NCBI GenBank assembly: GCA_003054655.1
Contig: QAYZ01000013.1
Location: 434,001 to 498,000 of the forward strand
Direction of reading: 5' to 3'
DNA: 64,000 bases
Origin: Spartobacteria bacterium LR76
Lineage (GTDB): Bacteria > Verrucomicrobiota > Verrucomicrobiia > Chthoniobacterales > Terrimicrobiaceae
In this document: piece after piece, positions 1 to 64,000 of the stretch
Numbering within the stretch: position 1 is the first letter of the stretch
Layout of the letters: each line of letters begins with the position of its first letter
Program-made: the position numbers and the translations under genes
The notes under the pieces: model-generated
The model's input: only the letters and a program-made list of their open reading frames with translations
The model's database searches: none
Told to the model about the DNA's origin: nothing

Positions 1-2
1 TC

Positions 3-1526
3 ATCAAGGACGGCATCTATCGTGAGTCCGTCGCTCCAGCCCGGGGCGGCTCCGATCCCGCCCATATGATCAGCTACGAAGCCGCGCCCGGCGCACACGT
101 CGCGATCCGCGGGTCCCGTGTCTTCCGCGGCCCCTGGGAGCCTGCGCCAGAGGCTGGAAACCAGGTTTGGAAAGCCTCTCTCGGGCAGGAGGATTTTCAC
201 GGATACAATCCCTTCCTCATCTCCAACGTGACGATCTTCAAGGACTGGATGGAGCAGCACCGTGGCAAGGCCCCTTTCAGCCTAAGCAGGGGGATGGTTT
301 TTCAGGATGGCCGCGCTCTCAGGCAGGAGGCGGCCATGGAGAACCTCCGCTCAGCCGACGGGAGATTCTGGGTCGACCGAAAGCAAAATGCGATCTATGT
401 CCATCCGCACAACGATGCCGAGCCAGGGACCAGTCATTACGAGCTTACGGATCGCGAGACGCTTTTCGCCCCGCCCATGCAGCCATGCCCGCGCTGCAGT
501 CAGTCCCATCCGCAAACCAGCTTTGGATTTATCCGGCTGAAGGGACTCGTCTTTGAGCACGCCGCCGGGCCCTGGCCGCTCTACCAGTTCGGAGCCGTCT
601 CCACTGGAGCAGGCCACCACTGGATCATCGAGGACAACATCATCCGCTGGTCCAATGGAATCGGCGTGGACCTGGGAACCATGCACGGCCATCAACCGGA
701 TGCGGTCCGGCAGACTGTCGGCCATCACATCGTGCGCCGCAATCAGGTAACGGATTGTGGAATCTGCGGGATCGCCGGACTCGGAGCCCATGATAGCCGG
801 GACTTCGGGCTACTGATCGAGGACAACGTCCTGCTGAGAAACTGCTACCACGACGTAGAAGCCACCCTTCAGGAAAGTGCGGCCATCAAGACTCACGTCA
901 ACCAGCGGTGCCTGATTCGCCGCAACCTCATCGCCGACACTCTCGGCGGACCCGGCATCTGGATGGATTGGAAAAACGGGTTCTCCCGCTGCACTCAAAA
1001 CGTGATCCTGCGAACCAACTCCTATCATGGAGCCATCTTCTGCGAGCTCTCGATGGACCCGACGCTCTTCGACCGCAATGTCGTATGGGACTCGACCGGC
1101 AACGGCATCTACGAGCACGACACGCGGGGCAACATCTTTGCACACAACTTCGTGGGGAAAAGCGCCGAGAGCGCCTTTTGCCTGTTCGGGAAGAAAACCG
1201 AGCGCCAGTTGGAAGGCCGCGAGCAGTTGGTCGCCGGTGCGCACACTGTCATCAACAATCTCGAAGTCGCCAATGGAAAGCCCGACCACATCGCCGGCGC
1301 ACCCAGCAGAATCGAGGGAAATGCCGGCAGCAGCGTGACGGCTACACTCGCTGAGAACCCTCTCGCCCTGGAACTCTCAACCTCCTCGCCGCTGCCCGAG
1401 GTCTCGCCTGCGCCGGAGGTACGGTCGGACTTTTATGGAAAACCATTTCCTCCAGGACCCGTGGTTCCGGGCCCCTTCGGGCCATTCGGAGCCGATCCGA
1501 AAAAGTTCCCCCTCTCTCCGCACTAG
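3..1526 (+). CDS. Right-handed parallel beta-helix protein (5' truncated by window edge)
   Basis: The reading frame is open to the first base of the window, and the residues before the first ATG at 66 (DGIYRE, then a Gly-rich turn) look like the usual start of a beta-helix domain, so the true start lies upstream. The visible part has repeated short strands of the type IIEDNII, HHIVRRNQV and FDRNVVWDSTGNGIYE, the ladder pattern of pectate-lyase-like beta-helices. Such proteins bind or cleave polysaccharides, usually outside the cytoplasm. A Pro-rich tail ends the protein. The neighbouring acetylesterase and propeller glycosidase suggest a pectin or rhamnogalacturonan role. No specific catalytic triad was recognised, so the exact activity is open. 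Confidence 0.75.
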   Translation: MKDGIYRESVAPARGGSDPAHMISYEAAPGAHVAIRGSRVFRGPWEPAPEAGNQVWKASLGQEDFHGYNPFLISNVTIFKDWMEQHRGKAPFSLSRGMVFQDGRALRQEAAMENLRSADGRFWVDRKQNAIYVHPHNDAEPGTSHYELTDRETLFAPPMQPCPRCSQSHPQTSFGFIRLKGLVFEHAAGPWPLYQFGAVSTGAGHHWIIEDNIIRWSNGIGVDLGTMHGHQPDAVRQTVGHHIVRRNQVTDCGICGIAGLGAHDSRDFGLLIEDNVLLRNCYHDVEATLQESAAIKTHVNQRCLIRRNLIADTLGGPGIWMDWKNGFSRCTQNVILRTNSYHGAIFCELSMDPTLFDRNVVWDSTGNGIYEHDTRGNIFAHNFVGKSAESAFCLFGKKTERQLEGREQLVAGAHTVINNLEVANGKPDHIAGAPSRIEGNAGSSVTATLAENPLALELSTSSPLPEVSPAPEVRSDFYGKPFPPGPVVPGPFGPFGADPKKFPLSPH

Positions 1527-1559
1527 CTCCTCGCCCGAAATATCACCCCGCCATAGCTT

Positions 1560-2180
1560 ATGAAACTCCTCCTCCGTCTCTCACTGCTCTCCTTGATCGT
1601 TCTTTCACAGCCTTCCACGTCACGCGGGGCAGCCACCGCCAGCGAGGCCCTGGTCATGGTCTCCGGCGAGTCCATCAACGTGAGCGCGGTGGATGCCTCG
1701 GACGGCGAGCTGAAATCTCCCAAATGGGCCGGAGCCAATGCCTCGCGCGTCCTGCTGGGGACTTTCCCCAATACATCCGGCTGGCGCCAGAGCTCTTTCT
1801 CCTTCCTGCCGGAATCCGACGGGGTCGTCTCCATCCTCGCGAGGGGGCCGCTCGTCAAATCCGAGGAATCACCGGATCAACTTGTCCCGGCCTTTGTGGA
1901 TTTTGACGAGATCACCATCGACGGAGCCGAGATCGTGAACGGCAGTTTTGAAGAAACGACCACCAACGACGTCCCGGTGGGTTGGAAATACTACGTGCCG
2001 AGCACCAATACGACGCCGATCACGGAGGCCAGCCGCGCCCGCGTGGTCCATGGAGACGCTGCTGCGGGATACAACTTCATCCGCGTCTGGCACAATTCCG
2101 CCTTCGCCGCGACCATCAAGGTCGTCGCGGGTCAAAAGGTGACCGTGACTTTTTCCCATCGGGAATCCCCCGAAAAATGA
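1560..2180 (+). CDS. Secreted hypothetical protein, probable carbohydrate-binding jelly roll
   Basis: 206 residues with a clear signal peptide (MKLLLRLSLLSLIVLS, cleavage near SRGAA). The mature part is beta-rich and contains VNGSFEE followed by PVGWKYY, the kind of 'NGSFE...P.GW' motif common at the start of galactose-binding-like carbohydrate-binding domains. It starts 33 bases after the beta-helix gene, and its stop codon overlaps the start of the esterase gene in an ATGA, so the three genes are likely co-transcribed. No catalytic motif is visible; a binding or accessory role for the polysaccharide locus is an inference. Confidence 0.6.
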   Translation: MKLLLRLSLLSLIVLSQPSTSRGAATASEALVMVSGESINVSAVDASDGELKSPKWAGANASRVLLGTFPNTSGWRQSSFSFLPESDGVVSILARGPLVKSEESPDQLVPAFVDFDEITIDGAEIVNGSFEETTTNDVPVGWKYYVPSTNTTPITEASRARVVHGDAAAGYNFIRVWHNSAFAATIKVVAGQKVTVTFSHRESPEK

Positions 2181-2929
2181 GCCACGGCGCGAGAACAAGC
2201 GGGGCAAAGCGAGGCGCGTGCGTCCTGGCGCTACTCACTGCCTGCACCCTGCACTCGGCACCATTGACCATTGCGGTGGTAGGCGACTCCACCGTGGCCG
2301 AGTATAAACAGGATGAGTCAATGCGCGGCTGGGGGCAGCAACTGGGAGAATTTCTCTCCCCGGAGGTGAAGGTCCTCAATCTGGCTCTCTGCGGCGCCAG
2401 TACCAGAACGTTTCTCTCCACCGCGCGGTGGCAAGAGGCGCTGGATGCCCGGCCCGACGTTGTCTTCATCCAGTTCGGACATAACGACTCCCATGCCGCC
2501 GACAAGCCCGAGTCCACACGAGCCGACGGCGACTACGCGCAGAATCTCCGCCGATTTGTCGATGAGGCCCGCCGTGCGGGTGTAACCGTCATCCTCGTCA
2601 CTCCCATGCACAGGCGGCTGTTCGACGGACAGGGAAACCCAAGCAAGGAACTGGAGTCCTACGTCAACTCCATGACCGCCGTGGCGAGCGAGCTTTCCGT
2701 ACCCCTGGTGGACTTGTATTCGTCGAGCGGCCTCGTCCTTGGAAAGCTCGGGGACTCCGGCAGCGCGTACCTCTATGCGCCCGGAGATCGCACTCACTTC
2801 AGCGAAGCCGGTGCCCGGCTCCTGGCCTCGATGGTCGCCAACACCGCTCGCGACTACGACCCGCGCCTTCGCGCCGCCATCCGCACGGACAAGCTGGACG
2901 CTTACGCGGCACTGCAACCCGTCCCATAA
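2177..2929 (+). CDS. SGNH/GDSL hydrolase, rhamnogalacturonan acetylesterase-like
   Basis: About 250 residues starting at the ATGA overlap with the upstream gene; longer in-frame starts would lie inside that gene. A signal peptide-like stretch (CVLALLTACTLHSA) precedes the domain. The four SGNH blocks are visible: block I VVGDSTVAEY with the catalytic Ser, block II Gly in LCGAST, block III QFGHND with the oxyanion Asn, and block V DRTHFSEAG with catalytic Asp and His. This arrangement, including GDST and the D-x-x-H spacing, is typical of family CE12 rhamnogalacturonan acetylesterases. Removal of acetyl groups from pectic rhamnogalacturonan outside the cytoplasm is the likely role. Confidence 0.82.
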   Translation: MSHGARTSGAKRGACVLALLTACTLHSAPLTIAVVGDSTVAEYKQDESMRGWGQQLGEFLSPEVKVLNLALCGASTRTFLSTARWQEALDARPDVVFIQFGHNDSHAADKPESTRADGDYAQNLRRFVDEARRAGVTVILVTPMHRRLFDGQGNPSKELESYVNSMTAVASELSVPLVDLYSSSGLVLGKLGDSGSAYLYAPGDRTHFSEAGARLLASMVANTARDYDPRLRAAIRTDKLDAYAALQPVP

Positions 2930-3039
2930 AATCCCCGTGCAGGGAAGTCCCTTCCAATATGGAAACGGAGAATTCCTTAATGCATCGGCAAGCATGAACT
3001 CGAAGTCGAACGAGGCCAGCTCCTTCCTACCATTAGATC

Positions 3040-4110
3040 ATGGCTGCCATCATTTCCTCTCCGGCGATTGTTTCGACTGATCCTTACGCAGGGAGCAGGA
3101 AACGGGGATTTGCGGAAAGGATCCTGCCCGCACCCATGGATGGAGGGTTTCGCATGGAAGGCTACTGGGTCTGGTGCGGCTCGGTGATTCGTGGGAGCGA
3201 CGGCCTTTACCATATGTTTGCCTCCCGCTGGTCAAAGGAACTGCCCATGTTCACCGGGTATATCCTCGGGTCGGAGATCGTGCGCGCCGTCTCAAAGTCG
3301 GTGACCGGCCCCTATCATTTTCAGGAAAGAGTGCTGCCCTCCGGGCTGCCCAGTGCGTGGGATGGCCGCATGGCGCACAATCCCTCCATCCACCGCTTCG
3401 GCGACACGTATCTTCTCTTCTATATCGGCTCCACCTACACGGGAGAGCGGCAAATCCCAAGTGACAACGACCAAACTCCTCAAACCGCGGAATGCTATGG
3501 CGGCATCTGCATCGGCCTCGCCACCGCGCAGTCTCCGTACGGACCATGGCAGACCTCGCCCGATCCGATCCTCCGCCCGCGACCGGGCAAATGGGACGGC
3601 AGCATCGTGACCAATCCCGCACCGTGTATCCGCTCCGATGGCCGGGTGCTCCTGTACTATCGCTCGAACACCCCGGACGGCCTCCGCATTGGCGTGGCCG
3701 GGGCCGAAACTTTCCGGGGGCCATATTACCGACTCCACGACGAGCCAGTCCTCCGCTTCCCCTCCGGGGATTTCGTCGAGGATCCCTTTGTCTGGTGGAA
3801 CGGCGAATCCTACGAGATGGTGGCAAAGGACATGAAAGGCGGCATCACCGGAGAGGTGCATGCAGGTGCGCATTTTCTTTCCCCCGATGGATTGCACTGG
3901 GAACCCGCCCGGCCGGCCAAGGCCTACTCCCGGCGCATATGGTTTGACGACGGGAAGATCGTCACTCTCGGGTGCCTGGAACGTCCCCAGGTATTTTGTG
4001 ACGACAGCGGCCAGCCCGTCTGCCTCTTCGCAGCCGCAGCAAACGGCCCGGGCGGATTCTATAATGCCTCCGAAACGTGGAATATCGCCATTCCTCTGGC
4101 GATCTCCTGA
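3040..4110 (+). CDS. Five-bladed beta-propeller glycoside hydrolase-like protein
   Basis: 356 residues without a signal peptide. Repeated propeller-type strands occur: YHMFASRWS, YLLFYIGST, VLLYYRSNT and EDPFVWWNG, with acidic residues in AWDGRMAHNPSI, KWDGSIVTNPAP and VEDPFVW that match the layout of GH43/GH117-like and related clan enzymes. This fold hydrolyses arabinosyl, xylosyl, galactosyl or uronosyl linkages; which of these applies cannot be read from the sequence. It is the last gene before a strong terminator and follows the esterase by about 110 bases. I see no clear Shine-Dalgarno before the chosen start. Confidence 0.7.
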   Translation: MAAIISSPAIVSTDPYAGSRKRGFAERILPAPMDGGFRMEGYWVWCGSVIRGSDGLYHMFASRWSKELPMFTGYILGSEIVRAVSKSVTGPYHFQERVLPSGLPSAWDGRMAHNPSIHRFGDTYLLFYIGSTYTGERQIPSDNDQTPQTAECYGGICIGLATAQSPYGPWQTSPDPILRPRPGKWDGSIVTNPAPCIRSDGRVLLYYRSNTPDGLRIGVAGAETFRGPYYRLHDEPVLRFPSGDFVEDPFVWWNGESYEMVAKDMKGGITGEVHAGAHFLSPDGLHWEPARPAKAYSRRIWFDDGKIVTLGCLERPQVFCDDSGQPVCLFAAAANGPGGFYNASETWNIAIPLAIS

Positions 4111-4194
4111 GGAGTTTTCTCGTCCTCGCAACCGCCCGATCCCGGAAACACCGTCACGCTCCGTTCGCCTGCTGGTGGGCAGGCGGAAGGAACG

Positions 4195-4236
4195 AAAAAA
4201 CGCCGCAGTGTTTCTGGCACTGCGGCGTTTCTTTTT
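4195..4236. terminator. Bidirectional intrinsic terminator
   Basis: Perfect 13-bp stem AAACGCCGCAGTG / CACTGCGGCGTTT with a 7-base loop (TTTCTGG), a T-rich tail to the right and an A-run to the left. It lies between the converging propeller glycosidase (plus) and BPL_N gene (minus), so it can stop transcription from both sides. Confidence 0.9.
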
Positions 4237-4242
4237 AAAGTG

Positions 4243-4359
4243 GCACGGGTCCCGGGGCCGCACTCCCCCGAGACAGCAAGCCGGGAACCCGTGCGGGGGT
4301 TAAAGGGTGGGCGCCCGGGGGGCTACCCGGACGCCCTGTCTACGGACTTGGGCTGTAGA
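4243..4359 (-). other. Structured non-coding segment with three successive hairpins
   Basis: Between the terminator and the minus-strand BPL_N gene are three independent GC-rich hairpins. Stem 1 is GCACGGGTCCCGG / CCGGGAACCCGTGC (4243-4294, one bulge), stem 2 GGGCG / CGCCC with inner CCGG pairs (4309-4336), stem 3 TCTAC / GTAGA (4339-4359). No convincing ORF is present. Reading on the minus strand it would be a structured 3' UTR of the upstream operon ending at the terminator; a small RNA is the alternative. I compared it by eye with tmRNA, SRP RNA and RNase P signatures and saw no match. Confidence 0.45.
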
Positions 4360-4383
4360 GTCTCGCATGTACGGAGGGAAAGG

Positions 4384-5160
4384 TTATTGCGCCCCGGCGA
4401 CATCGGCGCTCGGCGTCGCGACCCAGTTGACGGCATGGGTGATGAGGTCGTGCAGGCCATCGGTCTGCTCAGGGTGCGGGCTGAAGGTGATGAGCTTCCC
4501 CTTGCCAAAGGTGGAGGCCACGACGGCGGGCGAGTTTTCCATCACGCCGACCGGTGTGTCATTCTCCGCCACCTCGGTACGGAAGTACGCGAGTGGGGTG
4601 AACTCGGGCATGTCCTTGTTATCCGCCGAGGTGATGATCGGGCCGTTGGCGTATTTCACGAGCATCTTGCCATCGACGTCGCCGAGGATCTTTTTGCCCT
4701 CGTCGGTCAGCTCGATCTCGACGTTGGCCTTGCCGCGCTTCCACTTCTGCGAAACGGTGCGGGCGTTGAGCATCTTGGCCGACCAGCTAAAGCGGTCGCA
4801 GGCGAGATAGGCCCCGGCGCAAATGCCGATATAGCCGCCGCCAGCCTGCACAAACTTGCGAACCTCGTCGACGCCTGCGGTCTGCAGCGCTTCGGCCTGC
4901 TTGCTTCCGCTGCCGCCGGTGAAGATGACGACATCGTATTTCGACAGTTCGCCGTTGCGGATCTGTTCGGCGGTGAGCGTGGTGAGGTTGATCCCGGCCT
5001 TGGTCAGGATCATCTGGACAGACGGGATGCCCGCGCCGCCGCTGCCAAGATCGTCGTAGAGGGCGATTTTTTTCGTGGTGTTCTGCGCCATCGCAGCGGA
5101 GGCGAGGGCGGCGAAGGCGAGGGCCTTCACGGTCGTGAGGAAACGGGTGTTCAGTTTCAT
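4384..5160 (-). CDS. Exported BPL_N / class I glutamine-amidotransferase-like protein
   Basis: 258 residues with a signal peptide (FLTTVKALAFAALASAAMAQ). The body has the glutamine-amidotransferase-like fold seen in the BPL_N domain: VVIFTGGSGSKQ, the nucleophile-elbow motif GICAGAYLA with a candidate catalytic Cys, and FSPHPEQTD with a His. BPL_N domains occur N-terminal in eukaryotic biotin-protein ligases and as stand-alone bacterial proteins of unknown activity. It is the last gene of the minus operon, starting 3 bases after the symporter gene. Location outside the cytoplasm next to gamma-glutamyl-compound genes suggests amide or peptide chemistry, but this is inference. Confidence 0.72.
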   Translation of the reverse strand: MKLNTRFLTTVKALAFAALASAAMAQNTTKKIALYDDLGSGGAGIPSVQMILTKAGINLTTLTAEQIRNGELSKYDVVIFTGGSGSKQAEALQTAGVDEVRKFVQAGGGYIGICAGAYLACDRFSWSAKMLNARTVSQKWKRGKANVEIELTDEGKKILGDVDGKMLVKYANGPIITSADNKDMPEFTPLAYFRTEVAENDTPVGVMENSPAVVASTFGKGKLITFSPHPEQTDGLHDLITHAVNWVATPSADVAGAQ

Positions 5161-5163
5161 GGC

Positions 5164-6492
5164 TTAGGTAAGTTCGCTAATGGGTGGAGTGGTCGGGGCG
5201 GCTGCGGGTTCCGGCTCGGGTTCGGCAGGCTGCTGGAGCTGCGGGGGGCCAAACTGCGCCCGCGCCTGACTGGCATCAAACTCTCCCTCCCAGCGCGCCA
5301 CGGCGACGGTGGCCAGGCAGTTGCCGAGGAGGTTTACCGACGTGCGCGCCATGTCGAGGATGGCGTCGACGCCGAGGATCATCGCCGCGCCCTCCAGCGG
5401 CAGGCCGAAGGAATGCAGCGCCGCAGTCAATACCACGATGGACGCGCGCGGCACGGCGGCCACGCCCTTCGACGTGAGCATGAGCACCATCATGAGCGTG
5501 AGCTGCTGGCCGAGGCCGAAATGAATGCCCGTGGTCGTCTCCGCCGCCTGGGCGATAAAGACCGAGGCCACCGCGAGATAGAGCGTGGAGCCATCGAGGT
5601 TGAACGTATACCCGACGGGGAGGACGAATCCGGCGATCTTGGAAGGAACGCCAAACTTTGTCATGTTCTCCAGCGCCCTCGGCAGCGCCACCTCGCTGCT
5701 GGCCGAGGCAAAGGCAAGCATGAAGGGCTCGCGCACGGCCCGGATGAAGGGAAGGAGCGGAACCCTTGCGATCCAGATGACCGTGCCGAGCACACAGATG
5801 ATAAAGACGGCCAGGGCGAGGTAGAGCACGAGCACGAGCTTCCCCAGCCCGAGCAATACCCCGATGCCCTGGTGGCTCACCGTCACGGCCATGGAGGCAG
5901 CCACACCGGCGGGAGCAAGCTTCATAACAAGATCCGCAAAGCGGAACATCACGTTGTTCAGGCTCGTGCAGAACTCGAGCACCGGCTTGCCGACCGGGCC
6001 CGCCGCCGCAAGAGCCAGCGCGAAGATGACGGAAAATGTGACGATCTGGAGTACGTCGCCCCGGGCCATGGAGTCGATCACGCTCGTCGGAAACATATGC
6101 AGGATCGTTTCCGTGATGGTGAGCGGCTTGGCATTGGCGACGGAGCCGAGGTCCCCCGTGTTGCCCGAGATCGTGATGCCATGGCCGGGCTGGAGGAAGT
6201 TCACCGCCAACAGCCCGATCGCCAAGGCCGCCGTGGTGGCGATTTCGAAATAGGCGATCGCCTTGACCCCAAGGCGACCCACCTTCTTGATGTCACCCGT
6301 TCCCGCGATACCCACCACGATCGTGCCAAAGACGAGGGGCGCGACCATGCACTTGATCAGCCGGATGAAGACATCGCGGACGACCTCGAGATGGATGCCA
6401 ACCGCTGGCAGCGCCCAGCCCAGCAAGCAGCCGAACAACAGGCCGAGCAGGATCTGGTGCGTGAGAGGTACGCGGAAGAACGGCTTGCGCAT
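5164..6492 (-). CDS. Dicarboxylate/amino acid:cation symporter (DAACS family, GltP/DctA-like)
   Basis: 442 residues with eight or more hydrophobic segments, beginning PLTHQILLGLLFGCLLGW. Family signatures are present: the Ser-rich re-entrant loop ASASSEVALPRALENM and the transmembrane-7 motif NLDGSTLYLAVA, then a second re-entrant loop LTSKGVAAVPRAS. Members use Na+ or H+ to import glutamate, aspartate or C4-dicarboxylates. The C-terminus carries an unusual Pro/Glu/Ala-rich tail. It sits between a PEP-CTERM protein and the BPL_N protein and in the same operon as an epimerase-like protein; with gamma-glutamyltransferases across the divergent promoter region, glutamate import is the likely job. 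Confidence 0.88.
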   Translation of the reverse strand: MRKPFFRVPLTHQILLGLLFGCLLGWALPAVGIHLEVVRDVFIRLIKCMVAPLVFGTIVVGIAGTGDIKKVGRLGVKAIAYFEIATTAALAIGLLAVNFLQPGHGITISGNTGDLGSVANAKPLTITETILHMFPTSVIDSMARGDVLQIVTFSVIFALALAAAGPVGKPVLEFCTSLNNVMFRFADLVMKLAPAGVAASMAVTVSHQGIGVLLGLGKLVLVLYLALAVFIICVLGTVIWIARVPLLPFIRAVREPFMLAFASASSEVALPRALENMTKFGVPSKIAGFVLPVGYTFNLDGSTLYLAVASVFIAQAAETTTGIHFGLGQQLTLMMVLMLTSKGVAAVPRASIVVLTAALHSFGLPLEGAAMILGVDAILDMARTSVNLLGNCLATVAVARWEGEFDASQARAQFGPPQLQQPAEPEPEPAAAPTTPPISELT

Positions 6493-6504
6493 TACAACAA
6501 CAAC

Positions 6505-8370
6505 TTAGGCTTTCAGGCTTTTGGCAGAGCGCACGCGGCGCAGGACGAGGACCGTGCCGATCGAGAGCAGGAGCAGGGTGGCGACGCTCGGCTCGGGAAC
6601 CACCGTGATCGTTCCATCCGTCAGGAAGCTCGAGGTGTCCCAGGATTGCCCCTCCGCAAGTTGAGCCCCGGAGAAGTCAAAGGTGAATCCGTTGTCCACC
6701 AAGGTGCCGGACCAGTCGAGGATATTGTAGACGGCAACCCCGGACGGCACGTACCCATCAAGGAACGACACCTTGATCACGCCACCAAGAGACAGGTCGG
6801 TAATGCCCGCGATGCTGTCGTAGCCCGAGGAACTGATGCCCAGATCGAGAGTCGAGGTAGCAGAGAGCGTGAGGCTATTGGAGATCGTCAATACACCGGC
6901 CTGCGCGCCCGCGGCCGAGAGACTAGAGGCAAAGCCGGGGCTGAGCGTCCCGTCCACCGTCACCGACCCTCCGACTGTGCCGAGACCGCCGAAGGTCGCG
7001 CCCGAGGCGACTGTGACATTGGAGCTGGTGAGCGAGGCGTCAGACTCAATGAGCAAGCTGCCCGCCGAGACCGTGGTCGTTCCGGTGTAGTTGCTGCTTC
7101 CCTGCCCCATGATGAAGGTACCATCACCCGTTTTAATTAGCGATGCGCCTGCCACGGATTCACGGATGCGGCCATTTGCACGCATGTTGACGCCAGACGC
7201 CACATCGATCGTTCCGCCACCGGCACCAAGCATGAAGCCTCGATTGCCCGTGAGTGGAGTCGAAAGCACGGAGGAAGTGAACCGAATCGTACCTCCGTCC
7301 ATGGTGAAGAAGTCGGCTACATATTCCGGCACCGATCCCGCCGATGTTCCTCCCATCGTACTGGTACCGCCGAACTCCAGAATACCTTCGGTAACGGTAA
7401 AGCCAGCGATATAGGTATTGGCTCCCGCCAAGGTCAGCGTTCCGGCACCGCTTTTTGTCAGGCGATAGGCCGTACTGTTGGCTCCGGCGATATTCTGATC
7501 CCAGATCACGTCGGCGATGGTGTTTAGTGTCGAGTCGCTGGCCAGCGTGGTTGACCCTCCGGCGGTATCGGAGAAAGTCTGTATTCCAGATCCATTGCCG
7601 CTCGCAGTACCAAACGCAACAGAACCATCGATCACAATATTGTTATAATAGGTGCGCGCGTTATCAGATACGGACTGAAGGTTCCCCCCCTTCAGCGTCA
7701 CAGTGCCGGTACCCAGCGGACCGACCGACAGATCCGATGCTCCCGAGAGGTTGGTTTTGACTGTTCCTTCCAGGAGAGTAAACCCTCCCGAGAAGGTATT
7801 GTTCGCACCCATCAGCAAGATCCCTGCACCGGTTTTCACTATGGAACCGACGCCGGTAACAGGAACCGTATCTTTGATGGTCAAGGTGACATCGGAATTC
7901 ACGACATTAAATGTCGTCGCGCCCGGGATGGCTAGAGAGAGGCTTCCACCATAGGTCTCACGTCCGATCACGACATTGCCAGTCCCGGACAAAGTTATTC
8001 CTGCGCTTTCTCCAGACAGCGTGAGAACCCTTGCCGCAGTCGCGCTCTGGCTACTATTGGGACCCAAGGTAACTTCGTTTGTGTTGGCGAAAATCAAGCT
8101 CTGGTAGGTGGCATCTGCTGCCATAGAGGAATTAGTCAGGTAGAGATTACCTGAATTATTGCCGACCCGACCTAAGAAGTAGAGATCATCTCCCACCGTA
8201 GGAGCAACATCACCGACCCAGTTGCCGGCTACTTGCAGAACGGTTCCAGTGCCAGCGTTGGCGGGATCAGTTCCCCCTCCATCCCAGGTTGTCGTAGCAG
8301 CAGGGGAATCTGGCAGACAGCCCAGGGAAATCAGGCCAAGAATGGCCGAGAGTTTTGTGGTTTTCTTCAT
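6505..8370 (-). CDS. Autotransporter-type beta-strand-repeat protein with PEP-CTERM anchor
   Basis: 621 residues: signal peptide (ILGLISLGCLPDSPAA), an opening TTWDGGGTDPANAG block, then several passenger repeats of the form 'KTGAGILLMGANNTFSGG..LLEGTV' (also LTKSGAGTLTLAGANTY and LIKTGDGTFIMGQGSSNYTG), the pattern of autotransporter-associated beta-strand repeats. The C-terminus is a PEP-CTERM sorting signal: VPEPS, a hydrophobic helix, then RRVRSAK. Such proteins are exported and anchored by an exosortase. There is no beta-barrel. The function is unknown; position within the epimerase-symporter operon suggests a surface binding or matrix role. Confidence 0.85.
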   Translation of the reverse strand: MKKTTKLSAILGLISLGCLPDSPAATTTWDGGGTDPANAGTGTVLQVAGNWVGDVAPTVGDDLYFLGRVGNNSGNLYLTNSSMAADATYQSLIFANTNEVTLGPNSSQSATAARVLTLSGESAGITLSGTGNVVIGRETYGGSLSLAIPGATTFNVVNSDVTLTIKDTVPVTGVGSIVKTGAGILLMGANNTFSGGFTLLEGTVKTNLSGASDLSVGPLGTGTVTLKGGNLQSVSDNARTYYNNIVIDGSVAFGTASGNGSGIQTFSDTAGGSTTLASDSTLNTIADVIWDQNIAGANSTAYRLTKSGAGTLTLAGANTYIAGFTVTEGILEFGGTSTMGGTSAGSVPEYVADFFTMDGGTIRFTSSVLSTPLTGNRGFMLGAGGGTIDVASGVNMRANGRIRESVAGASLIKTGDGTFIMGQGSSNYTGTTTVSAGSLLIESDASLTSSNVTVASGATFGGLGTVGGSVTVDGTLSPGFASSLSAAGAQAGVLTISNSLTLSATSTLDLGISSSGYDSIAGITDLSLGGVIKVSFLDGYVPSGVAVYNILDWSGTLVDNGFTFDFSGAQLAEGQSWDTSSFLTDGTITVVPEPSVATLLLLSIGTVLVLRRVRSAKSLKA

Positions 8371-8414
8371 GTTAGGCAGCAGTTGATGTTGTGGAGTTGA
8401 GAAACGCTTCCGGG

Positions 8415-9440
8415 TTAGGCTGCCAGAAGCGGTGAGGTGTGAGACGCGCCGGCAGCGAGCGGGATGTCCGTCATGAGAAGGACACCCGGCCTCGCAGCGA
8501 GCACGCGTGGTACGGCATTGATGACTGCGGCGACGGTCGCCGAGTCCCCGAAGACGCCACCCTTCAGGTACGCCTCGACCGGAGGGTCGCTCTCGAGGCG
8601 CACCGCATCGTGGGGGTCGAGTGCGTCGAGATACATCTTCAGGTCGAGATGGATGACATAGCCTTCGGCAGTCTCCGCCTTCACGATCTGGTGGAGGCCG
8701 CAGGTGAGTCCCGTGGCGACTTCGAAGTGCGCCGTCTTGATGTCGTGATCGGCGATCATGGGCTCAAGGGTCTCGGTGAGATTTTCCATCTTCCAGCCAA
8801 GTGCGTGAGCAATGAGGAGGAGCGATTCCTTGAACCCGGCATGACCCGCGCGGCCTTCGTTCCAGAGCGCACGGAACTCATCCGGTTGCAGTCCGCTGCC
8901 GATTTTTTTCTGAAGCGGCTGGCGACGATACGAGGCATTCACGACGCGCTCGCCGTACACGCCTGTCACCGTGCGGCACACGCCGGTGAGGCAGACGGGC
9001 AGAACGTCGAGGACGAAGCCAGGATTCACGCCCGTGCCGAGGATGCGCGCGCCGGTGCTGCGGCAAAGCTCGTCATATTCCTTCGTCTCCTCGGGGGCGC
9101 GATAGGCGGGATAGAGCAGTTCCTCGCAGGAGGACACCACCGTGAGACCCTTCTCAAGAATGGGGCGGCACTGGGCAAAGGAAACCGCAGCGCGGGAACC
9201 TGCGGTGTGCAGCACCACGTCGGGCTGCACCTCCTCGTACATCGCGTCAAAGGAGGGATACACCACACCAGCCTCGATCTCCGGCAGGCTGCAAATCTCG
9301 GCGACCGGTTTGCCCACGAGCGCCGGATCGATATCGATGCCGCCGACGATTTCAAATGCGGGGCGTTGAGCGAGCAGGTTGAGGGAGCTGCGTCCGATGG
9401 GACCCAGGCCGAATTGGGCGACTTTGATTTTCTGGTTCAT
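8415..9440 (-). CDS. DapB-fold NAD(P)-dependent dehydrogenase (2,4-diaminopentanoate dehydrogenase-like)
   Basis: The ATG at 9440 overlaps the stop of the preceding gene (ATGA), and the Rossmann motif follows at once (KVAQFGLGPIGRSSL), so longer in-frame extensions are not used. 341 residues. VVLHTAGSRA and TVVSSCEELLYP fit the nucleotide-binding half of dihydrodipicolinate-reductase-like proteins; GTGVNPGFVLDVLP is typical of the 2,4-diaminopentanoate dehydrogenase-related branch rather than true DapB. Substrate is probably an amino or imino acid. Translational coupling to the exported epimerase-like protein suggests it acts on a product of that pathway after uptake. Confidence 0.72.
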   Translation of the reverse strand: MNQKIKVAQFGLGPIGRSSLNLLAQRPAFEIVGGIDIDPALVGKPVAEICSLPEIEAGVVYPSFDAMYEEVQPDVVLHTAGSRAAVSFAQCRPILEKGLTVVSSCEELLYPAYRAPEETKEYDELCRSTGARILGTGVNPGFVLDVLPVCLTGVCRTVTGVYGERVVNASYRRQPLQKKIGSGLQPDEFRALWNEGRAGHAGFKESLLLIAHALGWKMENLTETLEPMIADHDIKTAHFEVATGLTCGLHQIVKAETAEGYVIHLDLKMYLDALDPHDAVRLESDPPVEAYLKGGVFGDSATVAAVINAVPRVLAARPGVLLMTDIPLAAGASHTSPLLAA

Positions 9441-10786
9441 GGCATCTGTTCCGCGGGGAAGGTTTTGGTTACGAAAGGCTTGATGGCCACCTGGTCGAGG
9501 CCGGTGCCGAGGCCGGGCTGGTTGGGCAGCTCGAGCGTGCGGTCGTGCGTATAGGCCAGCGGCGCGCTGGCGGGCTGGGCGGGATAGGAATGCGTGCGCG
9601 GGAGCGGACCCGTGGCGTAGTCCAGACGAGGCAGCGCCATGCAGAGCTGGAGATTCGCCGTGGCGCTGATGTCGGTCATGATGAGCCCGCCGACATAAAC
9701 TTCGATCCCAGGAGCTGCGGAGGCGAGGTACTGCCCGAGTTCCATCGACTTGATGAGGCCGCCTGCCTTGACGATCTTGATATTCACCGCGTCGGCGGCG
9801 TCGAGCGCGACGATCTTCCTGGCGTCCTCGACATCCCACATGGACTCGTCGGCCATGATGACGATGCGGAAGGGGTCAGTCTTCGCCCACTCGCGAGTCT
9901 GGCGCGTGACCTCCCCCATGGCGGCGATGTCGCTTTCGGCCGTCGGCTGCTCGCAGATGAAGCGCGAGGTGAACCCGGCGGCCTTGAGTTCGTCACGAAC
10001 CTTGGAAAGATAGTCGATCGCGTGCGGCGCGTCCTTCCATGCCTGATTCACATCGACCCAGATCTCGCGCTGGCGTCCCTCGGCGACGAGCGAGCCGGCC
10101 ACCGCACGAAGCTTCTTCAGGTCCGACTCCAGGTCGAGGCCGATCTTGATGCGCACGGCGCGATAGGAACCGTCGATCGAGTCGACCTTGCCCTCAAGCT
10201 CGTCGCCATCGAGATCCGCACTGAAGGTCGTCGCGGAGATCGCAACCTCCTTGCGTACCGCTCCGCCCAGCACCGCCGCGATGGAGACGCCATAGATCTG
10301 GCCAACCAAATCCAGCAGCGCCATGTCAAAGCCACACAACGTCGCACGCAACTGACGTTCCTTCCCCGGAGGCGACTGCGTGGTGAGCTTCTGTTCCGCC
10401 GCGATGGCAAAGAGATCATTCATCCACCGGCCCACCGTCTCGCGATCGCTCGCAAGCGAGTCCCCGGAGAGCGACTGATCGAGCAGGACGGAGCGGAAGG
10501 CCTGAGCGCCGCTCCACGCATCCTTCGACGTCTCATTGGTCACGAGCGCACGCGGAAGCACCTCCCCCACCGAGGTGATACTCCGCGTCCCGTCGCTCGC
10601 ACGGACAACCACAAATATTCCCGGGCAGGAGTCGCTCGTGCCCTTGGACGTCACAAATGCCGTCTTCTTCGGCAGCTTGAACTGAATGAGCGTGATGTCC
10701 TGGATGGTAAATGCGGCGGACGCATTAACTAGCATCGCCCCCCAAAGGAGCACTGCCATTTTTGCGCCGACCCTAATAAAATCCAT
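9437..10786 (-). CDS. Exported enolase-superfamily protein (dipeptide epimerase / MLE-like)
   Basis: 449 residues. The N-terminus (MAVLLWGAMLVNASAA) is a signal peptide-like helix, unusual for this normally cytoplasmic superfamily. The body has enolase-superfamily landmarks in order: an RIKIG version of the K-x-K motif, metal ligands in WVDVNQAW, ICEQP and MADES, and the opposite-face Lys in NIKIVKAGG. These fit the mandelate-racemase/muconate-lactonising group and most resemble L-Ala-D/L-Glu epimerases. An internal ATG at 10759 would give a cleaner signal peptide and a normal leader behind the candidate sigma-54 promoter. The reaction is probably epimerisation of a peptide or amino acid; the substrate is not determinable here. 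Confidence 0.72.
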   Translation of the reverse strand: MDFIRVGAKMAVLLWGAMLVNASAAFTIQDITLIQFKLPKKTAFVTSKGTSDSCPGIFVVVRASDGTRSITSVGEVLPRALVTNETSKDAWSGAQAFRSVLLDQSLSGDSLASDRETVGRWMNDLFAIAAEQKLTTQSPPGKERQLRATLCGFDMALLDLVGQIYGVSIAAVLGGAVRKEVAISATTFSADLDGDELEGKVDSIDGSYRAVRIKIGLDLESDLKKLRAVAGSLVAEGRQREIWVDVNQAWKDAPHAIDYLSKVRDELKAAGFTSRFICEQPTAESDIAAMGEVTRQTREWAKTDPFRIVIMADESMWDVEDARKIVALDAADAVNIKIVKAGGLIKSMELGQYLASAAPGIEVYVGGLIMTDISATANLQLCMALPRLDYATGPLPRTHSYPAQPASAPLAYTHDRTLELPNQPGLGTGLDQVAIKPFVTKTFPAEQMP

Positions 10787-10797
10787 GCCGATCTTTT

Positions 10798-10814
10798 AAC
10801 ATTTTTCATGCCAA
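10798..10814 (-). promoter_or_regulatory. Candidate sigma-54 promoter of the epimerase operon
   Basis: Minus-strand TTGGCATGAAAAATGTT: the -24 GG and the -12 dinucleotide are separated by exactly 10 bases as in sigma-54 promoters, but -12 is GT instead of GC. The predicted start is near 10788, which favours translation from the ATG at 10759. It shares TTGGCATGA with the right-hand promoter at 12505. Confidence 0.45.
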
Positions 10815-10933
10815 CCGATTTTTGCGAAAAATCAAAATGGAGAAAACATCCACTCAAGACGCTTGAAATCAGCATATTAGAAATGTACAAATTGGTTAAC
10901 CAGATTAACCTTTGCCCTCAATACCACAATTCT

Positions 10934-10950
10934 GTTGATAAATTATCAAC
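10934..10950. promoter_or_regulatory. Perfect 17-base palindrome, candidate activator site
   Basis: GTTGATAAATTATCAAC is a perfect inverted repeat around a central A. It lies about 120-140 bases upstream of the leftward sigma-54-like promoter, the usual distance for an enhancer-binding protein. The surrounding 10787-11045 gap is markedly AT-rich compared with the window and also contains GGTTAACCAGATTAACC (two related half sites). No gene is supported there. Confidence 0.45.
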
Positions 10951-11045
10951 GCACCACCCCCACGGCATAGGGGTGATTCCCTTATGCCTAATCATACAGG
11001 CACTGTCGTTTTTTTATTAGCGGGGGGTTAACGACCCGTTAATTA

Positions 11046-12398
11046 CTAGCTGCCAGTAATAAGATGCAGGCTCTGGACCTTGCGGAAGAACTGCGAGCGA
11101 TCCATGCCCGCCTGGCGGGCGGCGGCGGCGAGATTGCCATGCGCGGCAGCGATGAGATTCTGGAAATACGTACGCTGAAACTCCCGCAGCGCCTCGTGAT
11201 ACGGGCGATTCGTCGGGGCGGGAGCGACGGGAGCCGCCTCGGTCACGCCCTGGAAATGCGCTGGCAGGTCCGAGAGCCGCACCTCGCCCCTGGTTACCAA
11301 CACCGAAAGACGCTCGATAAGGTGCTCGAGTTCCCGCACGTTTCCCGGCCATCCATAGGCGCACAGTCGTTGCATGGCCTCGCTGGAGAATCCTAATGGC
11401 TCGTGGCCAGGCTGGGCAAACTTGCGGCTGAAGTGACGGACCAGAATGGGAATGTCCCCGAAGCGCTGGCGCAACGGCGGCACCTCCAGGGTGACGACAT
11501 TCAATCGGTAATAAAGATCCGCCCGGAAGCGCCCGGCCTGCACCTCCTGGCTCAAGTCGCGGTTCGTCGCCGCGATGACCCGCGCCTGCGAGCGAAGGTT
11601 GCGGGAACCGCCCACCCGGGAGAAATCGCCGGTCTGGAGCACCCTCAGGAGCTTGGATTGCATGGCGATGCCAAGCTCCCCGATTTCATCGAGGAAGAGC
11701 GTTCCCTCCCCGGCCTCCTCAAAACGGCCTACACGCCGCTCGGTGGCTCCAGTAAAGGCTCCGCGCTCATGGCCAAAGAGCTCGCTCTCAAGGAGATTGG
11801 GCGGGATGGCGGCGCAGTTCACATCGACAAAGGGCTCCCTCGCCCGCTGGCTGCGGGCATGCAGCATGCGCGCAAAGAGTTCCTTGCCCGTGCCGGTTTC
11901 CCCGAGGATCAGCACCCGGCTGGGCGAGCGGGCGACGCGGCGACAAACCTCGATGACCTCCAGCATGGTCGTATCCTGACTCAGCACGAGGGGCTCATCG
12001 ACCTCCTCCTGCACATCCGCATAGGTAAGAGCCCGCCTCGCACGGGCGATGAGCTCCTCCGGCTCGACGGGCTTGGTGAGGTAATCCGTGGCCCCCACCC
12101 GGGTGGCCTCGATGGCGGTGTTCTCATTGCCGAAGCCGGTCACCATAATAATAGGAAGGGCATTGCCGCTTCCCCGCACCCGCCGGATCACCTCCAGCCC
12201 ATCGAGTTCCCGCATGACGAGAGTCGTGATCAGCAGGTCGATGCCGCCCTGCTTGATCAGGCGCAGCCCGCGCAACGGACTCGAGCATACGGTAACGCCA
12301 AAATGAGGTCGGAGCACAGCCGACGTCTCCTTGAGGAAATCCGGCACGTCGTCGACGATGAGGACATTCGATTGCGGACGGCTTTTCCCGGAACCCAT
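11046..12398 (-). CDS. NtrC-family sigma-54 enhancer-binding regulator with atypical receiver domain
   Basis: 450 residues, three domains. Receiver about 10-125: acidic pair D16-D17, T87 and K109 are at canonical spacing, but the phospho-acceptor position (59) is Thr in LLITTLVM instead of Asp. AAA+ domain about 145-380: Walker A GETGTGKE, sigma-54 loop GAFTGA, Walker B LFLDEIGE and the arginine-rich FRADLYYRLNV region. C-terminal Fis-type HTH: NLAAAARQAGMDRSQFFRK. It should open sigma-54 promoters by ATP hydrolysis. No sensor kinase lies nearby, consistent with phosphorylation-independent control. It sits between two sigma-54-like promoters pointing outward, so it probably drives both flanking operons. 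Confidence 0.93.
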   Translation of the reverse strand: MGSGKSRPQSNVLIVDDVPDFLKETSAVLRPHFGVTVCSSPLRGLRLIKQGGIDLLITTLVMRELDGLEVIRRVRGSGNALPIIMVTGFGNENTAIEATRVGATDYLTKPVEPEELIARARRALTYADVQEEVDEPLVLSQDTTMLEVIEVCRRVARSPSRVLILGETGTGKELFARMLHARSQRAREPFVDVNCAAIPPNLLESELFGHERGAFTGATERRVGRFEEAGEGTLFLDEIGELGIAMQSKLLRVLQTGDFSRVGGSRNLRSQARVIAATNRDLSQEVQAGRFRADLYYRLNVVTLEVPPLRQRFGDIPILVRHFSRKFAQPGHEPLGFSSEAMQRLCAYGWPGNVRELEHLIERLSVLVTRGEVRLSDLPAHFQGVTEAAPVAPAPTNRPYHEALREFQRTYFQNLIAAAHGNLAAAARQAGMDRSQFFRKVQSLHLITGS

Positions 12399-12401
12399 GA
12401 T

Positions 12402-12418
12402 GTTGTCAAATCAACAAC
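12402..12418. promoter_or_regulatory. Imperfect GTTG...CAAC palindrome, candidate activator/autoregulatory site
   Basis: GTTGTCAAATCAACAAC has GTTGT/ACAAC arms and resembles the perfect palindrome at 10934 in length and outer bases. It lies four bases before the regulator's start codon and about 90-105 bases upstream of the rightward sigma-54-like promoter, so it could serve as an enhancer and an autoregulatory site. A further half site (CTGACAAC) follows near 12431. Confidence 0.35.
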
Positions 12419-12504
12419 ACCGCGGACAAACTGACAACAAGATTCCTTTTCCTTCAGGGTCGCGTCCAGTCCGTGTTTATCGACTGCATGGGGAATCAAC
12501 AGGT

Positions 12505-12521
12505 TTGGCATGAGAGATGCT
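12505..12521 (+). promoter_or_regulatory. Candidate sigma-54 promoter of the gamma-glutamyltransferase operon
   Basis: TTGGCATGAGAGATGCT has -24 GG and -12 GC with exactly 10 bases between, a good match to the sigma-54 consensus. Predicted transcription start is near 12532, 14 bases before the ATG at 12546. An ATG at 12510 lies inside this element and so is unlikely to be the start codon. Confidence 0.6.
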
Positions 12522-12545
12522 GAATGCTCCCCAGTTTCGATTTTT

Positions 12546-13319
12546 ATGAAAAACATGGAGCCAAGGACTTTTTCCAAATCGAGCCGCACCGTCGCGGCAG
12601 CGCCCGGCATGACCGGACGGAACCTCTTTCCCGCCGCGCGAGCCTTTTCCCTCATGGAGATGATGATCACCGTGGCCATCATCGGCACGCTCGCCGCGCT
12701 ATGCATGCCGGCATGGACAAAGATCAAGGACAACTCGATGCGCGCCCGGGATATTAGCAACCTGCGCGGGCAGGCCCAGGCGGTATTAGCCTACGCGGGC
12801 GAGCACGATGGCGTACTGCCAGGTCGCATCAATCGCGGCGTGGCCATCCCCAGCACGGTCACCACGGATTCCAAGCGCACCTATTATCTCAGCACGGTGC
12901 TCATCGATGCCGGCTACTGCTCGAAGGACGACAAGCTCTGGAAAACGGTCTGCGGGTATGGCGCCGACCAGTATGGTGTGGCCTACGTGGTGAACAGCGG
13001 AAAATCCTCGGTGCCGACCTATTTCTTCGGCAACCGCAGCAGCACCGCCGGGGCGACCACCTACGACCCCAAGAAGATCGTGAGCCTCAAGTCCAACCTC
13101 GACCCCGACAAGGATCCCAAGGGCAAGGATGAGGAGCCGCTGAGCCAGATCTGGATGATCACCAATGCCGACGGCGAAAACTACAACTCGTCAACCACCG
13201 GCGGCCTGTCCAACTCGCTCGGCGAGGACGTCCGCACGCCCTGGGGCGGCCGGCACTACGTCTATTTTGATGCTCACGTCGAATTTAAAAAGAGCGGCGA
13301 GTATCCATCTGTAAACTAA
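12546..13319 (+). CDS. Prepilin-leader (type II pseudopilin-like) protein
   Basis: I place the start at 12546 because the in-frame ATG at 12510 falls inside the sigma-54-like promoter. The protein is about 257 residues. A class III leader is visible: ARAFSLMEMMITVAIIGTLAAL with Phe at +1 and Glu at +5 of the processed form, then the WTKIKDNSMRARDISNLRGQAQAVLAY helix and a C-terminal GGRHYVYFDAHVEF motif typical of the many verrucomicrobial/planctomycete pseudopilins. These are processed by prepilin peptidase; function is unknown. It is the first gene of the operon, 7 bases before the first gamma-glutamyltransferase-like gene. Confidence 0.8.
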   Translation: MKNMEPRTFSKSSRTVAAAPGMTGRNLFPAARAFSLMEMMITVAIIGTLAALCMPAWTKIKDNSMRARDISNLRGQAQAVLAYAGEHDGVLPGRINRGVAIPSTVTTDSKRTYYLSTVLIDAGYCSKDDKLWKTVCGYGADQYGVAYVVNSGKSSVPTYFFGNRSSTAGATTYDPKKIVSLKSNLDPDKDPKGKDEEPLSQIWMITNADGENYNSSTTGGLSNSLGEDVRTPWGGRHYVYFDAHVEFKKSGEYPSVN

Positions 13320-13326
13320 AGTCGTT

Positions 13327-15027
13327 ATGCACATATCCATCCCCTCGCGGGGGGCCCTCCTCGGGTGCCTCCTGAGTTCCCTTGTCTTCATCCAGGCTGC
13401 CGAGGCCTCGATCCGGGTCGAGTCCCGTGAGGGCGTGATCGTCTCCGGCAGTGAGGAATCGACGAAGGCGGGAATTCAGATCCTCAAGGAAGGCGGCACC
13501 GCCGCCGACGCCGCCGTGGCCGTCTCGTTCACGCTGGGCGTATCGGAGCCGTTCAACTCCGGATTGGGTGGGAAGCTCATCGCTCTGTACTACGAAGCAA
13601 AGACGCAGAAGGTCTATTGCATCGAGGCCTTGAATCAGGCGCCGGATGATCTGGACATGCCCGTCGTGCTCAAGCTGTCCCAGAAGGATCGCGAAAAGGG
13701 CTATCGCAGCGCGTGTGTGCCCGGTCTCGTCGCTGGCATCGCCATGATGCACGAAGCCTGGGGCAAGCTCCCGTGGAAGAGCTGCGTGGAGCCCGCCGTG
13801 GAGGTGGCCAGGGCAGGCTACGCAGTCCCCGCCAAGCAGCTCACTGCCTATCGTGAAAAATATGACCTCCTCATGGAGGATCCCGAGGCGCGCTCGATCT
13901 ACCTGCCGGGCGACCGCATCCCCAGCGCCGGAGATGTCATTAAAAATCCCGACCTGGCCAAAACGCTCGAGCGCATCGCCAATGACGGACCGGGCGAGTT
14001 CTACCACGGGGAAACCGCGAAGCAGCTCATCGCAGCCTCGCTCAATGGCGGCGGATGGTTCTCTGATCGGGACTTTACCAGCTACCGCGCCAACAAGCTC
14101 ACCCCGCTCTCGGTCGATTATGCGGGGAAAGTGATCTACAGCAGCCCGGCCCCCCTCACTGGCGGCGCAATCGTCCTCCTCACCCTCAAGTCGCTCGAGC
14201 AAAACAAGGCCGCGGCCCATGACCAGCCGCTCAGCCGCGAGCGGGTGGATTCCGTCGCCCGCGTCCTCCAGCAGATCTACCCGATCGTTGCGGGAGCCTT
14301 TGCCAATACCCCCGAGTCGGAAAAAACCTCGGGCAGCATCCTCAAGCCAGCCACCTATACCAGCATCTGGAAACGCGCCTCCGGGGCCGATCCGCGCTCC
14401 CCCTTCCCCGACGCCAGCTCGCGGGGTTCGGTCTCCGAGGAGACCAACGGCAGCACGACGCATTTCATCGTCGTCGACAAGGACGGCAACATCGCCTGCG
14501 TCACCCAGTCGCTGGCCCATCACTTTGGTTCGGGCGTCGTCGCTCCTGGCACGGGCATCCTGCTCAACAACTGCATGTCCAACTTCAGCTTCTCATCGGC
14601 GCGCGCCATCAACTATGTGCAGCCCGGCAAACGCCCGCGCAGCACGATGGCCCCGACGATCGTGCTGGAGAATGGCAAACCGCTGCTGGCTCTGGGCTCG
14701 CCCGCCTCGCAGCGCATCCCCACCGGCATCTATCAGGTCCTGAGCGCCGTGCTTGATTACCAGCAGACTCTCGCCGACGCGATTGACGAACCGAGATTTC
14801 ACACCCGCAGCCGCCGCTCCTCCAGCGAGCCGCCCAACGTGATCGACCTCGAGGAGGGATTCGACTCCGGTACTGGAGCAGAGCTCAGCGAGGCGCACTG
14901 GGACATCCAGTCCAAGAGCCGCAAGTCCTACTACTTCGGAGGAGTCAATGCCGTACGCTTCCTGCCCGATGGCAAGCGGGAGGCCGTGGCCGATGACCGG
15001 AGAACCAACTGGCCGGAAGCCCAATAA
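13327..15027 (+). CDS. Divergent gamma-glutamyltransferase-family Ntn hydrolase
   Basis: 566 residues with signal peptide (LLGCLLSSLVFIQAAEA). The family's self-cleavage site and catalytic Thr are kept (T377 in GSTTHFIVVDKDGN), and the early motifs GTAADAAVAVSFTLGV and PFNSGLGG are clear. However, residues that hold gamma-glutamate in E. coli GGT are changed: the Arg motif DFRExAP is EALNQAP (about 100-106), the NNxMDDF motif is NNCMSNF (about 414-420), and the oxyanion GG of GSPGG is GSPAS. It is therefore likely an autoprocessed exported hydrolase with different substrate preference, paired with a conventional paralogue 9 bases downstream. Confidence 0.82.
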   Translation: MHISIPSRGALLGCLLSSLVFIQAAEASIRVESREGVIVSGSEESTKAGIQILKEGGTAADAAVAVSFTLGVSEPFNSGLGGKLIALYYEAKTQKVYCIEALNQAPDDLDMPVVLKLSQKDREKGYRSACVPGLVAGIAMMHEAWGKLPWKSCVEPAVEVARAGYAVPAKQLTAYREKYDLLMEDPEARSIYLPGDRIPSAGDVIKNPDLAKTLERIANDGPGEFYHGETAKQLIAASLNGGGWFSDRDFTSYRANKLTPLSVDYAGKVIYSSPAPLTGGAIVLLTLKSLEQNKAAAHDQPLSRERVDSVARVLQQIYPIVAGAFANTPESEKTSGSILKPATYTSIWKRASGADPRSPFPDASSRGSVSEETNGSTTHFIVVDKDGNIACVTQSLAHHFGSGVVAPGTGILLNNCMSNFSFSSARAINYVQPGKRPRSTMAPTIVLENGKPLLALGSPASQRIPTGIYQVLSAVLDYQQTLADAIDEPRFHTRSRRSSSEPPNVIDLEEGFDSGTGAELSEAHWDIQSKSRKSYYFGGVNAVRFLPDGKREAVADDRRTNWPEAQ

Positions 15028-15036
15028 ATCACGCTG

Positions 15037-16710
15037 ATGTTTCGTCGTATTTGTCTGTTGTCCGCGGCGGTCGCCTGCACCGTCGCGCCGCTCCATGCGG
15101 AAGGAGTTGAAGGGTATGCCGCGACCGTCCAGCCACTCGCCACGCGGGCGGCGCTCGATGCAATGACAGATGGTGGAAATGCCATCGATGCGGCGGTCGC
15201 GGCAGCACTCACGCTCGGAGTGGTCGACGGGCACAACTCCGGCATCGGCGGCGGGTGCTTCCTCCTGATTCACCTCAAGGACGGGCGCAACATCTGCATC
15301 GATGGCCGCGAGATCGCCCCGCTCGCCGCGACGCGCGACATGTATGTGCGCGGCGGCAAGCTCGACGAATCCCTGAGCAAGACCGGCCCGCTCGCCCCGG
15401 GTGTGCCGGGTGCCATCGCCGCGTACGCCCATGCGATCAAGGAATTCGGCCGACTGCCTTGGAAGGAAGCCTTTCGCGCCGGCATTCGCTGCGCCGAAGA
15501 CGGCTTCCCCATCGATCTCGTTTATGCGCGCAAGCTCAAGGCCACCGCGCCGGAGCTGGCGCTCTTTCCCGCCTCCAAGGCCATCTTTCTCAAGCCCGAC
15601 GGCTCGCCCTATCTGGAGGGGGAGACTCTGCGCCAGAAGGATCTCGCCCAAAGCTACCGCGAGCTCGCCGAGCAGGGCGCGGAGTGGTTTTATACCCGCC
15701 CCTTTCCGCAGGTCACGCAGACCTACATGAAGGAGGCGGGCGGCATCCTCACGGCCGAGGACTTTGCCGTGTACAAGATCAAGCTGCGCGAGCCTCTCAT
15801 TACGAGCTACCACGGCTGGCAGATCGTGGGATTTCCCCCGCCAAGCTCGGGCGGCGTCCACGTCGCGCAGATGCTGAACATTCTCGAGAACTTCGACCCG
15901 GCGGAGGTCAAGCCCGGCACGCCGGAATTCATCAATCGCCTCACCGAGGTGATGAAGCTCGCCTTCGCCGATCGCACCTACTGGCTGGGCGATCCCGGTT
16001 TTGTCAAAGTGCCCAAGGGCCTCTTCGACAAGGCCTATGCGAAGGATCTCGCCGCCAAAGTCACACCCGGCAAGGTCACGCCTGTTCCCGATCATGGGAC
16101 GCCGCCGGACTGGCAGAATAATTACTTCGAGAAACACACGACGCATTTTGTCACAGCGGATGCCGAGGGCAACTGGGTCTCCTGCACCGCGACGATCAAC
16201 ACTGCCTTCGGATCGAAGGTGGTCATTCCCGGCACGGGCATCCTGATGAACAACGAGATGGACGACTTTTCCATCGCTCCGGGCGTGCCGAATCACTTCA
16301 AGCTCATCGGCGGAGAAGCCAATGCCATCGCGCCCGGCAAGCGTCCGCTCTCAAGCATGAGCCCGACCATTGTCGAAAAGGACGGTCAGGTCGTCATGGC
16401 GGTCGGCGCGGCCGGAGGGCCGACGATCATCACGCAAACCCTGCTCGCGCTCCTCTACACGCTCGATTACGACATGACGCCCGCCGACGCGCTCGCCCTG
16501 CCGCGCTTTCATCATCAATGGTCGCCCGACCAGCTCCGCATGGAGAAAAGCACGCCGCCAGATCTGGTCGGCAAGCTCAAGGGACTCGGGTATGAGGTGG
16601 AGTTAATCGAACCCTTCGGCGGCACACAGATGATTCGCAAGACAGCAGGCGGCAAGCTCTCCGGCGCAAGCGATCCGCGCGTGCCCGGACTGGCCGCTCC
16701 CACCAAATGA
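15037..16710 (+). CDS. ggt: Gamma-glutamyltransferase (exported)
   Basis: 557 residues with a signal peptide (ICLLSAAVACTVAPLHA). All active-site motifs are present: CIDGREIAP with the glutamate-carboxylate-binding Arg91, catalytic/processing Thr368 in EKHTTHFVTADAEG, NNEMDDFS (Asp409-Asp410, amino-group binding), SSMSPTIV and the oxyanion GAAGG (460-461). The enzyme is made as a precursor that cleaves before Thr368 into two subunits, and hydrolyses or transfers gamma-glutamyl groups in the periplasm. Its stop overlaps the next gene in an ATGA. Released glutamate could be taken up by the symporter of the divergent operon. Confidence 0.92.
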   Translation: MFRRICLLSAAVACTVAPLHAEGVEGYAATVQPLATRAALDAMTDGGNAIDAAVAAALTLGVVDGHNSGIGGGCFLLIHLKDGRNICIDGREIAPLAATRDMYVRGGKLDESLSKTGPLAPGVPGAIAAYAHAIKEFGRLPWKEAFRAGIRCAEDGFPIDLVYARKLKATAPELALFPASKAIFLKPDGSPYLEGETLRQKDLAQSYRELAEQGAEWFYTRPFPQVTQTYMKEAGGILTAEDFAVYKIKLREPLITSYHGWQIVGFPPPSSGGVHVAQMLNILENFDPAEVKPGTPEFINRLTEVMKLAFADRTYWLGDPGFVKVPKGLFDKAYAKDLAAKVTPGKVTPVPDHGTPPDWQNNYFEKHTTHFVTADAEGNWVSCTATINTAFGSKVVIPGTGILMNNEMDDFSIAPGVPNHFKLIGGEANAIAPGKRPLSSMSPTIVEKDGQVVMAVGAAGGPTIITQTLLALLYTLDYDMTPADALALPRFHHQWSPDQLRMEKSTPPDLVGKLKGLGYEVELIEPFGGTQMIRKTAGGKLSGASDPRVPGLAAPTK

Positions 16711-17888
16711 GAACCTCTCCACGTCCCGCCCTGACCCGCGTCGCGGCCGGCCTGCTGGCGTTGTCGATTCTGCCAGCCCTGGCCGACCCGCAGCCCCTGG
16801 CCCAGGTCATTCAAAAGGGCTTTCCCGTCTGGGACACAGACCATGATGGATCACTCACCATCGAAGAGATCAACCGGGCGCTGGCCAATCCCGAAGTGCG
16901 AGGCGAGGAGGCCGCCGCCGTAGCTGCCATCTATCGGGCTGCGCGCAGCAAATCCCATCCGATGCAGCCGCCCTTTGCGCTGGATGTTCTGGTAAAACAG
17001 GACTCCGGCGATACCAGCGCGCCTGCGACCGATGAGGACCTGGGCATGCCTAAGCTCGGCAGCTACTACATGGCCTATGTCGGGAAGATCGGGAAAACTC
17101 CCCGCCAGCTCTTTGTCAGCGGCGCCCCCAGCCTGGAGGGTTTCCGCCAGGGCAAGGTCGGCTCGTGCTTCTGCCTCGCTCCGATGGCTGCCCTGATCGA
17201 CCGCGATCCCGCCGCTGTGGCTGCACGGTTCACCCGCGACAAGGATGGCTTCACCGTACGGCTCAATGACAATCGCACCGTCCATGTCACCGAGCCCACC
17301 GATGGGGAGATCGCCATCAGCTCAGGCACCGGCGACCAAGGTTACTGGAGCACGGTTTACGAAAAGGCCGTGGGCCAGATGCGCATTGAAGACAAATCGC
17401 TCAAGGATCCGCCGCTGGTGGCGGCGACCTCCGGCTCGGCTGGCACGATGGTGAAGGTATTGACTGGCAACGAAATCAAGCGCTTCTCGTGCTCACCATG
17501 GCGCAAGCCGGAAACGACTCCCGCCGAGAAGGATGCCCTCCTCGACCGGCTCCGGACCCTGCTGAAGGAAACCTCCGCCGCCCACCGGCTCATCACCGCC
17601 GGTACAGGCTCAAAAGGCTCCAAAGTGCCCGGCATCTCCTCGTTTCATGCTTACGCCGTGCTCGGTTTCGACGCTGGCAGCGACAGCGTCATCATCCGCG
17701 ATCCCCACGGCCAGGACTATGTGCCGCGAGGCCAGCCCGGTCTCGAGTCGGGCTATCCCGCAAGCAAGGGCGTTATGGAGATCCCGCTCAAGGACATAGT
17801 CGAGTTCATGGGCGGCTTTGCTTTTGAGCAGACCACCCCGGCCGCAAAAGGCACCCCCTCGGGGGAAACCACTGCCGACGGAGCGTAG
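16707..17888 (+). CDS. Exported EF-hand plus calpain-like cysteine protease
   Basis: 393 residues starting in the ATGA overlap with ggt. Signal peptide (VAAGLLALSILPALADP); one EF-hand loop at about 43-54 (DTDHDGSLTIEE) with all Ca2+ ligands; then a papain-like domain closest to calpains: catalytic Cys154 in QGKVGSCFCLAPMAAL (compare calpain QGxLGDCW), the W..VYEKA segment at about 214-222, and His314 in SSFHAYAVLGF. The usual RNPWG Asn is replaced by RDPHG (Asp332). Probable Ca2+-responsive peptidase in the periplasm or outside the cell, supplying peptides to the transferases. Activity is inferred; the Asp substitution is a caution. Confidence 0.72.
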   Translation: MRTSPRPALTRVAAGLLALSILPALADPQPLAQVIQKGFPVWDTDHDGSLTIEEINRALANPEVRGEEAAAVAAIYRAARSKSHPMQPPFALDVLVKQDSGDTSAPATDEDLGMPKLGSYYMAYVGKIGKTPRQLFVSGAPSLEGFRQGKVGSCFCLAPMAALIDRDPAAVAARFTRDKDGFTVRLNDNRTVHVTEPTDGEIAISSGTGDQGYWSTVYEKAVGQMRIEDKSLKDPPLVAATSGSAGTMVKVLTGNEIKRFSCSPWRKPETTPAEKDALLDRLRTLLKETSAAHRLITAGTGSKGSKVPGISSFHAYAVLGFDAGSDSVIIRDPHGQDYVPRGQPGLESGYPASKGVMEIPLKDIVEFMGGFAFEQTTPAAKGTPSGETTADGA

Positions 17889-17901
17889 GGACCAGAAAGC
17901 G

Positions 17902-18732
17902 TCAAGCCAGCCCGGTCCGGCGGGCGACGAAATTCTCCACGGGTTTCCCCGGTTCGGGAGGGATTTCGTCGACGCGAAACCCGCATTCGCTCAGGAGATC
18001 GGAAATCGCCTGGAATCGCTGCGGAGAATTGTTTCGCATGCACTCAAAGATCAGGAGGCGCAGTTTGCTGCCGCGCAGGATCGGCTCCATGCCGCGCAGA
18101 ACCTCCTCCTCAAACTGCTCGACGTCGAGTTTGACGATATTCGGCTCAGGCAGATTGCCTTTCTCCATCAGGCTCGCGGCGGACTCGCACAGAAGATGAA
18201 TCTTGAAGTCATATGAGACCTCCTCCCACGGGCGAAGGCTGTTCTGGCCGGAGTTTCGCGAAAGCTTGATATGCAGGCACTCCGCACGCAGGCGGTCGGC
18301 CAGCGGCGTCGTGACCAGTTCAGCCTTCAACCCATTCAGCTCCGCATTCAGGGTAAACTGATGGGCCGCAGCCGGGGAGGGTTCGAAGGCGACAAGGCGC
18401 ACCGTCTTGTGCATGCGAACCAGCGGGAGAGACAGACAGCCAATATTCGCGCCGATGTCCCAGACGACATCATGCGGGCGGATCTCCGCCGAAAGGATGT
18501 CGAAGATCTCGGGATCGTGGCGCCCGGTGAGCAGCAGCGCACGGTCGATAGCGACGTGGGGATTGAGCATCCAGGTCATCCCGCTGGCATCCGGCCACTG
18601 AATGAGAGATGAAAGATTACAGCCTTTGGTCTGCCAAAGGAGCGTCGCCGCGAGGCCGGGACGGCCGGATCGGTACAACCAGGCAATCAGCTTGTCAGCG
18701 AGCGGGATTTTCGGCACGTGGGATAAAGACAT
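17902..18732 (-). CDS. FkbM-family SAM-dependent methyltransferase
   Basis: About 276 residues from the Met at 18732; an upstream in-frame ATG at 18759 adds nine residues. The SAM-binding motif is DVVWDIGANIGCLSL, followed by LVAFEPSPAAAHQ, and later PNIVKLDVEQFEEEVLRGM, the FkbM signature segment 'K.DVEG.E..VL.G', here with Gln for Gly. FkbM enzymes O-methylate sugars, polyketides or glycan ends. It converges on the protease gene with 13 bases between stops and has no obvious functional partner. Confidence 0.85.
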   Translation of the reverse strand: MSLSHVPKIPLADKLIAWLYRSGRPGLAATLLWQTKGCNLSSLIQWPDASGMTWMLNPHVAIDRALLLTGRHDPEIFDILSAEIRPHDVVWDIGANIGCLSLPLVRMHKTVRLVAFEPSPAAAHQFTLNAELNGLKAELVTTPLADRLRAECLHIKLSRNSGQNSLRPWEEVSYDFKIHLLCESAASLMEKGNLPEPNIVKLDVEQFEEEVLRGMEPILRGSKLRLLIFECMRNNSPQRFQAISDLLSECGFRVDEIPPEPGKPVENFVARRTGLA

Positions 18733-18759
18733 GAAAATATAAGTGCATGGAACGACCAT

Positions 18760-18782
18760 CCGCTTCTCCTTGGGAGAAGCGG
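18760..18782. other. Perfect hairpin upstream of the FkbM gene
   Basis: CCGCTTCTC / GAGAAGCGG, 9-bp stem with a 5-base loop. There is no T-run on either side, so it is not a good terminator. Being just before the start of the methyltransferase gene it could affect its mRNA leader; a role is not shown. Confidence 0.35.
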
Positions 18783-18850
18783 ATTCCTCATGCCAGCTAT
18801 CGCAGAAGCTATTGAGTCATCCAGCGCCGCGCAAGCGCTCCCTTATGAAC

Positions 18851-18875
18851 AGCCGGGAAAATGAAACTCCCGGCT
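18851..18875 (-). terminator. Weak hairpin at the end of the GntR/LacI regulator gene
   Basis: AGCCGGGA / TCCCGGCT, 8-bp stem just spanning the regulator's stop codon on the minus strand. It lacks a U-tract, so it may act as an mRNA-end stabiliser rather than an intrinsic terminator. A second GC stem (AGCGC / GCGCT) follows. Confidence 0.3.
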
Positions 18876-19971
18876 AGGCGCTCTGGCGAACGACGAGCTC
18901 GCCGCGCAACTGCACCTCGCTGGCGGAGCCGGCATCTTTTCCCAGCAGGGTATCCAGCACGAGGAACGCCCTGCTGCCCATCTCTTCAAACGGGATATGA
19001 TACGTCGTCAACTCGACCCGTGAAACCTGAGGGAGCGTACTGTAATCATCGATACCGGAGACCAGCAAATCCCGCGGCACCTTCCATCCCCGCTCTTCCG
19101 CCGCCTCAATGCAGCCCGCAGCCAGAAAATCATCCGCACACACAACAGCATCGACCTTGCCGTGCACCCGTTCCAGATAAGTCCGGGCCATCGTCCGGGA
19201 TTCGGCCAGGGGGTCTTCGAAATTCGGGGTCATCACCGGATCGAGATAAACGATATCTGCCGACTCCGGGATACCCGCCTCCTCCAGAGCCCAACGGTAG
19301 CCCTGATAGCGATCCCGCATGAAGGGCGCCCATGCGTAGTTGGAGAAGAACCCAACCCGCCCTGCCCCGCGCGAGAGCATATGGCGGGTCATGGTATAAC
19401 CGGCATGAAAGCCATCAGCCGTCACCGCCGCGCGTCCCAGCCCAGGCAGGTACACTCCGGCGAGAACGATGGGACATCGCGATTCCACGAGCAACCGGGA
19501 AAGCACCACCTGATCCTCCGGTGTCTGGATGACGGGAAAAAGCACCGCCCCTCGCACATCAAACTCGGAGAGCCGGGCGATCATCTCCATTTCGCGCAGA
19601 TAATCCGACCCGGCGGAGAGCATTACCACACGCCGCCCGGCTTGCGTGGCTGCATCCTGAAACCCCTTTACCGTGCGCCACACACCCTCGTGCTGGTCGC
19701 TGGGATAAATGAAAGCATACGCATCCAGCAGATTTCCCGCCGGGACTCCCTTCCCGTAGGTGACCGTAGTCCCTGCCCGCGCCCGGCGCTCCACCAGCCC
19801 CTCATGGGCGAGAACGGCCAGCGCCTTGGCAACCGTACCAAGACTGCATCCGAACTTTCGGGCAAGATCAGCTTCCTTGGGCAGCTTGGCCCCGGTTTCC
19901 CATCTCCCGGAAACAATCTCTCCCTTCACCTGGGAATAGACGGCGTGAACCTTCTTGGGAACCGATACCAT
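18874..19971 (-). CDS. GntR-type HTH / LacI-type sensor transcriptional regulator
   Basis: 365 residues from the ATG at 19971; the frame continues upstream but that part overlaps the intergenic region and oxidoreductase end. N-terminal winged helix of the GntR family: VYSQVKGEIVSGRWETGAKLPKEADLARKFGCSLGTVAKALAVLAHEGLVERR. The C-terminal half is a LacI/periplasmic-binding-like sensor domain (DAYAFIYPSDQ, PIVLAGVYLPGLG, DAVVCADDFLAAGCIEA, SGIDDYSTLP). Such chimeras usually repress sugar genes until an inducer binds. Probable target is the adjacent oxidoreductase/lyase-like operon. Confidence 0.88.
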   Translation of the reverse strand: MVSVPKKVHAVYSQVKGEIVSGRWETGAKLPKEADLARKFGCSLGTVAKALAVLAHEGLVERRARAGTTVTYGKGVPAGNLLDAYAFIYPSDQHEGVWRTVKGFQDAATQAGRRVVMLSAGSDYLREMEMIARLSEFDVRGAVLFPVIQTPEDQVVLSRLLVESRCPIVLAGVYLPGLGRAAVTADGFHAGYTMTRHMLSRGAGRVGFFSNYAWAPFMRDRYQGYRWALEEAGIPESADIVYLDPVMTPNFEDPLAESRTMARTYLERVHGKVDAVVCADDFLAAGCIEAAEERGWKVPRDLLVSGIDDYSTLPQVSRVELTTYHIPFEEMGSRAFLVLDTLLGKDAGSASEVQLRGELVVRQSA

Positions 19972-19978
19972 GAGCCGT

Positions 19979-20008
19979 TCTTTCCCAAAAAACTCATTCT
20001 TGGAAAGA
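19979..20008. promoter_or_regulatory. Inverted repeat before the GntR/LacI regulator, possible operator
   Basis: TCTTTCC and GGAAAGA arms separated by 16 bases, 8 bases upstream of the regulator start codon. Position fits autoregulation; the weak GGGAAAGA sequence on the minus strand may also serve as ribosome-binding site. Confidence 0.3.
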
Positions 20009-20060
20009 GCCAATCCTCGAAATGTCACCGACTCCTTCCCCGCAGCGAGGGAAAGCAGCC

Positions 20061-21086
20061 TTAGGACAACCTCGACACGATCAACTCCTGATCGAGCGAA
20101 CCGCGTCTTGTCTCCGTGAAATCGACCCGAGGCAAGCGGCGGCGCAATGCCTCCATCAATGCCATTTGCTGACGGCAATCATCCAGACCGGGCGCGGGCG
20201 TAAAGCCTTCACGCACGGCGTCGAGAAACGCCGCGAACTCGCCGTAGGTCCCGTTGCGCTCGATGAGGTCTCCTGTCGCCTGGAAGCGCTCCGCCAGCCG
20301 ATCTTTCCGCCAGTGCTCCAGGTAGCCCTGAAACTGGCGTCCATCCGCGCCGAGAAGGCTGAGGCGCAGCGTGTGCTCCGCCGCGTGAATGCAGGCTCCC
20401 TCGCTCGTCTTGCCCGCGATGGGCTGAATGTTGAGGCGCACCTGCGTGCCGCTCTCACAGGTGCCGTCGAGGGTGAAGGCCGCCACCCCATCTCCCATCC
20501 AGGGCATTTCCCGATAAGTGATTCGCACCTCGTGGTAGGGGCTTCGCGCCAGGAAGCGCACGGCATCGATGGCATGGATGGCGGTCGTCGAAAAATCCGC
20601 GTCCCGCCGGTCAAACCGGGTCATCTCGTAATTGATCTGCTGGATGGCGTCGGGCGGCAGATGAGTCTCGAGGATGTCATGCGTCCGCACGACCACGGGC
20701 ATGTAGCGCCGGTTGAATGCCACCTGGTTCGGCACCTTTCCGGCATCCGCCGCTGCCCGCATGCGATCGAGCTCCGCCGTCCCAAGCCCGGGAGGCTTCT
20801 CCAAAAACAAAGGAATGCCCTGGCGAAGGACATCGACTGCCAGATCACAGGTGACGGACGTTGGCACGATGAGGCAGATCGCATCCGGGGCCTCCCGGTC
20901 GATCATGGTCTGGATGTCCGTATAGGCCCGCTCGAAGCCGAATCTCGCCCGGTACGTCTCCGCCAGCGCTTCATTCAGGTCGCAACACGCGGCAAGGTGA
21001 ATGCCGCCCTCGCTGGCGGCCTTTTGCTGCGCCGGGCCATGAACATCGCTCGAGTGCCCTCCGCAGCCAATGGTGCAAAGTTTCAT
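20061..21086 (-). CDS. Gfo/Idh/MocA-family oxidoreductase
   Basis: 341 residues. N-terminal Rossmann motif (KLCTIGCGGHSSDVHG), then the family's EKP motif in IPLFLEKPPGLG, which carries the conserved catalytic-site Lys, and a C-terminal alpha/beta domain. Members oxidise or reduce sugars or sugar derivatives with NAD(P). Start and stop overlap the neighbouring lyase-like gene in ATGA fashion, so the two are translationally coupled. In this locus it probably handles a monosaccharide released from the polymer attacked by the exported neighbour. Confidence 0.88.
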   Translation of the reverse strand: MKLCTIGCGGHSSDVHGPAQQKAASEGGIHLAACCDLNEALAETYRARFGFERAYTDIQTMIDREAPDAICLIVPTSVTCDLAVDVLRQGIPLFLEKPPGLGTAELDRMRAAADAGKVPNQVAFNRRYMPVVVRTHDILETHLPPDAIQQINYEMTRFDRRDADFSTTAIHAIDAVRFLARSPYHEVRITYREMPWMGDGVAAFTLDGTCESGTQVRLNIQPIAGKTSEGACIHAAEHTLRLSLLGADGRQFQGYLEHWRKDRLAERFQATGDLIERNGTYGEFAAFLDAVREGFTPAPGLDDCRQQMALMEALRRRLPRVDFTETRRGSLDQELIVSRLS

Positions 21087-23935
21087 GATGGATTGACTGG
21101 TGTGGAAACCCGCATACGAAAGGTCAGCCGCCCTCCTCCCGGCTGGACGGGAACGACGAGCCGCTTCACCGAGGGAGACACGGAATCCTCAAGACGCCCA
21201 GGCGCACTCTCGGGCCACTCTATAGTGACGCTTCCCTGGTCGGTGACAAACACCAGGCGATGCGGCGTTTCCAGCGTCACACGAGCAGCAGCGAGGCGGG
21301 TGAGAATCGGGAGGTTCACAAAGCACTCCTGCGGAGCAGTCAATGTCTTCGCTGTCACCGAGAGATCGAGGCCGTTCTCCACAAAGGCGTAGTCCCAGGT
21401 GAACGCCGCCAGCATGGGCGAGCCTGTGCGCGAGATGATGGAAAACTCCCGCCCCTCCGCGCCTTCCTGGATTTTTGCCCGGTCCGAACCGCTGGCAAAG
21501 AACGCTCCCTTGTCCGATTTGCCAAAGACACAGGAGTAGGTGAGCTGCTCGGGCCGCGTGATCTCCTTGGCCGAGGCGGGAAGATGGCCCGCCTCCGCGT
21601 CGCCCACCGGATGCATCGAGGCCAGAAACGATCCCGTCGCCGGAGTCCAAAGCACGGACGGCCCCCCGCCGAAGTGACCGACCAGTTTGCGCTGCGCCCC
21701 GATGACGTCGTAAAAAGCCAGTCCGTAAATCCCGCCGCGGTTCCACGCCAGCAGCCCCGGCAACTGCCATGTCTGGTCCTTTTGCGTGAAGGGAAGCGCC
21801 GCCGGCTGGGCGATGACGCCGGTGCCGTAGGCCTGGGCCAGGGCGGGAAGCCATTGACCGCCGCCTTCAAATTCCGCACCGCCCCAGATCACCCCCTGGC
21901 GGATCGTGCGGGCGATCCAGTCCGGCGTATTGGCAACGAACGAGGTAATACCCGCCGCCCCGATGCCCTCCGCAGGCTCCTTCTCCAGGTAGTAGCGTGA
22001 AGCGCCCAGGGGAAAATCCTCCCGGGAGATGAATTCTCCGGGATATCCGCTGAGGCAGAACATCGCCGCGGTGCGGCAGTTCAACGCCGTAGGCGAGTGC
22101 AGCCTGCCATCCGGCTGCGGGAGCCAGAAGAAGCACTTGAAACGGAGGTTCTTTTCGATCCCCAGTTTCATCGCCTCGGCCAGCGCCTCATCGCGTCTTG
22201 GCATGGCCTTGTAGTGGTTGTAGCAGGCGACGAGGCTGTAGAGATTGAGCCGGTCGTAGTTCCCATCCGGCCCATATTCCTCGAGGAAGTATCCCGCCGG
22301 ATGCTGGCCAAACTTCGAGTTCGGTCCATACGCGCCGCCGAGATAGGCCTTCATCCCTCGCTCAAAGTAGGACAGAAACCTCTTCTCCCCGGTCGCGAGA
22401 TACGTTTCGAGATGTGCCTTGAGAACATGCGCCCACTGGTTGGATTCGTACGCCTGATGGTCGGCGGCCTTGTCCGCGATGGCCATGAGGCCCTGCCGCC
22501 AGATCTCTCCCGCGTCGGCGGGCAGGGCTTCCTTGACCGACAGATAGGCCTGGGCCAGTCCGTCGTAGATGAAGAAAGTGTGAGTCAACGGATACGGCAG
22601 TTCCATCATCCGGCCGTCGCGGATCAGGTCGTCGCCCTGCAGGGTGGACAGGTGGAAAAACGCGGCCATGATGGCGCGCTTCAAAATCTGCGGATCGCGA
22701 TAGGCCGCGTTCAGCTTGCCCGGGAAGGCATGGAGCGCGGCAAAGCTCGCCGAGTCATAGAGCGAGAGAAACCGACCCGGGAACGGCAGGAAGTTCATCC
22801 ACGACTCCGCTTCGCTTCCATCCGTGGGCAATCCCGTGGGTGCCGGAATGCCGAAGTAGGGCTTCGCTGGATCGAGGTTTTCATTCTGGGCGCGCATCAG
22901 GCTGATCACGCCATTCAGGCCGCCGTATTTGCCAAAGGGCAGCACCTCCACCGATGGCGAGGCCAGATCGGCAGGCACCTCGGTCGGCCAGTTAAGACGC
23001 GGCTCCTGGTCCAGCGTGGGGGCCGACGCCACCATCCAGTCGCGAGCCCGCGCCTGCAAGGGACCGGCCACCCGTACTCCGTGGCTCTCGACCGTGCCGC
23101 CCTGAAGCCTTTCCGCCATCTCAGGCGTCGGGCAGAGCAGCCCCGGAGCGCCTTCAAAATCGATGGCTCCATCAAATCCCTGCGGCAGCACGACCCGCAC
23201 CACCTGGCCGGCCGGGGCCGGATCGAGCAGGATGCGGCCCTTTCTCTGTCCGCCGCTCAAGACCTCCGCCCGGGCGAGAGGCTTCCCATCGCGGGACTCA
23301 AGGGCGATACCGGCGGGCGAACCAGCCTCCACCCCGAGAAGCAGCTTGCGCGATGAGGGCGGAACCCACAAATAAGCGGGCCGGGGTGTCGTCGCGGAGA
23401 CGCCGAGGGCCATCTCGCCGCGCACTCCCCACGCCTCCGTCGGCGGGAGCCGCAACTCGACAAGATCACCCTGTCTCCCTCCGGAAAAGGAAATACGCCA
23501 TATCCCGGCGGCGCCCTCCGGCACCAGCAGTCCGCGCGTCTCCATGCCGCTCTCCTGCGCACTGAAATCCTCCACCGCGACCAGGTTGCCCGCCGGGTCA
23601 AAGACCCGCGCCAGGGCGGTCGGCAGGTAGGGTTCCTGCGAAGAGACTGTCGTCTGGCGGGTCACCAGGATGCGCTTGGGTCCGCCTGCGGGAAACTCCG
23701 CCAGCATCCCGAACCCGCGCACTCCGCCGCCAATGGTGGCGATGCGCGCCGCCTGGCCGATGGGGAAGGCCAGCTTGTCAACCGGTGCGGCGGCGGAGCC
23801 GGCGGCTTTGCCATCCGTATACACGCTCGGGCCGCCATCCTCCCTTGTCTTGAGCACATCAGCGGCATACAGGCCGGATGCCGGGAGCAGGCTGGCCGCC
23901 ACGACAGCCGCACCACCTCGCAGGAGAGAGATCAC
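21083..23935 (-). CDS. Large exported protein, probable alpha-toroid polysaccharide lyase/hydrolase-like
   Basis: I start it at the GTG at 23935, which overlaps the upstream stop as GTGA and is followed directly by a signal peptide (LLRGGAAVVAASLLPASGLYAA); 950 residues. The first third is beta-rich. The middle has helical pairs typical of (alpha/alpha) toroids (LKRAIMAAFFHLSTLQGDD, YESNQWAHVLKAHLETYLATGEKRFLSYFERGM, DGNYDRLNLYSLVACYNHY). The C-terminal third is again beta-rich with GGIYGLAFYDVIG and SFLASMHPVGD. That order resembles alginate/heparin-lyase-like enzymes, but I recognise no diagnostic catalytic motif, so family and substrate stay open. Confidence 0.55.
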   Translation of the reverse strand: MISLLRGGAAVVAASLLPASGLYAADVLKTREDGGPSVYTDGKAAGSAAAPVDKLAFPIGQAARIATIGGGVRGFGMLAEFPAGGPKRILVTRQTTVSSQEPYLPTALARVFDPAGNLVAVEDFSAQESGMETRGLLVPEGAAGIWRISFSGGRQGDLVELRLPPTEAWGVRGEMALGVSATTPRPAYLWVPPSSRKLLLGVEAGSPAGIALESRDGKPLARAEVLSGGQRKGRILLDPAPAGQVVRVVLPQGFDGAIDFEGAPGLLCPTPEMAERLQGGTVESHGVRVAGPLQARARDWMVASAPTLDQEPRLNWPTEVPADLASPSVEVLPFGKYGGLNGVISLMRAQNENLDPAKPYFGIPAPTGLPTDGSEAESWMNFLPFPGRFLSLYDSASFAALHAFPGKLNAAYRDPQILKRAIMAAFFHLSTLQGDDLIRDGRMMELPYPLTHTFFIYDGLAQAYLSVKEALPADAGEIWRQGLMAIADKAADHQAYESNQWAHVLKAHLETYLATGEKRFLSYFERGMKAYLGGAYGPNSKFGQHPAGYFLEEYGPDGNYDRLNLYSLVACYNHYKAMPRRDEALAEAMKLGIEKNLRFKCFFWLPQPDGRLHSPTALNCRTAAMFCLSGYPGEFISREDFPLGASRYYLEKEPAEGIGAAGITSFVANTPDWIARTIRQGVIWGGAEFEGGGQWLPALAQAYGTGVIAQPAALPFTQKDQTWQLPGLLAWNRGGIYGLAFYDVIGAQRKLVGHFGGGPSVLWTPATGSFLASMHPVGDAEAGHLPASAKEITRPEQLTYSCVFGKSDKGAFFASGSDRAKIQEGAEGREFSIISRTGSPMLAAFTWDYAFVENGLDLSVTAKTLTAPQECFVNLPILTRLAAARVTLETPHRLVFVTDQGSVTIEWPESAPGRLEDSVSPSVKRLVVPVQPGGGRLTFRMRVSTPVNPS

Positions 23936-24495
23936 AGGGACTCCAGCTTGAGATCGTCGATCCAAAGCACGCTGTCTGCCAGCGGTGTGGCGTCGCCGCC
24001 CTTGCCCGAGATCATGAATCCCGTCACCTTGTCCCAACCTGCGGGATCGCGCACAGCGTGAAAGTCCGAGAGCGGCAGAACGACCTGCTTCCATCCCGTC
24101 CAGTCCACTGCGAGCTTGTGAAAATAATACTTCTGCCCCTTGGACTGCCCTTCACTATCGGAATAGACCCAGAAGTTCAGGATCTGGCCATTAGCCTTGT
24201 CGGCATAGATCCAGAGGCTGAGTGCCTGGTAGGGGCTCCAGTCCAGCGGCGCGTTCTTCATGATGGCCCATGGGCGCTGCGATACCGACCAGCGGGCAGA
24301 GGCATTGCCTTCCTTGATCTTTCCGGCAGCGGTTTCCTTGGTAAACGGAACCCGGTCGGGCTGGTCTATCGCCGCCACCCATTGAAACGGCTGGGTTTCA
24401 AAAGAGTCTATCTTGAGAGTGTCTGCCCGCGAGGTTCCAGCGAGGACTGCGAGGGCGAAGGTTCCAGCGAGGAGGGAGGAAAGAGAGATTTTCAT
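23932..24495 (-). CDS. Exported jelly-roll carbohydrate-binding-like protein
   Basis: 187 residues with a signal peptide (LLAGTFALAVLAGTSRA). The domain opens with DSFET and continues ALSLWIYADKANGQILNFWVYSD, WKQVVLPLSDFHAVRDPAGWDKVTGFMIS and ends SVLWIDDLKLE, a pattern of CBM11/CIA30-like beta-sandwiches. These bind glycans and have no catalysis of their own. It directly precedes and overlaps the large lyase-like gene (GTGA), suggesting a binding subunit that was encoded separately. Confidence 0.65.
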   Translation of the reverse strand: MKISLSSLLAGTFALAVLAGTSRADTLKIDSFETQPFQWVAAIDQPDRVPFTKETAAGKIKEGNASARWSVSQRPWAIMKNAPLDWSPYQALSLWIYADKANGQILNFWVYSDSEGQSKGQKYYFHKLAVDWTGWKQVVLPLSDFHAVRDPAGWDKVTGFMISGKGGDATPLADSVLWIDDLKLESL

Positions 24496-24527
24496 GAGAG
24501 GGAATAGGCTGAGATTTGAAGAGAAAT

Positions 24528-27215
24528 TCAGGGATAAGTTTCGCGGGCCAGAGCGATGCCGCTGCCCTGCTTGGTTTCATCCACATTTCCGGTCTTGTAG
24601 ATGGAGTCGATGTATCCCTTGTAAAGTCGGCCATCCGTGCCCGCGATGCTTTCCACATGCCCGTCGAGGAAGGCCATGTTGACCTTGCCGGAGTGCCTCA
24701 TGGGCATGTACGGATTGGACCCCCAGTTGATCGACCAGCTTTCCCACATCAACGGGGTCTTGGAGTGATCGGAAAAATACAGGTCCATACGGACCGCATT
24801 ATTTCCCGTGTAGCTCAGGTAATTATCCTTCGCGATAAAGTTATAGTTTGCCGTGGTGGTCTCCTTCCGGATGGCCGACATCGGGCACTTTTCAGTCTTC
24901 ACCTCGATATACTTCCCCTTGGAAGTGAAAACATAAGGTCCCGCGCCTCCCTGATAGTACTGCCTCAGCAGGCTGATCCCGGAAAAGTTATGGCCGTTCT
25001 CCGAATCAGGATCGGTCGAGGTTACGCCGCGCGGCAAGGGCAGTCCGTCGCGATCCGCCCGATACTGACTGTAGGCAACTGCCAGGGTTCGAAGGTTCTG
25101 GAGGCAAAGGATGGAAAATCCCTTCTGCCGGAGATTCTGCATCGCAGGCAGGATCAGCGCGGCAAGCAATGCGATCACCGCCACCGCGGCCAGCACCTCC
25201 ATAAGGGTAAAGCCGTTTACCTTGCGAAAGCCGAAGGCGAGACTCCGTCCGTTACTGGCCGACGTCATCCTCATCTTGCACAAACCTAGCACGCCCACGG
25301 CAACCAGCAGCCAAATAGTGGACGGCTCCGGCACTGCCACGACCAGGTTGATCGAATCAGGCCCGTAAACAAGGTAACTGCCGCTGTAGGATTCAAGCCC
25401 GGTGCCAATCGTTAACCCCGAGGACAATCCGCTCGCGGTGAGCGTCGTCCCGCTGTCCGAGAAGAAGGAAAAGAGCGTGTAGGTTCCCTCCGTCAGCCCG
25501 CCGAGATTGGTGAAATTGACGACATTGCCGTTGAGCACCAGATCGCCCAGGGTGTAGTTCCACATCGCCACGGAATCGCTGGTTCCCGGAGCGCCCAGAT
25601 CGAAGGAAAACGCCGCCCCGGACTCGAGGGAAATCACTGCGGCGGATGTGCCAGCACCGTTGAACCGGATCTGGCCGATGCCCTCGCCCGGTGCAAGGGT
25701 GGCACCGGATTTCACCAGCACCGTTCCCGCAGCGCCGGGAGCAATGATACCCGTACCGCCCAGGGTGGCGCCGCTTTCCACCGACACACTGCCCGTGCCG
25801 GTCGCCGACCCGCTCGTATTAGCCACGAGCAACGTCCCGGCGGAAACCACCGTGCCTCCATCATAAGTATTGCCGGTCGATTTGCTCAGCCGCACTTTTC
25901 CGGTGGGAGCCTGGGTCATGTAAACCGCCGCATTTTGATTTGCGGACGCCGCCGTATCGACCTGCCGAAAGGTGCCGTTGACCGTCACTCCCACCGAGTT
26001 CGTGCCATCGTCGAGCAGCGAGGCGAAATCCGTGGTCGCACCCGCGTTCAGCGTGATCAGGTTCACCTGGCCGGCCGCCGCGTCGTTGAGCAGGATGCCC
26101 TCCGACTGCGAGAATGTTGCGGTGCCGGACGTGTGAATGCCGCCGATCGTATCCTTGCCGCCGCCGCTGTTCTGCGTGATGCGGGTCACATTGAACGTCG
26201 TGGCCGTGTTGACCAAAAGATTACCCTGAGCACCCGCCGCCGAGGTCGCTCCTAGCTGGATGCGACCGTTGCTCAGGGTCGGGGTGGACGAAAAGATGTA
26301 GGATGAACTGCCCGATGCCTCTTCCGGCACCAGTTGGAGGCCCTGCGACTGCATGCCCGTGAGGTTGATCGTTCCAAATATCCACGTCCGTGCATTGCCC
26401 CCCACCCGGAGCTGCTGGTTGTTCATGGCTCCGGTGATGCTGCCGGTGAAGGTCGTCGAGAAGTTGTTTGTCGTCGACTTGTAGGAGCCGGAATAAAAGC
26501 CGGTAAAGCCCGTGGGACTGTTGAACACGATGTCATTCGAGATCGTGTCTGCGGTGTAGAAAACCGCTGAAGCACCCTGGATCTTGAGTGTACCAGTTCC
26601 CAATGACCCGTTGTTATAGACGCCGAGGTTGCCGGAGTTAACCGTCACCCCTCCATCGATGCTGTTGCTCGCGTAAAGCCAGACGTGCCCGCCTCCCGTA
26701 ACGGTCAATCCATATGATCCCGCTCCGTCCGAAATGCTGCCTGTCACCTTGAGCGCATTGGCCGTGGGTGTCGATGTGTTGCTCCAGACTGCATCTGCGC
26801 CCAGAAGAATGTTTGGCGCTATGGTCACGGCCGATGTCGTGGTCTTCGTTATCAAACCCGAGGTAAGGGTAATGGTCGGAGACCCTGTTCCGCTGACGAT
26901 CGATATCGCAGTGGATCCATTAAAGGTCAGGGAATTGACCGCATAATCCACACCCCCAAGACTCGGACTGCCCGAGGTGAAGGCTGAGCCAAAGGTGATG
27001 TCATCCACGCTGGCCGGGAGGGTGTTCGTATTCCAGTTATTAGCCGTTCCCCACAGGGCGTTGGCACCTCCGCCATCCCAGGTCACTGAGGAGGCGTTTA
27101 GGGATTGAGCCATTAGCGCAATGATGCATGCAGCCAGAGAAGCTGGCTTAAGCACTGCCGCGACTGGGGATTTCGTCAAACGGCAACGATATGGAGGCGT
27201 TAGGGGAAACTGCAT
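24528..27215 (-). CDS. Fusion: beta-strand-repeat PEP-CTERM protein joined to a type II pseudopilin
   Basis: 895 residues from the ATG at 27215. Residues to about 625 are an exported passenger: signal peptide region, VTWDGGGANALWGTANNWNT opening, and repeats such as VRLSKSTGNTYDGGTVVSAGTLLV. A complete PEP-CTERM follows at about 625-649 (VPEPSTIW, hydrophobic helix, CKMRM). Instead of a stop, the frame continues at Met650 into a full pseudopilin: leader ending VNG, FTLMEVLAAVAVIALLAAL (Glu at +5), and a C-terminal HSGKVNMAFLDGHVES block. It could be a genuine fusion, two genes with internal initiation at 25268, or a lost stop codon. Regulated probably with the divergent LacI gene. Confidence 0.75.
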   Translation of the reverse strand: MQFPLTPPYRCRLTKSPVAAVLKPASLAACIIALMAQSLNASSVTWDGGGANALWGTANNWNTNTLPASVDDITFGSAFTSGSPSLGGVDYAVNSLTFNGSTAISIVSGTGSPTITLTSGLITKTTTSAVTIAPNILLGADAVWSNTSTPTANALKVTGSISDGAGSYGLTVTGGGHVWLYASNSIDGGVTVNSGNLGVYNNGSLGTGTLKIQGASAVFYTADTISNDIVFNSPTGFTGFYSGSYKSTTNNFSTTFTGSITGAMNNQQLRVGGNARTWIFGTINLTGMQSQGLQLVPEEASGSSSYIFSSTPTLSNGRIQLGATSAAGAQGNLLVNTATTFNVTRITQNSGGGKDTIGGIHTSGTATFSQSEGILLNDAAAGQVNLITLNAGATTDFASLLDDGTNSVGVTVNGTFRQVDTAASANQNAAVYMTQAPTGKVRLSKSTGNTYDGGTVVSAGTLLVANTSGSATGTGSVSVESGATLGGTGIIAPGAAGTVLVKSGATLAPGEGIGQIRFNGAGTSAAVISLESGAAFSFDLGAPGTSDSVAMWNYTLGDLVLNGNVVNFTNLGGLTEGTYTLFSFFSDSGTTLTASGLSSGLTIGTGLESYSGSYLVYGPDSINLVVAVPEPSTIWLLVAVGVLGLCKMRMTSASNGRSLAFGFRKVNGFTLMEVLAAVAVIALLAALILPAMQNLRQKGFSILCLQNLRTLAVAYSQYRADRDGLPLPRGVTSTDPDSENGHNFSGISLLRQYYQGGAGPYVFTSKGKYIEVKTEKCPMSAIRKETTTANYNFIAKDNYLSYTGNNAVRMDLYFSDHSKTPLMWESWSINWGSNPYMPMRHSGKVNMAFLDGHVESIAGTDGRLYKGYIDSIYKTGNVDETKQGSGIALARETYP

Positions 27216-27261
27216 GGGGCGAGTCTCCCGGCAAACAAAGGACTTGGCAAACAGCGCATCA

Positions 27262-27283
27262 CGCATCACGATGCGTAACGCAT
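27262..27283. promoter_or_regulatory. Overlapping palindromes at the LacI start, probable operators
   Basis: CGCATCACGATGCG (27262-27275) and ATGCGTAACGCAT (27271-27283) overlap each other and the second runs into the ATG of the LacI-family gene. They sit in the 66-base divergent gap between that gene and the PEP-CTERM/pseudopilin gene, so one repressor could control both directions. Confidence 0.5.
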
Positions 27284-28301
27284 GCCTAACCAACGGGCCA
27301 TCGCCAGGGCATTGGGGATCAACCAATCCACCGTCTCGCGCGCCTTGCGCGGGGACCGATCCATCCCGGCGGAGACGAGGGCGCTGATCGAGGCGGAGGT
27401 GGAAAAGCAGGCTTACCGGCCCAATGCTTATGTTTCCTCGTTAATGAATCAGATCCGCGCGGGGCGTCCCCTGCGGGATAGAAGCTGCGTCGCCCTGCTG
27501 ATCGATGCCGCCGCTCCGGACGATTGGCCCACCCTCCATGTCTACCAGGAGTACCGGCAGGGCATTCTCCAGCGCGCCGACGAACTGGGCTTTTACACGG
27601 AGACTTTCTGCCTGCACGCTCCAAAGATGTCCCCGAGCCGCATCGACTCGATCCTTTTCTCCCGCGGCATCAAGGCGATTATATTGACCGCTCCCTTCCT
27701 GTCCCTGAAACAGAGGATTTCCTTCCAGTGGGAGCGCTATGCCAGCGCGACCACCGGCTATTCCTGGCCGATCGCGACAGACCGGGTGGCGCACGACCAC
27801 CATGCCAACGTAATGCTGGCCTATCGCAGCCTGATTGCCCGCGGTTACCGGAGAATCAGCCTTTGCCTGCCCCGGCACAATCTCTCGGACCAGCCCTCCC
27901 GATGGCTGGGAGGCTTCGCCCAGTGCGAGCACGAATATTTTGGAGGGCAGCGCACGCCGGTCTTTTACGGAAACCCCGACGACACCTCATCGCAGGATTT
28001 TCTAAAATGGCTCAAGCAAACGCGGCCCGAGGCACTCCTCACCCTCATCGGCCATGAGATGGTCTGGCTGGATGCGCTGAAGATCAAAGTCCCCGACAAG
28101 CTCTCCCTCGTCTGTCTGGTTCGTCCCACGGAGCCATTCTACGCCGGTGTCGACGAGCCCAATGTGGAGCTGGGGCGCATGACCCTGGAAACCGTCGCCT
28201 CAAAGATTCTGCACAACCAGTCTGGCCTGCCGGAGAATCCCCGCCTCACCCTCATCTCCGGAACCTGGCGCGATGGCGCATCCTGCCCGGCCCGGCGCTA
28301 G
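27282..28301 (+). CDS. LacI-family transcriptional regulator
   Basis: 339 residues. N-terminal LacI helix-turn-helix: NQRAIARALGINQSTVSRALRGDRSIPAETRALIE, followed by a YRPNAYVSSLMNQIR hinge. The sensor domain is a periplasmic-binding-like fold (VALLIDAAAPDD, QGILQRADELGFYTE, GIKAIILTAP). It is divergent from the fusion gene, overlaps probable operators at its own start, and converges with an alpha/beta hydrolase (4-base overlap at the stops). Likely controls its divergent neighbour and possibly the fucosidase downstream; inducer unknown. Confidence 0.9.
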   Translation: MPNQRAIARALGINQSTVSRALRGDRSIPAETRALIEAEVEKQAYRPNAYVSSLMNQIRAGRPLRDRSCVALLIDAAAPDDWPTLHVYQEYRQGILQRADELGFYTETFCLHAPKMSPSRIDSILFSRGIKAIILTAPFLSLKQRISFQWERYASATTGYSWPIATDRVAHDHHANVMLAYRSLIARGYRRISLCLPRHNLSDQPSRWLGGFAQCEHEYFGGQRTPVFYGNPDDTSSQDFLKWLKQTRPEALLTLIGHEMVWLDALKIKVPDKLSLVCLVRPTEPFYAGVDEPNVELGRMTLETVASKILHNQSGLPENPRLTLISGTWRDGASCPARR

Positions 28302-29059
28302 TCGCGGGCGCGGGCGATCACCCAGTCGGCCAGTTCCTCCGGGTTCTCTGGACCGTGAGGATGGTGAAGGGCTCCCGGCTTGAGGAAGGTCTGGATGGAA
28401 CCGCCGAGAGTCCGGACGCGCTCGATCATCGCCCCGGTGTTTTCATCCCAAGGCACCACCTCATCAGCATCCCCATAGACATGCACGAGCGGGATTCCCT
28501 CCCGCACGATGGCCTCCACCTGGTCGAGCGGATTTCCCCTCCAGGACAGCGCCTCGTCCTCGGTGGCAAATCCATAGCATCGCAACAGAGCAGCCCAGTC
28601 CTCCGCACTCCCTGGTCCCGAGCCGCGCCCGCCCGGCCAGCTTTTGAAATCGCACACCGGATTGTCCGCATAGATCAGCCCGACTTTCTCCGGGTTCCGC
28701 GCCGCCCAGTTGTAAACATACAGCCCTCCTCGGCTCAGGCCCTCCAGCACGGGACGCCGATGAAACCCGTATTCGCCGGTGAGTTTTTCGTAAAAAAGAT
28801 CGAATCGGTCCATCGCCGAAGGACATCCGAACGTATTGCCGACATTCATGTAGGCCAGCCACCATCCGCGCCCGAGCATTTCGAGATCAAAGGCGGGAAA
28901 GGCATCAAAAAATTCCGCCCTCCAGACCCAGCGTCGTCCCGGCGCAGAATCGCGAGGCTCGATCAGAGTGACGGCGGTTTCATCGAGCTGAAAATCGTGG
29001 CGACGATAACCGCGATAAGTATTGGCAGGGAAAGCGGGCAGGGAGGATTCGGCACTCAT
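28298..29059 (-). CDS. Alpha/beta hydrolase (esterase-like)
   Basis: 253 residues, no signal peptide. The nucleophile elbow is LEGLSRGGLYVYNWA (Ser in GLSRG), the acid is likely Asp in VYGDADEVVPWDENT, and the His is in GALHHPHGPENP. The order and spacing fit a full alpha/beta-hydrolase triad of the type found among sialate/xylan acetylesterases and related carbohydrate esterases. It is transcribed divergently from the fucosidase gene across 132 bases, so deacylation of sugars in the same pathway is plausible. Confidence 0.75.
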   Translation of the reverse strand: MSAESSLPAFPANTYRGYRRHDFQLDETAVTLIEPRDSAPGRRWVWRAEFFDAFPAFDLEMLGRGWWLAYMNVGNTFGCPSAMDRFDLFYEKLTGEYGFHRRPVLEGLSRGGLYVYNWAARNPEKVGLIYADNPVCDFKSWPGGRGSGPGSAEDWAALLRCYGFATEDEALSWRGNPLDQVEAIVREGIPLVHVYGDADEVVPWDENTGAMIERVRTLGGSIQTFLKPGALHHPHGPENPEELADWVIARARD

Positions 29060-29191
29060 GACAGGCGGTATCTAAGAGGGATATTTCATAAGAAGTTCAC
29101 GAATTATTTTTCAATTCCTTGGGATTTCGCCATAGATCACTCCCTTATCGCGCTGCCCGAAAAGGCCGTAAAAGCACACCAGACTCTCTCC

Positions 29192-30439
29192 ATGAAATCC
29201 CCGACAACTCCTTCTCACTTCAGTTGGTTCAACGAATCCCGCTACGGGATGTTCATCCATTGGGGCGCATATGCAGTCGCCGCCCGCGGCGAATGGGTGC
29301 GCAACCGCGAGCGCATCTCGCGGGAGGATTATCAGCGCCTTTACGTGGAGAATTTCCATGCGGAAAACTACAATCCGAAAGCCTGGGCGGAACTCGCCAA
29401 AGAGGCGGGCATGGGCTACGCGGTGCTCACCGCCCGGCATCATGACGGGTTCGCCCTTTGGCCCACGCAGCAAAGTGATTTCCACGCCGGGCACCTCGGT
29501 CCGAAACGCGACCTCGTCGGCGAGTTCGTCGAGGCGTTTCGCTCTGCCGGCCTGAAGGTCGGCCTGTACTATTCTCCCGCCGACTGGTCGCACCCGGACT
29601 ACCCGGGCGCGTATTTCCGCGACTGGCCCGGAGTGAACGACTGGGCCAGCGAGGAGGCCCGCCAGCGCTTCATCGCCTACTATCGCGCCCAGCTCGTCGA
29701 GCTGATGACCAACTACGGCAAGATCGACTACCTCTGGTACGACGGCTGCATCCCGGACAATCTGCAAAGCCCGGAGGTCAACGAACATCTCCTCCAGATC
29801 CAGCCGCATCTCCTGATCAACGAACGAAATGGCGCTCCCTCGCATGTCGTGATCTGCGAGCAGGCCATACGCCCGCCCGCGCAAGACACCTTGTGGGAAG
29901 CCTGTATGACGCTGAATGACAACTGGGGCTGGCATGCTGGCGACACCCAGTGGAAGAATGCCAAGGAAGTCATCAAGATGCTCTGCGAGACCGCCACGGG
30001 CGGGGGCAACCTCCTGCTCAATGTCGGCCCAAAGCCGGACGGAACGATCCCGGAGGAATCCGCCGTCATCCTGAAGGAGGCCGGTGCCTGGCTCCGCCGC
30101 AACCGCGAGTCGATCCGCAATACCGACCGCTCCGCCTTTGCCTGGAACAACTGGGGGCGCGTCACCGTGCGTGGCAGCCAGGTCTTCCTGCACCTCCGCA
30201 ACAGCACTGGCACCGACCTTTGCTGGGCGGAACCGAAGAACAAGGTGCTTTCCGCTAAGTGGCTCGCCACCGGGGAAGCGATCGAGTTCGAGCAGGATGC
30301 CGAGCGCATCATCTTGCGAAATCTCCCCCTGCCTCTGCCCGACTCCATCGCGACCACCATCGTCCTCGACCTCGAGGGAACTCCCGAGCCAATCACCCAA
30401 ACGACAACCTTCTGGATTCCAGGCGAGCCCGCCCACTAA
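29192..30439 (+). CDS. GH29 alpha-L-fucosidase
   Basis: 415 residues from the ATG at 29192; the frame is open far upstream but that region is antisense to the hydrolase gene. Family landmarks: RYGMFIHWGAYAV, AVLTARHHDGFALWPT, VGLYYSPADW, the nucleophile Asp in IDYLWYDG, and GGNLLLNVGPKPDGTIP. GH29 enzymes release L-fucose with retention. No signal peptide, so it probably acts in the cytoplasm on imported oligosaccharides. It is followed by a GH31 glycosidase with its own promoter. Confidence 0.92.
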   Translation: MKSPTTPSHFSWFNESRYGMFIHWGAYAVAARGEWVRNRERISREDYQRLYVENFHAENYNPKAWAELAKEAGMGYAVLTARHHDGFALWPTQQSDFHAGHLGPKRDLVGEFVEAFRSAGLKVGLYYSPADWSHPDYPGAYFRDWPGVNDWASEEARQRFIAYYRAQLVELMTNYGKIDYLWYDGCIPDNLQSPEVNEHLLQIQPHLLINERNGAPSHVVICEQAIRPPAQDTLWEACMTLNDNWGWHAGDTQWKNAKEVIKMLCETATGGGNLLLNVGPKPDGTIPEESAVILKEAGAWLRRNRESIRNTDRSAFAWNNWGRVTVRGSQVFLHLRNSTGTDLCWAEPKNKVLSAKWLATGEAIEFEQDAERIILRNLPLPLPDSIATTIVLDLEGTPEPITQTTTFWIPGEPAH

Positions 30440-30513
30440 AATTCCCGTTCCGCCGAGGAGAAATCCCAATGAACCGTAATATCTTCTTGGCGAAGCGGTC
30501 CTTTAAGTGAAAA

Positions 30514-30546
30514 TTGCCCTGACTAAAAGTATAGCAATTATGCTAT
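30514..30546 (+). promoter_or_regulatory. Candidate promoter/operator of the GH31 gene
   Basis: A -35-like TTGCCC is followed by ATAGCAATTATGCTAT (30531-30546), an inverted repeat with ATAGCA/TGCTAT arms that overlaps the probable -10 (TATGCT). It lies 28 bases before the GH31 start. The overlap of palindrome and -10 suggests repression. Confidence 0.4.
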
Positions 30547-30573
30547 CTTTTATCCAGACACACTTTCTCGATC

Positions 30574-32946
30574 ATGCACTTCCATAAATACCCCTATATT
30601 TCGAATTTCGAGTTTGCCTCGTCCGATTCCAAAGGAAACCTCCAGACCAGCCTCGGCTCGTTCAATCTCAAAGTCCGCGCCTCTCAAGGCGGCATCTTTC
30701 ACCTCGGCGTCTCTGGCAAAGGGTGGAAGGTCAATGATTCACAGGCGGAGTTGAATTTTCAACCCGACAGCACAACGGGCGGCCCCAAGCTTGAAATCAA
30801 AAGCAACCGCCTCGTCCTGCGCGACTCCGATGGCGAGGTGCTGCTCGAGTCAGCTCCCAAGCGTTTGTTCGGCCAGTGCGGTGAAGCTTCGATCTTCGAA
30901 TTCGTGAAGGAGAAGGGAGATGCCTTCTACGGTATGGGCGAAAAGTGGACCGGGTTGGAACACTCGGAAAAGACCACGAAATTCTGGAATACTGATGTCT
31001 GGGGCGACTTCAACGCGGAGGCCTACATCAATGGCAAACCGGCCCCCGATCCCGTCTACGTTTCCATCCCGTATCTCATCATTCGCCGCCGCAACCGCTA
31101 CATTGGCCTGCTGCTGGACAACCCGCATTCCACGTTCATTTCCACCGGGTTCAAGGTGGCGATCGCCGAGCAGATGGACGTGGATGCCGGCGCAGAGGCT
31201 CTGGCTGAGGAGTTGCTTACGGCGATGCCCGATGGTCGCATCCATCTCGGGGCGGAATCCGGCCAGCCCAATCTCTTCATCCTTGTCGGGCCGACCCTGC
31301 CGGAGCTGACCCGCAAGTTTCAAAACCTCGTGGGCACCACACCGCGTCCGCCGGCCTGGGCGCTCGGCTATCACCAGTGCCGCTGGGGATATGAATCGGC
31401 ACGCGACCTCCTCGATCTCGACGCCAATTTCACCAAGCACGAGATTCCAGCCGACGGTCTCTGGCTCGATATTGACTACATGCGCGGCTATCGCGTCTTC
31501 ACTTTCGACGAAAAGCATTTCCCCGATCCCTCGGCAGCGATCGCCAAGCTGAATGCCAAGGGCCGCAAGGTCATTCCCATCATCGACCCGGGCGTGAAAT
31601 GGGAAAAGGGCTACGACGTCTACGAGCGCGGCAGAAAAGCCGACGCTTATTGCAAGAACCCGCAGGGTCTCGAGTACATCGGTCTCGTCTGGCCGGGGCA
31701 GACCGTGTTCCCCGATTTCTCGCTTCCGTCTGCTCGCGCATGGTGGTCGAAGGAAGTCGCCAGCTTCGCCAGCCCCGGCATCCATGGCGCATGGCTCGAC
31801 ATGAACGACCCGTCTACCGGGCCGGCCGATAACGAGCAGATGTGCTTCGACCATGGCAAAAAAGGCCACGAGACCTATCACAACCAGTATGCCTTTGGCA
31901 TGGCACAGGCCTCGCGCGAGGGTTTTCTCAAGGCGCATCCTGACCAGCGCCCCTTCCTGCTTTGCCGCTCCGGGTCGACAGGTTCCGGACGCCACACCGC
32001 CATCTGGACTGGTGACAACTACAGCAACTATCACCATCTCAAAAGCTGCATCTCCACCACGCTGAATCTCGCCCTTTCCGGCATTCCGTTCAACGGCCCC
32101 GACGCCGCTGGCTTCGGCGGCGACACAACGCCCGAGCTGATTCAGGACTGGTACAAGGCCGGGTTCCTGTTCCCCGTCATGCGCAACCACAGCATGAAGG
32201 ACACACGCAAGCAGGAGCCATGGATGTTTGGCTCCTCGGTGTTGAAGGTACTGCGCAAGTACGTCCGTCTGCGCTATCGCCTGCGCCCCTATCTTTACCA
32301 GCTCTTCATCGGCAATGAGCTTGAGGGCGAGGCGATCCTGCGACCGCTCTTCTACGACTTTGCGGACTCCAAGGCGCTGCCCCTCGGCAAGATCGACGAC
32401 CAGTTCCTCGTCGGCCCCTCGATCCTCCAGGCACCCTTCGTCCAGGAAAAGCAGGCCGAGCGGGAAGTCGTCCTGCCGGGCCGCACCCGATGGTTTGACA
32501 TTTCCACGGGCCAGTGGATCGACGGCAACCGTCGTATCACCGTGAAGGCCGACCGCGAAAACACGCCGCTCTACATCCGCGACGCCTCGATCCTCCCGCT
32601 CGCCCGCCTCGCTTCGGCGGACAACGCCTTCGATGGCAGCAAGGTCGACTTCCACGTCTTCCTCTCCCGCACTGGCAGCGCCGGCACCGAGTATGAGTTT
32701 GATGACGGCCTCTCCTTTGCCTATGCCAAGGGTGCCTATACCCGCGTGGCCGTCGAAGCCAAGCGGAGCCGCAACACCCTCCGCATCTCGACGGAGACCC
32801 TGCACGACGGAGCTGGCGTTCCGGACTTCACCGTGACGACGACATCCGATGTCGCTGCCGTCGAAATCAACGGCAAGGCCGCCCGCAAGGTGAAGGCCCA
32901 GGGCGTTCCGCTCGGCAACTACAAGACCCAGACCTGGGCGCTCTAG
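30574..32946 (+). CDS. GH31 alpha-glucosidase/alpha-xylosidase-type glycosidase
   Basis: 790 residues without a signal peptide. Galactose-mutarotase-like N-domain with the typical FYGMGEKWTGLEH segment, then the catalytic barrel: GYHQCRWGYES, ADGLWLDIDYMRGY, nucleophile Asp in HGAWLDMNDPS, acid/base Asp in TAIWTGDNYS, and GIPFNGPDAAGFGG. A beta-sandwich C-domain follows. These motifs are those of GH31 alpha-glucosidases; alpha-xylosidase or other specificity cannot be excluded. It is a single gene closed by a strong terminator, with its own candidate palindromic promoter. Confidence 0.92.
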   Translation: MHFHKYPYISNFEFASSDSKGNLQTSLGSFNLKVRASQGGIFHLGVSGKGWKVNDSQAELNFQPDSTTGGPKLEIKSNRLVLRDSDGEVLLESAPKRLFGQCGEASIFEFVKEKGDAFYGMGEKWTGLEHSEKTTKFWNTDVWGDFNAEAYINGKPAPDPVYVSIPYLIIRRRNRYIGLLLDNPHSTFISTGFKVAIAEQMDVDAGAEALAEELLTAMPDGRIHLGAESGQPNLFILVGPTLPELTRKFQNLVGTTPRPPAWALGYHQCRWGYESARDLLDLDANFTKHEIPADGLWLDIDYMRGYRVFTFDEKHFPDPSAAIAKLNAKGRKVIPIIDPGVKWEKGYDVYERGRKADAYCKNPQGLEYIGLVWPGQTVFPDFSLPSARAWWSKEVASFASPGIHGAWLDMNDPSTGPADNEQMCFDHGKKGHETYHNQYAFGMAQASREGFLKAHPDQRPFLLCRSGSTGSGRHTAIWTGDNYSNYHHLKSCISTTLNLALSGIPFNGPDAAGFGGDTTPELIQDWYKAGFLFPVMRNHSMKDTRKQEPWMFGSSVLKVLRKYVRLRYRLRPYLYQLFIGNELEGEAILRPLFYDFADSKALPLGKIDDQFLVGPSILQAPFVQEKQAEREVVLPGRTRWFDISTGQWIDGNRRITVKADRENTPLYIRDASILPLARLASADNAFDGSKVDFHVFLSRTGSAGTEYEFDDGLSFAYAKGAYTRVAVEAKRSRNTLRISTETLHDGAGVPDFTVTTTSDVAAVEINGKAARKVKAQGVPLGNYKTQTWAL

Positions 32947-32966
32947 GCCCGACATCATTCCGCGAA

Positions 32967-33003
32967 AAACCCGGGCCGGGAATCGCATCCCCCGCCCGGG
33001 TTT
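32967..33003. terminator. Bidirectional intrinsic terminator
   Basis: AAACCCGGGC / GCCCGGGTTT, 10-bp perfect stem with a 17-base loop, between the convergent GH31 gene and the FAD oxidoreductase gene. A and T runs flank both sides, though they are short. Confidence 0.7.
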
Positions 33004-33009
33004 CCAGTT

Positions 33010-34371
33010 TCAGGCTTCGTCGAGAGAGAGCACTGATCCCCCATCGACCATCATGCGTTTGAGCCGGTCTGTCGGGACTTCCGCAGCCGCGCACTCTCCC
33101 TGCAGAGCAAGAAATGCAGCCGTTCCCGCCGCTTCCCCGGTCTGGTTCATATTGACCATCACCCGCACTCCGCCGAAAGCCTCGCGGTCGGCATCGATCA
33201 ATCTCCCGGCGACAAGGAGATTCCTCGCCCCCTCGGGCACCAGGCTGCGATACGGGAGATGATAGCAGCGGGGGCTTTCCGCCGTCTCATCACGCCACCG
33301 CCGCCAGGTCGCCACGCCATCCCGGCCAATGAACTGCTCGCGGCCATCGAGAAACCGCAGCACCGTGCCCTCAGGCGAGTGGACATCCACCGGATAGGTG
33401 CCCTGCGCGATGGTATCGGGGAATACCGTCCCGTCCATGAGCTCCCCGGCCCGCAGCCGGTGCAGGCAGCGGGCGTGCCACGTCTCGCGCACGCCGAGCG
33501 CCTGGGCCAGAGAGACTGCCGCGACATCCGGCCCCAGCTCCGCCCGGATCATGTCGAGCAGTGATCGCAGACAGCGCCTGCCTTCCATGGCCGCCGCAGT
33601 CAACTGGTCCGCATCGGACGCATCATAGCCATTCAAGCGCGGCCCGTAGATGTTCCGCAGGTCTGCCGGAGCGGGAAAGCGATTGATCCAGGGGACCGCG
33701 TTGGCCAGAGGGTATCCATAATCCGCCGCCCGATGTCTTACCTGCTGCCAGATGTCGCGCCCGGTTCCCTCCATCATGCGATCGAGTCCCGCAGCCAGCA
33801 TCTGGTAATTCACTGGCTGCAAAGTTTCGTTTTTCCAGGCTCCGAAACCCGCCTGCCGGAGGAGATCCCCGTCGCCCGAGGCGTCGATGAAGAATCGTGC
33901 GGCTATCGCCCGCCTTCCCGATTTGTCCTCGATGATCGCCGCATCCACCTTTCCGTCCTCGCCAACCGCCGCGACGCAGGAGGCCTTTAGGAAAAGCCGG
34001 ATGCCGTGCTCGACCACCAGTCGGTCGAGATCGAGCGCAAGCTCGGCGCTGTTGAAAGTGGCACACAGACCGCGGCCCTCGCGCCTGGTCTCCAGTACCA
34101 GGTTGCGCCTCCTGAGTTTATCCAGCACATCCGCCGTAAGCCCCCCGATGATCTGCCTTCCCGCGGTATCGTACAGCGAGTGCCACTCATTGACCTGCGC
34201 CAAGGTCGCCACTCCTCCCAGGAGGAAACTCTGCTCGACCATCGCGACCGATAAACCCAGCCGGGCCGCTCGCACTGCCGCAAACACCCCTGTGCAGGAA
34301 CCCCCGATCACACAGAGGTCGAATTCACCCGCCACCGGCGTCTCCCGGGCGGGTTCGTGAAGGGTCTTCAT
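33010..34371 (-). CDS. FAD-dependent oxidoreductase (FAD_oxidored family)
   Basis: 453 residues from the ATG at 34371 (an in-frame start at 34413 adds 14 residues). N-terminal FAD dinucleotide motif FDLCVIGGSCTGVFAAVRAA, then EQSFLLGGVATLA, FFIDASGDGDLLRQAG and the C-terminal LLVAGRLIDADREAFGGVR with GEAAGTAA. These features define a family of flavoproteins often found in polysaccharide-use loci of Verrucomicrobiota and Bacteroidota, with unknown substrates. A second member is at 51518-52870. Not near an obvious partner; converges on the GH31 gene. Confidence 0.85.
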   Translation of the reverse strand: MKTLHEPARETPVAGEFDLCVIGGSCTGVFAAVRAARLGLSVAMVEQSFLLGGVATLAQVNEWHSLYDTAGRQIIGGLTADVLDKLRRRNLVLETRREGRGLCATFNSAELALDLDRLVVEHGIRLFLKASCVAAVGEDGKVDAAIIEDKSGRRAIAARFFIDASGDGDLLRQAGFGAWKNETLQPVNYQMLAAGLDRMMEGTGRDIWQQVRHRAADYGYPLANAVPWINRFPAPADLRNIYGPRLNGYDASDADQLTAAAMEGRRCLRSLLDMIRAELGPDVAAVSLAQALGVRETWHARCLHRLRAGELMDGTVFPDTIAQGTYPVDVHSPEGTVLRFLDGREQFIGRDGVATWRRWRDETAESPRCYHLPYRSLVPEGARNLLVAGRLIDADREAFGGVRVMVNMNQTGEAAGTAAFLALQGECAAAEVPTDRLKRMMVDGGSVLSLDEA

Positions 34372-34590
34372 TTCCCTCACGGTATCATTCCCGCCCGCGA
34401 TGGAGAGCCTCACAGGAGGAAGAAAAACATGGAGGAAACTCCGGTTCGCGCCTCATGGCTGAAAATTTCCTCGCGACTAATCTTTGCCCGGCGCGTTGAA
34501 ACTCCTGTCACCCTTGCACCATCTCTCTCCTCGCATCCGCTTCTGGAACGGAAGAGAAACCACCGATCCGCAGGCATTCAAAAAAAGGAG

Positions 34591-34619
34591 TTGCAAAAAC
34601 AAAGTAAATACACTGTAAC
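34591..34619 (+). promoter_or_regulatory. Possible promoter of the Verru_Chthon cassette
   Basis: TTGCAA (34591) and TGTAAC (34614) are 17 bases apart, about 35 bases before the first cassette start. The match to -35/-10 is weak. The 279-base gap between the FAD oxidoreductase start and the cassette holds nothing else that I can support. Confidence 0.3.
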
Positions 34620-34650
34620 CACAAAGAGCCTACCCAGTAACTTCATCACC

Positions 34651-35334
34651 ATGATACTGCGACCACGAAATCCCGGATTCACCTTGGTTGAGTTACTGGT
34701 CGTCATCGCGATCATGAGCGTGCTGGTGGCTTTGGCAATTCCCGCACTGACCTCGATGGCCAAGGGAAACCAGATGACCCAGGCTCTCATCGAGTTGTCC
34801 GGCACGCTCGAGCAGGCCCGCCAGTACGCGATCTCCCGCAACACCTACGTCTGGGTGGCCATGCGCCCGAATCCCAACGGTTCCAATGGCGACGAGCTCA
34901 GCGTGGCCGTACTCGCCTCCAAGACCGGGACAGATCCCTCCCCATGGTCGAACTACAACACGGTACCCAACGACCAGATCGATCTCGTCAACAGGGTCCG
35001 CACCTTTGATCAGGTCCGGTTCGAGGAAGCTGGCACTTTCAAATCGAGCGACATCCCCGATCTCGTCGGAAAGACCGCCACCTCAGCGATGAACAACTCT
35101 CCCGCGAATAACACCGCATCCTTCAGGATCAAGCTGCCGGGAACGTCGAGCACGGCCGATTTCACCCGCGTCATCCTGTTTACCCCCAATGGCGAGGCGA
35201 GAGTCTCATCAAACGTCATCGACGTGATCGAGTTTGGCCTGCGCCCGACTCGAGGCAAGTCCGGAGACGAAAACAACGTCGCTGTCCTGAGGGTCAATGG
35301 GCTCACCGGCCAGACCGCCGTCTTCCGCCCCTGA
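34651..35334 (+). CDS. Verru_Chthon cassette protein D (GspH/FimT-like pseudopilin)
   Basis: 227 residues from the ATG at 34651; the longer frame upstream is not preceded by a plausible leader. The class III leader MILRPRNPG is followed by FTLVELLVVIAIMSVLVAL with Glu at +5, then a GspH-like globular part (LIELSGTLEQARQYAISRNTYVWVAM, VILFTPNGEARV). It is first in a four-gene unit whose order D-B-C-A and protein types match the cassette described from Verrucomicrobium and Chthoniobacter. Probably a minor pseudopilin of a dedicated export or pilus-like machine. Confidence 0.82.
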   Translation: MILRPRNPGFTLVELLVVIAIMSVLVALAIPALTSMAKGNQMTQALIELSGTLEQARQYAISRNTYVWVAMRPNPNGSNGDELSVAVLASKTGTDPSPWSNYNTVPNDQIDLVNRVRTFDQVRFEEAGTFKSSDIPDLVGKTATSAMNNSPANNTASFRIKLPGTSSTADFTRVILFTPNGEARVSSNVIDVIEFGLRPTRGKSGDENNVAVLRVNGLTGQTAVFRP

Positions 35335-35340
35335 CCTATC

Positions 35341-35799
35341 ATGAAACACCACACGCGAGCCTTCTCACTGGTTGAGGTCGTCCTCGCCCTGGGCATTTGC
35401 GCCTTTGTCCTCGTCGCGCTCATCGGATTGTTCAGCACCGGCCTTCGCTCCGGTCGCGAATCCGAAGAGCAGGTGCAGGCCGCCAATCTCGCCTCCCAGA
35501 TCCTTGCGACCCGGCTAGCGGCACCGACCAGCAGTTCCAATCTCAGCAACTTCGCCATCCCTGCCGACGCGCTAACGACCAACTACCGCGACATCTATGG
35601 CACAGGCGGCGGCCTGGTGGGCCTCGATGGACGCACCAACGGCACTGCGGCCTACCGCATCGTCTGCCGCGCCGGCACAAATGCCCAGACCGGACCGCGG
35701 CTCGCCCAGGTCTACATCATGCTCAGTTGGCCCTACCAGGCCTCGATCAGCAACGCGGCAGGCCGTTACGAGGCGCTTACCTATGTCCCATTGTATTGA
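35341..35799 (+). CDS. Verru_Chthon cassette protein B (GspI-like pseudopilin)
   Basis: 152 residues, 6 bases after gene D. Short leader MKHHTRA then FSLVEVVLALGICAFVLVAL with Glu at +5, and a small globular domain (SEEQVQAANLASQILATRL, VYIMLSWPYQASISNAAGRYEALTY). Size and position fit a GspI-type minor pseudopilin. Its stop overlaps the next gene's likely start by 17 bases, so the cassette is translated as a unit. Confidence 0.82.
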   Translation: MKHHTRAFSLVEVVLALGICAFVLVALIGLFSTGLRSGRESEEQVQAANLASQILATRLAAPTSSSNLSNFAIPADALTTNYRDIYGTGGGLVGLDGRTNGTAAYRIVCRAGTNAQTGPRLAQVYIMLSWPYQASISNAAGRYEALTYVPLY

Positions 35800-36562
35800 C
35801 AACTCCGTGATGCCCGGTAGGGAAAAACACGCGCACTCCGCCTTTACCCTGGTGGAGCTGCTCGTCGCCATCACCGTCCTGGCCCTGATCTCGGTCGTGC
35901 TGGCCCAGATGCTCTCGGCCACGAGCCAGACGTGGATCTCCGGCCAGGCCAGGGCAAATAATTTCACCAAGGGCCGCGCAATGATGGATCTCCTCACCCG
36001 CGACCTCCAGGGGGGCGTCTATCGCTCCGATCTCCCCGCCTTCCCTGCGGGAACCGTGGGTTTCTACACCGAGCGCCCCGGCTACTCGGGAGCCTCCCCG
36101 ACCCGCAATCTCTCCTGGGTGCAGTATGATCTGGGGCTTTCGTCGAATACAGTGCTCCAGCGGGCGGATCTCGCCGAAACCTGGGCGTCCACCGCGCCTC
36201 CGGCCTTTGGAAACACGGCCGCCCCGCTCGGAGCGACTCCCCGCGATACTGCTCCCGGCATAGTCGGCTTCAAGGTGCAGTTCATCTACCCCGATGGCTC
36301 GATCTCCACGAATTACGTCGCCACCAACCGGCCAAAGGTCGCCGCGGTGGGCCTTGCCGTCGTGGATGACAAGTCCCTCAAACTGCTAAAGGCGGAGAAG
36401 ATCGAATCCCTGCGCAATGGTTTTTCCAACAGCGCCACAGGCACCAACAGCATCAAAGCCGACTGGGAGAAGTATCTCAAAAACGACCTCGCCTGGGATG
36501 CCTACCCAAAATCCCTCTCCAGCGGATTGAAGATTTTCGAACGCTATGTCTCCCTCCCCTGA
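35783..36562 (+). CDS. Verru_Chthon cassette protein C (GspJ-like pseudopilin)
   Basis: 259 residues from ATG 35783, or 250 from ATG 35810, which leaves a 10-base gap to gene B; I cannot decide between them. Leader ends HAHSA, followed by FTLVELLVAITVLALISVVLA with Glu at +5. The body contains RAMMDLLTRDLQGGVYRSDLPAF and GFKVQFIYPDGSIS, like GspJ proteins that test residual base composition of prepilin substrates in type II secretion. It overlaps gene A by 17 bases. Confidence 0.82.
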   Translation: MSHCIDNSVMPGREKHAHSAFTLVELLVAITVLALISVVLAQMLSATSQTWISGQARANNFTKGRAMMDLLTRDLQGGVYRSDLPAFPAGTVGFYTERPGYSGASPTRNLSWVQYDLGLSSNTVLQRADLAETWASTAPPAFGNTAAPLGATPRDTAPGIVGFKVQFIYPDGSISTNYVATNRPKVAAVGLAVVDDKSLKLLKAEKIESLRNGFSNSATGTNSIKADWEKYLKNDLAWDAYPKSLSSGLKIFERYVSLP

Positions 36563-39500
36563 TTCCTTTCCCCGGAGCAACCCGTCCCGGCGCACCCGCG
36601 GCGTCGCCCTCATCACGGTGCTGTCACTGGTCGTCGTCGTAAGCCTCATCCTTGTCGCCTTCGTCGCCGCCATGCGGGTGGAGCGCACCGCCTCATTCAG
36701 CTACAGCCAGGCGCTCTCCGCCGAGCAGGTCGCCCAGGGCGGCCTGCGCCTCGTCGTGGCCGAGCTGCAGAACGAGATGAGCAAGGATGCCGCCCCCGAC
36801 TCCACCTATCCGCAGAAGCCGCTCTATACCAATGTCTCCTCCACCAACATCATGCCGCAGTTCGTGGGGACAAACTCGGCCATGACCAATCTGGTCAAGA
36901 TCAGTTCGACCACCGCGCCGTTCACCGGCTCACTGGCCTCGGGCAAGCTGATCGCCTCTTCAGTCAATACCTCCACCGCCTCTCAGAACGGGCGCTACGT
37001 CGACACCAATCGCTGGAACCTGCCGCAACTGGGAAGCTTCACCAATGCCAATAACACGCCCAACTGGATCATCATGACGCGTGCGGGGGCCACCAACGGA
37101 AGCGGACTTTCCTTCGGCACGACGGGCAACACCGCCAACAACCCCGCATCGGGGAATACCAACTACGCCATCGGTCGTTTTGCCTACGCCATCTATGATG
37201 TCGGCGGTCTGCTCGACATCACGCTCGCCGGTTACCCCTCGACCCTCACTCCCACGCAGCTCGAGCAGATCAAGGGAGCGCTCGCCGGAGTGTCTCCCGC
37301 CAACGCCACCAACGCGATCAATCAGGACGATCTCGTGCAGTGGCGCAACGCCGCCAGCAGACTGTCCTATGTCGATTACGTGACAAATTTCCTCGCCACC
37401 AACGCCGCGGGGACGGTCTACCCGGGCGACAATACCTTTCTCAGCCGGCAGGATCTCATTAAGGCCGCGCAGGGAGGCATCGCCGGATTGACAAACACCG
37501 TGCTCCCCTATCTCACCACCTTCTCCCGCGACCGCAATGCTCCAGGCTGGGGACCCACCTACAACGCCTCCTCGCTCGGCGGCTCCAATACCGCCATCTA
37601 CGCGTACAAAAACAACGCCGCCATCTCGAACTCCTCTCCTTTCAGCTCCAGCAATCCCAACCCGAACCGCTTTCTTCCCGGGGTTCGCTTCACCTCGACG
37701 TACTCGATCACGAACTACCAGTCCGATGGAACATCCTATACATATGGCGTGGAACCGGGAGACGAACTCATCCAGAGGCGTTTTCCCTTGTCCCGCCTCA
37801 AGTGGGTGGGACCAAACGGGCCCAACGGTGTGGCAGGCTCCGTGGTTCAGGCCTGCTTCGGCCTGATCTGGGGCACCTCAGACGATCCCGCCTATCCGAA
37901 CACCCCGGTCTGGAAGTACGTAGGCTCATCGGGCACGACCAAGCAGACCAGGATCAAGACCCTGGACGAAGTCGCCTCGGAAGGTCGCGCCCCGAATTTC
38001 TTCGAACTCCTCCAGGCTGCCGTTCTCCGGGGTTCGCTGGGTGTCAATGGAAATGCGGGCGCGGGAAGCGGCACCCCCGAGTACGATGCCAGTGCCCAGC
38101 AGACACCCCCGATGTTTCAAATCCTGCGGATGGGAGCCGCCGCCATTGATCAGGCAGACAGCGACTCCTACCCGACGGTGATCGAGTACACCCAGGGGTC
38201 TGCCCCCTGGCTGGCCTGCGGTGTGGAGAGCCTGCCCGGCATCGCCTCCATCACTCCAGTCATCGGCGCGGAACCCGGGACACAAACGACGACCCAGACC
38301 TCGGCCAACGCCGTAGTGTACCTGACTTTCAACCTCTGGAACCCCCACCAGACGGTATCGTCCCCGCCCCGGGTGCGCATTCGCGTCACGGGATCGGTTG
38401 CTGTCTATAACCTGTACGGCGACAGCAGCGCCCTCCCAGACACCATCGGGAGCGAACCGGGATTCATCTCCACGCTGGGGAATCAATACCTCGAACTCAC
38501 CAGTACCGCTGCATCGAGTTTCGGCACCCCGGCCACTCTGCTCCAGACCCATGTCGATACTTCGTCGACCAGCCTCGGTACCACGTCGGCAACCCCTTCG
38601 CCTTCGACCTCCGGAGTCTGGGTCGAAGCGTTCACTCTGGGCTCGACCAGTGCGGCGACAAATGCCGCCGCTCTGCGGTTGAGAAACTTCCCCTTCAAGC
38701 TCGGTACGAGCAGTACGCTCAGCAACAGTCAGGTAAACTCGGTCAAGATCAACCTCGGCTACAACGCAGCCTCCACCGCAGGCAATGGTTTCAATGCCGT
38801 GATGGAATATTATCTCCCGATCGACACCGGCGGGGCCTGGATTCCCTATCAGTACGCCACCGGCATCAACGACAACACGACATGGTTCCGCGATGTGGTC
38901 GCCAGCCTTCCCATCGTCTCATCGGTCCAGCGCACGAGTGATGGCAAATATTACGCCAACTTCATTTCCTACCTTAGCGGCTCTTATCCCTCTGGGTGGA
39001 CGGTGGATTCGGCGACCGGAGTGGTTCAGAATTCGGAGACTGGCGATCCCTGGAGTACTCCAGGCAGCGGAGGCAAGGTCCATATCGACCATGACTACTC
39101 CTGGGATCGCTCTCCGATCTTTGCTTCCAACGATCCCCGCTCCACGCGGTTCAACGTCTGGACATTTCTCCGGGGCGGAGCCGCAGCCACATCGGCTGCT
39201 CAAAGCACGGTTCTCTGGCCGGCATCCAATATCACCGCCTTCCCCAAGGGATTGGGCGGAGGCAGCTCGGCGGTAGAGCGCAAGCCGACCATCTTCGGCG
39301 ACAACTACTTCCCGGCCCAGCTCGCCCGTAACAACTACGGACGCAACACCGCCATCGCGGATACGAACAGCAACACGGTCGCGCAGTCCGGATCGAGCTC
39401 AGAGACCAGTTATGTCGACAACGACGGGCTGCGCCGCATCTCGGATTCCGGCCTTTTCGTGGATGCCAACGGAGCCACCGGCAATCCCTTCGAACGTAAC

Positions 39501-40148
39501 ATCGACAAGCCTGTGGTACTAAACCGGCCCTTCCGCACGGTGGGCGAACTGGGCTTTGTCTTCCGCGATGGCCCATGGAAAACCCTCGATCTGTTTTCCT
39601 CGAAAAGCGCGGATTCCGCCCTGCTCGATATCTTCAGCGCTCAGGACTCGACCCAATCCTTCGTCACGGGCAAGGTCAACCTGAACACCCGCAACCAGGA
39701 CGTCCTCAAGGCGTTGCTCGTCGGCACCGTCATCGACCCCGTCGCCAGCATCTCGATGGACAGCACGACGGCTGGGAAACTCGCCACGGCCATCAGCGGG
39801 TTCACCTCGACCAACAAGATCGTCAACAAGAGCGAACTGGCCACGGTGGTCAGCCCCTTCCTGAGTCCCACCACCGGAGGCACATCGAGCGGGAATTTCC
39901 TCAACAACGACGCGCAGAATATCAAGCTGCGACGCGAGGCCTTTGTCCGTGCGCTTGGCGATGTCACCCAGACTCGCACCTGGAATCTGATGATCGACCT
40001 CGTCGCGCAGTCAGGTCGCTACGGACCAAGCGCCACGGCTCTATCCCAGTTCACCGTTGAGAGCGAGCGCCGGTATTGGCTCCATGTGGCCATTGATCGC
40101 TTCACCGGCGAGGTGATCGACCAGCGGATCGAGGTCGTTACGGAATAG
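36546..40148 (+). CDS. Verru_Chthon cassette protein A (large GspK/PilX-like protein)
   Basis: 1200 residues. N-terminus TRGVALITVLSLVVVVSLILVAFVAAMRVERTA resembles PilX/GspK start sequences (RG-x-ALIT... then a long hydrophobic helix), without a Glu at +5, as in GspK. The rest is a long Ser/Thr/Asn-rich region ending in a block with KVNLNTRNQDVLKALL, the GspK-like 'N.N.A....L..L' motif, and HVAIDRFTGEVIDQRIEVV. In type II secretion GspK caps the pseudopilus tip; a very large tip protein is the natural reading for this one, but the system's cargo is unknown. Confidence 0.85.
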   Translation: MSPSPDSFPRSNPSRRTRGVALITVLSLVVVVSLILVAFVAAMRVERTASFSYSQALSAEQVAQGGLRLVVAELQNEMSKDAAPDSTYPQKPLYTNVSSTNIMPQFVGTNSAMTNLVKISSTTAPFTGSLASGKLIASSVNTSTASQNGRYVDTNRWNLPQLGSFTNANNTPNWIIMTRAGATNGSGLSFGTTGNTANNPASGNTNYAIGRFAYAIYDVGGLLDITLAGYPSTLTPTQLEQIKGALAGVSPANATNAINQDDLVQWRNAASRLSYVDYVTNFLATNAAGTVYPGDNTFLSRQDLIKAAQGGIAGLTNTVLPYLTTFSRDRNAPGWGPTYNASSLGGSNTAIYAYKNNAAISNSSPFSSSNPNPNRFLPGVRFTSTYSITNYQSDGTSYTYGVEPGDELIQRRFPLSRLKWVGPNGPNGVAGSVVQACFGLIWGTSDDPAYPNTPVWKYVGSSGTTKQTRIKTLDEVASEGRAPNFFELLQAAVLRGSLGVNGNAGAGSGTPEYDASAQQTPPMFQILRMGAAAIDQADSDSYPTVIEYTQGSAPWLACGVESLPGIASITPVIGAEPGTQTTTQTSANAVVYLTFNLWNPHQTVSSPPRVRIRVTGSVAVYNLYGDSSALPDTIGSEPGFISTLGNQYLELTSTAASSFGTPATLLQTHVDTSSTSLGTTSATPSPSTSGVWVEAFTLGSTSAATNAAALRLRNFPFKLGTSSTLSNSQVNSVKINLGYNAASTAGNGFNAVMEYYLPIDTGGAWIPYQYATGINDNTTWFRDVVASLPIVSSVQRTSDGKYYANFISYLSGSYPSGWTVDSATGVVQNSETGDPWSTPGSGGKVHIDHDYSWDRSPIFASNDPRSTRFNVWTFLRGGAAATSAAQSTVLWPASNITAFPKGLGGGSSAVERKPTIFGDNYFPAQLARNNYGRNTAIADTNSNTVAQSGSSSETSYVDNDGLRRISDSGLFVDANGATGNPFERNIDKPVVLNRPFRTVGELGFVFRDGPWKTLDLFSSKSADSALLDIFSAQDSTQSFVTGKVNLNTRNQDVLKALLVGTVIDPVASISMDSTTAGKLATAISGFTSTNKIVNKSELATVVSPFLSPTTGGTSSGNFLNNDAQNIKLRREAFVRALGDVTQTRTWNLMIDLVAQSGRYGPSATALSQFTVESERRYWLHVAIDRFTGEVIDQRIEVVTE

Positions 40149-40221
40149 CGCTGCCTCGTCACCGGGGCGATTTTCATGGGTTAGCGCTGGACTGTCCGCT
40201 ACACTGCCGTCTCCTGCATTC

Positions 40222-41358
40222 ATGAAACTCGCCGTCATCGGAGCACACAACCGGGGCCGTATCTCGCTGCTCGCCCATCAGCCGGAGCGAGGGTTTTCCC
40301 TGTCTGCCATCTGCGGGACATCGCCCGATGGTCTGGATGTTTACCGGGAAACGACCGGCGCTCCGGTGCCGTTCACGGCGGACTATCGCGACATCGTGGC
40401 CGATCCCGCGATCGATGCGGTCTTTGTCTGCTCGCCGGATCACCTGCATGCCGAGCACGCCTGCGCCGCGTTGCAGGCAGGCAAACACGTCTTCCTCGAG
40501 AAGCCCATGGCTGTCTCCATCGCGGATTGCGATCGCATCCTGAAGGCCCATGCCGGTTCCGCAGCCCGCCTCTATGTCGGGCACAACATGCGCTTTTTCC
40601 CCTCCGTGCAGATCATGCACCAGCTCATTGCGGAAGGCCGCATCGGTCGCGTGGAGGCCATCTGGTGCCGCCATTTCGTGAGTTACGGCGGCGACGCCTA
40701 TTTCAAGGACTGGCACTCCGAGCGCGCCAACTCCCACGGCCTTTTGCTCCAGAAGGGTGCGCACGACATCGACATCATCCACCATCTCGGAGGAGCGTAC
40801 ACCCGCCGGGTGGTCGGCATGGGGAAGCTCAGCGTCTACGACAAGATCACGGATCGCCGCCAGGCCGATGAGCCGGGATGTACACGCTCGGAACCGCCTG
40901 CGTGGCCCCCGCTTTCCCACACGGGGGTCAGCCCCGTCGTGGACATCGAGGACCACAGCATGCTCCTCCTGCAACTCGCCAATGGCGTGCAGGCCTCCTA
41001 CATGCAGTGCCACTACAGCCCCGACGCCCATCGCAACTACACGATCATCGGCACGGAAGGGCGCATCGAAAATCACGGAGATGTCTCCCGGCCCGGCCAG
41101 CCCGCCACGATCCACCTCTGGAACCAGCGTGTCTCCTATCAAGCTGCAGGACACGAGGTCTTTGAGGTGCCGCAACTCGAGGGGCACCATGGAGGCGCGG
41201 ATCGCCTCATGATCGAGGACTTCCTTTCCTTTCTCACCGACGGGACGACGCGGGGAGCCTCGCCGATCGACGCCCGGCAGGCCGTCGCCACGGGATTCCT
41301 CGGGACAAATTCGCTCCGCGAGGATTCCGTGCCGTACGACGTGCCGACCCCGACGTAA
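40222..41358 (+). CDS. Gfo/Idh/MocA-family oxidoreductase
   Basis: 378 residues. Rossmann start KLAVIGAHNRGRIS, ADPAIDAVFVCSPDHLHAEHA, the catalytic-site motif HVFLEKPMAVS, and a second-domain HDIDIIHHLGG with the His pair often seen in sugar-oxidising members. NAD(P)-dependent oxidation or reduction of a sugar or inositol-like substrate is the family role. It converges on the GH38 mannosidase gene with a 3-base gap; its place next to a mannosidase suggests, but does not show, action on mannose derivatives. Confidence 0.88.
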   Translation: MKLAVIGAHNRGRISLLAHQPERGFSLSAICGTSPDGLDVYRETTGAPVPFTADYRDIVADPAIDAVFVCSPDHLHAEHACAALQAGKHVFLEKPMAVSIADCDRILKAHAGSAARLYVGHNMRFFPSVQIMHQLIAEGRIGRVEAIWCRHFVSYGGDAYFKDWHSERANSHGLLLQKGAHDIDIIHHLGGAYTRRVVGMGKLSVYDKITDRRQADEPGCTRSEPPAWPPLSHTGVSPVVDIEDHSMLLLQLANGVQASYMQCHYSPDAHRNYTIIGTEGRIENHGDVSRPGQPATIHLWNQRVSYQAAGHEVFEVPQLEGHHGGADRLMIEDFLSFLTDGTTRGASPIDARQAVATGFLGTNSLREDSVPYDVPTPT

Positions 41359-41361
41359 CCT

Positions 41362-44300
41362 TTACCTTTCGATCAGGACAGAACGCACCTGGTACGGAGT
41401 GAAAGACTGTTCATCCCCCTCCGCTCCCGTCGCCTGACCGTACATGTCCGCCTCGCGGCTTTTCGCCCCATCGGCCAAAGCCAGCACCTGAGCGCCACGT
41501 CGACCGAGGGTTTCATGCAAACGAAGCACCCAGCCCTTTTCCAGCGGTTCCGCCCAGGCAGGAACGGCGGAGGAAAGCCCTTTGCAACCATTGAAACCCG
41601 CCGACACCGCGCCGCCCTGATAGGCGACACACGGCGTGAAAAGCACATCGGCCAGAGCCGCAGGCTGCTCGTGCGTCGGCAGATCGGGCGCATACCGGGT
41701 CAGCGCCACGTCGATCGTCTGGCGCCCCATATCGGAGTAATCCGGGCGGTCCGGCGTCGGGCGGATCTGCGGATGGTGCGAAGCCTCCGTGACCAGCGCG
41801 CTGCGCAGCAGGCTCACGCCCACCGTCCCCTCGCGGGTGGTGAATCCGTATTTCGACTCGGTGAGCACCGCGAGCCCCTCGCTCTGCGCGTCGTCGGCCA
41901 CCACCATCCAACGGCTGGCGGGAACCTCCCATAGCGCTTCCTCGCGAGGATAGCCGGGCCACTGGCCGCGCAGTACGCTGCCAAAAGGCGCACCGTACCG
42001 GGCCTCGCGTCCGTTGTATTGACTGACAAAGATCGCCTTGAGCCAGTACATCGGGTCATTCCAGTCCACCACGTACCTGATGCGCAGGGCCGGTTCGCCG
42101 GCTTGTACGGAGTAAATCACCGTGATGGCGCTGGAACCCGCAATCTCATACGAGAAGGCAACCGATGCCACGAGACCGTCGATCGTGATCTCCGGCTGGC
42201 CCACGAGCCGCGCTTCGTTGCCGACGACGATGCTGCCGCGGTCGACATCCCAGGCCTCAAAGTCTGCCGGATGGTCGGGATACGCGACCAGTTTGTGCGC
42301 GGTCACATCGACCTTGCGCCCGTCGACGTGGAGCGACTCCAGCGACCCCTCGGAGGAAAACTTCGCCGCGACACGATCACTCGTGATCGAGGCCGGAGAG
42401 GCTGAAGGCGCGCTGGCGGCACGAAGCGGCAGGGAGGCCAGCGGAGCGCCACTGAGCGGAGCCAGTTCGTAGCACTTGTCGCCATCGATCCAGGTGCGGG
42501 AGAGAGGCAGCGGGTTGAACCAGGCAGGCGAGGATTCGCCATCGGCATTCAGCGCAGCCAGGGTCTCGCCATAGGCCTTGTCGGCAAGCTGCCTAAGCTC
42601 GGGAATCGCCTCGGCGTACACCTCCCAGATCGAGCTGCCCGGGATGTAGTCGTGAAAATGGGAAAAGCTCGCGCGTTTCCAGTAGTGCAAATCAATCGGC
42701 CCCAGCCCTCGCACGACATGCGCCGCCTCGAGCGTCTGCAAAGCCCTTTCCAGCCGGCGGAACTGATATTTCAGCTCCCCATGCGTGGTGAAAACACCCC
42801 GGTGCAACTCCAGCAGCAACTCGCCCTTCACCACGGGCAGATCGGCCTTCACCTCACGCTGCCTTTCAAAGAACGGCTCGATGTTGCCCCACTCGACCTG
42901 AGGCATGCCTGCGAGATTCGCCACGCGCCGGGCGCGCTCGATCATGGTCTCGGTCGGCCCTCCGCCGCCGTCCCCGTAACCAGTCGGGATCAGCACCTCC
43001 GGATGCACGGCCGACTGCTGGTGATGCAGCATGTCCTCGCGCAGCCGCTTCACGTCGACCCATTCGTTGTAGTCATGGATCAGGACGATGTGCGCGGTGA
43101 TCGAAGAATCATCGAGCCCCTGCCAGACAAAGCTCGTGTGCGGGAACCGGTTGATCGAGCTCCACGAGAGTTTCGTGGTGAAAAAGCTCTTCACGCCGAG
43201 ACCCTTGAGCAACTGCGGCATCGCACCGCTGTAGCCAAAGACATCCGGGAGCCAGAAGACCTCGCTCGGAGATCCCTTGAGCGCGCGAAACTCCTCCTGC
43301 CCGATGCGCAGACAGCGCAGGATGGCTTCGCCGCAGGGCATCTGGGTGTCTCCCTCGACGTAGGCAGCTCCGACCGCGTCCCACCTCCGGGCCTTGATCA
43401 GCCCCTTCACGCAATCCAGCAGCTCGGGAGAGCGGCGGCCAACCGCCTCGTAGCTGGCCGGCTGGGAATAGCCAAAACGGAACTCCGGGTACGTCTCCAG
43501 CAGCCGAGTCTGGGTCGACCACGAGTGCACGGCCTTGAATTCCCCCACCCGCTCCGGCCAGAGCCAGACGAGATCGATATGCGCGTGGCCGGTGAGCACC
43601 ACCTTGCCCGCGTCGACGGAACCCGGAAACTCCGCATACACCTTGCGCATCTCCCCGGCCATGGCGTCGAGTCCCTCATGATCCAGCACGTCCACGGCAC
43701 GGTCGAGACGCTCAAAAAGGCGGCGAAGCAGCCTGCTGGCACGGAACGCCGGAGCCGAGTACCGCACCGGGCTGGTGAGCGGCTTGGTCAGCCCGAGCGC
43801 GGCAGGCTGATTTTCAAAGAACTCCGTCTCCATGAGCTCCAGCATCACCTTGAGATCATGGAAAACCGCCCAGGCGGCGTCATTGCGCGACTCCAGCTTG
43901 GGCGCAACAAACAGGCTCCCCTCCTGGTTGAGATGCGCTGCCTCTCCGGTGAGCCACACTCCGCTGCGAATGCAGACCGACTCGATCCAAAACTCCCGCG
44001 TACCGACCGGCAGAGGAATCCGCTGATGCGCAATATCGAGACCGGAATAGGGCACGCCATCGATGTAGGCGGTTGCCTCGGCCTGATCCTGCCAGTTGAA
44101 GTAAATCGTTTCGTTCGTGGCAACCTCTGGCAGCGTCACCCGGAACCAGCTCTGCGCGTACTTCGGCCCCCAATGGAAACTCCCCTTGGGCACCGGTCGG
44201 AAATCCCCGGGCTGAACCTCCTTGACCGTACGAAAGGTCAGCGAGGGTTGCGTCTGCTCAATCCGGCATTCACCGGGAAGATCGCGCCAGATCTGCTTTT

Positions 44301-44367
44301 CGACGCGGCGAACGGCTTCGCCGACCCTGGCCGGCACCAACTGGGAGAGAAATGTCTTGGGTAACAC
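41362..44367 (-). CDS. GH38 alpha-mannosidase
   Basis: 1001 residues from a GTG at 44367; no nearby ATG is better. An N-terminal beta domain (FHWGPKYAQSWFRVTLPE) precedes the catalytic part: Zn-binding HAHIDLVWLWPE (His and Asp ligands), nucleophile Asp in VFWLPDVFGYSGAMPQ, and the later HDYNEWVD; then the mannosidase middle and C-terminal beta domains. Retaining alpha-mannosidase acting on oligosaccharides; no signal peptide, so cytoplasmic. It lies 58 bases downstream of a GntR/LacI-type regulator gene on the same strand, with a candidate operator in between. Confidence 0.93.
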   Translation of the reverse strand: MLPKTFLSQLVPARVGEAVRRVEKQIWRDLPGECRIEQTQPSLTFRTVKEVQPGDFRPVPKGSFHWGPKYAQSWFRVTLPEVATNETIYFNWQDQAEATAYIDGVPYSGLDIAHQRIPLPVGTREFWIESVCIRSGVWLTGEAAHLNQEGSLFVAPKLESRNDAAWAVFHDLKVMLELMETEFFENQPAALGLTKPLTSPVRYSAPAFRASRLLRRLFERLDRAVDVLDHEGLDAMAGEMRKVYAEFPGSVDAGKVVLTGHAHIDLVWLWPERVGEFKAVHSWSTQTRLLETYPEFRFGYSQPASYEAVGRRSPELLDCVKGLIKARRWDAVGAAYVEGDTQMPCGEAILRCLRIGQEEFRALKGSPSEVFWLPDVFGYSGAMPQLLKGLGVKSFFTTKLSWSSINRFPHTSFVWQGLDDSSITAHIVLIHDYNEWVDVKRLREDMLHHQQSAVHPEVLIPTGYGDGGGGPTETMIERARRVANLAGMPQVEWGNIEPFFERQREVKADLPVVKGELLLELHRGVFTTHGELKYQFRRLERALQTLEAAHVVRGLGPIDLHYWKRASFSHFHDYIPGSSIWEVYAEAIPELRQLADKAYGETLAALNADGESSPAWFNPLPLSRTWIDGDKCYELAPLSGAPLASLPLRAASAPSASPASITSDRVAAKFSSEGSLESLHVDGRKVDVTAHKLVAYPDHPADFEAWDVDRGSIVVGNEARLVGQPEITIDGLVASVAFSYEIAGSSAITVIYSVQAGEPALRIRYVVDWNDPMYWLKAIFVSQYNGREARYGAPFGSVLRGQWPGYPREEALWEVPASRWMVVADDAQSEGLAVLTESKYGFTTREGTVGVSLLRSALVTEASHHPQIRPTPDRPDYSDMGRQTIDVALTRYAPDLPTHEQPAALADVLFTPCVAYQGGAVSAGFNGCKGLSSAVPAWAEPLEKGWVLRLHETLGRRGAQVLALADGAKSREADMYGQATGAEGDEQSFTPYQVRSVLIER

Positions 44368-44381
44368 GGGAGTTGTTTTGT

Positions 44382-44413
44382 TACCATTTTCGGTATTTTA
44401 ACTCCTCTGTCAA
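44382..44413 (-). promoter_or_regulatory. Possible promoter/operator before the GH38 gene
   Basis: On the minus strand a TTGACA (44408-44413) is followed by an AT-rich stretch and by TACCGAAAATGGTA (44382-44395), an imperfect palindrome with TACC/GGTA arms. No good -10 is positioned at 17 bases, so this is only suggestive of separate control of the mannosidase by the upstream regulator. Confidence 0.3.
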
Positions 44414-44425
44414 CGGGAATCCCGT

Positions 44426-45487
44426 CTATTGCTTCGAAGGACCGGTGGATTCGCCGATGAATAGTCGCGCCTCGCGCGGCTCGACCAGAGAGGGGGTCTT
44501 CCACTCAGTCAGCCCGGCCATCCAGTCGACCGCCTTTTGCACGTATCTCTGCCGGTCGGGCATTTGCAGCGAGGTAAGGGAGGGAACGAGGTAGGGACCC
44601 ATCCCCTCATCATTGATGACACAGACCGACACATCTTTTCCGATGCGCAGGCCCATCTCATACAGGGCTCGCATGGTGCCAATCGCCGCCTGCAAGGTGA
44701 TGCAGAGGACCGCCCCGCTGTGCAGCCAACCCGCACGGACGCGCTCGCCGACCACGCGAAAGGCCTGGTCGAGAGTCGCCCCATCCTCCACGGAACACAG
44801 CTCCCCATCGATCCCGTGACGGTCAACATACGTCCGCCATGCTGCGATACGGGACGAGATCACCGGATTGCCCTCCTGCACATTGATGCAACTGATCCTG
44901 CGATGCCCCAGTTGGCGAAGATGATCGAGCAGCTTCGATATCGATCCGCTCGGAAACACGATCACCGAGCGCAGACCGAGCGAAGAGCAATCCTGATCCA
45001 ACCCCACCACCCGCGTATCGGTTTCCTGGATGCGTTTCATCAGACGCGGGGTCACCTCATTACTCGAATGCAGCAAAAGAAAGACCCCATCATAGCGCGC
45101 CAGGGCCGCACTGATCCGCGCATCGTCTTCGTGCTCATAAACCACGGAGCGCACCGTGAGACCACGCTTCTCCGCTGCGGCGTAGACACCGGCCCGCCAG
45201 AGAGCCGTCTCCCGATCGACCGAGGATCCCCGGTGCAGGAATGCGATTACCTTGCGCCGACCGCCATCGCCATCACCGTCTGGGAGTTGCAGCCGACCGC
45301 TTTCCGAACGCAGCAAGCTGCCCTCCGCCAGCAATAGCGTGATGGCCTTGCGCACGGTCGGGCGGCTCAGCCCCAGCTCCTCCGCAAGTTGGCGCTCGCC
45401 CGGCAGGCGGCTGGTGTAATCTCCGTGAAGCAGACGCTGGCGGATCAACTCGAGCGCCAGGCGCGATTCAGTGTCGGGACGGGCCAT
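44426..45487 (-). CDS. GntR-type HTH / LacI-type sensor transcriptional regulator
   Basis: 353 residues from the ATG at 45487 (an in-frame start at 45526 adds 13). GntR winged helix: ALELIRQRLLHGDYTSRLPGERQLAEELGLSRPTVRKAITLLLAEG. C-terminal LacI-like sensor: KVIAFLHRGSS, RYDGVFLLLHSSNEVTP, LRQLGHRRISCINVQ, GKDVSVCVINDEGMGPYL and SLQMPDRQRYVQKAVDWM. Same chimera type as the regulator at 18874-19971 but a different sequence. Most likely represses the mannosidase gene downstream. Confidence 0.87.
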   Translation of the reverse strand: MARPDTESRLALELIRQRLLHGDYTSRLPGERQLAEELGLSRPTVRKAITLLLAEGSLLRSESGRLQLPDGDGDGGRRKVIAFLHRGSSVDRETALWRAGVYAAAEKRGLTVRSVVYEHEDDARISAALARYDGVFLLLHSSNEVTPRLMKRIQETDTRVVGLDQDCSSLGLRSVIVFPSGSISKLLDHLRQLGHRRISCINVQEGNPVISSRIAAWRTYVDRHGIDGELCSVEDGATLDQAFRVVGERVRAGWLHSGAVLCITLQAAIGTMRALYEMGLRIGKDVSVCVINDEGMGPYLVPSLTSLQMPDRQRYVQKAVDWMAGLTEWKTPSLVEPREARLFIGESTGPSKQ

Positions 45488-45555
45488 GAGCCGGAGATTA
45501 TTGGGGCATCCCATGCCGGGAGGCAAGAGTCCCGCAAAATCAAAGCTTCACCCGG

Positions 45556-45744
45556 TCATCTGCGCGGCCTGCGTCCCGGGACGCTGTCGCTGTAGTTTTC
45601 CCAGAGCCAGAGCTGCACTCTCCATGTTTCTTCCATCACATCCCACACCCGCCGGGCCAGACCGATGATGCGCGTGTATCTCATGCTGCCCATGGTTCCA
45701 GAAAGACGAGAGGCCCGGCAGAGACACCCCAGCGGATTCTTCAT
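45556..45744 (-). CDS. Possible small protein (62 residues), doubtful
   Basis: Reads MKNPLGCLCRASRLSG, then RIIGLARRVWDVMEETWRVQ, and ends DSVPGRRPRR. The middle is an amphipathic-looking, Trp-rich helix, which is somewhat more protein-like than the other short frames here. No homologue is recognised and there is no clear ribosome-binding site, so it may be chance. Confidence 0.22.
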   Translation of the reverse strand: MKNPLGCLCRASRLSGTMGSMRYTRIIGLARRVWDVMEETWRVQLWLWENYSDSVPGRRPRR

Positions 45745-45775
45745 CGATACAGAAGGCTCTCAGCGAAACTGTGCC

Positions 45776-45794
45776 GGTTGGTTTTTCTCCAACC
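45776..45794 (+). promoter_or_regulatory. Candidate MocR operator/promoter
   Basis: GGTTGGTTTTTCTCCAACC is a 6-bp inverted repeat with a 7-base centre, followed by a TATTGG -10-like box at 45803 and by ATAGC/GCTAT arms at the start codon. Position 31 bases before the MocR gene fits autoregulation, as is common for this class. Confidence 0.35.
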
Positions 45795-45824
45795 TGTTTC
45801 TGTATTGGTCGATAGCCATGCGCT

Positions 45825-47279
45825 ATGGTTCTGCGCATGGCTTTGCGTGAACAGTTTGCCTACGAGCGGGTGGAGTCCCGGCTCGAGGCCCTGATCTCCG
45901 GCGGCGCGCTGGGGCCCGGCGATCGCATTCCCTCGGTGCGGGAACTGTGCCGCATGGAGCGGATCAGCCCGGCCACAGCCATCCAGGCTCTCACCAACCT
46001 GGAGGCCCGCTCCCTCATTTTTGCCCGGCCGCGCTCGGGATTTTATGTACACTCCCGCCCGCATCTGCCGCTGCCCACCCCCGCGCATGCGGTCCCCCGC
46101 CCGCAACGGCCGAAGGTCTCCGAGCACGTTGCCCAGGTGTTCCGCGATTTTGACAATCCCCGCACCATCGCACTCGGCGCGGGCATTCCTCATCCCAGCC
46201 TTTTGCCGACGGCGGAGGTCGCGCGATGCGTCAGCCGGGCGGCCCGCCAATATGCCACGGAGTTTGGCCGCTATGGCTCCCGCGAGACCGACCTCGGCCT
46301 GCGCAAGGAAATCGCTCTCCGGCTTTCCCTTGCAGGCTGCACCATGTCCCCGGATGAGATCGTCATCACCACAGGCTGCATGGATGCGCTTAATCTCGCC
46401 GTGCGTGCAGTGGCCAATCCCGGCGACACCGTGCTCGTCGAATCACCAACCTTCTTCGGCATCCTCCAGATGCTCGAGAGTCTCGGGATGAAAGTGATCA
46501 GCGTGCCATCCACCTGCGACCGGGGGCTGGACATCGCCGCCTTCGAGCGGGCGCTCTCGCGCTACCGGATCGCGACCTGCATCCTTATCCCGAGCTTTGG
46601 CAATCCGCACGGGGCCAGTCTCGACGACGAGCGCCGCCAGAAGGTGGTCGACCTCGCCGCCCGCCACGGCATCCCGATCATCGAGGATGACATTTACGCC
46701 GAGCTCGGTTTCGACAATTCCCGTCACCGCCCTCTGAGAACCTTCGGCAACTCGGGGGACAACCTTCTGTGCGGGTCCTTGTCAAAAACCCTGTCGCCCG
46801 GGCTGCGCATCGGCTGGGTCGCGGGCGGCCGGTATGCCGAGGATGTCCACCGGCTCAAGCTGGTCTCCAGCATCACCACCCCGCAGGTCACAGCCCGGGC
46901 CGCAGCCGACTACCTCCGCTCCGGCGGCTTCGACCGCCATCTGCGCGGCCTCCGCAAGATGCTGGAAACCCAGATGTGCCGCATCTCCGCCGCCATCGCC
47001 CGCTCGTTCCCGCAGGGCACCGCCTTGAGCCGTCCCGGCGGCGGGTATTTCCTGTGGGTGGAACTGCCTGAGCGTGTCGACTCGCTGCGTCTCCGCGACG
47101 CCGCATCGCATCACGGCATCAGCATCTGTCCGGGTCCGATCTTTTCCCACACAGGGGAGTTTTCCCATTTTATCCGAGTCAACTGCGCCATCGAATGGTC
47201 TCCCGCCGTGGAAACCGCCTTGCAGACTCTCGGCCAGCTCGCTCATGAGCAAAATGACTCCCCTCCGAAAAAATCCTGA
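45825..47279 (+). CDS. MocR-type regulator: GntR HTH fused to PLP aminotransferase-like domain
   Basis: 484 residues (480 if the ATG at 45837 is used). GntR winged helix at the N-terminus (RVESRLEALISGGALGPGDRIPSVRELCRMERISPATAIQALTNLEARSLI), then a fold-type I aminotransferase domain: IVITTGCMDALNLAVRA, PSFGNPHG, IIEDDIYAELGF and the PLP Lys in CGSLSKTLSPGLRIGWV. MocR proteins use PLP as an effector-sensing cofactor and commonly control amino acid or vitamin B6 genes. The next gene starts 10 bases downstream and may be the target. Confidence 0.9.
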   Translation: MVLRMALREQFAYERVESRLEALISGGALGPGDRIPSVRELCRMERISPATAIQALTNLEARSLIFARPRSGFYVHSRPHLPLPTPAHAVPRPQRPKVSEHVAQVFRDFDNPRTIALGAGIPHPSLLPTAEVARCVSRAARQYATEFGRYGSRETDLGLRKEIALRLSLAGCTMSPDEIVITTGCMDALNLAVRAVANPGDTVLVESPTFFGILQMLESLGMKVISVPSTCDRGLDIAAFERALSRYRIATCILIPSFGNPHGASLDDERRQKVVDLAARHGIPIIEDDIYAELGFDNSRHRPLRTFGNSGDNLLCGSLSKTLSPGLRIGWVAGGRYAEDVHRLKLVSSITTPQVTARAAADYLRSGGFDRHLRGLRKMLETQMCRISAAIARSFPQGTALSRPGGGYFLWVELPERVDSLRLRDAASHHGISICPGPIFSHTGEFSHFIRVNCAIEWSPAVETALQTLGQLAHEQNDSPPKKS

Positions 47280-47289
47280 TCCGCACCCC

Positions 47290-47967
47290 ATGGAAATCAC
47301 CTGCCTGCAACATGTCGCCTTTGAGGCACCCGCCGGGATGGAAATCTGGCTGGCCGGCAAGGGTGTCGCTCTGCGTAAATTTCTCGTTTCCGAACAAGAA
47401 TTACCCGATCCCCCGGCCTGTCATGCCGTCATCGTGATGGGCGGCCCGATGAACATCTACCAGCATCGAGACCACCCATGGCTGGTGAAAGAGAAACGCT
47501 TCCTTCGCGAATGCGTGGATCGCGGCATCCCTGTCCTCGGCGTATGCCTCGGCGCACAACTGCTCGCTGATGCGCTCGGCGCTCGAGTTTTCCAGAATGC
47601 CCAGCGCGAGATCGGCTGGTTCCCTGTCGAGCCAACAGACGAGATCCGCCAGATGTTTCCGACTCTGGCCGGAAATCCCACCGTCCTCCATTGGCACGGC
47701 GATACGTTTGAACTGCCCAACGGCGCAATCCGTGTCGCCCGGAGCGAAGCCTGCGCCGAACAGGGATTCTACATCCCCGGCACCTGTCTCGGCCTGCAAT
47801 TTCACGTCGAATCAACGCCAGATTCCGTGCGCAGCCTGCTCACGCATTGCTCCGACGAGCTGGTCGCGGCTCCCTATGTGCAAAGCGCCGCGGAGATCGA
47901 GGCTGGACTTGCCAGAGCCCGGTTCACGCCATGGGAGCCTCTCTTCGAGGACATCCTGCGAATCTAG
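47290..47967 (+). CDS. Type 1 glutamine amidotransferase-like protein
   Basis: 225 residues from ATG 47290, starting at the recognisable MEITCLQHVAFEAPAG; longer frames overlap the MocR gene. The class I GATase triad is visible: Cys in PVLGVCLGAQLLADALG, and His and Glu in GLQFHVESTPDSVRS. It resembles stand-alone GATase proteins (GuaA N-domain-like) that hydrolyse gamma-glutamyl bonds or transfer amide nitrogen. It probably forms an operon with the MocR regulator. The substrate is not known. Stops overlap the pseudopilin gene on the other strand. Confidence 0.85.
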   Translation: MEITCLQHVAFEAPAGMEIWLAGKGVALRKFLVSEQELPDPPACHAVIVMGGPMNIYQHRDHPWLVKEKRFLRECVDRGIPVLGVCLGAQLLADALGARVFQNAQREIGWFPVEPTDEIRQMFPTLAGNPTVLHWHGDTFELPNGAIRVARSEACAEQGFYIPGTCLGLQFHVESTPDSVRSLLTHCSDELVAAPYVQSAAEIEAGLARARFTPWEPLFEDILRI

Positions 47968-48728
47968 CCGCCGGGCAGCCAGGGACGCTCTCCCCGATCG
48001 AGCATGCCTTTAACCTCCGCCGCCTCCATGGTCTGCACATGACCGTCGGCAAAAAGGTAATTGGCTGATCCATTGAGCCTCGAACCGATGCGCTCGCCAG
48101 TGCGATGCCGGTCAACAGCGACATCCGTCGTCAGCGCCGGCCAGGTCGTCCAGTTCGCACAGTGCGCGTGATCCCAGGTCCGGCTGACCGGGCGGTTGCT
48201 GATAAAGGCCAGCATGAGCCGCGAGGGATGCGGGAGGTTTTGAAAACGTCCGTAGACCTCGGAATCAAATACCATGTCGTTCAGGAGATAGCTCGTCGCA
48301 TTCATCTGAAGGATCTGCCGCTGGCGCGATCTCTCATCCGCCGGACACACCCGCACCTCATCGACATTATCCAGATAGTCGGCCAGCAGGTAGATCCAGC
48401 TATACTCGATCGAGCTCAGCCACTTCCCGTTGATCTTGAGGCGGGAATCTCCCGTACTATGGGAGGTCACAGGCAATACACCATCGTGGTCCCCGGCATA
48501 CAGCAGGATGGCCTGGCCGATCTGGCGCAGGTTGGAGGCGCACCTGGCGCGATTCGCCGCCATGGCGCCCGATGATATGACGGGTACGGCGAGGCAAAAC
48601 AGGATCGCCACTACACCGACAACCGTGAGTAACTCCACCAAAGTGAAGCCCCCGACGAGCCGCCTCGCCCGTGAGCCGGAAACCGGCCCGCACACGATGT
48701 GCGGACCGGCCTCTCCACTGTGGATCAA
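47964..48728 (-). CDS. Prepilin-leader (type II pseudopilin-like) protein
   Basis: 254 residues from a TTG at 48728 that overlaps the stop of the upstream PEP-CTERM gene as TTGA; no ATG is available before the leader. The long leader ends RLVGG, then FTLVELLTVVGVVAILFCLAV with Glu at +5, NRARCASNLRQIGQAILLYAGDHDGVLP, and a C-terminal GSANYLFADGHVQTM motif. Same family as the protein at 12546. Coupling to the PEP-CTERM protein suggests the two act together at the cell surface. Function unknown. Confidence 0.78.
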   Translation of the reverse strand: MIHSGEAGPHIVCGPVSGSRARRLVGGFTLVELLTVVGVVAILFCLAVPVISSGAMAANRARCASNLRQIGQAILLYAGDHDGVLPVTSHSTGDSRLKINGKWLSSIEYSWIYLLADYLDNVDEVRVCPADERSRQRQILQMNATSYLLNDMVFDSEVYGRFQNLPHPSRLMLAFISNRPVSRTWDHAHCANWTTWPALTTDVAVDRHRTGERIGSRLNGSANYLFADGHVQTMEAAEVKGMLDRGERPWLPGG

Positions 48729-49483
48729 CTTACCGGCAGCACCCGCCGCCGATAAACCGCCATTCCGATCAGCAAGGCCACGCCGAGCAATACCCAGGTC
48801 CCCGGCTCGGGCACGGCCTGAAATTCATAGGTCCCGGACCCGCTGACATCGACGGGCGATTCGCCACCGATGTAGGTTCCGGTCCAGGTGAAGGTCACCG
48901 AGTAAGTCCCAGCCTCGGAGAACCACCAGTCGAGATGCTGATGTCCTCCCACGCCGAAGTCCCACGCGTTGCTGTTCTGCGTCTTTGATGCATCACTGGA
49001 GAACCAGACAAACGTGCCGACATTTGCAATCGTCTGAGAGACCGCAATCGATCCCGGTCCGGTCCACGCGGTCAGGGTCAGTGTGATGCTTCCATCCAGC
49101 CACTCGGAATCCGAACCCACCTCCTCAAGCCCAAATCCCACATTCGGGGGATAGGCCGCATTTCCCGTGCGATAGACCTGCGTTCCCGTGGAAACCCCGA
49201 GCGCCGAGGCCACGGCTGAGGACGAAACCGCCGCCTGCGTGCCGAGTTGGGCGGCCAGAGCGTCAGGCGCGAACTCTTCCTCTTCCGTCAAAGCCACGCC
49301 ATCAACCACCGCGCCTGAGCCAATATGCCAGTGCGCTCCAAACTCCGTCTCGCCCGGCGTGTATTCAACGCCAAGGTCTCCATGACCAGAGGTGTAGATA
49401 GCTTGGGCTTGAGACACTCCAGCGGAGAGAATCATTCCGGCTCCAACGAGACCGGACAACAGGGGCAGCTTGTATTTTTTCAT
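48725..49483 (-). CDS. PEP-CTERM-anchored choice-of-anchor M-like, His-rich surface protein
   Basis: 252 residues from the ATG at 49483, which is followed directly by a signal peptide (LLSGLVGAGMILSAGVSQAQA). The body has YTSGHGDLGVEY at the start, an AHWHIG pair, and HQHLDWWFSEAGTYSVTFTWTG, the layout of choice-of-anchor M / surface-anchored repeat domains that in Actinobacteria lie beside metal ABC transporters. H34, H51, H53, H181 and H183 could form a metal site. The C-terminus is VPEPGTW, a hydrophobic helix and YRRR, a PEP-CTERM signal. Next to Fur/Zur and CobW genes, a zinc-scavenging role is a reasonable inference. Confidence 0.72.
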   Translation of the reverse strand: MKKYKLPLLSGLVGAGMILSAGVSQAQAIYTSGHGDLGVEYTPGETEFGAHWHIGSGAVVDGVALTEEEEFAPDALAAQLGTQAAVSSSAVASALGVSTGTQVYRTGNAAYPPNVGFGLEEVGSDSEWLDGSITLTLTAWTGPGSIAVSQTIANVGTFVWFSSDASKTQNSNAWDFGVGGHQHLDWWFSEAGTYSVTFTWTGTYIGGESPVDVSGSGTYEFQAVPEPGTWVLLGVALLIGMAVYRRRVLPVS

Positions 49484-49526
49484 GAGATTGCGGGTTATTT
49501 GATAACTCGTTCTCACTTCTTCTTAA

Positions 49527-49559
49527 TTTGATAATTGATTGTCAATATTCATTATCAAA
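49527..49559. promoter_or_regulatory. Fur/Zur-type box upstream of the His-rich PEP-CTERM gene
   Basis: TTTGATAAT and ATTATCAAA form a 9-bp inverted repeat with a 15-base centre that itself contains TTGTCAAT. TGATAAT/ATTATCA half sites are the hallmark of Fur-superfamily operators. It is 44-76 bases upstream of the PEP-CTERM start, a normal repressor position. Confidence 0.55.
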
Positions 49560-49705
49560 TTCCCTCGAAGGAAATCTCTCCGCACCTCGACTCCCGGCGT
49601 CACAGAAGGTCTGGAGAGCACAGGATGGCTCACGAGAAAAGTGCACGGCTTTGCGGGTGCCGAAGCGCGATGCTCGCCGTCAACTGCAGCCGAACCGCCG
49701 GAGGC

Positions 49706-50083
49706 CTACGCCTTGCCCGCACAGCTCTCGCAATCGCCGTAGATGACGATTTCGTGCCGCTTCATGCGAAATCCATCCGGAAGCAAGCCGGAGATGCCGC
49801 GCAGGCAGCCCGCGAGATCAAAAAGCCGCTGGCAGCTCTCGCAAAGGAAGAAATGATGATGGCTGCGCGAAGCCGCTTCATAGTGAGGCTGCACACCCGG
49901 GATGTCGATGTGCCGCACCTGGCCTTCCGAGATCATCTGCTTGAGCGCACGATACACCGTGGCGATGCCGATGCTCTCCACGGACTTCCCCGCCTCCTCG
50001 CAAATGTCCATGGGCGTAAGCGGTCGATCCGAGGATACGATCACTTGCCAGATAGCGTCGCGCTGGCGGGTTTTGTAGGCCAT
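49706..50083 (-). CDS. Fur-family metalloregulator, probably Zur
   Basis: 125 residues. Winged helix RQRDAIWQVIVSSDRPLTPMDICEEA with SIGIATVYRALKQM as recognition part; the dimer domain has HHHFFLCESCQRLFDL and a C-terminal GDCESC, giving two CxxC pairs for the structural zinc. The HHHF stretch is the regulatory metal region. It is divergent from a CobW GTPase gene across a long palindrome, and near a Fur-box-controlled surface protein; that context argues for a zinc rather than an iron regulator. Confidence 0.85.
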   Translation of the reverse strand: MAYKTRQRDAIWQVIVSSDRPLTPMDICEEAGKSVESIGIATVYRALKQMISEGQVRHIDIPGVQPHYEAASRSHHHFFLCESCQRLFDLAGCLRGISGLLPDGFRMKRHEIVIYGDCESCAGKA

Positions 50084-50108
50084 GCCGGAATTTCTGTTGA
50101 CGGCAAAT

Positions 50109-50148
50109 GAGAGTCAAGTATCAGTTTTAAATCTGATATTTCGCTCTC
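50109..50148. promoter_or_regulatory. Long palindromic operator between the zur-like and cobW-like genes
   Basis: Nested inverted repeat: GAGAG, 5 bases, TATCAG, 8 bases (TTTTAAAT), CTGATA, 5 bases, CTCTC. It is in the middle of the 96-base divergent gap, so a bound dimer could repress both directions. Confidence 0.6.
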
Positions 50149-50179
50149 GTTTTCAAGCACCCTCGGACTGCATACTGCC

Positions 50180-51388
50180 ATGAACTTTCCTAAAAAACTC
50201 CCCGTCACTGTACTCTCCGGTTTCCTCGGAGCCGGCAAGACCACGCTCCTCAACCATGTCCTGAACAACCGCCAGGGTCTGCGCGTGGCGGTGATCGTCA
50301 ATGACATGAGCGAGGTGAACATCGACGCCTCGCTCGTGCGCGACGGCGGGGCCGAGCTAAGCCGTACGGAGGAGAAGCTCGTCGAGATGTCCAATGGCTG
50401 CATCTGCTGCACTCTGCGGGATGATCTGCTGAAGGAGGTTTCCCGCCTCGCCCGGGAGGACCGCTTCGACTACCTGCTCATCGAATCCAGCGGCATCTCC
50501 GAGCCGCTGCCAGTCGCGCAGACCTTCACCTTCGCCGATGAGGCGGGCGAGAGCCTGCAATCCATCACCCGGCTCGACACCATGGTCACGATGGTGGATG
50601 CGGCGAATTTCCTCACCCAATTCGAGCAGGCGGATACGCTGGCCGAGCACAACCTCGCGCTCGGCGAGGAGGACGAACGCACCATCGCCGATCTCTTTAT
50701 CGATCAGGTGGAGTTTGCCGACGTGATCATTCTCAATAAAACCGATCTCGTCTCCCCGGAGCAGCGCAATGAACTCAACGCCATGCTGCGCAAGCTGAAT
50801 CCGGGGGCGCGGGTGATCGAAGCCGAGCGCGGCAAGATTCCGCTCGCCGAGGTGCTGAACACAGGCCTCTTCGACATGGAACGAGCGCAAAGCTCGGCAG
50901 GCTGGATCAAGGAGCTCCAGGGTGAGCACACCCCGGAGACCGAGGAGTACGGCATCGGCAGCTTTGTCTTCCGCGCCCGACGACCATTTCACCCTCTGCG
51001 CTTTTGGAACTTCCTCAACGGCGAATGGTCCGGCTTGCTGCGTTCCAAAGGCTACTTCTGGCTCGCCTCGCGTCATGATGTCGTCGCCTCCTGGTCGCAG
51101 GCGGGAGGCTGCGGAGAGTATCGCCCGATGGGCACCTGGTGGGCATCCGCACCGCTCGACCAATGGCCGCAGGAGGAAGAGTTCCTCGCCGCCATCCGCA
51201 AGGAGTGGCAGCAGCCCTTTGGCGACCGGCGGCAGGAGCTCGTCTTCATCGGCCAGGACATGCCCCGGGAGGAAATGATGGAGGCGCTCCGCGGCTGCCT
51301 GCTCGATGATCACGAGATGACTCTCGATCCTGCCGCCTGGAAACACTTCCCCGACCCCTTCCCTGAGTGGTTCGTCAAAGCCGCCTGA
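50180..51388 (+). CDS. CobW-family zinc-metallochaperone GTPase (YciC/ZigA-like)
   Basis: 402 residues. P-loop in [18 protein letters not shown], the metal-binding CxCC motif in [25 protein letters not shown], and the guanine motif NKTDLV; a CobW C-terminal domain with [29 protein letters not shown] follows. COG0523 GTPases of this subgroup deliver zinc to enzymes during zinc starvation and are classic Zur targets. The divergent Fur-family gene and shared palindrome fit that. A role in nickel delivery to the nearby urease is less likely because UreG is present. Confidence 0.9.
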
Positions 51389-51517
51389 CTCGCCTCACGA
51401 GATAACCAGATCCTCCATGGGGAGGACTCCCGCCATGAGCAATCGGGATAACCTTTGGAACATCCCGGATAACCAACCCCGGTTGCCCGGAAGCGGAGAG
51501 AGGCTGATAGTTTCGCC

Positions 51518-52870
51518 ATGAGTCTCCCGCCTTCCTCCCCCTCCTCGCAGCAATGGGACGTCGTCGTCGCTGGCGGCGGCCCCGCCGGATGTACCGCCGC
51601 CATTTCCGCCGCCCGCCAGGGCCGCAACGTCCTTCTGATCGAGCGCACCTGCTCGCTCGGCGGCATGGGCACGTCGGCTCTTGTTCCAGCCTGGTGCCCC
51701 TTCTCCGATCAGCAGCGAATCATCTTCGGCGGCCTCGCTTCGGAGGTTTTCCAGCTATCGAAGGAAGGCACCCCACATGTCCCCGCCGAACAGATGGACT
51801 GGGTCGCCATCGACGCAGAGCACCTCAAGCGCGTTTACGACTCTCTCGTCACCGAGGCAGGCGTGACGGTGCTCTTTGACACCTTCATCGTCGGCGCGGA
51901 AGTCGAGGGCCGCACGGTAAAAAGCCTCACCATCGCGAACAAGCAGGGGCTGAGCAAAGTCGACGCCCGCATCTTCATCGACACCTCGGGCGACGCCGAC
52001 GTAGTCGCCTTTGCGGGCGGAGCATTTGAGAAGGGAGAACCCGTCACCGGCAACATGCAGCCCGTCACGATCTGTTTCGTCCTCGCCAACGTGAATGAGG
52101 AGGCCTACCGCCGCATGCCAGACACCCGGAAGTCCATCAATGGGCAACCCAGCCTGATGGACCAGATGATGGCAAAATACCCGCTCATCCCGGACACGCA
52201 TTTCTGCAACAACATCGTCGGCCCGGGCTGCGTCGGCTTCAATGCCGGCCACATTTACGAGATCGATAATACCGATCCCGCCGCCGTCTCCCGTGCCATC
52301 ATGGCCGGGCGCCAGCTCGCCGCCACCTATCGCGATGCGCTAAAGGAGTTCCAGCCTGAGGCCTTCGGCAACTGCCACCTCGTACAAACCGGAAGCCTCG
52401 TCGGCGCTCGGGAAACCCGTCGTATCGTCGGCGACTACACCCTCACGGTCGAAGACTACATCTCGCGTGGGACATTCGCGGATGAGATTTGCCGCAACGC
52501 GTACTTCATCGACATCCATCTCACCCGCGAGGAAGCGGCCAAAAACAAGGATTGGGAGGTGGCCATTAATCGCTTCAACCGCTACGGCCCCGGCGAGTCG
52601 CACGGCATTCCGTACCGCTGCCTGATTCCCGTCTCCTTCGACAATGTGCTCGTGGCCGGGCGCAGCATCTCGACCGACCGCATCGTGCAGGGCAGTGTGC
52701 GCGTGATGCCTGTCTGTCTCGCCATGGGCGAAGCAGCAGGAACCGCCGCCGCCCTGGCCCTGGCGGAGGACAGCTCCGTGCGGGCTGTCGATACGGATCG
52801 CCTCCGCGACATCCTGCGAGAAAACGGCGGATACCTGCCGGAGTACCAGCCCGCTACGTCAGCAGCTTGA
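51518..52870 (+). CDS. FAD-dependent oxidoreductase (FAD_oxidored family)
   Basis: 450 residues. WDVVVAGGGPAGCTAAISAARQG is the FAD motif, then IERTCSLGGMGTSALVPAW, RIFIDTSGDADVVAFAGG, SLVGARETRRIVGDYTL and the C-terminal NVLVAGRSISTDRIVQGSVR with GEAAGTAA. Same family and same motif order as the protein at 33010-34371, though only moderately similar. Substrate unknown. It converges on an AraC gene with a 17-base overlap at the 3' ends, and that regulator may control it. Confidence 0.87.
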   Translation: MSLPPSSPSSQQWDVVVAGGGPAGCTAAISAARQGRNVLLIERTCSLGGMGTSALVPAWCPFSDQQRIIFGGLASEVFQLSKEGTPHVPAEQMDWVAIDAEHLKRVYDSLVTEAGVTVLFDTFIVGAEVEGRTVKSLTIANKQGLSKVDARIFIDTSGDADVVAFAGGAFEKGEPVTGNMQPVTICFVLANVNEEAYRRMPDTRKSINGQPSLMDQMMAKYPLIPDTHFCNNIVGPGCVGFNAGHIYEIDNTDPAAVSRAIMAGRQLAATYRDALKEFQPEAFGNCHLVQTGSLVGARETRRIVGDYTLTVEDYISRGTFADEICRNAYFIDIHLTREEAAKNKDWEVAINRFNRYGPGESHGIPYRCLIPVSFDNVLVAGRSISTDRIVQGSVRVMPVCLAMGEAAGTAAALALAEDSSVRAVDTDRLRDILRENGGYLPEYQPATSAA

Positions 52871-53756
52871 GCGGGCTTTGCGCCTGGTAGTCGCGCGGGG
52901 TGAGTCCAGACGCGGCCTTGAACCAGCGCGAGAAGTGCGAGAGCTGCTTGAAACCCAGCTCCAGCGCGACCACCTTGGCACCGACACCCGGCTCTCGCAG
53001 GCGGCGACTGGCATAATCCTGCCGCCGCCGCTCGGCGAATCCCCGCGGGGTGAGTCCGGTGTGCTTAAGGAAGAGACGATCGAGATGGCTCCGACTCATC
53101 CCGGCAACCGCCATCAGCCGCTCCTCATTATAAGGCTGATCCAGCGGCGTCGCGCCGAGCAGGTGCAGCACCCGCGTAATCCGGTCGTCCTGGGCCGCAG
53201 GAAGGAAAAGCGCCGTTCCCGCCTCCTGCAGGACACGGAAAAACGCGCTCAGCCAGGGAAAAAAAACCGCTTGGCTGTCGAGATAATCCGTCAACTCCAG
53301 CGACTGGCTTAAGAGACTGAACTGCGGATCATGAAGACGCCGCCGGACAAATGCCTCCAGCGCACGCCCGCAGCGGGTAAACTCCCGTTCGCCCCGACTG
53401 TCCACCACGACCACCGCACTCTCAGGAATCACCTGCTGGCCGGTATGCCAGTGCGCATCAATGTGGATGGAGAGGATCTCCGATCCACGCTCGAAGTTCA
53501 AATGGCTCGGCCCGTTACCCATGATCACCCATTGGCCCGGTTCAGCCACGCTGACCGAATTCTCCCGCCGAACGGTCATCCGCCCGGAGAAAAGCAGCCG
53601 GGCCGTGACGTTGCCTCTCTCCGAGGAAAAATCGAGAAACTCCTCCGCCACGCGCCCGCGATAAGCCCAGATCAGGGAGACATGGAGATTTCTCCAGACC
53701 TCGGGCAGCAAGGCGGCCGATGCACCGCGAGGGGAAACTGGGGAGATGCGCGCCAC
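52854..53756 (-). CDS. AraC-family transcriptional regulator
   Basis: 300 residues from a GTG at 53756. The N-terminal part is a cupin-like sensor region (VTARLLFSGRMTVRRENSVSVAEPGQWVIMG, ILSIHIDAHWHTGQ). The C-terminal has two helix-turn-helix motifs: EERLMAVAGMSRSHLDRLFLKHTGLTP and GAKVVALELGFKQLSHFSRWFKAASGLTPRDYQ, the AraC/XylS signature. Such activators usually respond to a sugar. It is transcribed divergently from yacG and convergent with the FAD oxidoreductase gene, its likely target. Confidence 0.92.
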   Translation of the reverse strand: MARISPVSPRGASAALLPEVWRNLHVSLIWAYRGRVAEEFLDFSSERGNVTARLLFSGRMTVRRENSVSVAEPGQWVIMGNGPSHLNFERGSEILSIHIDAHWHTGQQVIPESAVVVVDSRGEREFTRCGRALEAFVRRRLHDPQFSLLSQSLELTDYLDSQAVFFPWLSAFFRVLQEAGTALFLPAAQDDRITRVLHLLGATPLDQPYNEERLMAVAGMSRSHLDRLFLKHTGLTPRGFAERRRQDYASRRLREPGVGAKVVALELGFKQLSHFSRWFKAASGLTPRDYQAQSPLKLLT

Positions 53757-53852
53757 AGGAGAAGCTTATAGCGCGGCCGTCGGACAGGAATCAATGACGG
53801 GCTGGTGGCAGGGCCGCTTGACGGAATTTGGAAGAGATCCGTAAATACCCCC

Positions 53853-54068
53853 ATGTCCAAAGAGAACACCTGCCCCACCTGCGGAAAAAAGGGCCCCTGG
53901 TTCAGCCAGCCGTATGCGCCCTTCTGCTCCGAACGGTGCAAGCTGGTCGATCTCGGCCGCTGGCTCGGTGAAGAATACCGCATCGCCAGCCCGATCACGG
54001 CGGAGGATCTTGAGGAGCTCTCCGATTTCGACGACAGCGAACTGAAACGCGGCGACGAGGAACCCTAA
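53853..54068 (+). CDS. yacG: DNA gyrase inhibitor / zinc-finger protein YacG
   Basis: 71 residues from ATG 53853 (a frame extension to 53805 lacks conserved residues). The zinc knuckle is [10 protein letters not shown] ... [21 protein letters not shown], exactly the YacG pattern of C-x2-C ... C-x3-C followed by DLG-x-W. In E. coli this small zinc protein binds GyrB and inhibits gyrase. The acidic tail is short. It ends 4 bases into the 3' end of ureD on the other strand. Confidence 0.92.
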
Positions 54069-54877
54069 AGCTTGCGCCAGTCGGGCAGTCTGCGCCCGAG
54101 CGCTTCGTAGCAGTATTCCCTCACCGCCTGAATACCCTGTCGCAGGGCAATGCTGCCAGCCGACAGCAGGCGAATTGCCGCGACATTCGGAGCAACGATG
54201 CTGGCGGCCATCATAAAATCGGACGTGGAGAAATCCCGCATCCTTGTCCGGAAATCGGTCAATGCGCCCAGCCGTGGCGTCACCAGATAGCACGACGCAT
54301 AGTAGGCATCGGGAAACACCCGGCGGAGAGTCCCGATATTCTTTTGCTCCGGGGAAAGGTCATACCGCTCGCGCACCTGCAACCGACCGTCCACGTACAC
54401 CTCGGCGGCCCATTCCAGCCGGGCAAACGCATAGGACTCCGCAGAGCCGACCCTCCCTGGCGCGAGCGATTCGATAAAGAGCGTCTCGGCGTCCGAGGCC
54501 GCTTCGATCCGCGTCACCTGCCGCAGTCGCGATCCCTTGTGCGGGATGAAAATTTCCGGGCATATCTCCAGCCACGCGCCCGGCTCGACCTGAAATGTCT
54601 GCTTCACTGTCGCCAACGGTCCGCCATCCCGCACGCGAAAGGCGCGCTGGGCGCTTGGGCTTGTCAATACCGCCGATGATCCCGTCCGCGCCTGCACGGA
54701 GATGTCGATGACGTCGCCGGAGAGGAGACCCGCCGTGCAATTCACCATCTGCACGATGAGATGGCGGCCATCCCAGTACGGCTTGCTCAGGTGCATGGGC
54801 GCATGAAAGGACTGCCGGCCGATGTGCGTGACGCCATTCGGTCCGCAAACCAATTCAAGCGCGAGATGCCCCGTCAC
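54065..54877 (-). CDS. ureD: Urease accessory protein UreD (UreH)
   Basis: 270 residues from a GTG at 54877. Features of Ure[69 protein letters not shown] and [13 protein letters not shown]-like segments. UreD binds apo-urease and, with UreF and UreG, forms the complex that inserts nickel. It is last in the operon here, whereas many bacteria have it first; it follows ureG by 6 bases. Confidence 0.93.
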
Positions 54878-54883
54878 GAGAAA

Positions 54884-55486
54884 CTAGACGAAGAGGTATT
54901 CGCGCCGCAGCCAGGCCAGCAGGTCATCGCGACCCTCGCCGGATTTCAGGTCGGCAAAGAGAAACGGCCTGTCGCCGCGCATGATCTTCGCATCGCGCGC
55001 CATTACCCCCAGGTCGGCACCCACATGCGGAGCGAGGGTGATCTTGTTGATCAGAAGCAGGTCGCTTTTGCGAATGGCAGGACCGCCCTTGCGCGGGATC
55101 TTGTCTCCCTGCGCGACATCGATCACGTAGATGAAGACATCGACCAGCTCGGGCGAAAACGTGGCCGAGAGATTGTCGCCGCCGCTCTCGATCAGGATGA
55201 GCTGAAGACCCGGAAAGCGCGCCTGGAGTTCCGCCACCGCCGCGTCGTTCATGCTGGTGTCATCGCGGATCGCCGTATGCGGGCAGCCGCCCGTCTCGAC
55301 CCCCATGACCCGGTCGGCTTCGAGAGCCTGGTTCCGCACCAGGAACTCCGCATCCTCGCGGGTGTAGATGTCATTGGTGACCACCGCCATGTTGAACTCG
55401 TCCCGCATCCATTCGCAGAGCCGCAGGACAAGCATGGTTTTTCCCGATCCCACCGGGCCGCCGATGCCGATACGCAGAGTTTTCAT
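54884..55486 (-). CDS. ureG: Urease accessory GTPase UreG
   Basis: 200 residues. P-loop [31 protein letters not shown], the metal-binding Cys-Pro-His in [35 protein letters not shown] and the NK-type guanine motif [14 protein letters not shown]. It uses GTP hydrolysis to deliver nickel to the urease active site. Start overlaps the ureF stop by 4 bases (ATGA). Confidence 0.97.
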
Positions 55487-56175
55487 GAGATAAAAAGTCG
55501 TTCGTCGGAAATCTCGTGCCGCATCGAGGCGATATCGACCAGAGGGTCAAACCACCCGATGTCTTCGCGAGCTACAGTGAGAGCCGCCTCCACCGTCGGC
55601 ATCGCACCGCCCAGCGCCGCCGTGAGCACACGCTGAATGCCCTCCTGCCCGATGCGGATGAGCTTCGGAGCCGCGGCGCAATAGCTTGAGAGGGATTGAT
55701 AAAGGTATGCCGTGAGCGCAGCTCTCACTGGAAGACCGCGGCATGCGGCTCCCCAGACGGCGGCATGATGACCGATGGTCGGATCGATCGCCGCCCTGTC
55801 TTGATATGTCCGGATGATTGGAAGCGAGGAAACCGCTGCGAGCATCGCGAGGCGTCTCCGCCCGGTTTGCAAACTAGCCGCACGCAACTCCCTCGCAGGC
55901 CGCAGCACGCCGGAAAGATGGTCGACGGCCAGAAGATCCTCGATGTCATCACGCCCCACCGCACGATGTGCCTCCGCCACGAGTGGCAGATCGACCCGGG
56001 CGGCGGCGGGAATCACATGGTCCTCCAGAAAATCCCGCAGCGTCGCCTCGTCCTGCACGCGTCCCTGCTGCACCATCTCCTCCATGCCGAGCGAATGGGC
56101 ATACGAACCCGTCGGAAATGTGGCATCAGAGGTCTGAAGTAGGAAGGCCAGGCCTGCCTGCTCCAGTTCAATCAT
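55483..56175 (-). CDS. ureF: Urease accessory protein UreF
   Basis: 230 residues, helical. Begins [32 protein letters not shown], the conserved UreF opening (S-D-x-x-F-P-x-G-x-x-x-H-S), and has [42 protein letters not shown] further on. It bridges UreD and UreG and acts as a checkpoint for nickel transfer. Overlaps ureE by 8 bases and ureG by 4. Confidence 0.95.
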
Positions 56176-56614
56176 GATGGTGGTGATGATGCGCCGCCCC
56201 GGCTGTCACGGGACAGAAGACGGCGAGCGACTCAAAATACGGAATCTGCTCGCGATCCAGCATCTGCCGGACCGCCGCATCCGCCGCCACGCGAATCACC
56301 TCGTCCGCAATCTGGATCGGGAAATGCAGATTGCCGAGCTGCCATGCCACGCGCGCAGCGTCCGCAGGGATATAGCCGAGTGGAATCTCAAAGACCGGTT
56401 CCTCACGCTGGCGGATCGCATAAAGGATGCCCTCCTCGCGCAGAACGAAATCACCGTGGGAGAGAAGATGCTCAAGATCAAAGCCAAACTCCCGCCCATC
56501 GCCCGCGATGGCTCGCCAGCGGCGCTTGGCGAGGACTTCCCGATCCACCGGGATGGGAACGATGCGGTCTGCTTCCGACCGATGAACATGCAAGTGATGA
56601 CGAACGATCTCCAT
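56168..56614 (-). CDS. ureE: Urease accessory nickel chaperone UreE
   Basis: 148 residues from the ATG at 56614; the frame is open upstream but overlaps ureC. N-domain contains VDREVLAKRRWRAIAGDGREFGFDLEHLLSHGDF, the UreE pattern, and the C-domain YIPADAARVAWQLGNLHFPIQIADEVIRV with the interface metal-binding His region. It ends in AAHHHHHHD, a short natural His tail that stores nickel, as in Klebsiella UreE. Supplies Ni2+ to UreG. Starts 2 bases after ureC. Confidence 0.95.
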   Translation of the reverse strand: MEIVRHHLHVHRSEADRIVPIPVDREVLAKRRWRAIAGDGREFGFDLEHLLSHGDFVLREEGILYAIRQREEPVFEIPLGYIPADAARVAWQLGNLHFPIQIADEVIRVAADAAVRQMLDREQIPYFESLAVFCPVTAGAAHHHHHHD

Positions 56615-56616
56615 AC

Positions 56617-58350
56617 TCAAAACAAAAAGTATCTCTGCGCCATCGGCAAGACCTCCGCAGGCGCGCAGCGCAGTTCCACGCCGTCGGCCTTCACCGTATA
56701 CGTCTCTGGATCGACCTCGATGCGGGGCATCGCGTCGTTCCAGAGCAGGTCGCGCTTGGTGATCTTGCGCGTATTGCGCACCGGCACGAGCCGCTTGCCG
56801 ACGCGCACCGCACCAGCCAGCCCCTCGTCGAGCGACGCCTGACTCACGAACGTCACCGAGGTGGCCAGCCGCGCCCGGCCATGAGCGGCAAACTGCGGAC
56901 GGTAAAACATCGGCTGCGGCGTGGGAATAGACGCATTGGGATCGCCCATGTTGGCATAGGCAATGAGGCCGCCCTTGAGCACGACCTCGGGCTTCACGCC
57001 GAAGAAGGCCGGTTTCCACACCACGAGATCCGCCAGCTTGCCGACCTCGATCGACCCGACCTCATGCGCGATGCCATGCGTGATGGCGGGATTGATCGTG
57101 TACTTCGCGATGTAGCGCAGGGCGCGGAAATTATCCGCCGCCGCGTGAGCTGCTCCCGCAGCGCTGGCTGCGAGCTTGCCAAACTGCGCCTTCATCTTGT
57201 GCGCAGTCTGCCACGTGCGCGTGATGGTTTCGCCGATACGCCCCATCGCCTGACTGTCGCTCGACATCATGGAAAACGCTCCCAGGTCGTGCAGCAAGTC
57301 CTCCGCTGCGATCGTTTCCCCACGGATGCGCGATTCCGCAAAGGCGACATCCTCCGGGATGTTTGAGTCAAGGTGGTGGCACACCATGAGCATGTCGAGA
57401 TGCTCGTCGATGGTGTTGACCGTATAAGGCCGCGTCGGGTTGGTGGAGGACGGCAGGACATTAGCCTCGCCGCACACACGAATGATATCCGGCGCATGGC
57501 CTCCCCCCGCGCCCTCGGAGTGATAAGTGTGAATCGCCCGCCCCTTGAATGCCCGTAGCGTATCCTCGACGAAACCGGCTTCGTTCAGGGTGTCGGTGTG
57601 AATCGCCACCTGCACATCGAGTTCGTCCGCCACACCGAGGCAGCAGTCAATAGCCGCCGGGGTTGTGCCCCAATCCTCGTGCAGCTTCAATCCGATGGCT
57701 CCCGCGAGGATTTGCTCGCGCAACGGGCCGGGGGTCGAGCAGTTGCCCTTGCCGAGATAACCGATATTGACCGGGTACTCATCCGCAGCCTCCAGCATGC
57801 GATGAATATTCCACTGTCCGGGCGTGACGGTGGTCGCATAGGTGCCATGGGTCGGCCCGGTGCCGCCACCGAGGAGGGTGGTCGTTCCCGCCGCCACGGC
57901 ATGCTCGATCTGCTGGGGGCAAATAAAGTGAATGTGTGAATCGATCCCTCCCGCCGTGACGATGCACCCCTCGCCTGCGATCACATCCGTCGCCGCGCCG
58001 ATCACCATCGTGATGCCGTCCTGAATGAGCGGATTTCCCGCGTGGCCGATGCCCACGATACGCCCATGCTTCACACCGATATCGGCTTTGATCACGCCCT
58101 GTACGGGATCGAGGACGAGGGCATTCGTGATGACCAGATCGAGACACTCATGATCGAGCGCCAGCGGCGACTGTCCCATGCCATCACGGATCACCTTTCC
58201 TCCACCAAACTTCACCTCGCCGCCATAGCCGCCATTCTCCGCGATCAGGTCACGCTCGACCTGAATGAACAGTTCGGTATCCGCCAGCCGCACCTGATCC
58301 CCGACCGTGGGGCCAAACATCTCCGCATAAAGCTCCCGGGTGAGTCTCAT
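56617..58350 (-). CDS. ureC: Urease alpha subunit UreC
   Basis: 577 residues, a full-length alpha subunit of the amidohydrolase superfamily. Active-site elements are intact: His pair in [13 protein letters not shown], carbamylated Lys in [12 protein letters not shown], His in [10 protein letters not shown] and [17 protein letters not shown], flap [20 protein letters not shown] with its Cys, and Asp in [12 protein letters not shown]. Hydrolyses urea to ammonia and carbamate with two nickel ions. Four-base overlap with ureB. Confidence 0.98.
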
Positions 58351-58655
58351 AGCGGTCCGTTCACCTTTCCATTGAGTCCATAAACTTCACGCTTTCCGGC
58401 AAGGGCCACGAGTTCCACCTCACGCGTATCGCCCGGCTCGAACCGCACCGCCGTGCCGGAGGGAATACGCAGGCGGAATCCTCGCGCGGCCTCGCGATCA
58501 AAGTCGAGAAGGCTGTTTACCTCGTAGAAATGAAAATGACTGCCGACCTGCACAGGCCGGTCGCCCCGGTGGGTGACGATGATCGTTTTCCACTCCAGGC
58601 CTTCATTGGCCTCGTGGTGACCGTCTTCGGAAAGAATGATTTCGCCGGGGATCAT
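58347..58655 (-). CDS. ureB: Urease beta subunit UreB
   Basis: 102 residues. Conserved segments: [85 protein letters not shown]. Structural subunit of the (UreABC)3 enzyme; short form without the extra helices found in some bacteria. ATGA-type overlaps at both ends with ureA and ureC. Confidence 0.97.
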
Positions 58656-58954
58656 CGGATGGGATTGTGAACCGTAACAAGTTTCGTGCCATCCGGGAAC
58701 GTGGCCTCGGCCTGTACCTCGGCGATCATCTCCGGCACTCCCTCCATCACGTCCTCGCGCTTCAGGATGGTCGTGCCAAAGCTCATCAGTTCCGCCACCG
58801 ACCTCCCATCGCGAGCCCCTTCCAGGATCTCGTACGTGAGGATGGCGATGGCTTCAGGATAGTTCAGCTTCAACCCACGCTTCTGCCGCCGACGGGCCAG
58901 GTCGGCAGCGACCACGATCATGAGTTTTTCCGTCTCACGAGGACTCAGGTGCAT
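58652..58954 (-). CDS. ureA: Urease gamma subunit UreA
   Basis: 100 residues: [81 protein letters not shown], the full gamma-subunit pattern. Separate gamma and beta genes are the usual bacterial arrangement. It follows urtE by 9 bases, so the urease genes and the urea transporter are in one transcription unit. Confidence 0.98.
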
Positions 58955-58963
58955 ACGACATCA

Positions 58964-59923
58964 TCATACGGTGAGATGCTCCCTGACAACTTCATCAGTG
59001 AGTTCTTTCACCGACCCGCCAGCCACCACGCTTCCCCGGTCGAGGATGGCGAAGTTGTCGGCGAGTTCCTTGCAAAAATCGAGGTACTGCTCCACCAACA
59101 GGATCGTCATCGATTTCTCGCTGTGGAGCTGGTCGAGGGCAGCGGCGATCTCCTCGCCGAGCAGGTTGCCCTCATGCGGGCCCTTCTGGCGGATCAGTTC
59201 AAAAGTCCTGGACAGCTCGGTAAAGGCCGCGGCATTGCGCTCCGCCCCCACGCGCCGCATTTCATTAATGTCATCGCTCAGCTTCTCGATCAGCGCAGGC
59301 TCGGGGTAGCCGGTCTCGTCGCGCAGTTTCTTGAGCAACTGCACCGCCTCGGCCATGAGACCGGGCTCATTGTGATGGCCGCCTCGGCGCAGGAGCTTCA
59401 GGGCGTCTCCGATCTGGTCGATGATGTTGGGCTGGATGCCCTCCGTCGGCTCGTCGAGAATCAGCAAGTCCGGCTCCGTGAGCAAAGCCCGCGCGATGGA
59501 GAGCTGCTGCTGCTGGCCGCCCGAGAGCATGCCGCCCTTGCGCGAGAGAAAATCCTTCAGGATCGGGAAGAGCGAATAAATGCGCTCCAGCGAGCGCCCC
59601 GGCTTCTTGCCCTGGGCGATCGCTCCGATGAAAAGATTCTCCTCCACCGTGAGATGCGGAAAGATTCCGCGCCCCTGCGGGACATAGCCAATACCCAACC
59701 TCGCGCGATCCTCGGCAGGCATCTGGGAAATATCCTTCCCCTTGAAGATAATGCTGCCACTGGTCGGGCGATGAATGCCGACGATGCTTTTCAGCGTGGT
59801 CGTCTTGCCGACGCCATTGCGCCCCATGAGGCAGAACACCTGATTCTCCGGCACTTCGATGCTGACATCGCGCAGGATGAGGGACCCGTCGAGAGAGACG
59901 CAGAGATTTTTGATCGAGAGCAT
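58964..59923 (-). CDS. urtE: Urea ABC transporter ATP-binding protein UrtE with an ~85-residue insertion
   Basis: 319 residues against about 230 for usual UrtE. All ATPase motifs are present: Walker A GRNGVGKT (34-41), Q-loop VPQGRG (81-86), signature LSGGQQQQ (133-140), Walker B LLILDEPTEGIQP (153-165), and the switch region ILLVEQY (274-280) with Gln in place of His, as is normal in LivF/UrtE. Between about 178 and 265 an extra, mostly helical, charged segment is inserted after the D-loop helix (QLLKKLRDETG, IEKLSDDINEMRRVG, ELSRTFELIRQKG). The frame is intact and reading is normal on both sides, so this is an insertion rather than a frameshift. Confidence 0.92.
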   Translation of the reverse strand: MLSIKNLCVSLDGSLILRDVSIEVPENQVFCLMGRNGVGKTTTLKSIVGIHRPTSGSIIFKGKDISQMPAEDRARLGIGYVPQGRGIFPHLTVEENLFIGAIAQGKKPGRSLERIYSLFPILKDFLSRKGGMLSGGQQQQLSIARALLTEPDLLILDEPTEGIQPNIIDQIGDALKLLRRGGHHNEPGLMAEAVQLLKKLRDETGYPEPALIEKLSDDINEMRRVGAERNAAAFTELSRTFELIRQKGPHEGNLLGEEIAAALDQLHSEKSMTILLVEQYLDFCKELADNFAILDRGSVVAGGSVKELTDEVVREHLTV

Positions 59924-59925
59924 AC

Positions 59926-60678
59926 CTAGTGTTTCTTTTTACGGCCGAGATAGACTTCGATGACGCGCTCATCGGCCTGCACCTGGTCGAGAGAGCCATC
60001 GCAGAGGACATGGCCCTGGTGGAGCACGGTCACCTTGCTGCCGAGCTGCCGGACAAAAACCATGTCGTGCTCGATGACGATGATCGTGTGTTTTCCCGCG
60101 AGGCTGAGGAGGAGCTCGCCGGTCTTGGCGGTTTCCTCGTCCGTCATGCCTGCGGCCGGTTCGTCGACGAGGAGAAGCTCGGCGTTCTGGGCGAGCAGCA
60201 TCCCGATTTCCAGCCACTGCTTCTGCCCGTGGGCCAGCGTACCTGCCTTCAACTCCGCCTTGTCCGCCAGCCCGATGGTCTTGAGCACCTCGTAAATACG
60301 CTCTCTTTGCTCCGGCTTGATGCGGCTGAAAATCGACGGCCACACGCTCCGGCTTCCTTCCAGACCCAGGAGGATATTTTCAAAAACCGTATGGTCGCTA
60401 TACACGCTCGGCGTCTGGAATTTCCGCCCGATGCCGAGCCGGTAGATCTCGTATTCCCTCAACTTTGTCAGCGGCGTACCCTTGTACTCGATCGTGCCGG
60501 TGTCGGGACGAGTGCGGCCCGTGATCAGGTCGAGGAACGTGCTCTTGCCCGCACCATTCGGCCCGATGATCGTCCGCAGCTCTCCCTTATCGAGGTAAAA
60601 GTTCAGGTCGTTGATGGCCTTGAACCCATCGAAGCTCTTTGTGACGCCTTCCGCGGCGAGTAGGAACTGCTTGCTCAT
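59926..60678 (-). CDS. urtD: Urea ABC transporter ATP-binding protein UrtD
   Basis: 250 residues. Walker [35 protein letters not shown] typical of LivG/UrtD, signature-region [17 protein letters not shown], Walker [16 protein letters not shown] and switch His in [14 protein letters not shown]. It powers uptake together with UrtE. It overlaps urtC by 4 bases and is 2 bases before urtE. Confidence 0.96.
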
Positions 60679-61829
60679 GACTGGGAATCCTTTGGCACCT
60701 GGGTTGCGGTGGCTGCGGCTTCGGCGGCAGCTTCCTTGGCCCGCTTATGTCGTCGCCACGCTTCCTGGATCTGCGCGGGCAAGCCGACCACGCCACGCGG
60801 CATGAAGAGCACGACCACCACAAACATCGCCCCGAGGAAGATCGGCCAGTACGCCGGGAAAGCCTGGCTGGCCCAGCTCTTCAGGCCATTCACGCCGATG
60901 GCTCCGATGATCGGCCCGATGAGCGATGCCCGACCGCCCACCGCCACCCATACGATAGCCTCCAGCGATTTCGCCGGCTCCATCTGGCTGGGGTTGATGA
61001 TACCGACCTGCGGCACGTAAAGAGCACCCGCCAGTCCGGCGATCATTCCCGCGAGAACGAAAACGAAGAGCTTGAAGTTCGCCGCCGCGTAGCCGGAGAA
61101 AAGCACCCGGTTTTCACTGTCGCGAATCGCCCTTTGGACCTTGCCGAATTTCGTCAGGGTCAGCCACCGGCACAGAGCATACACCAGCACCAGGGCGACC
61201 GCCGACGCGATATAAAGTCCCCGTTGAGTGCCCGGAGCACCCAGGTCAAAGCCCAGCAGGGTTTTGAAGTCGGTAAATCCATTGTTACCGCCAAGCGTCA
61301 GCTCATTGCGGAAGAAAAGGAGACATGCCGCATAGGTCAGCGCCTGGGTCAGGATCGAGAAATAGACTCCACGAATGCGGGAACGAAAGGCGAGGTAACC
61401 AAAAATGAACGCCACCACGCCCGGCACCCAGAGCACCGCCAGGGCGGAAAACCAAAAGTGCGCAAACGGCTCCCAGTGCGCGGGGAGCTTCGTATACCCG
61501 AGGAAGACCATGAAGTCCGGCAGGTCGCTCTTGTATTGACCGAGCTTGCCGATCATCAGCATGAGGTGCATGCCGAGCGCATAGCCTCCGAGTGAGAAGA
61601 AGAGCATCTGGCCGAGGCTCAGCAATCCTGTGTAGCCCCAGAGCATGTCGATGCTCACCGCCACGATGGCGAGGCAAAGATACTGCCCCCACAGGTTGAT
61701 ATTGAAATCGCTCACATGGAGCGAACTCCCCGCCGGGGTGAAGGCGTTCAGGCCCGGAATCACCGCGATGAGAAACAGCGCGACAATCGCTCCGATGAGC
61801 ACCTCTTTTTTGGAAACTTCCTGTTTCAT
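60675..61829 (-). CDS. urtC: Urea ABC transporter permease UrtC
   Basis: 384 residues from the ATG at 61829; a longer in-frame start overlaps urtB. Multi-spanning, with the LivM-type segments [61 protein letters not shown] and [25 protein letters not shown] basic/Ala-rich cytoplasmic tail ([17 protein letters not shown]) ends it. Pairs with UrtB to form the membrane channel. Starts 4 bases after urtB. Confidence 0.96.
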
Positions 61830-61833
61830 GACG

Positions 61834-63558
61834 TTAGTTCTCCAGTCCGCGTCCCTTGGTGGCGAAAAGGCCCGATGGCTTCCACTGGAGAAAGAGGATG
61901 ATGCCAACCAGGACAAGCACCTTTCCGATGACAGGGTTTCGCAGGCTCGTTTGGAGAATCTGGTCGACCGTGCCGATACCGAGCGCGGAGATCACCGTGC
62001 CGATGAGATTGCCGATACCACCCACGACCACGACCATGAAGGAATCGACGATATACGTCTGGCCCGTGCTCGGCCCGATGTTGCCGATCTGCGAAAGGAA
62101 GGCTCCCGCGAGTCCCGCCAGACCGGACCCGAAGGCAAACGTGAGAGTATTGACCTTGCGCGTCCGCACGCCCATGCACGCAGCCGTGGTGCGATCCTGC
62201 ATCACCGCACGGATGAGCAGACCTACCGGCGTCTTGGCCAGCAGGAGAGAGGTCCCCACCACGATGGCCACCGCGAAGATGATCACAAACACGCGGTTGT
62301 AGTTCATGATGACATCACCCACGGAAAAGCTGCCCAGCAGCCAGGCCGGGGAGTAAACCGGCGCATTGGCTGGTCCAAAGATCAGGCGGAAGAGCTGCTG
62401 CATGACCAGCGAAACGCCCCACGTCGCGAGCAGCGACTCCAGCGGACGGCGATAGAGAAACTGAATGACTCCGCGCTCCAGCAGGACACCCACCGCCGCA
62501 GCGCTGAGAAAGGCCACCGGCAGCGCGAAAAGGAAGTAGCTTTGATAAATCCCCGAGTTTGGATCGAAGCCGAAGCCTGGGAGGTTCACGCTGATCCCAA
62601 AGGGCGCGAGCGCCACGCCCGAGCCAAAAATGCACTGCACGAGATAGGTCGCATATCCGCCCACCACCATGATCTCGCCGTGGGCCATGTTGATCACCCC
62701 CATGAGGCCAAAGGTGATGGCCAGGCCCAGCGCGACGACGAGGAGCACCGAGCCCAGGCTCACGCCACGGAACATGGTGCCAAAGAAGTCGACCCAGAAG
62801 AGATGATTATCGATGGCCTTGAGCGTCGACACCGCAGCGGCCCGCACCTTCGGAGAGAGGCTTTCATCCGCCGCCATCTTGGCGACAAGCTCTCGGCTCG
62901 GTATGGAATTCGATTTCTTTAGCTGATTCAGCGCATCGATTTGCAGTTGCGGATCAGGCGAGGCGAGATTGATAAGGGCTATGGAGTCGAGGATGCCGTT
63001 TTTGACCGCCTTGTCCTGTTCTTTGGCCAGGCGGGCATTGAGAATGGGAAGCGCCTCCGGCGACTGCTTCATGCCGAGCTTGAGAATGGCGCTCTGGCGG
63101 GTGGCGGGAGCGGGATCAGCCAATGCCAGCAGGTCCATGGTGGACCGCATGGCGCGGCGCAGCTTGGCAAAGGTCTCCACCGGCTTCATCACCGTCTCAT
63201 CCACCGTGATCGGAGCACCATCGGGACCGACGAGGGGTTCGCCGTTATCAATCCTCATTGCCTTGGCGGCGGAGCCATCCGCAGGCATGAGCAAAAAGGG
63301 AATACGCGCTCCGTCTGGAGCCTCGTAGATATAGACCTGGCTGCGCTGCCAGGCCTCAAAGATCGGACCCAGGACGGGCGAGGGGTTTGCGGCCATGTCC
63401 TGCACGATCGTCGCCTGCTCGCTCTCGGGAGCGAGGATGGCGCGGGCAGCGCTCTGGCGCGCCGCGGTCTCCGACTCGTCCGCATGGACGAGGGAGGCAA
63501 AGGTCATCGCCACTGCGGCGAGAAATAAAAGAGAACGCTGGACGTATGGTCGCATCAT
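61834..63558 (-). CDS. urtB: Urea ABC transporter permease UrtB with N-terminal exported domain
   Basis: 574 residues. Signal peptide ([18 protein letters not shown]), a helical repeat-like periplasmic domain to about residue 260 ([47 protein letters not shown]), then a LivH-type membrane part: [31 protein letters not shown] and [23 protein letters not shown]. The long N-terminal domain is a known UrtB feature that distinguishes it from LivH. Start at 63558, a second Met follows immediately. Confidence 0.95.
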
Positions 63559-63599
63559 GAAAGTTCGTTGGTTGTAAGCAGGATCAGTGCTCGGCCAGC

Positions 63600-63633
63600 G
63601 GAGGAGTTCGGGTATCCTCTCCCAAACTCCTCC
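63600..63633 (-). other. Hairpin in the urtA-urtB gap
   Basis: GGAGGAGTT / AACTCCTCC, 9-bp stem, inside the 102-base gap. It has no U-tract. In ABC operons a stem after the binding-protein gene commonly stabilises its mRNA or lowers downstream expression; that role is inferred here. Confidence 0.45.
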
Positions 63634-63660
63634 CCGATTCTAGCTACCGAATATGAGAGG

Positions 63661-64000
63661 CTACTCCTTTACGAACGTTCCCTTGAGGAACGGCTCGGGA
63701 TAGACCTGTTTGAATTCTTCCACGATCTTGAACTGCCCGTCGGCCTTGGTCTCGCCGATGTAGGTATTCTTCTTCGTGTGGTGATTTTTCTCCACCGTGT
63801 TGAGGCCGTTCGGGCCGTCGAAGGTGATCTTGCCGGACTCGAGGACCTCGCGCACCTTGTCGACATCGAAGGAACCCGCCTTTTCGACCGCGGCCTTCCA
63901 GAGATAGACGCCGTCGTAGGAAAGAACCATCGGGCTGCAGGTCACGCGATTGGTACGCTCGATGCCCTGGACCTTGGCGGTCTTGAGCCAGTCGAAGAAG
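63661..64000 (-). CDS. urtA: Urea ABC transporter substrate-binding protein UrtA (N-terminus beyond window)
   Basis: Only the C-terminal approximately 112 residues are in the window; the frame is open to the last base. It contains [41 protein letters not shown] followed by [20 protein letters not shown], the conserved C-terminal end of UrtA. The protein binds urea in the periplasm and hands it to UrtBC. First gene of the urt-ure operon as far as visible; its promoter lies outside the window. Confidence 0.94.

Follow-up and report, generated by a model that had tools for sequence, protein, structure and literature searches.

A PEP-CTERM surface protein joined in frame to a pseudopilin in a verrucomicrobial sugar-degradation locus: a candidate polyprotein of two cell-surface proteins

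Locus and organization of the fused frame

The analysed window, a 64,000-nucleotide stretch of DNA from Spartobacteria bacterium LR76 (contig QAYZ01000013.1, positions 434,001 to 498,000), contains a run of minus-strand genes whose first member, termed fusion A (24528–27215), encodes a PEP-CTERM surface protein followed by a pseudopilin. The next downstream gene on the minus strand (23932–24495) encodes a carbohydrate-binding, CBM11-like protein (PF03425). The same strand carries a frame for a protein of approximately 974–1003 aa (21083–24094), whose start is uncertain and which gave no Pfam match at E ≤ 0.01. On the plus strand, a divergent LacI-family regulator (27282–28301; PF00356 and PF13377) begins 66 bases from the ATG of fusion A, and an α-L-fucosidase of family GH29 (29192–30439; PF01120, its start chosen inside a longer open frame) and a GH31 glycosidase (30574–32946; PF01055) are also encoded. 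A scan of positions 24300–27400 for sigma-70-type promoters found none. Nine window genes were tested for synteny, and their arrangement was the same in both sister species of the source organism: a Gfo/Idh oxidoreductase, the 974-aa protein, the CBM11-like protein, fusion A, the LacI regulator, a 253-aa protein without a Pfam match, the GH29 and GH31 enzymes, and an FAD oxidoreductase. The source genome and the two sister species are referred to below as G000, G001, and G002, respectively.

Fusion A is a single open frame of 895 codons plus a stop codon. Its start was placed at the ATG at 27215, and the open frame reaches further upstream, at least to a TTG at 27326. Residues 1–42 (27090–27215), basic and then hydrophobic with LNAS at the end, resembled a signal peptide as judged by eye. 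The passenger that follows (aa 43–626; 25338–27089) has an autotransporter-type beta-strand repeat at aa 438–464, which scored below the cut-off of both models (TIGR02601, 18.9 against 19.85 bits; PF12951, 20.9 against 27 bits). The PEP-CTERM signal, consisting of VPEP and a hydrophobic helix (aa 627–646; 25278–25337), passed narrowly in Pfam (PF07589, 21.6 bits against a curated cut-off of 20.7, aa 627–646) and in NCBIfam (TIGR02595, 16.4 bits against 16, aa 628–645), the latter match covering only positions 1–17 of the 24 in the model. The basic cluster in its tail, CKMRM, is less strong than usual. The basic linker (aa 647–668; 25212–25277) is the PEP-CTERM tail and the pilin leader at once; it ends with G668, carries a net charge of +5, and is free of indels in the three species. 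Two in-frame ATG codons at 25266–25274, encoding Met648 (25274) and Met650 (25268), are possible internal starts.

The predicted mature pseudopilin (aa 669–895; 24531–25211) begins with FTLMEVL. The prepilin motif was detected above the cut-offs of PF07963 (21.8 against 21.2 bits, aa 664–688) and TIGR02532 (21.3 against 16.3 bits, aa 667–689). A class III signal, i.e. G or A followed by approximately 20 hydrophobic residues and usually E at +5, was present as G668|FTLMEVLAAVAVIALLAALILP, and the predicted prepilin cut after G668 (G668|F669) would be preceded by 668 encoded residues. A 44-row profile of the fusions and related pseudopilins matched solved type IV pilins and GspG along the N-terminal helix, and these proteins put mature residue 1 (F) at F669. 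F669 and E673 were invariant across the 44 rows (alignment positions 70 and 74). Residues 840–857 (24645–24698) corresponded to an H-X9-DG domain (TIGR04294, 24 bits against a cut-off of 19). The AlphaFold model, which is weak (mean pLDDT 64.8), consisted of a helix, a break, and a long helix; the PEP-CTERM segment was helical, helix 72–122 was confident, and the head was weak. A Foldseek search with this weak model yielded no match at E ≤ 0.001. The sequence-only reading of this stretch, that a PEP-CTERM protein is fused in frame to a complete pseudopilin, was thus borne out by an unbroken 895-codon frame containing both motifs above their cut-offs. It had also placed the junction correctly, at Met650 (25268); Met648 is a second ATG at the same junction.

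Conservation and recurrence of the architecture

Fusion A was searched for in 58 genomes including G000, and some match was obtained in 47 of them. Full-length, unbroken matches occurred only in G000, G001, and G002, the latter two being the only other members of the genus among the 58 genomes. G001 (95%) and G002 (91%) possess the same 895-aa frame without indels. All of the support for fusion A is drawn from these three species of a single genus. The dN/dS ratio was approximately 0.08 across the whole frame and 0.04–0.09 in the two halves, the pilin half being the more conserved, and the protein sequence of the PEP motif and helix was identical in the three species. The sequence-only reading had advised a search for the same fusion in relatives, which this result answers, and had regarded a stop codon in a corrected assembly, or relatives with two separate genes, as evidence against the fusion. 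The first is countered by the same open frame in two relatives. As for the second, separate genes do exist, as homologues of fusion D (see below) and as other tandem pairs, but no split orthologue of A appeared in the searches made. A sequencing or assembly error at the junction was ruled out because the same frame is present in two other genomes. Stop-codon recoding is unneeded, as the A frame is open under table 11; the pilins of separate pairs generally have their own start after or across the stop.

A total of 104 TIGR02595 matches were found at E ≤ 1 in G000, where 150 of 174 candidates were scored. The match was followed by 0–16 residues in 100 of them and by 227, 229, 249, and 291 residues in the other four. 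These four are fusions C (C13), E (C15), A (the window), and B (C11), and each runs in frame into a pilin leader. Accordingly, in G000, the one genome fully surveyed, an internal PEP-CTERM and a pilin leader always occurred together. In fusion A, 249 residues follow the match, so its signal does not lie at the extreme C-terminus.

Three of the four fusions (A, B, and C) occur in all three species of the genus, and B and C are open across the junction in each. No frame break was observed in eight of the nine copies; the G000 copy of B is broken near codon 85 of its homologue, and the whole B frame is found only in the two sister species. Fusion E was seen in G000 only, with no full-length match among the other 25 family genomes searched, sister species included. 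A further fusion, D, is present in G004, which belongs to another genus, and its halves matched separate adjacent genes in G005, G002, and G013 with 36–54% identity. The loop between the two membrane segments had a net charge of +3 to +9 in 11 of the 11 fused frames counted.

Further fusions were sought in 213 genomes of the order and in 387 genomes of the phylum drawn from a larger group. Both surveys were insensitive, with no more than 22 and 12 candidates, respectively, scored in each genome; among the matches listed, the order survey is without C and D and the phylum survey without E. Rows unbroken across the whole query came from this genus only, again among the matches listed in the two surveys. 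The phylum survey also gave a partial row, G472:C13 (query 10–105), lying in a frame of 264 aa without a stop. One row of the order survey, G000:C9:457948 (query 13–107), was rejected as a fusion because a pattern check gave neither a PEP nor a pilin motif. Long frames upstream of pilins (L129, L130, L132, L134, L136, L137, and L138) were also rejected, appearing by eye to be other-frame sequence rich in R, G, and P.

These distributions bear on whether the fusions are decaying or neutral read-through products without a role. The available text of Haft et al. 2006 (PMC1569441) places PEP-CTERM near the C-terminus in virtually every case and raises the possibility that the very few long-tailed examples are non-functional; the frame-broken upstream part of B in G000 and the absence of full-length E from the other 25 family genomes would fit such a view. 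However, both halves of A are under purifying selection, as indicated by the dN/dS values above, the frame is intact in nearly all copies of A, B, and C, and the synteny of A is conserved. We therefore consider a neutral product extremely unlikely.

Separate PEP-CTERM and pilin genes were also found side by side. The pilin leader model TIGR02532 gave 116 matches in G000, and in 15 cases a PEP-CTERM end was followed by a pilin leader on the same strand within 400 bases. Random placement of the 116 pilin matches, a crude null that ignores gene structure, yielded a mean of 0.59 pairs and a maximum of 4 in 1000 trials. The two parts are separate genes in 11 of the 15 pairs, tandem pairs being commoner than fusions. 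One such pair lies on the minus strand of the window and served as a comparison: an ordinary PEP-CTERM gene (48725–49483), with PF07589 at the protein end, and just downstream a pseudopilin gene (47964–48728), with TIGR02532 above cut-off and a TTG start. The stop of the former and the start of the latter overlap by four bases, TTGA (48725–48728). Similarly, the G005 homologue of the C pilin (60%) overlaps its preceding PEP gene by ATGA, and in a G000 pair (C2, L175) the pilin start is located inside the PEP tail in a different frame. In-frame pairs with an intervening stop were identified in further families of the order and elsewhere in the phylum. Tandem pairs resemble A in that the two parts lie in the same order on one strand and close together, some with a short overlap, but differ from it in that a stop codon or a frame change separates the two proteins. 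Tandem genes are probably the ground state for the fusions, and since such genes can overlap, a single frame change would be enough to create a fusion. The junction of A holds ATGA, and we infer that A arose from a tandem PEP-CTERM gene and pseudopilin gene through loss of the stop codon that separated them.

One chain or an internal start

As an alternative, the sequence-only reading suggested an internal start at 25268. Translation from Met648 or Met650 would then yield the pseudopilin as a protein in its own right, either alone or besides the long chain. Both ATG codons of A are conserved in the three species, and leaders of 19–21 aa would result. Ten of the 11 separate pilins were examined for starts; nine have an ATG 3–18 codons before the cleavage site and the tenth has only TTG and GTG, while the eleventh, that of the window, has the TTG start mentioned above. 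No Shine-Dalgarno-like word was found at the two junction ATGs of A, and none was found at the nearest starts of ten separate pilins; its absence in A is therefore uninformative. Silent sites at the A junction were well conserved (19 of 22 codons), as would be expected if a start lay there, but 76 of the 795 windows of the gene were equally high. Conservation at the junction is thus not unusual within the gene, and silent-site selection was discarded as a sign of an internal start. Moreover, A has no stop at the junction, and ribosomes translating the passenger would continue into the pilin in any case.

The other fusions were more informative on this point. The linker of B has diverged (dN 0.37–0.89, with gaps of 3–7 codons) in comparison with its pilin (dN 0.04–0.05), while the frame has stayed open across the junction; between the PEP motif and the cut site all three species lack an ATG, in contrast to nine of the ten separate pilins above, and they have no GTG or TTG in common. 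Fusion C has almost no linker, the PEP tail GRRIRRAA itself being the pilin leader, and in G002 ATG, GTG, and TTG are all absent between the PEP motif and the cut site. Because the linkers have diverged and no start codon is common to all species, the pilin of B and C is most probably produced within the fused chain. Fusion D has possible starts 30 (ATG), 29 (TTG), and 26 (GTG) residues before the cut, and E has several TTG codons between the PEP motif and the cut site, the nearest at 16. Since D and E hold other possible starts, they add to the recurrence of the architecture more than to the argument for one chain. Taken together, a start at 25268 is still conceivable for A, as both of its ATG codons have been kept in three species, but it is unlikely as a general explanation, as B and C lack a shared start. 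We regard an internal start as quite unlikely, and the whole A frame is probably translated as one chain.

Proposed processing and relation to known systems

The genomes of the genus encode the enzymes for both signals. G000 (E = 1.1e-44), G001, and G002 each gave one PF09721 match above cut-off, an exosortase containing the stretches AACSG, NLIRIL, and FFHELAG. The Cys, Arg, and His of these stretches are presumably catalytic. A prepilin peptidase (PF01478) was detected at one place, as two pieces, in each of five genomes including all three of the genus, with the stretches FIDIEH and GFGDVK. Two conserved Asp residues of prepilin peptidase are named in the available text of PMC10191384, according to which the enzyme cleaves after G or A at the cytoplasmic face, positive charge keeps the leader inside, and prepilins have to be processed before filament assembly. 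In PEP-CTERM proteins, as described in the available text of PMC1569441, the motif is followed by a transmembrane helix and a basic cytoplasmic anchor. Since an exosortase and a prepilin peptidase are both encoded, both cuts are possible. The sequence-only reading had expected exosortase and prepilin peptidase to process one product into two surface proteins, and it is supported in part: the fusion is conserved and recurs, and each enzyme has a single gene.

Here, we propose that the chain of fusion A constitutes a natural polyprotein comprising two cell-surface proteins, a reading that we consider somewhat more probable than all others together. The putative N-terminal signal peptide would export the chain until the PEP-CTERM helix halts in the inner membrane, leaving its basic tail on the cytoplasmic side. 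The same basic loop would act as the pseudopilin leader, and the pilin helix would re-enter the membrane and place the second domain outside, giving a hairpin of an out-to-in transmembrane segment, a basic loop, and an in-to-out transmembrane segment. The hydrophobic segments and the basic loop of the fusions are placed compatibly with this topology, and the two signals are compatible, since one stretch of basic residues can close the first and open the second. Prepilin peptidase would cut after G668 at the inner face and free a normal pseudopilin, and exosortase would cut at the PEP motif at the outer face and release or transfer the passenger. The two products would be formed one to one, under the control of the sugar locus with its LacI-type regulator.

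A variant of this scheme is that only prepilin peptidase cuts and the PEP-CTERM stays as the C-terminal anchor of the passenger, or that exosortase acts after the prepilin cut. After that cut the passenger would end in a transmembrane segment and a 22-aa basic tail, which is nearer to a normal PEP-CTERM end, and in C the short linker would leave the standard-looking tail GRRIRRAA. As the prepilin cut leaves the PEP signal nearly terminal, ordered processing, with prepilin peptidase first and exosortase second, would be the natural form of the polyprotein model. Two families of the order have a LacI-type regulator joined in frame to a pseudopilin; two such frames have no upstream PEP-CTERM match, so only a prepilin cut could separate their parts. 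On the other hand, the three species have identical protein sequence in the PEP motif and helix of A, as if the signal were still used; this point is weak, because a plain anchor could be conserved too and the motif itself was the means of finding the other fusions. We judged this variant unlikely. More broadly, prepilin peptidase may serve as a general maturation protease for encoded polyproteins, the pilin leader being placed behind any protein with a cytoplasm-facing end, such as the PEP-CTERM proteins of the five fusions A–E or the LacI-type regulators. We advance this only tentatively, as a rather improbable generalization; if it is true, the cut would tie surface display, or the release of a tethered regulator, to pilin maturation.

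The uncut chain with two helices might itself be the working protein, for instance a pseudopilus subunit with a large beta-strand passenger anchored beside it. The constant length of A in three species and Rosetta-stone reasoning, by which neighbours act together, would agree with this. However, prepilins need processing before assembly, as noted above (PMC10191384), the G668–F669 site is preserved, and neither F669 nor E673 varies across the 44-row alignment. An uncut working protein is thus very unlikely.

Fusion A was compared with known systems. Like exosortase (EpsH) substrates, as presented in the available text of PMC1569441, it has a signal-peptide-like start, a PEP motif, a hydrophobic helix, and basic residues in a genome with an exosortase gene and many copies of the signal; unlike them, its signal is internal, the residues after it forming a second domain with its own sorting signal. 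With type II/IV pseudopilins of the H-X9-DG kind (TIGR02532 plus TIGR04294) it shares the G|FTLMEVL site, E at +5, the predicted long hydrophobic helix, and the H-X9-DG domain, but its leader is a cytoplasmic loop after the membrane segment of another protein and not the N-terminus of a separate product. As encoded, the PEP-CTERM is not terminal and the pilin leader is not N-terminal, and A is therefore not an ordinary member of either family. Fusion E and the separate pilin of the window are weakly similar to protein D of the Verru_Chthon cassette (TIGR02596, TIGR02599), with scores of 34.3 (fusion E) and 22 against a curated cut-off of 70; no TIGR02596-type match was found in fusion A. No report of a fusion of PEP-CTERM and pilin was found in the available portions of the open-licence literature. 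The components are known, and the architecture, its conservation, and the link with pilin leaders are the new part.

The fusions offer a handle on whether a non-terminal signal can serve as a substrate for exosortase and on how long or complex a leader prepilin peptidase accepts. They also link two expanded, poorly understood surface protein families of the phylum as likely partners, here in a sugar-degradation locus. The passenger and the pseudopilin of A are likely to share a role in polysaccharide handling. In another verrucomicrobium, according to the available text of PMC13274419, the few genes over-expressed on alginate include one for a pseudopilin, and the same genome contains 67 homologues of the pulG-like pseudopilin encoded in its alginate cluster.

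Separate and fused pilin genes

An unfused counterpart of fusion A, the in-frame PEP-CTERM/pseudopilin gene, was identified in the same window. At 47964-49483 on the minus strand, a PEP-CTERM gene of the choice-of-anchor M type and a pseudopilin gene are two separate genes, which overlap by 4 bases.

Fusion B, a further PEP-CTERM/pilin fusion, carries a frame change in its LR76 copy (contig C11) at approximately codon 85 of the homologue (L109, about 8361-8364), which may be either a sequencing error or a real break. In genome G073, a short secreted-protein beginning was judged by eye to continue in frame into a pilin (C62, L135:2433-3548, plus strand). The pilin part resembles, also by eye, that of fusion C, another LR76 fusion. 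This frame is perhaps a deletion-born fusion.

Other partners of the two modules

In-frame fusions of a LacI-family regulator and a pseudopilin were identified in G005 (586 aa; C57, L094:1338-3098, minus strand) and G095 (576 aa; C145, L131:2308-4035, plus strand), which belong to two separate families of one order. Their identity was 47% across 569 residues. Near the predicted prepilin cut site, one has an ATG from which the leader would be four residues long, and the other has GTG only.

In G006, a PEP-CTERM protein also continues in frame into a sialate O-acetylesterase-like (SASA) domain (C14, L034:1318-4905, plus strand); this domain starts with a hydrophobic segment of its own. A single frame of G005 (C139, L119:2187-3314, minus strand) contains two PEP-CTERM stretches. 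The first comes directly after a signal-like segment; another hydrophobic segment follows, and then a complete PEP-CTERM protein.

Prepilin peptidase gene

The PF01478 match of the prepilin peptidase gene (L153, C9:498343-498978 in LR76) consisted of two pieces with approximately 96-98 residues between them in all five genomes searched (G000, that of LR76, G001, G002, G004, and G005). The split match looks as if a domain had been inserted.
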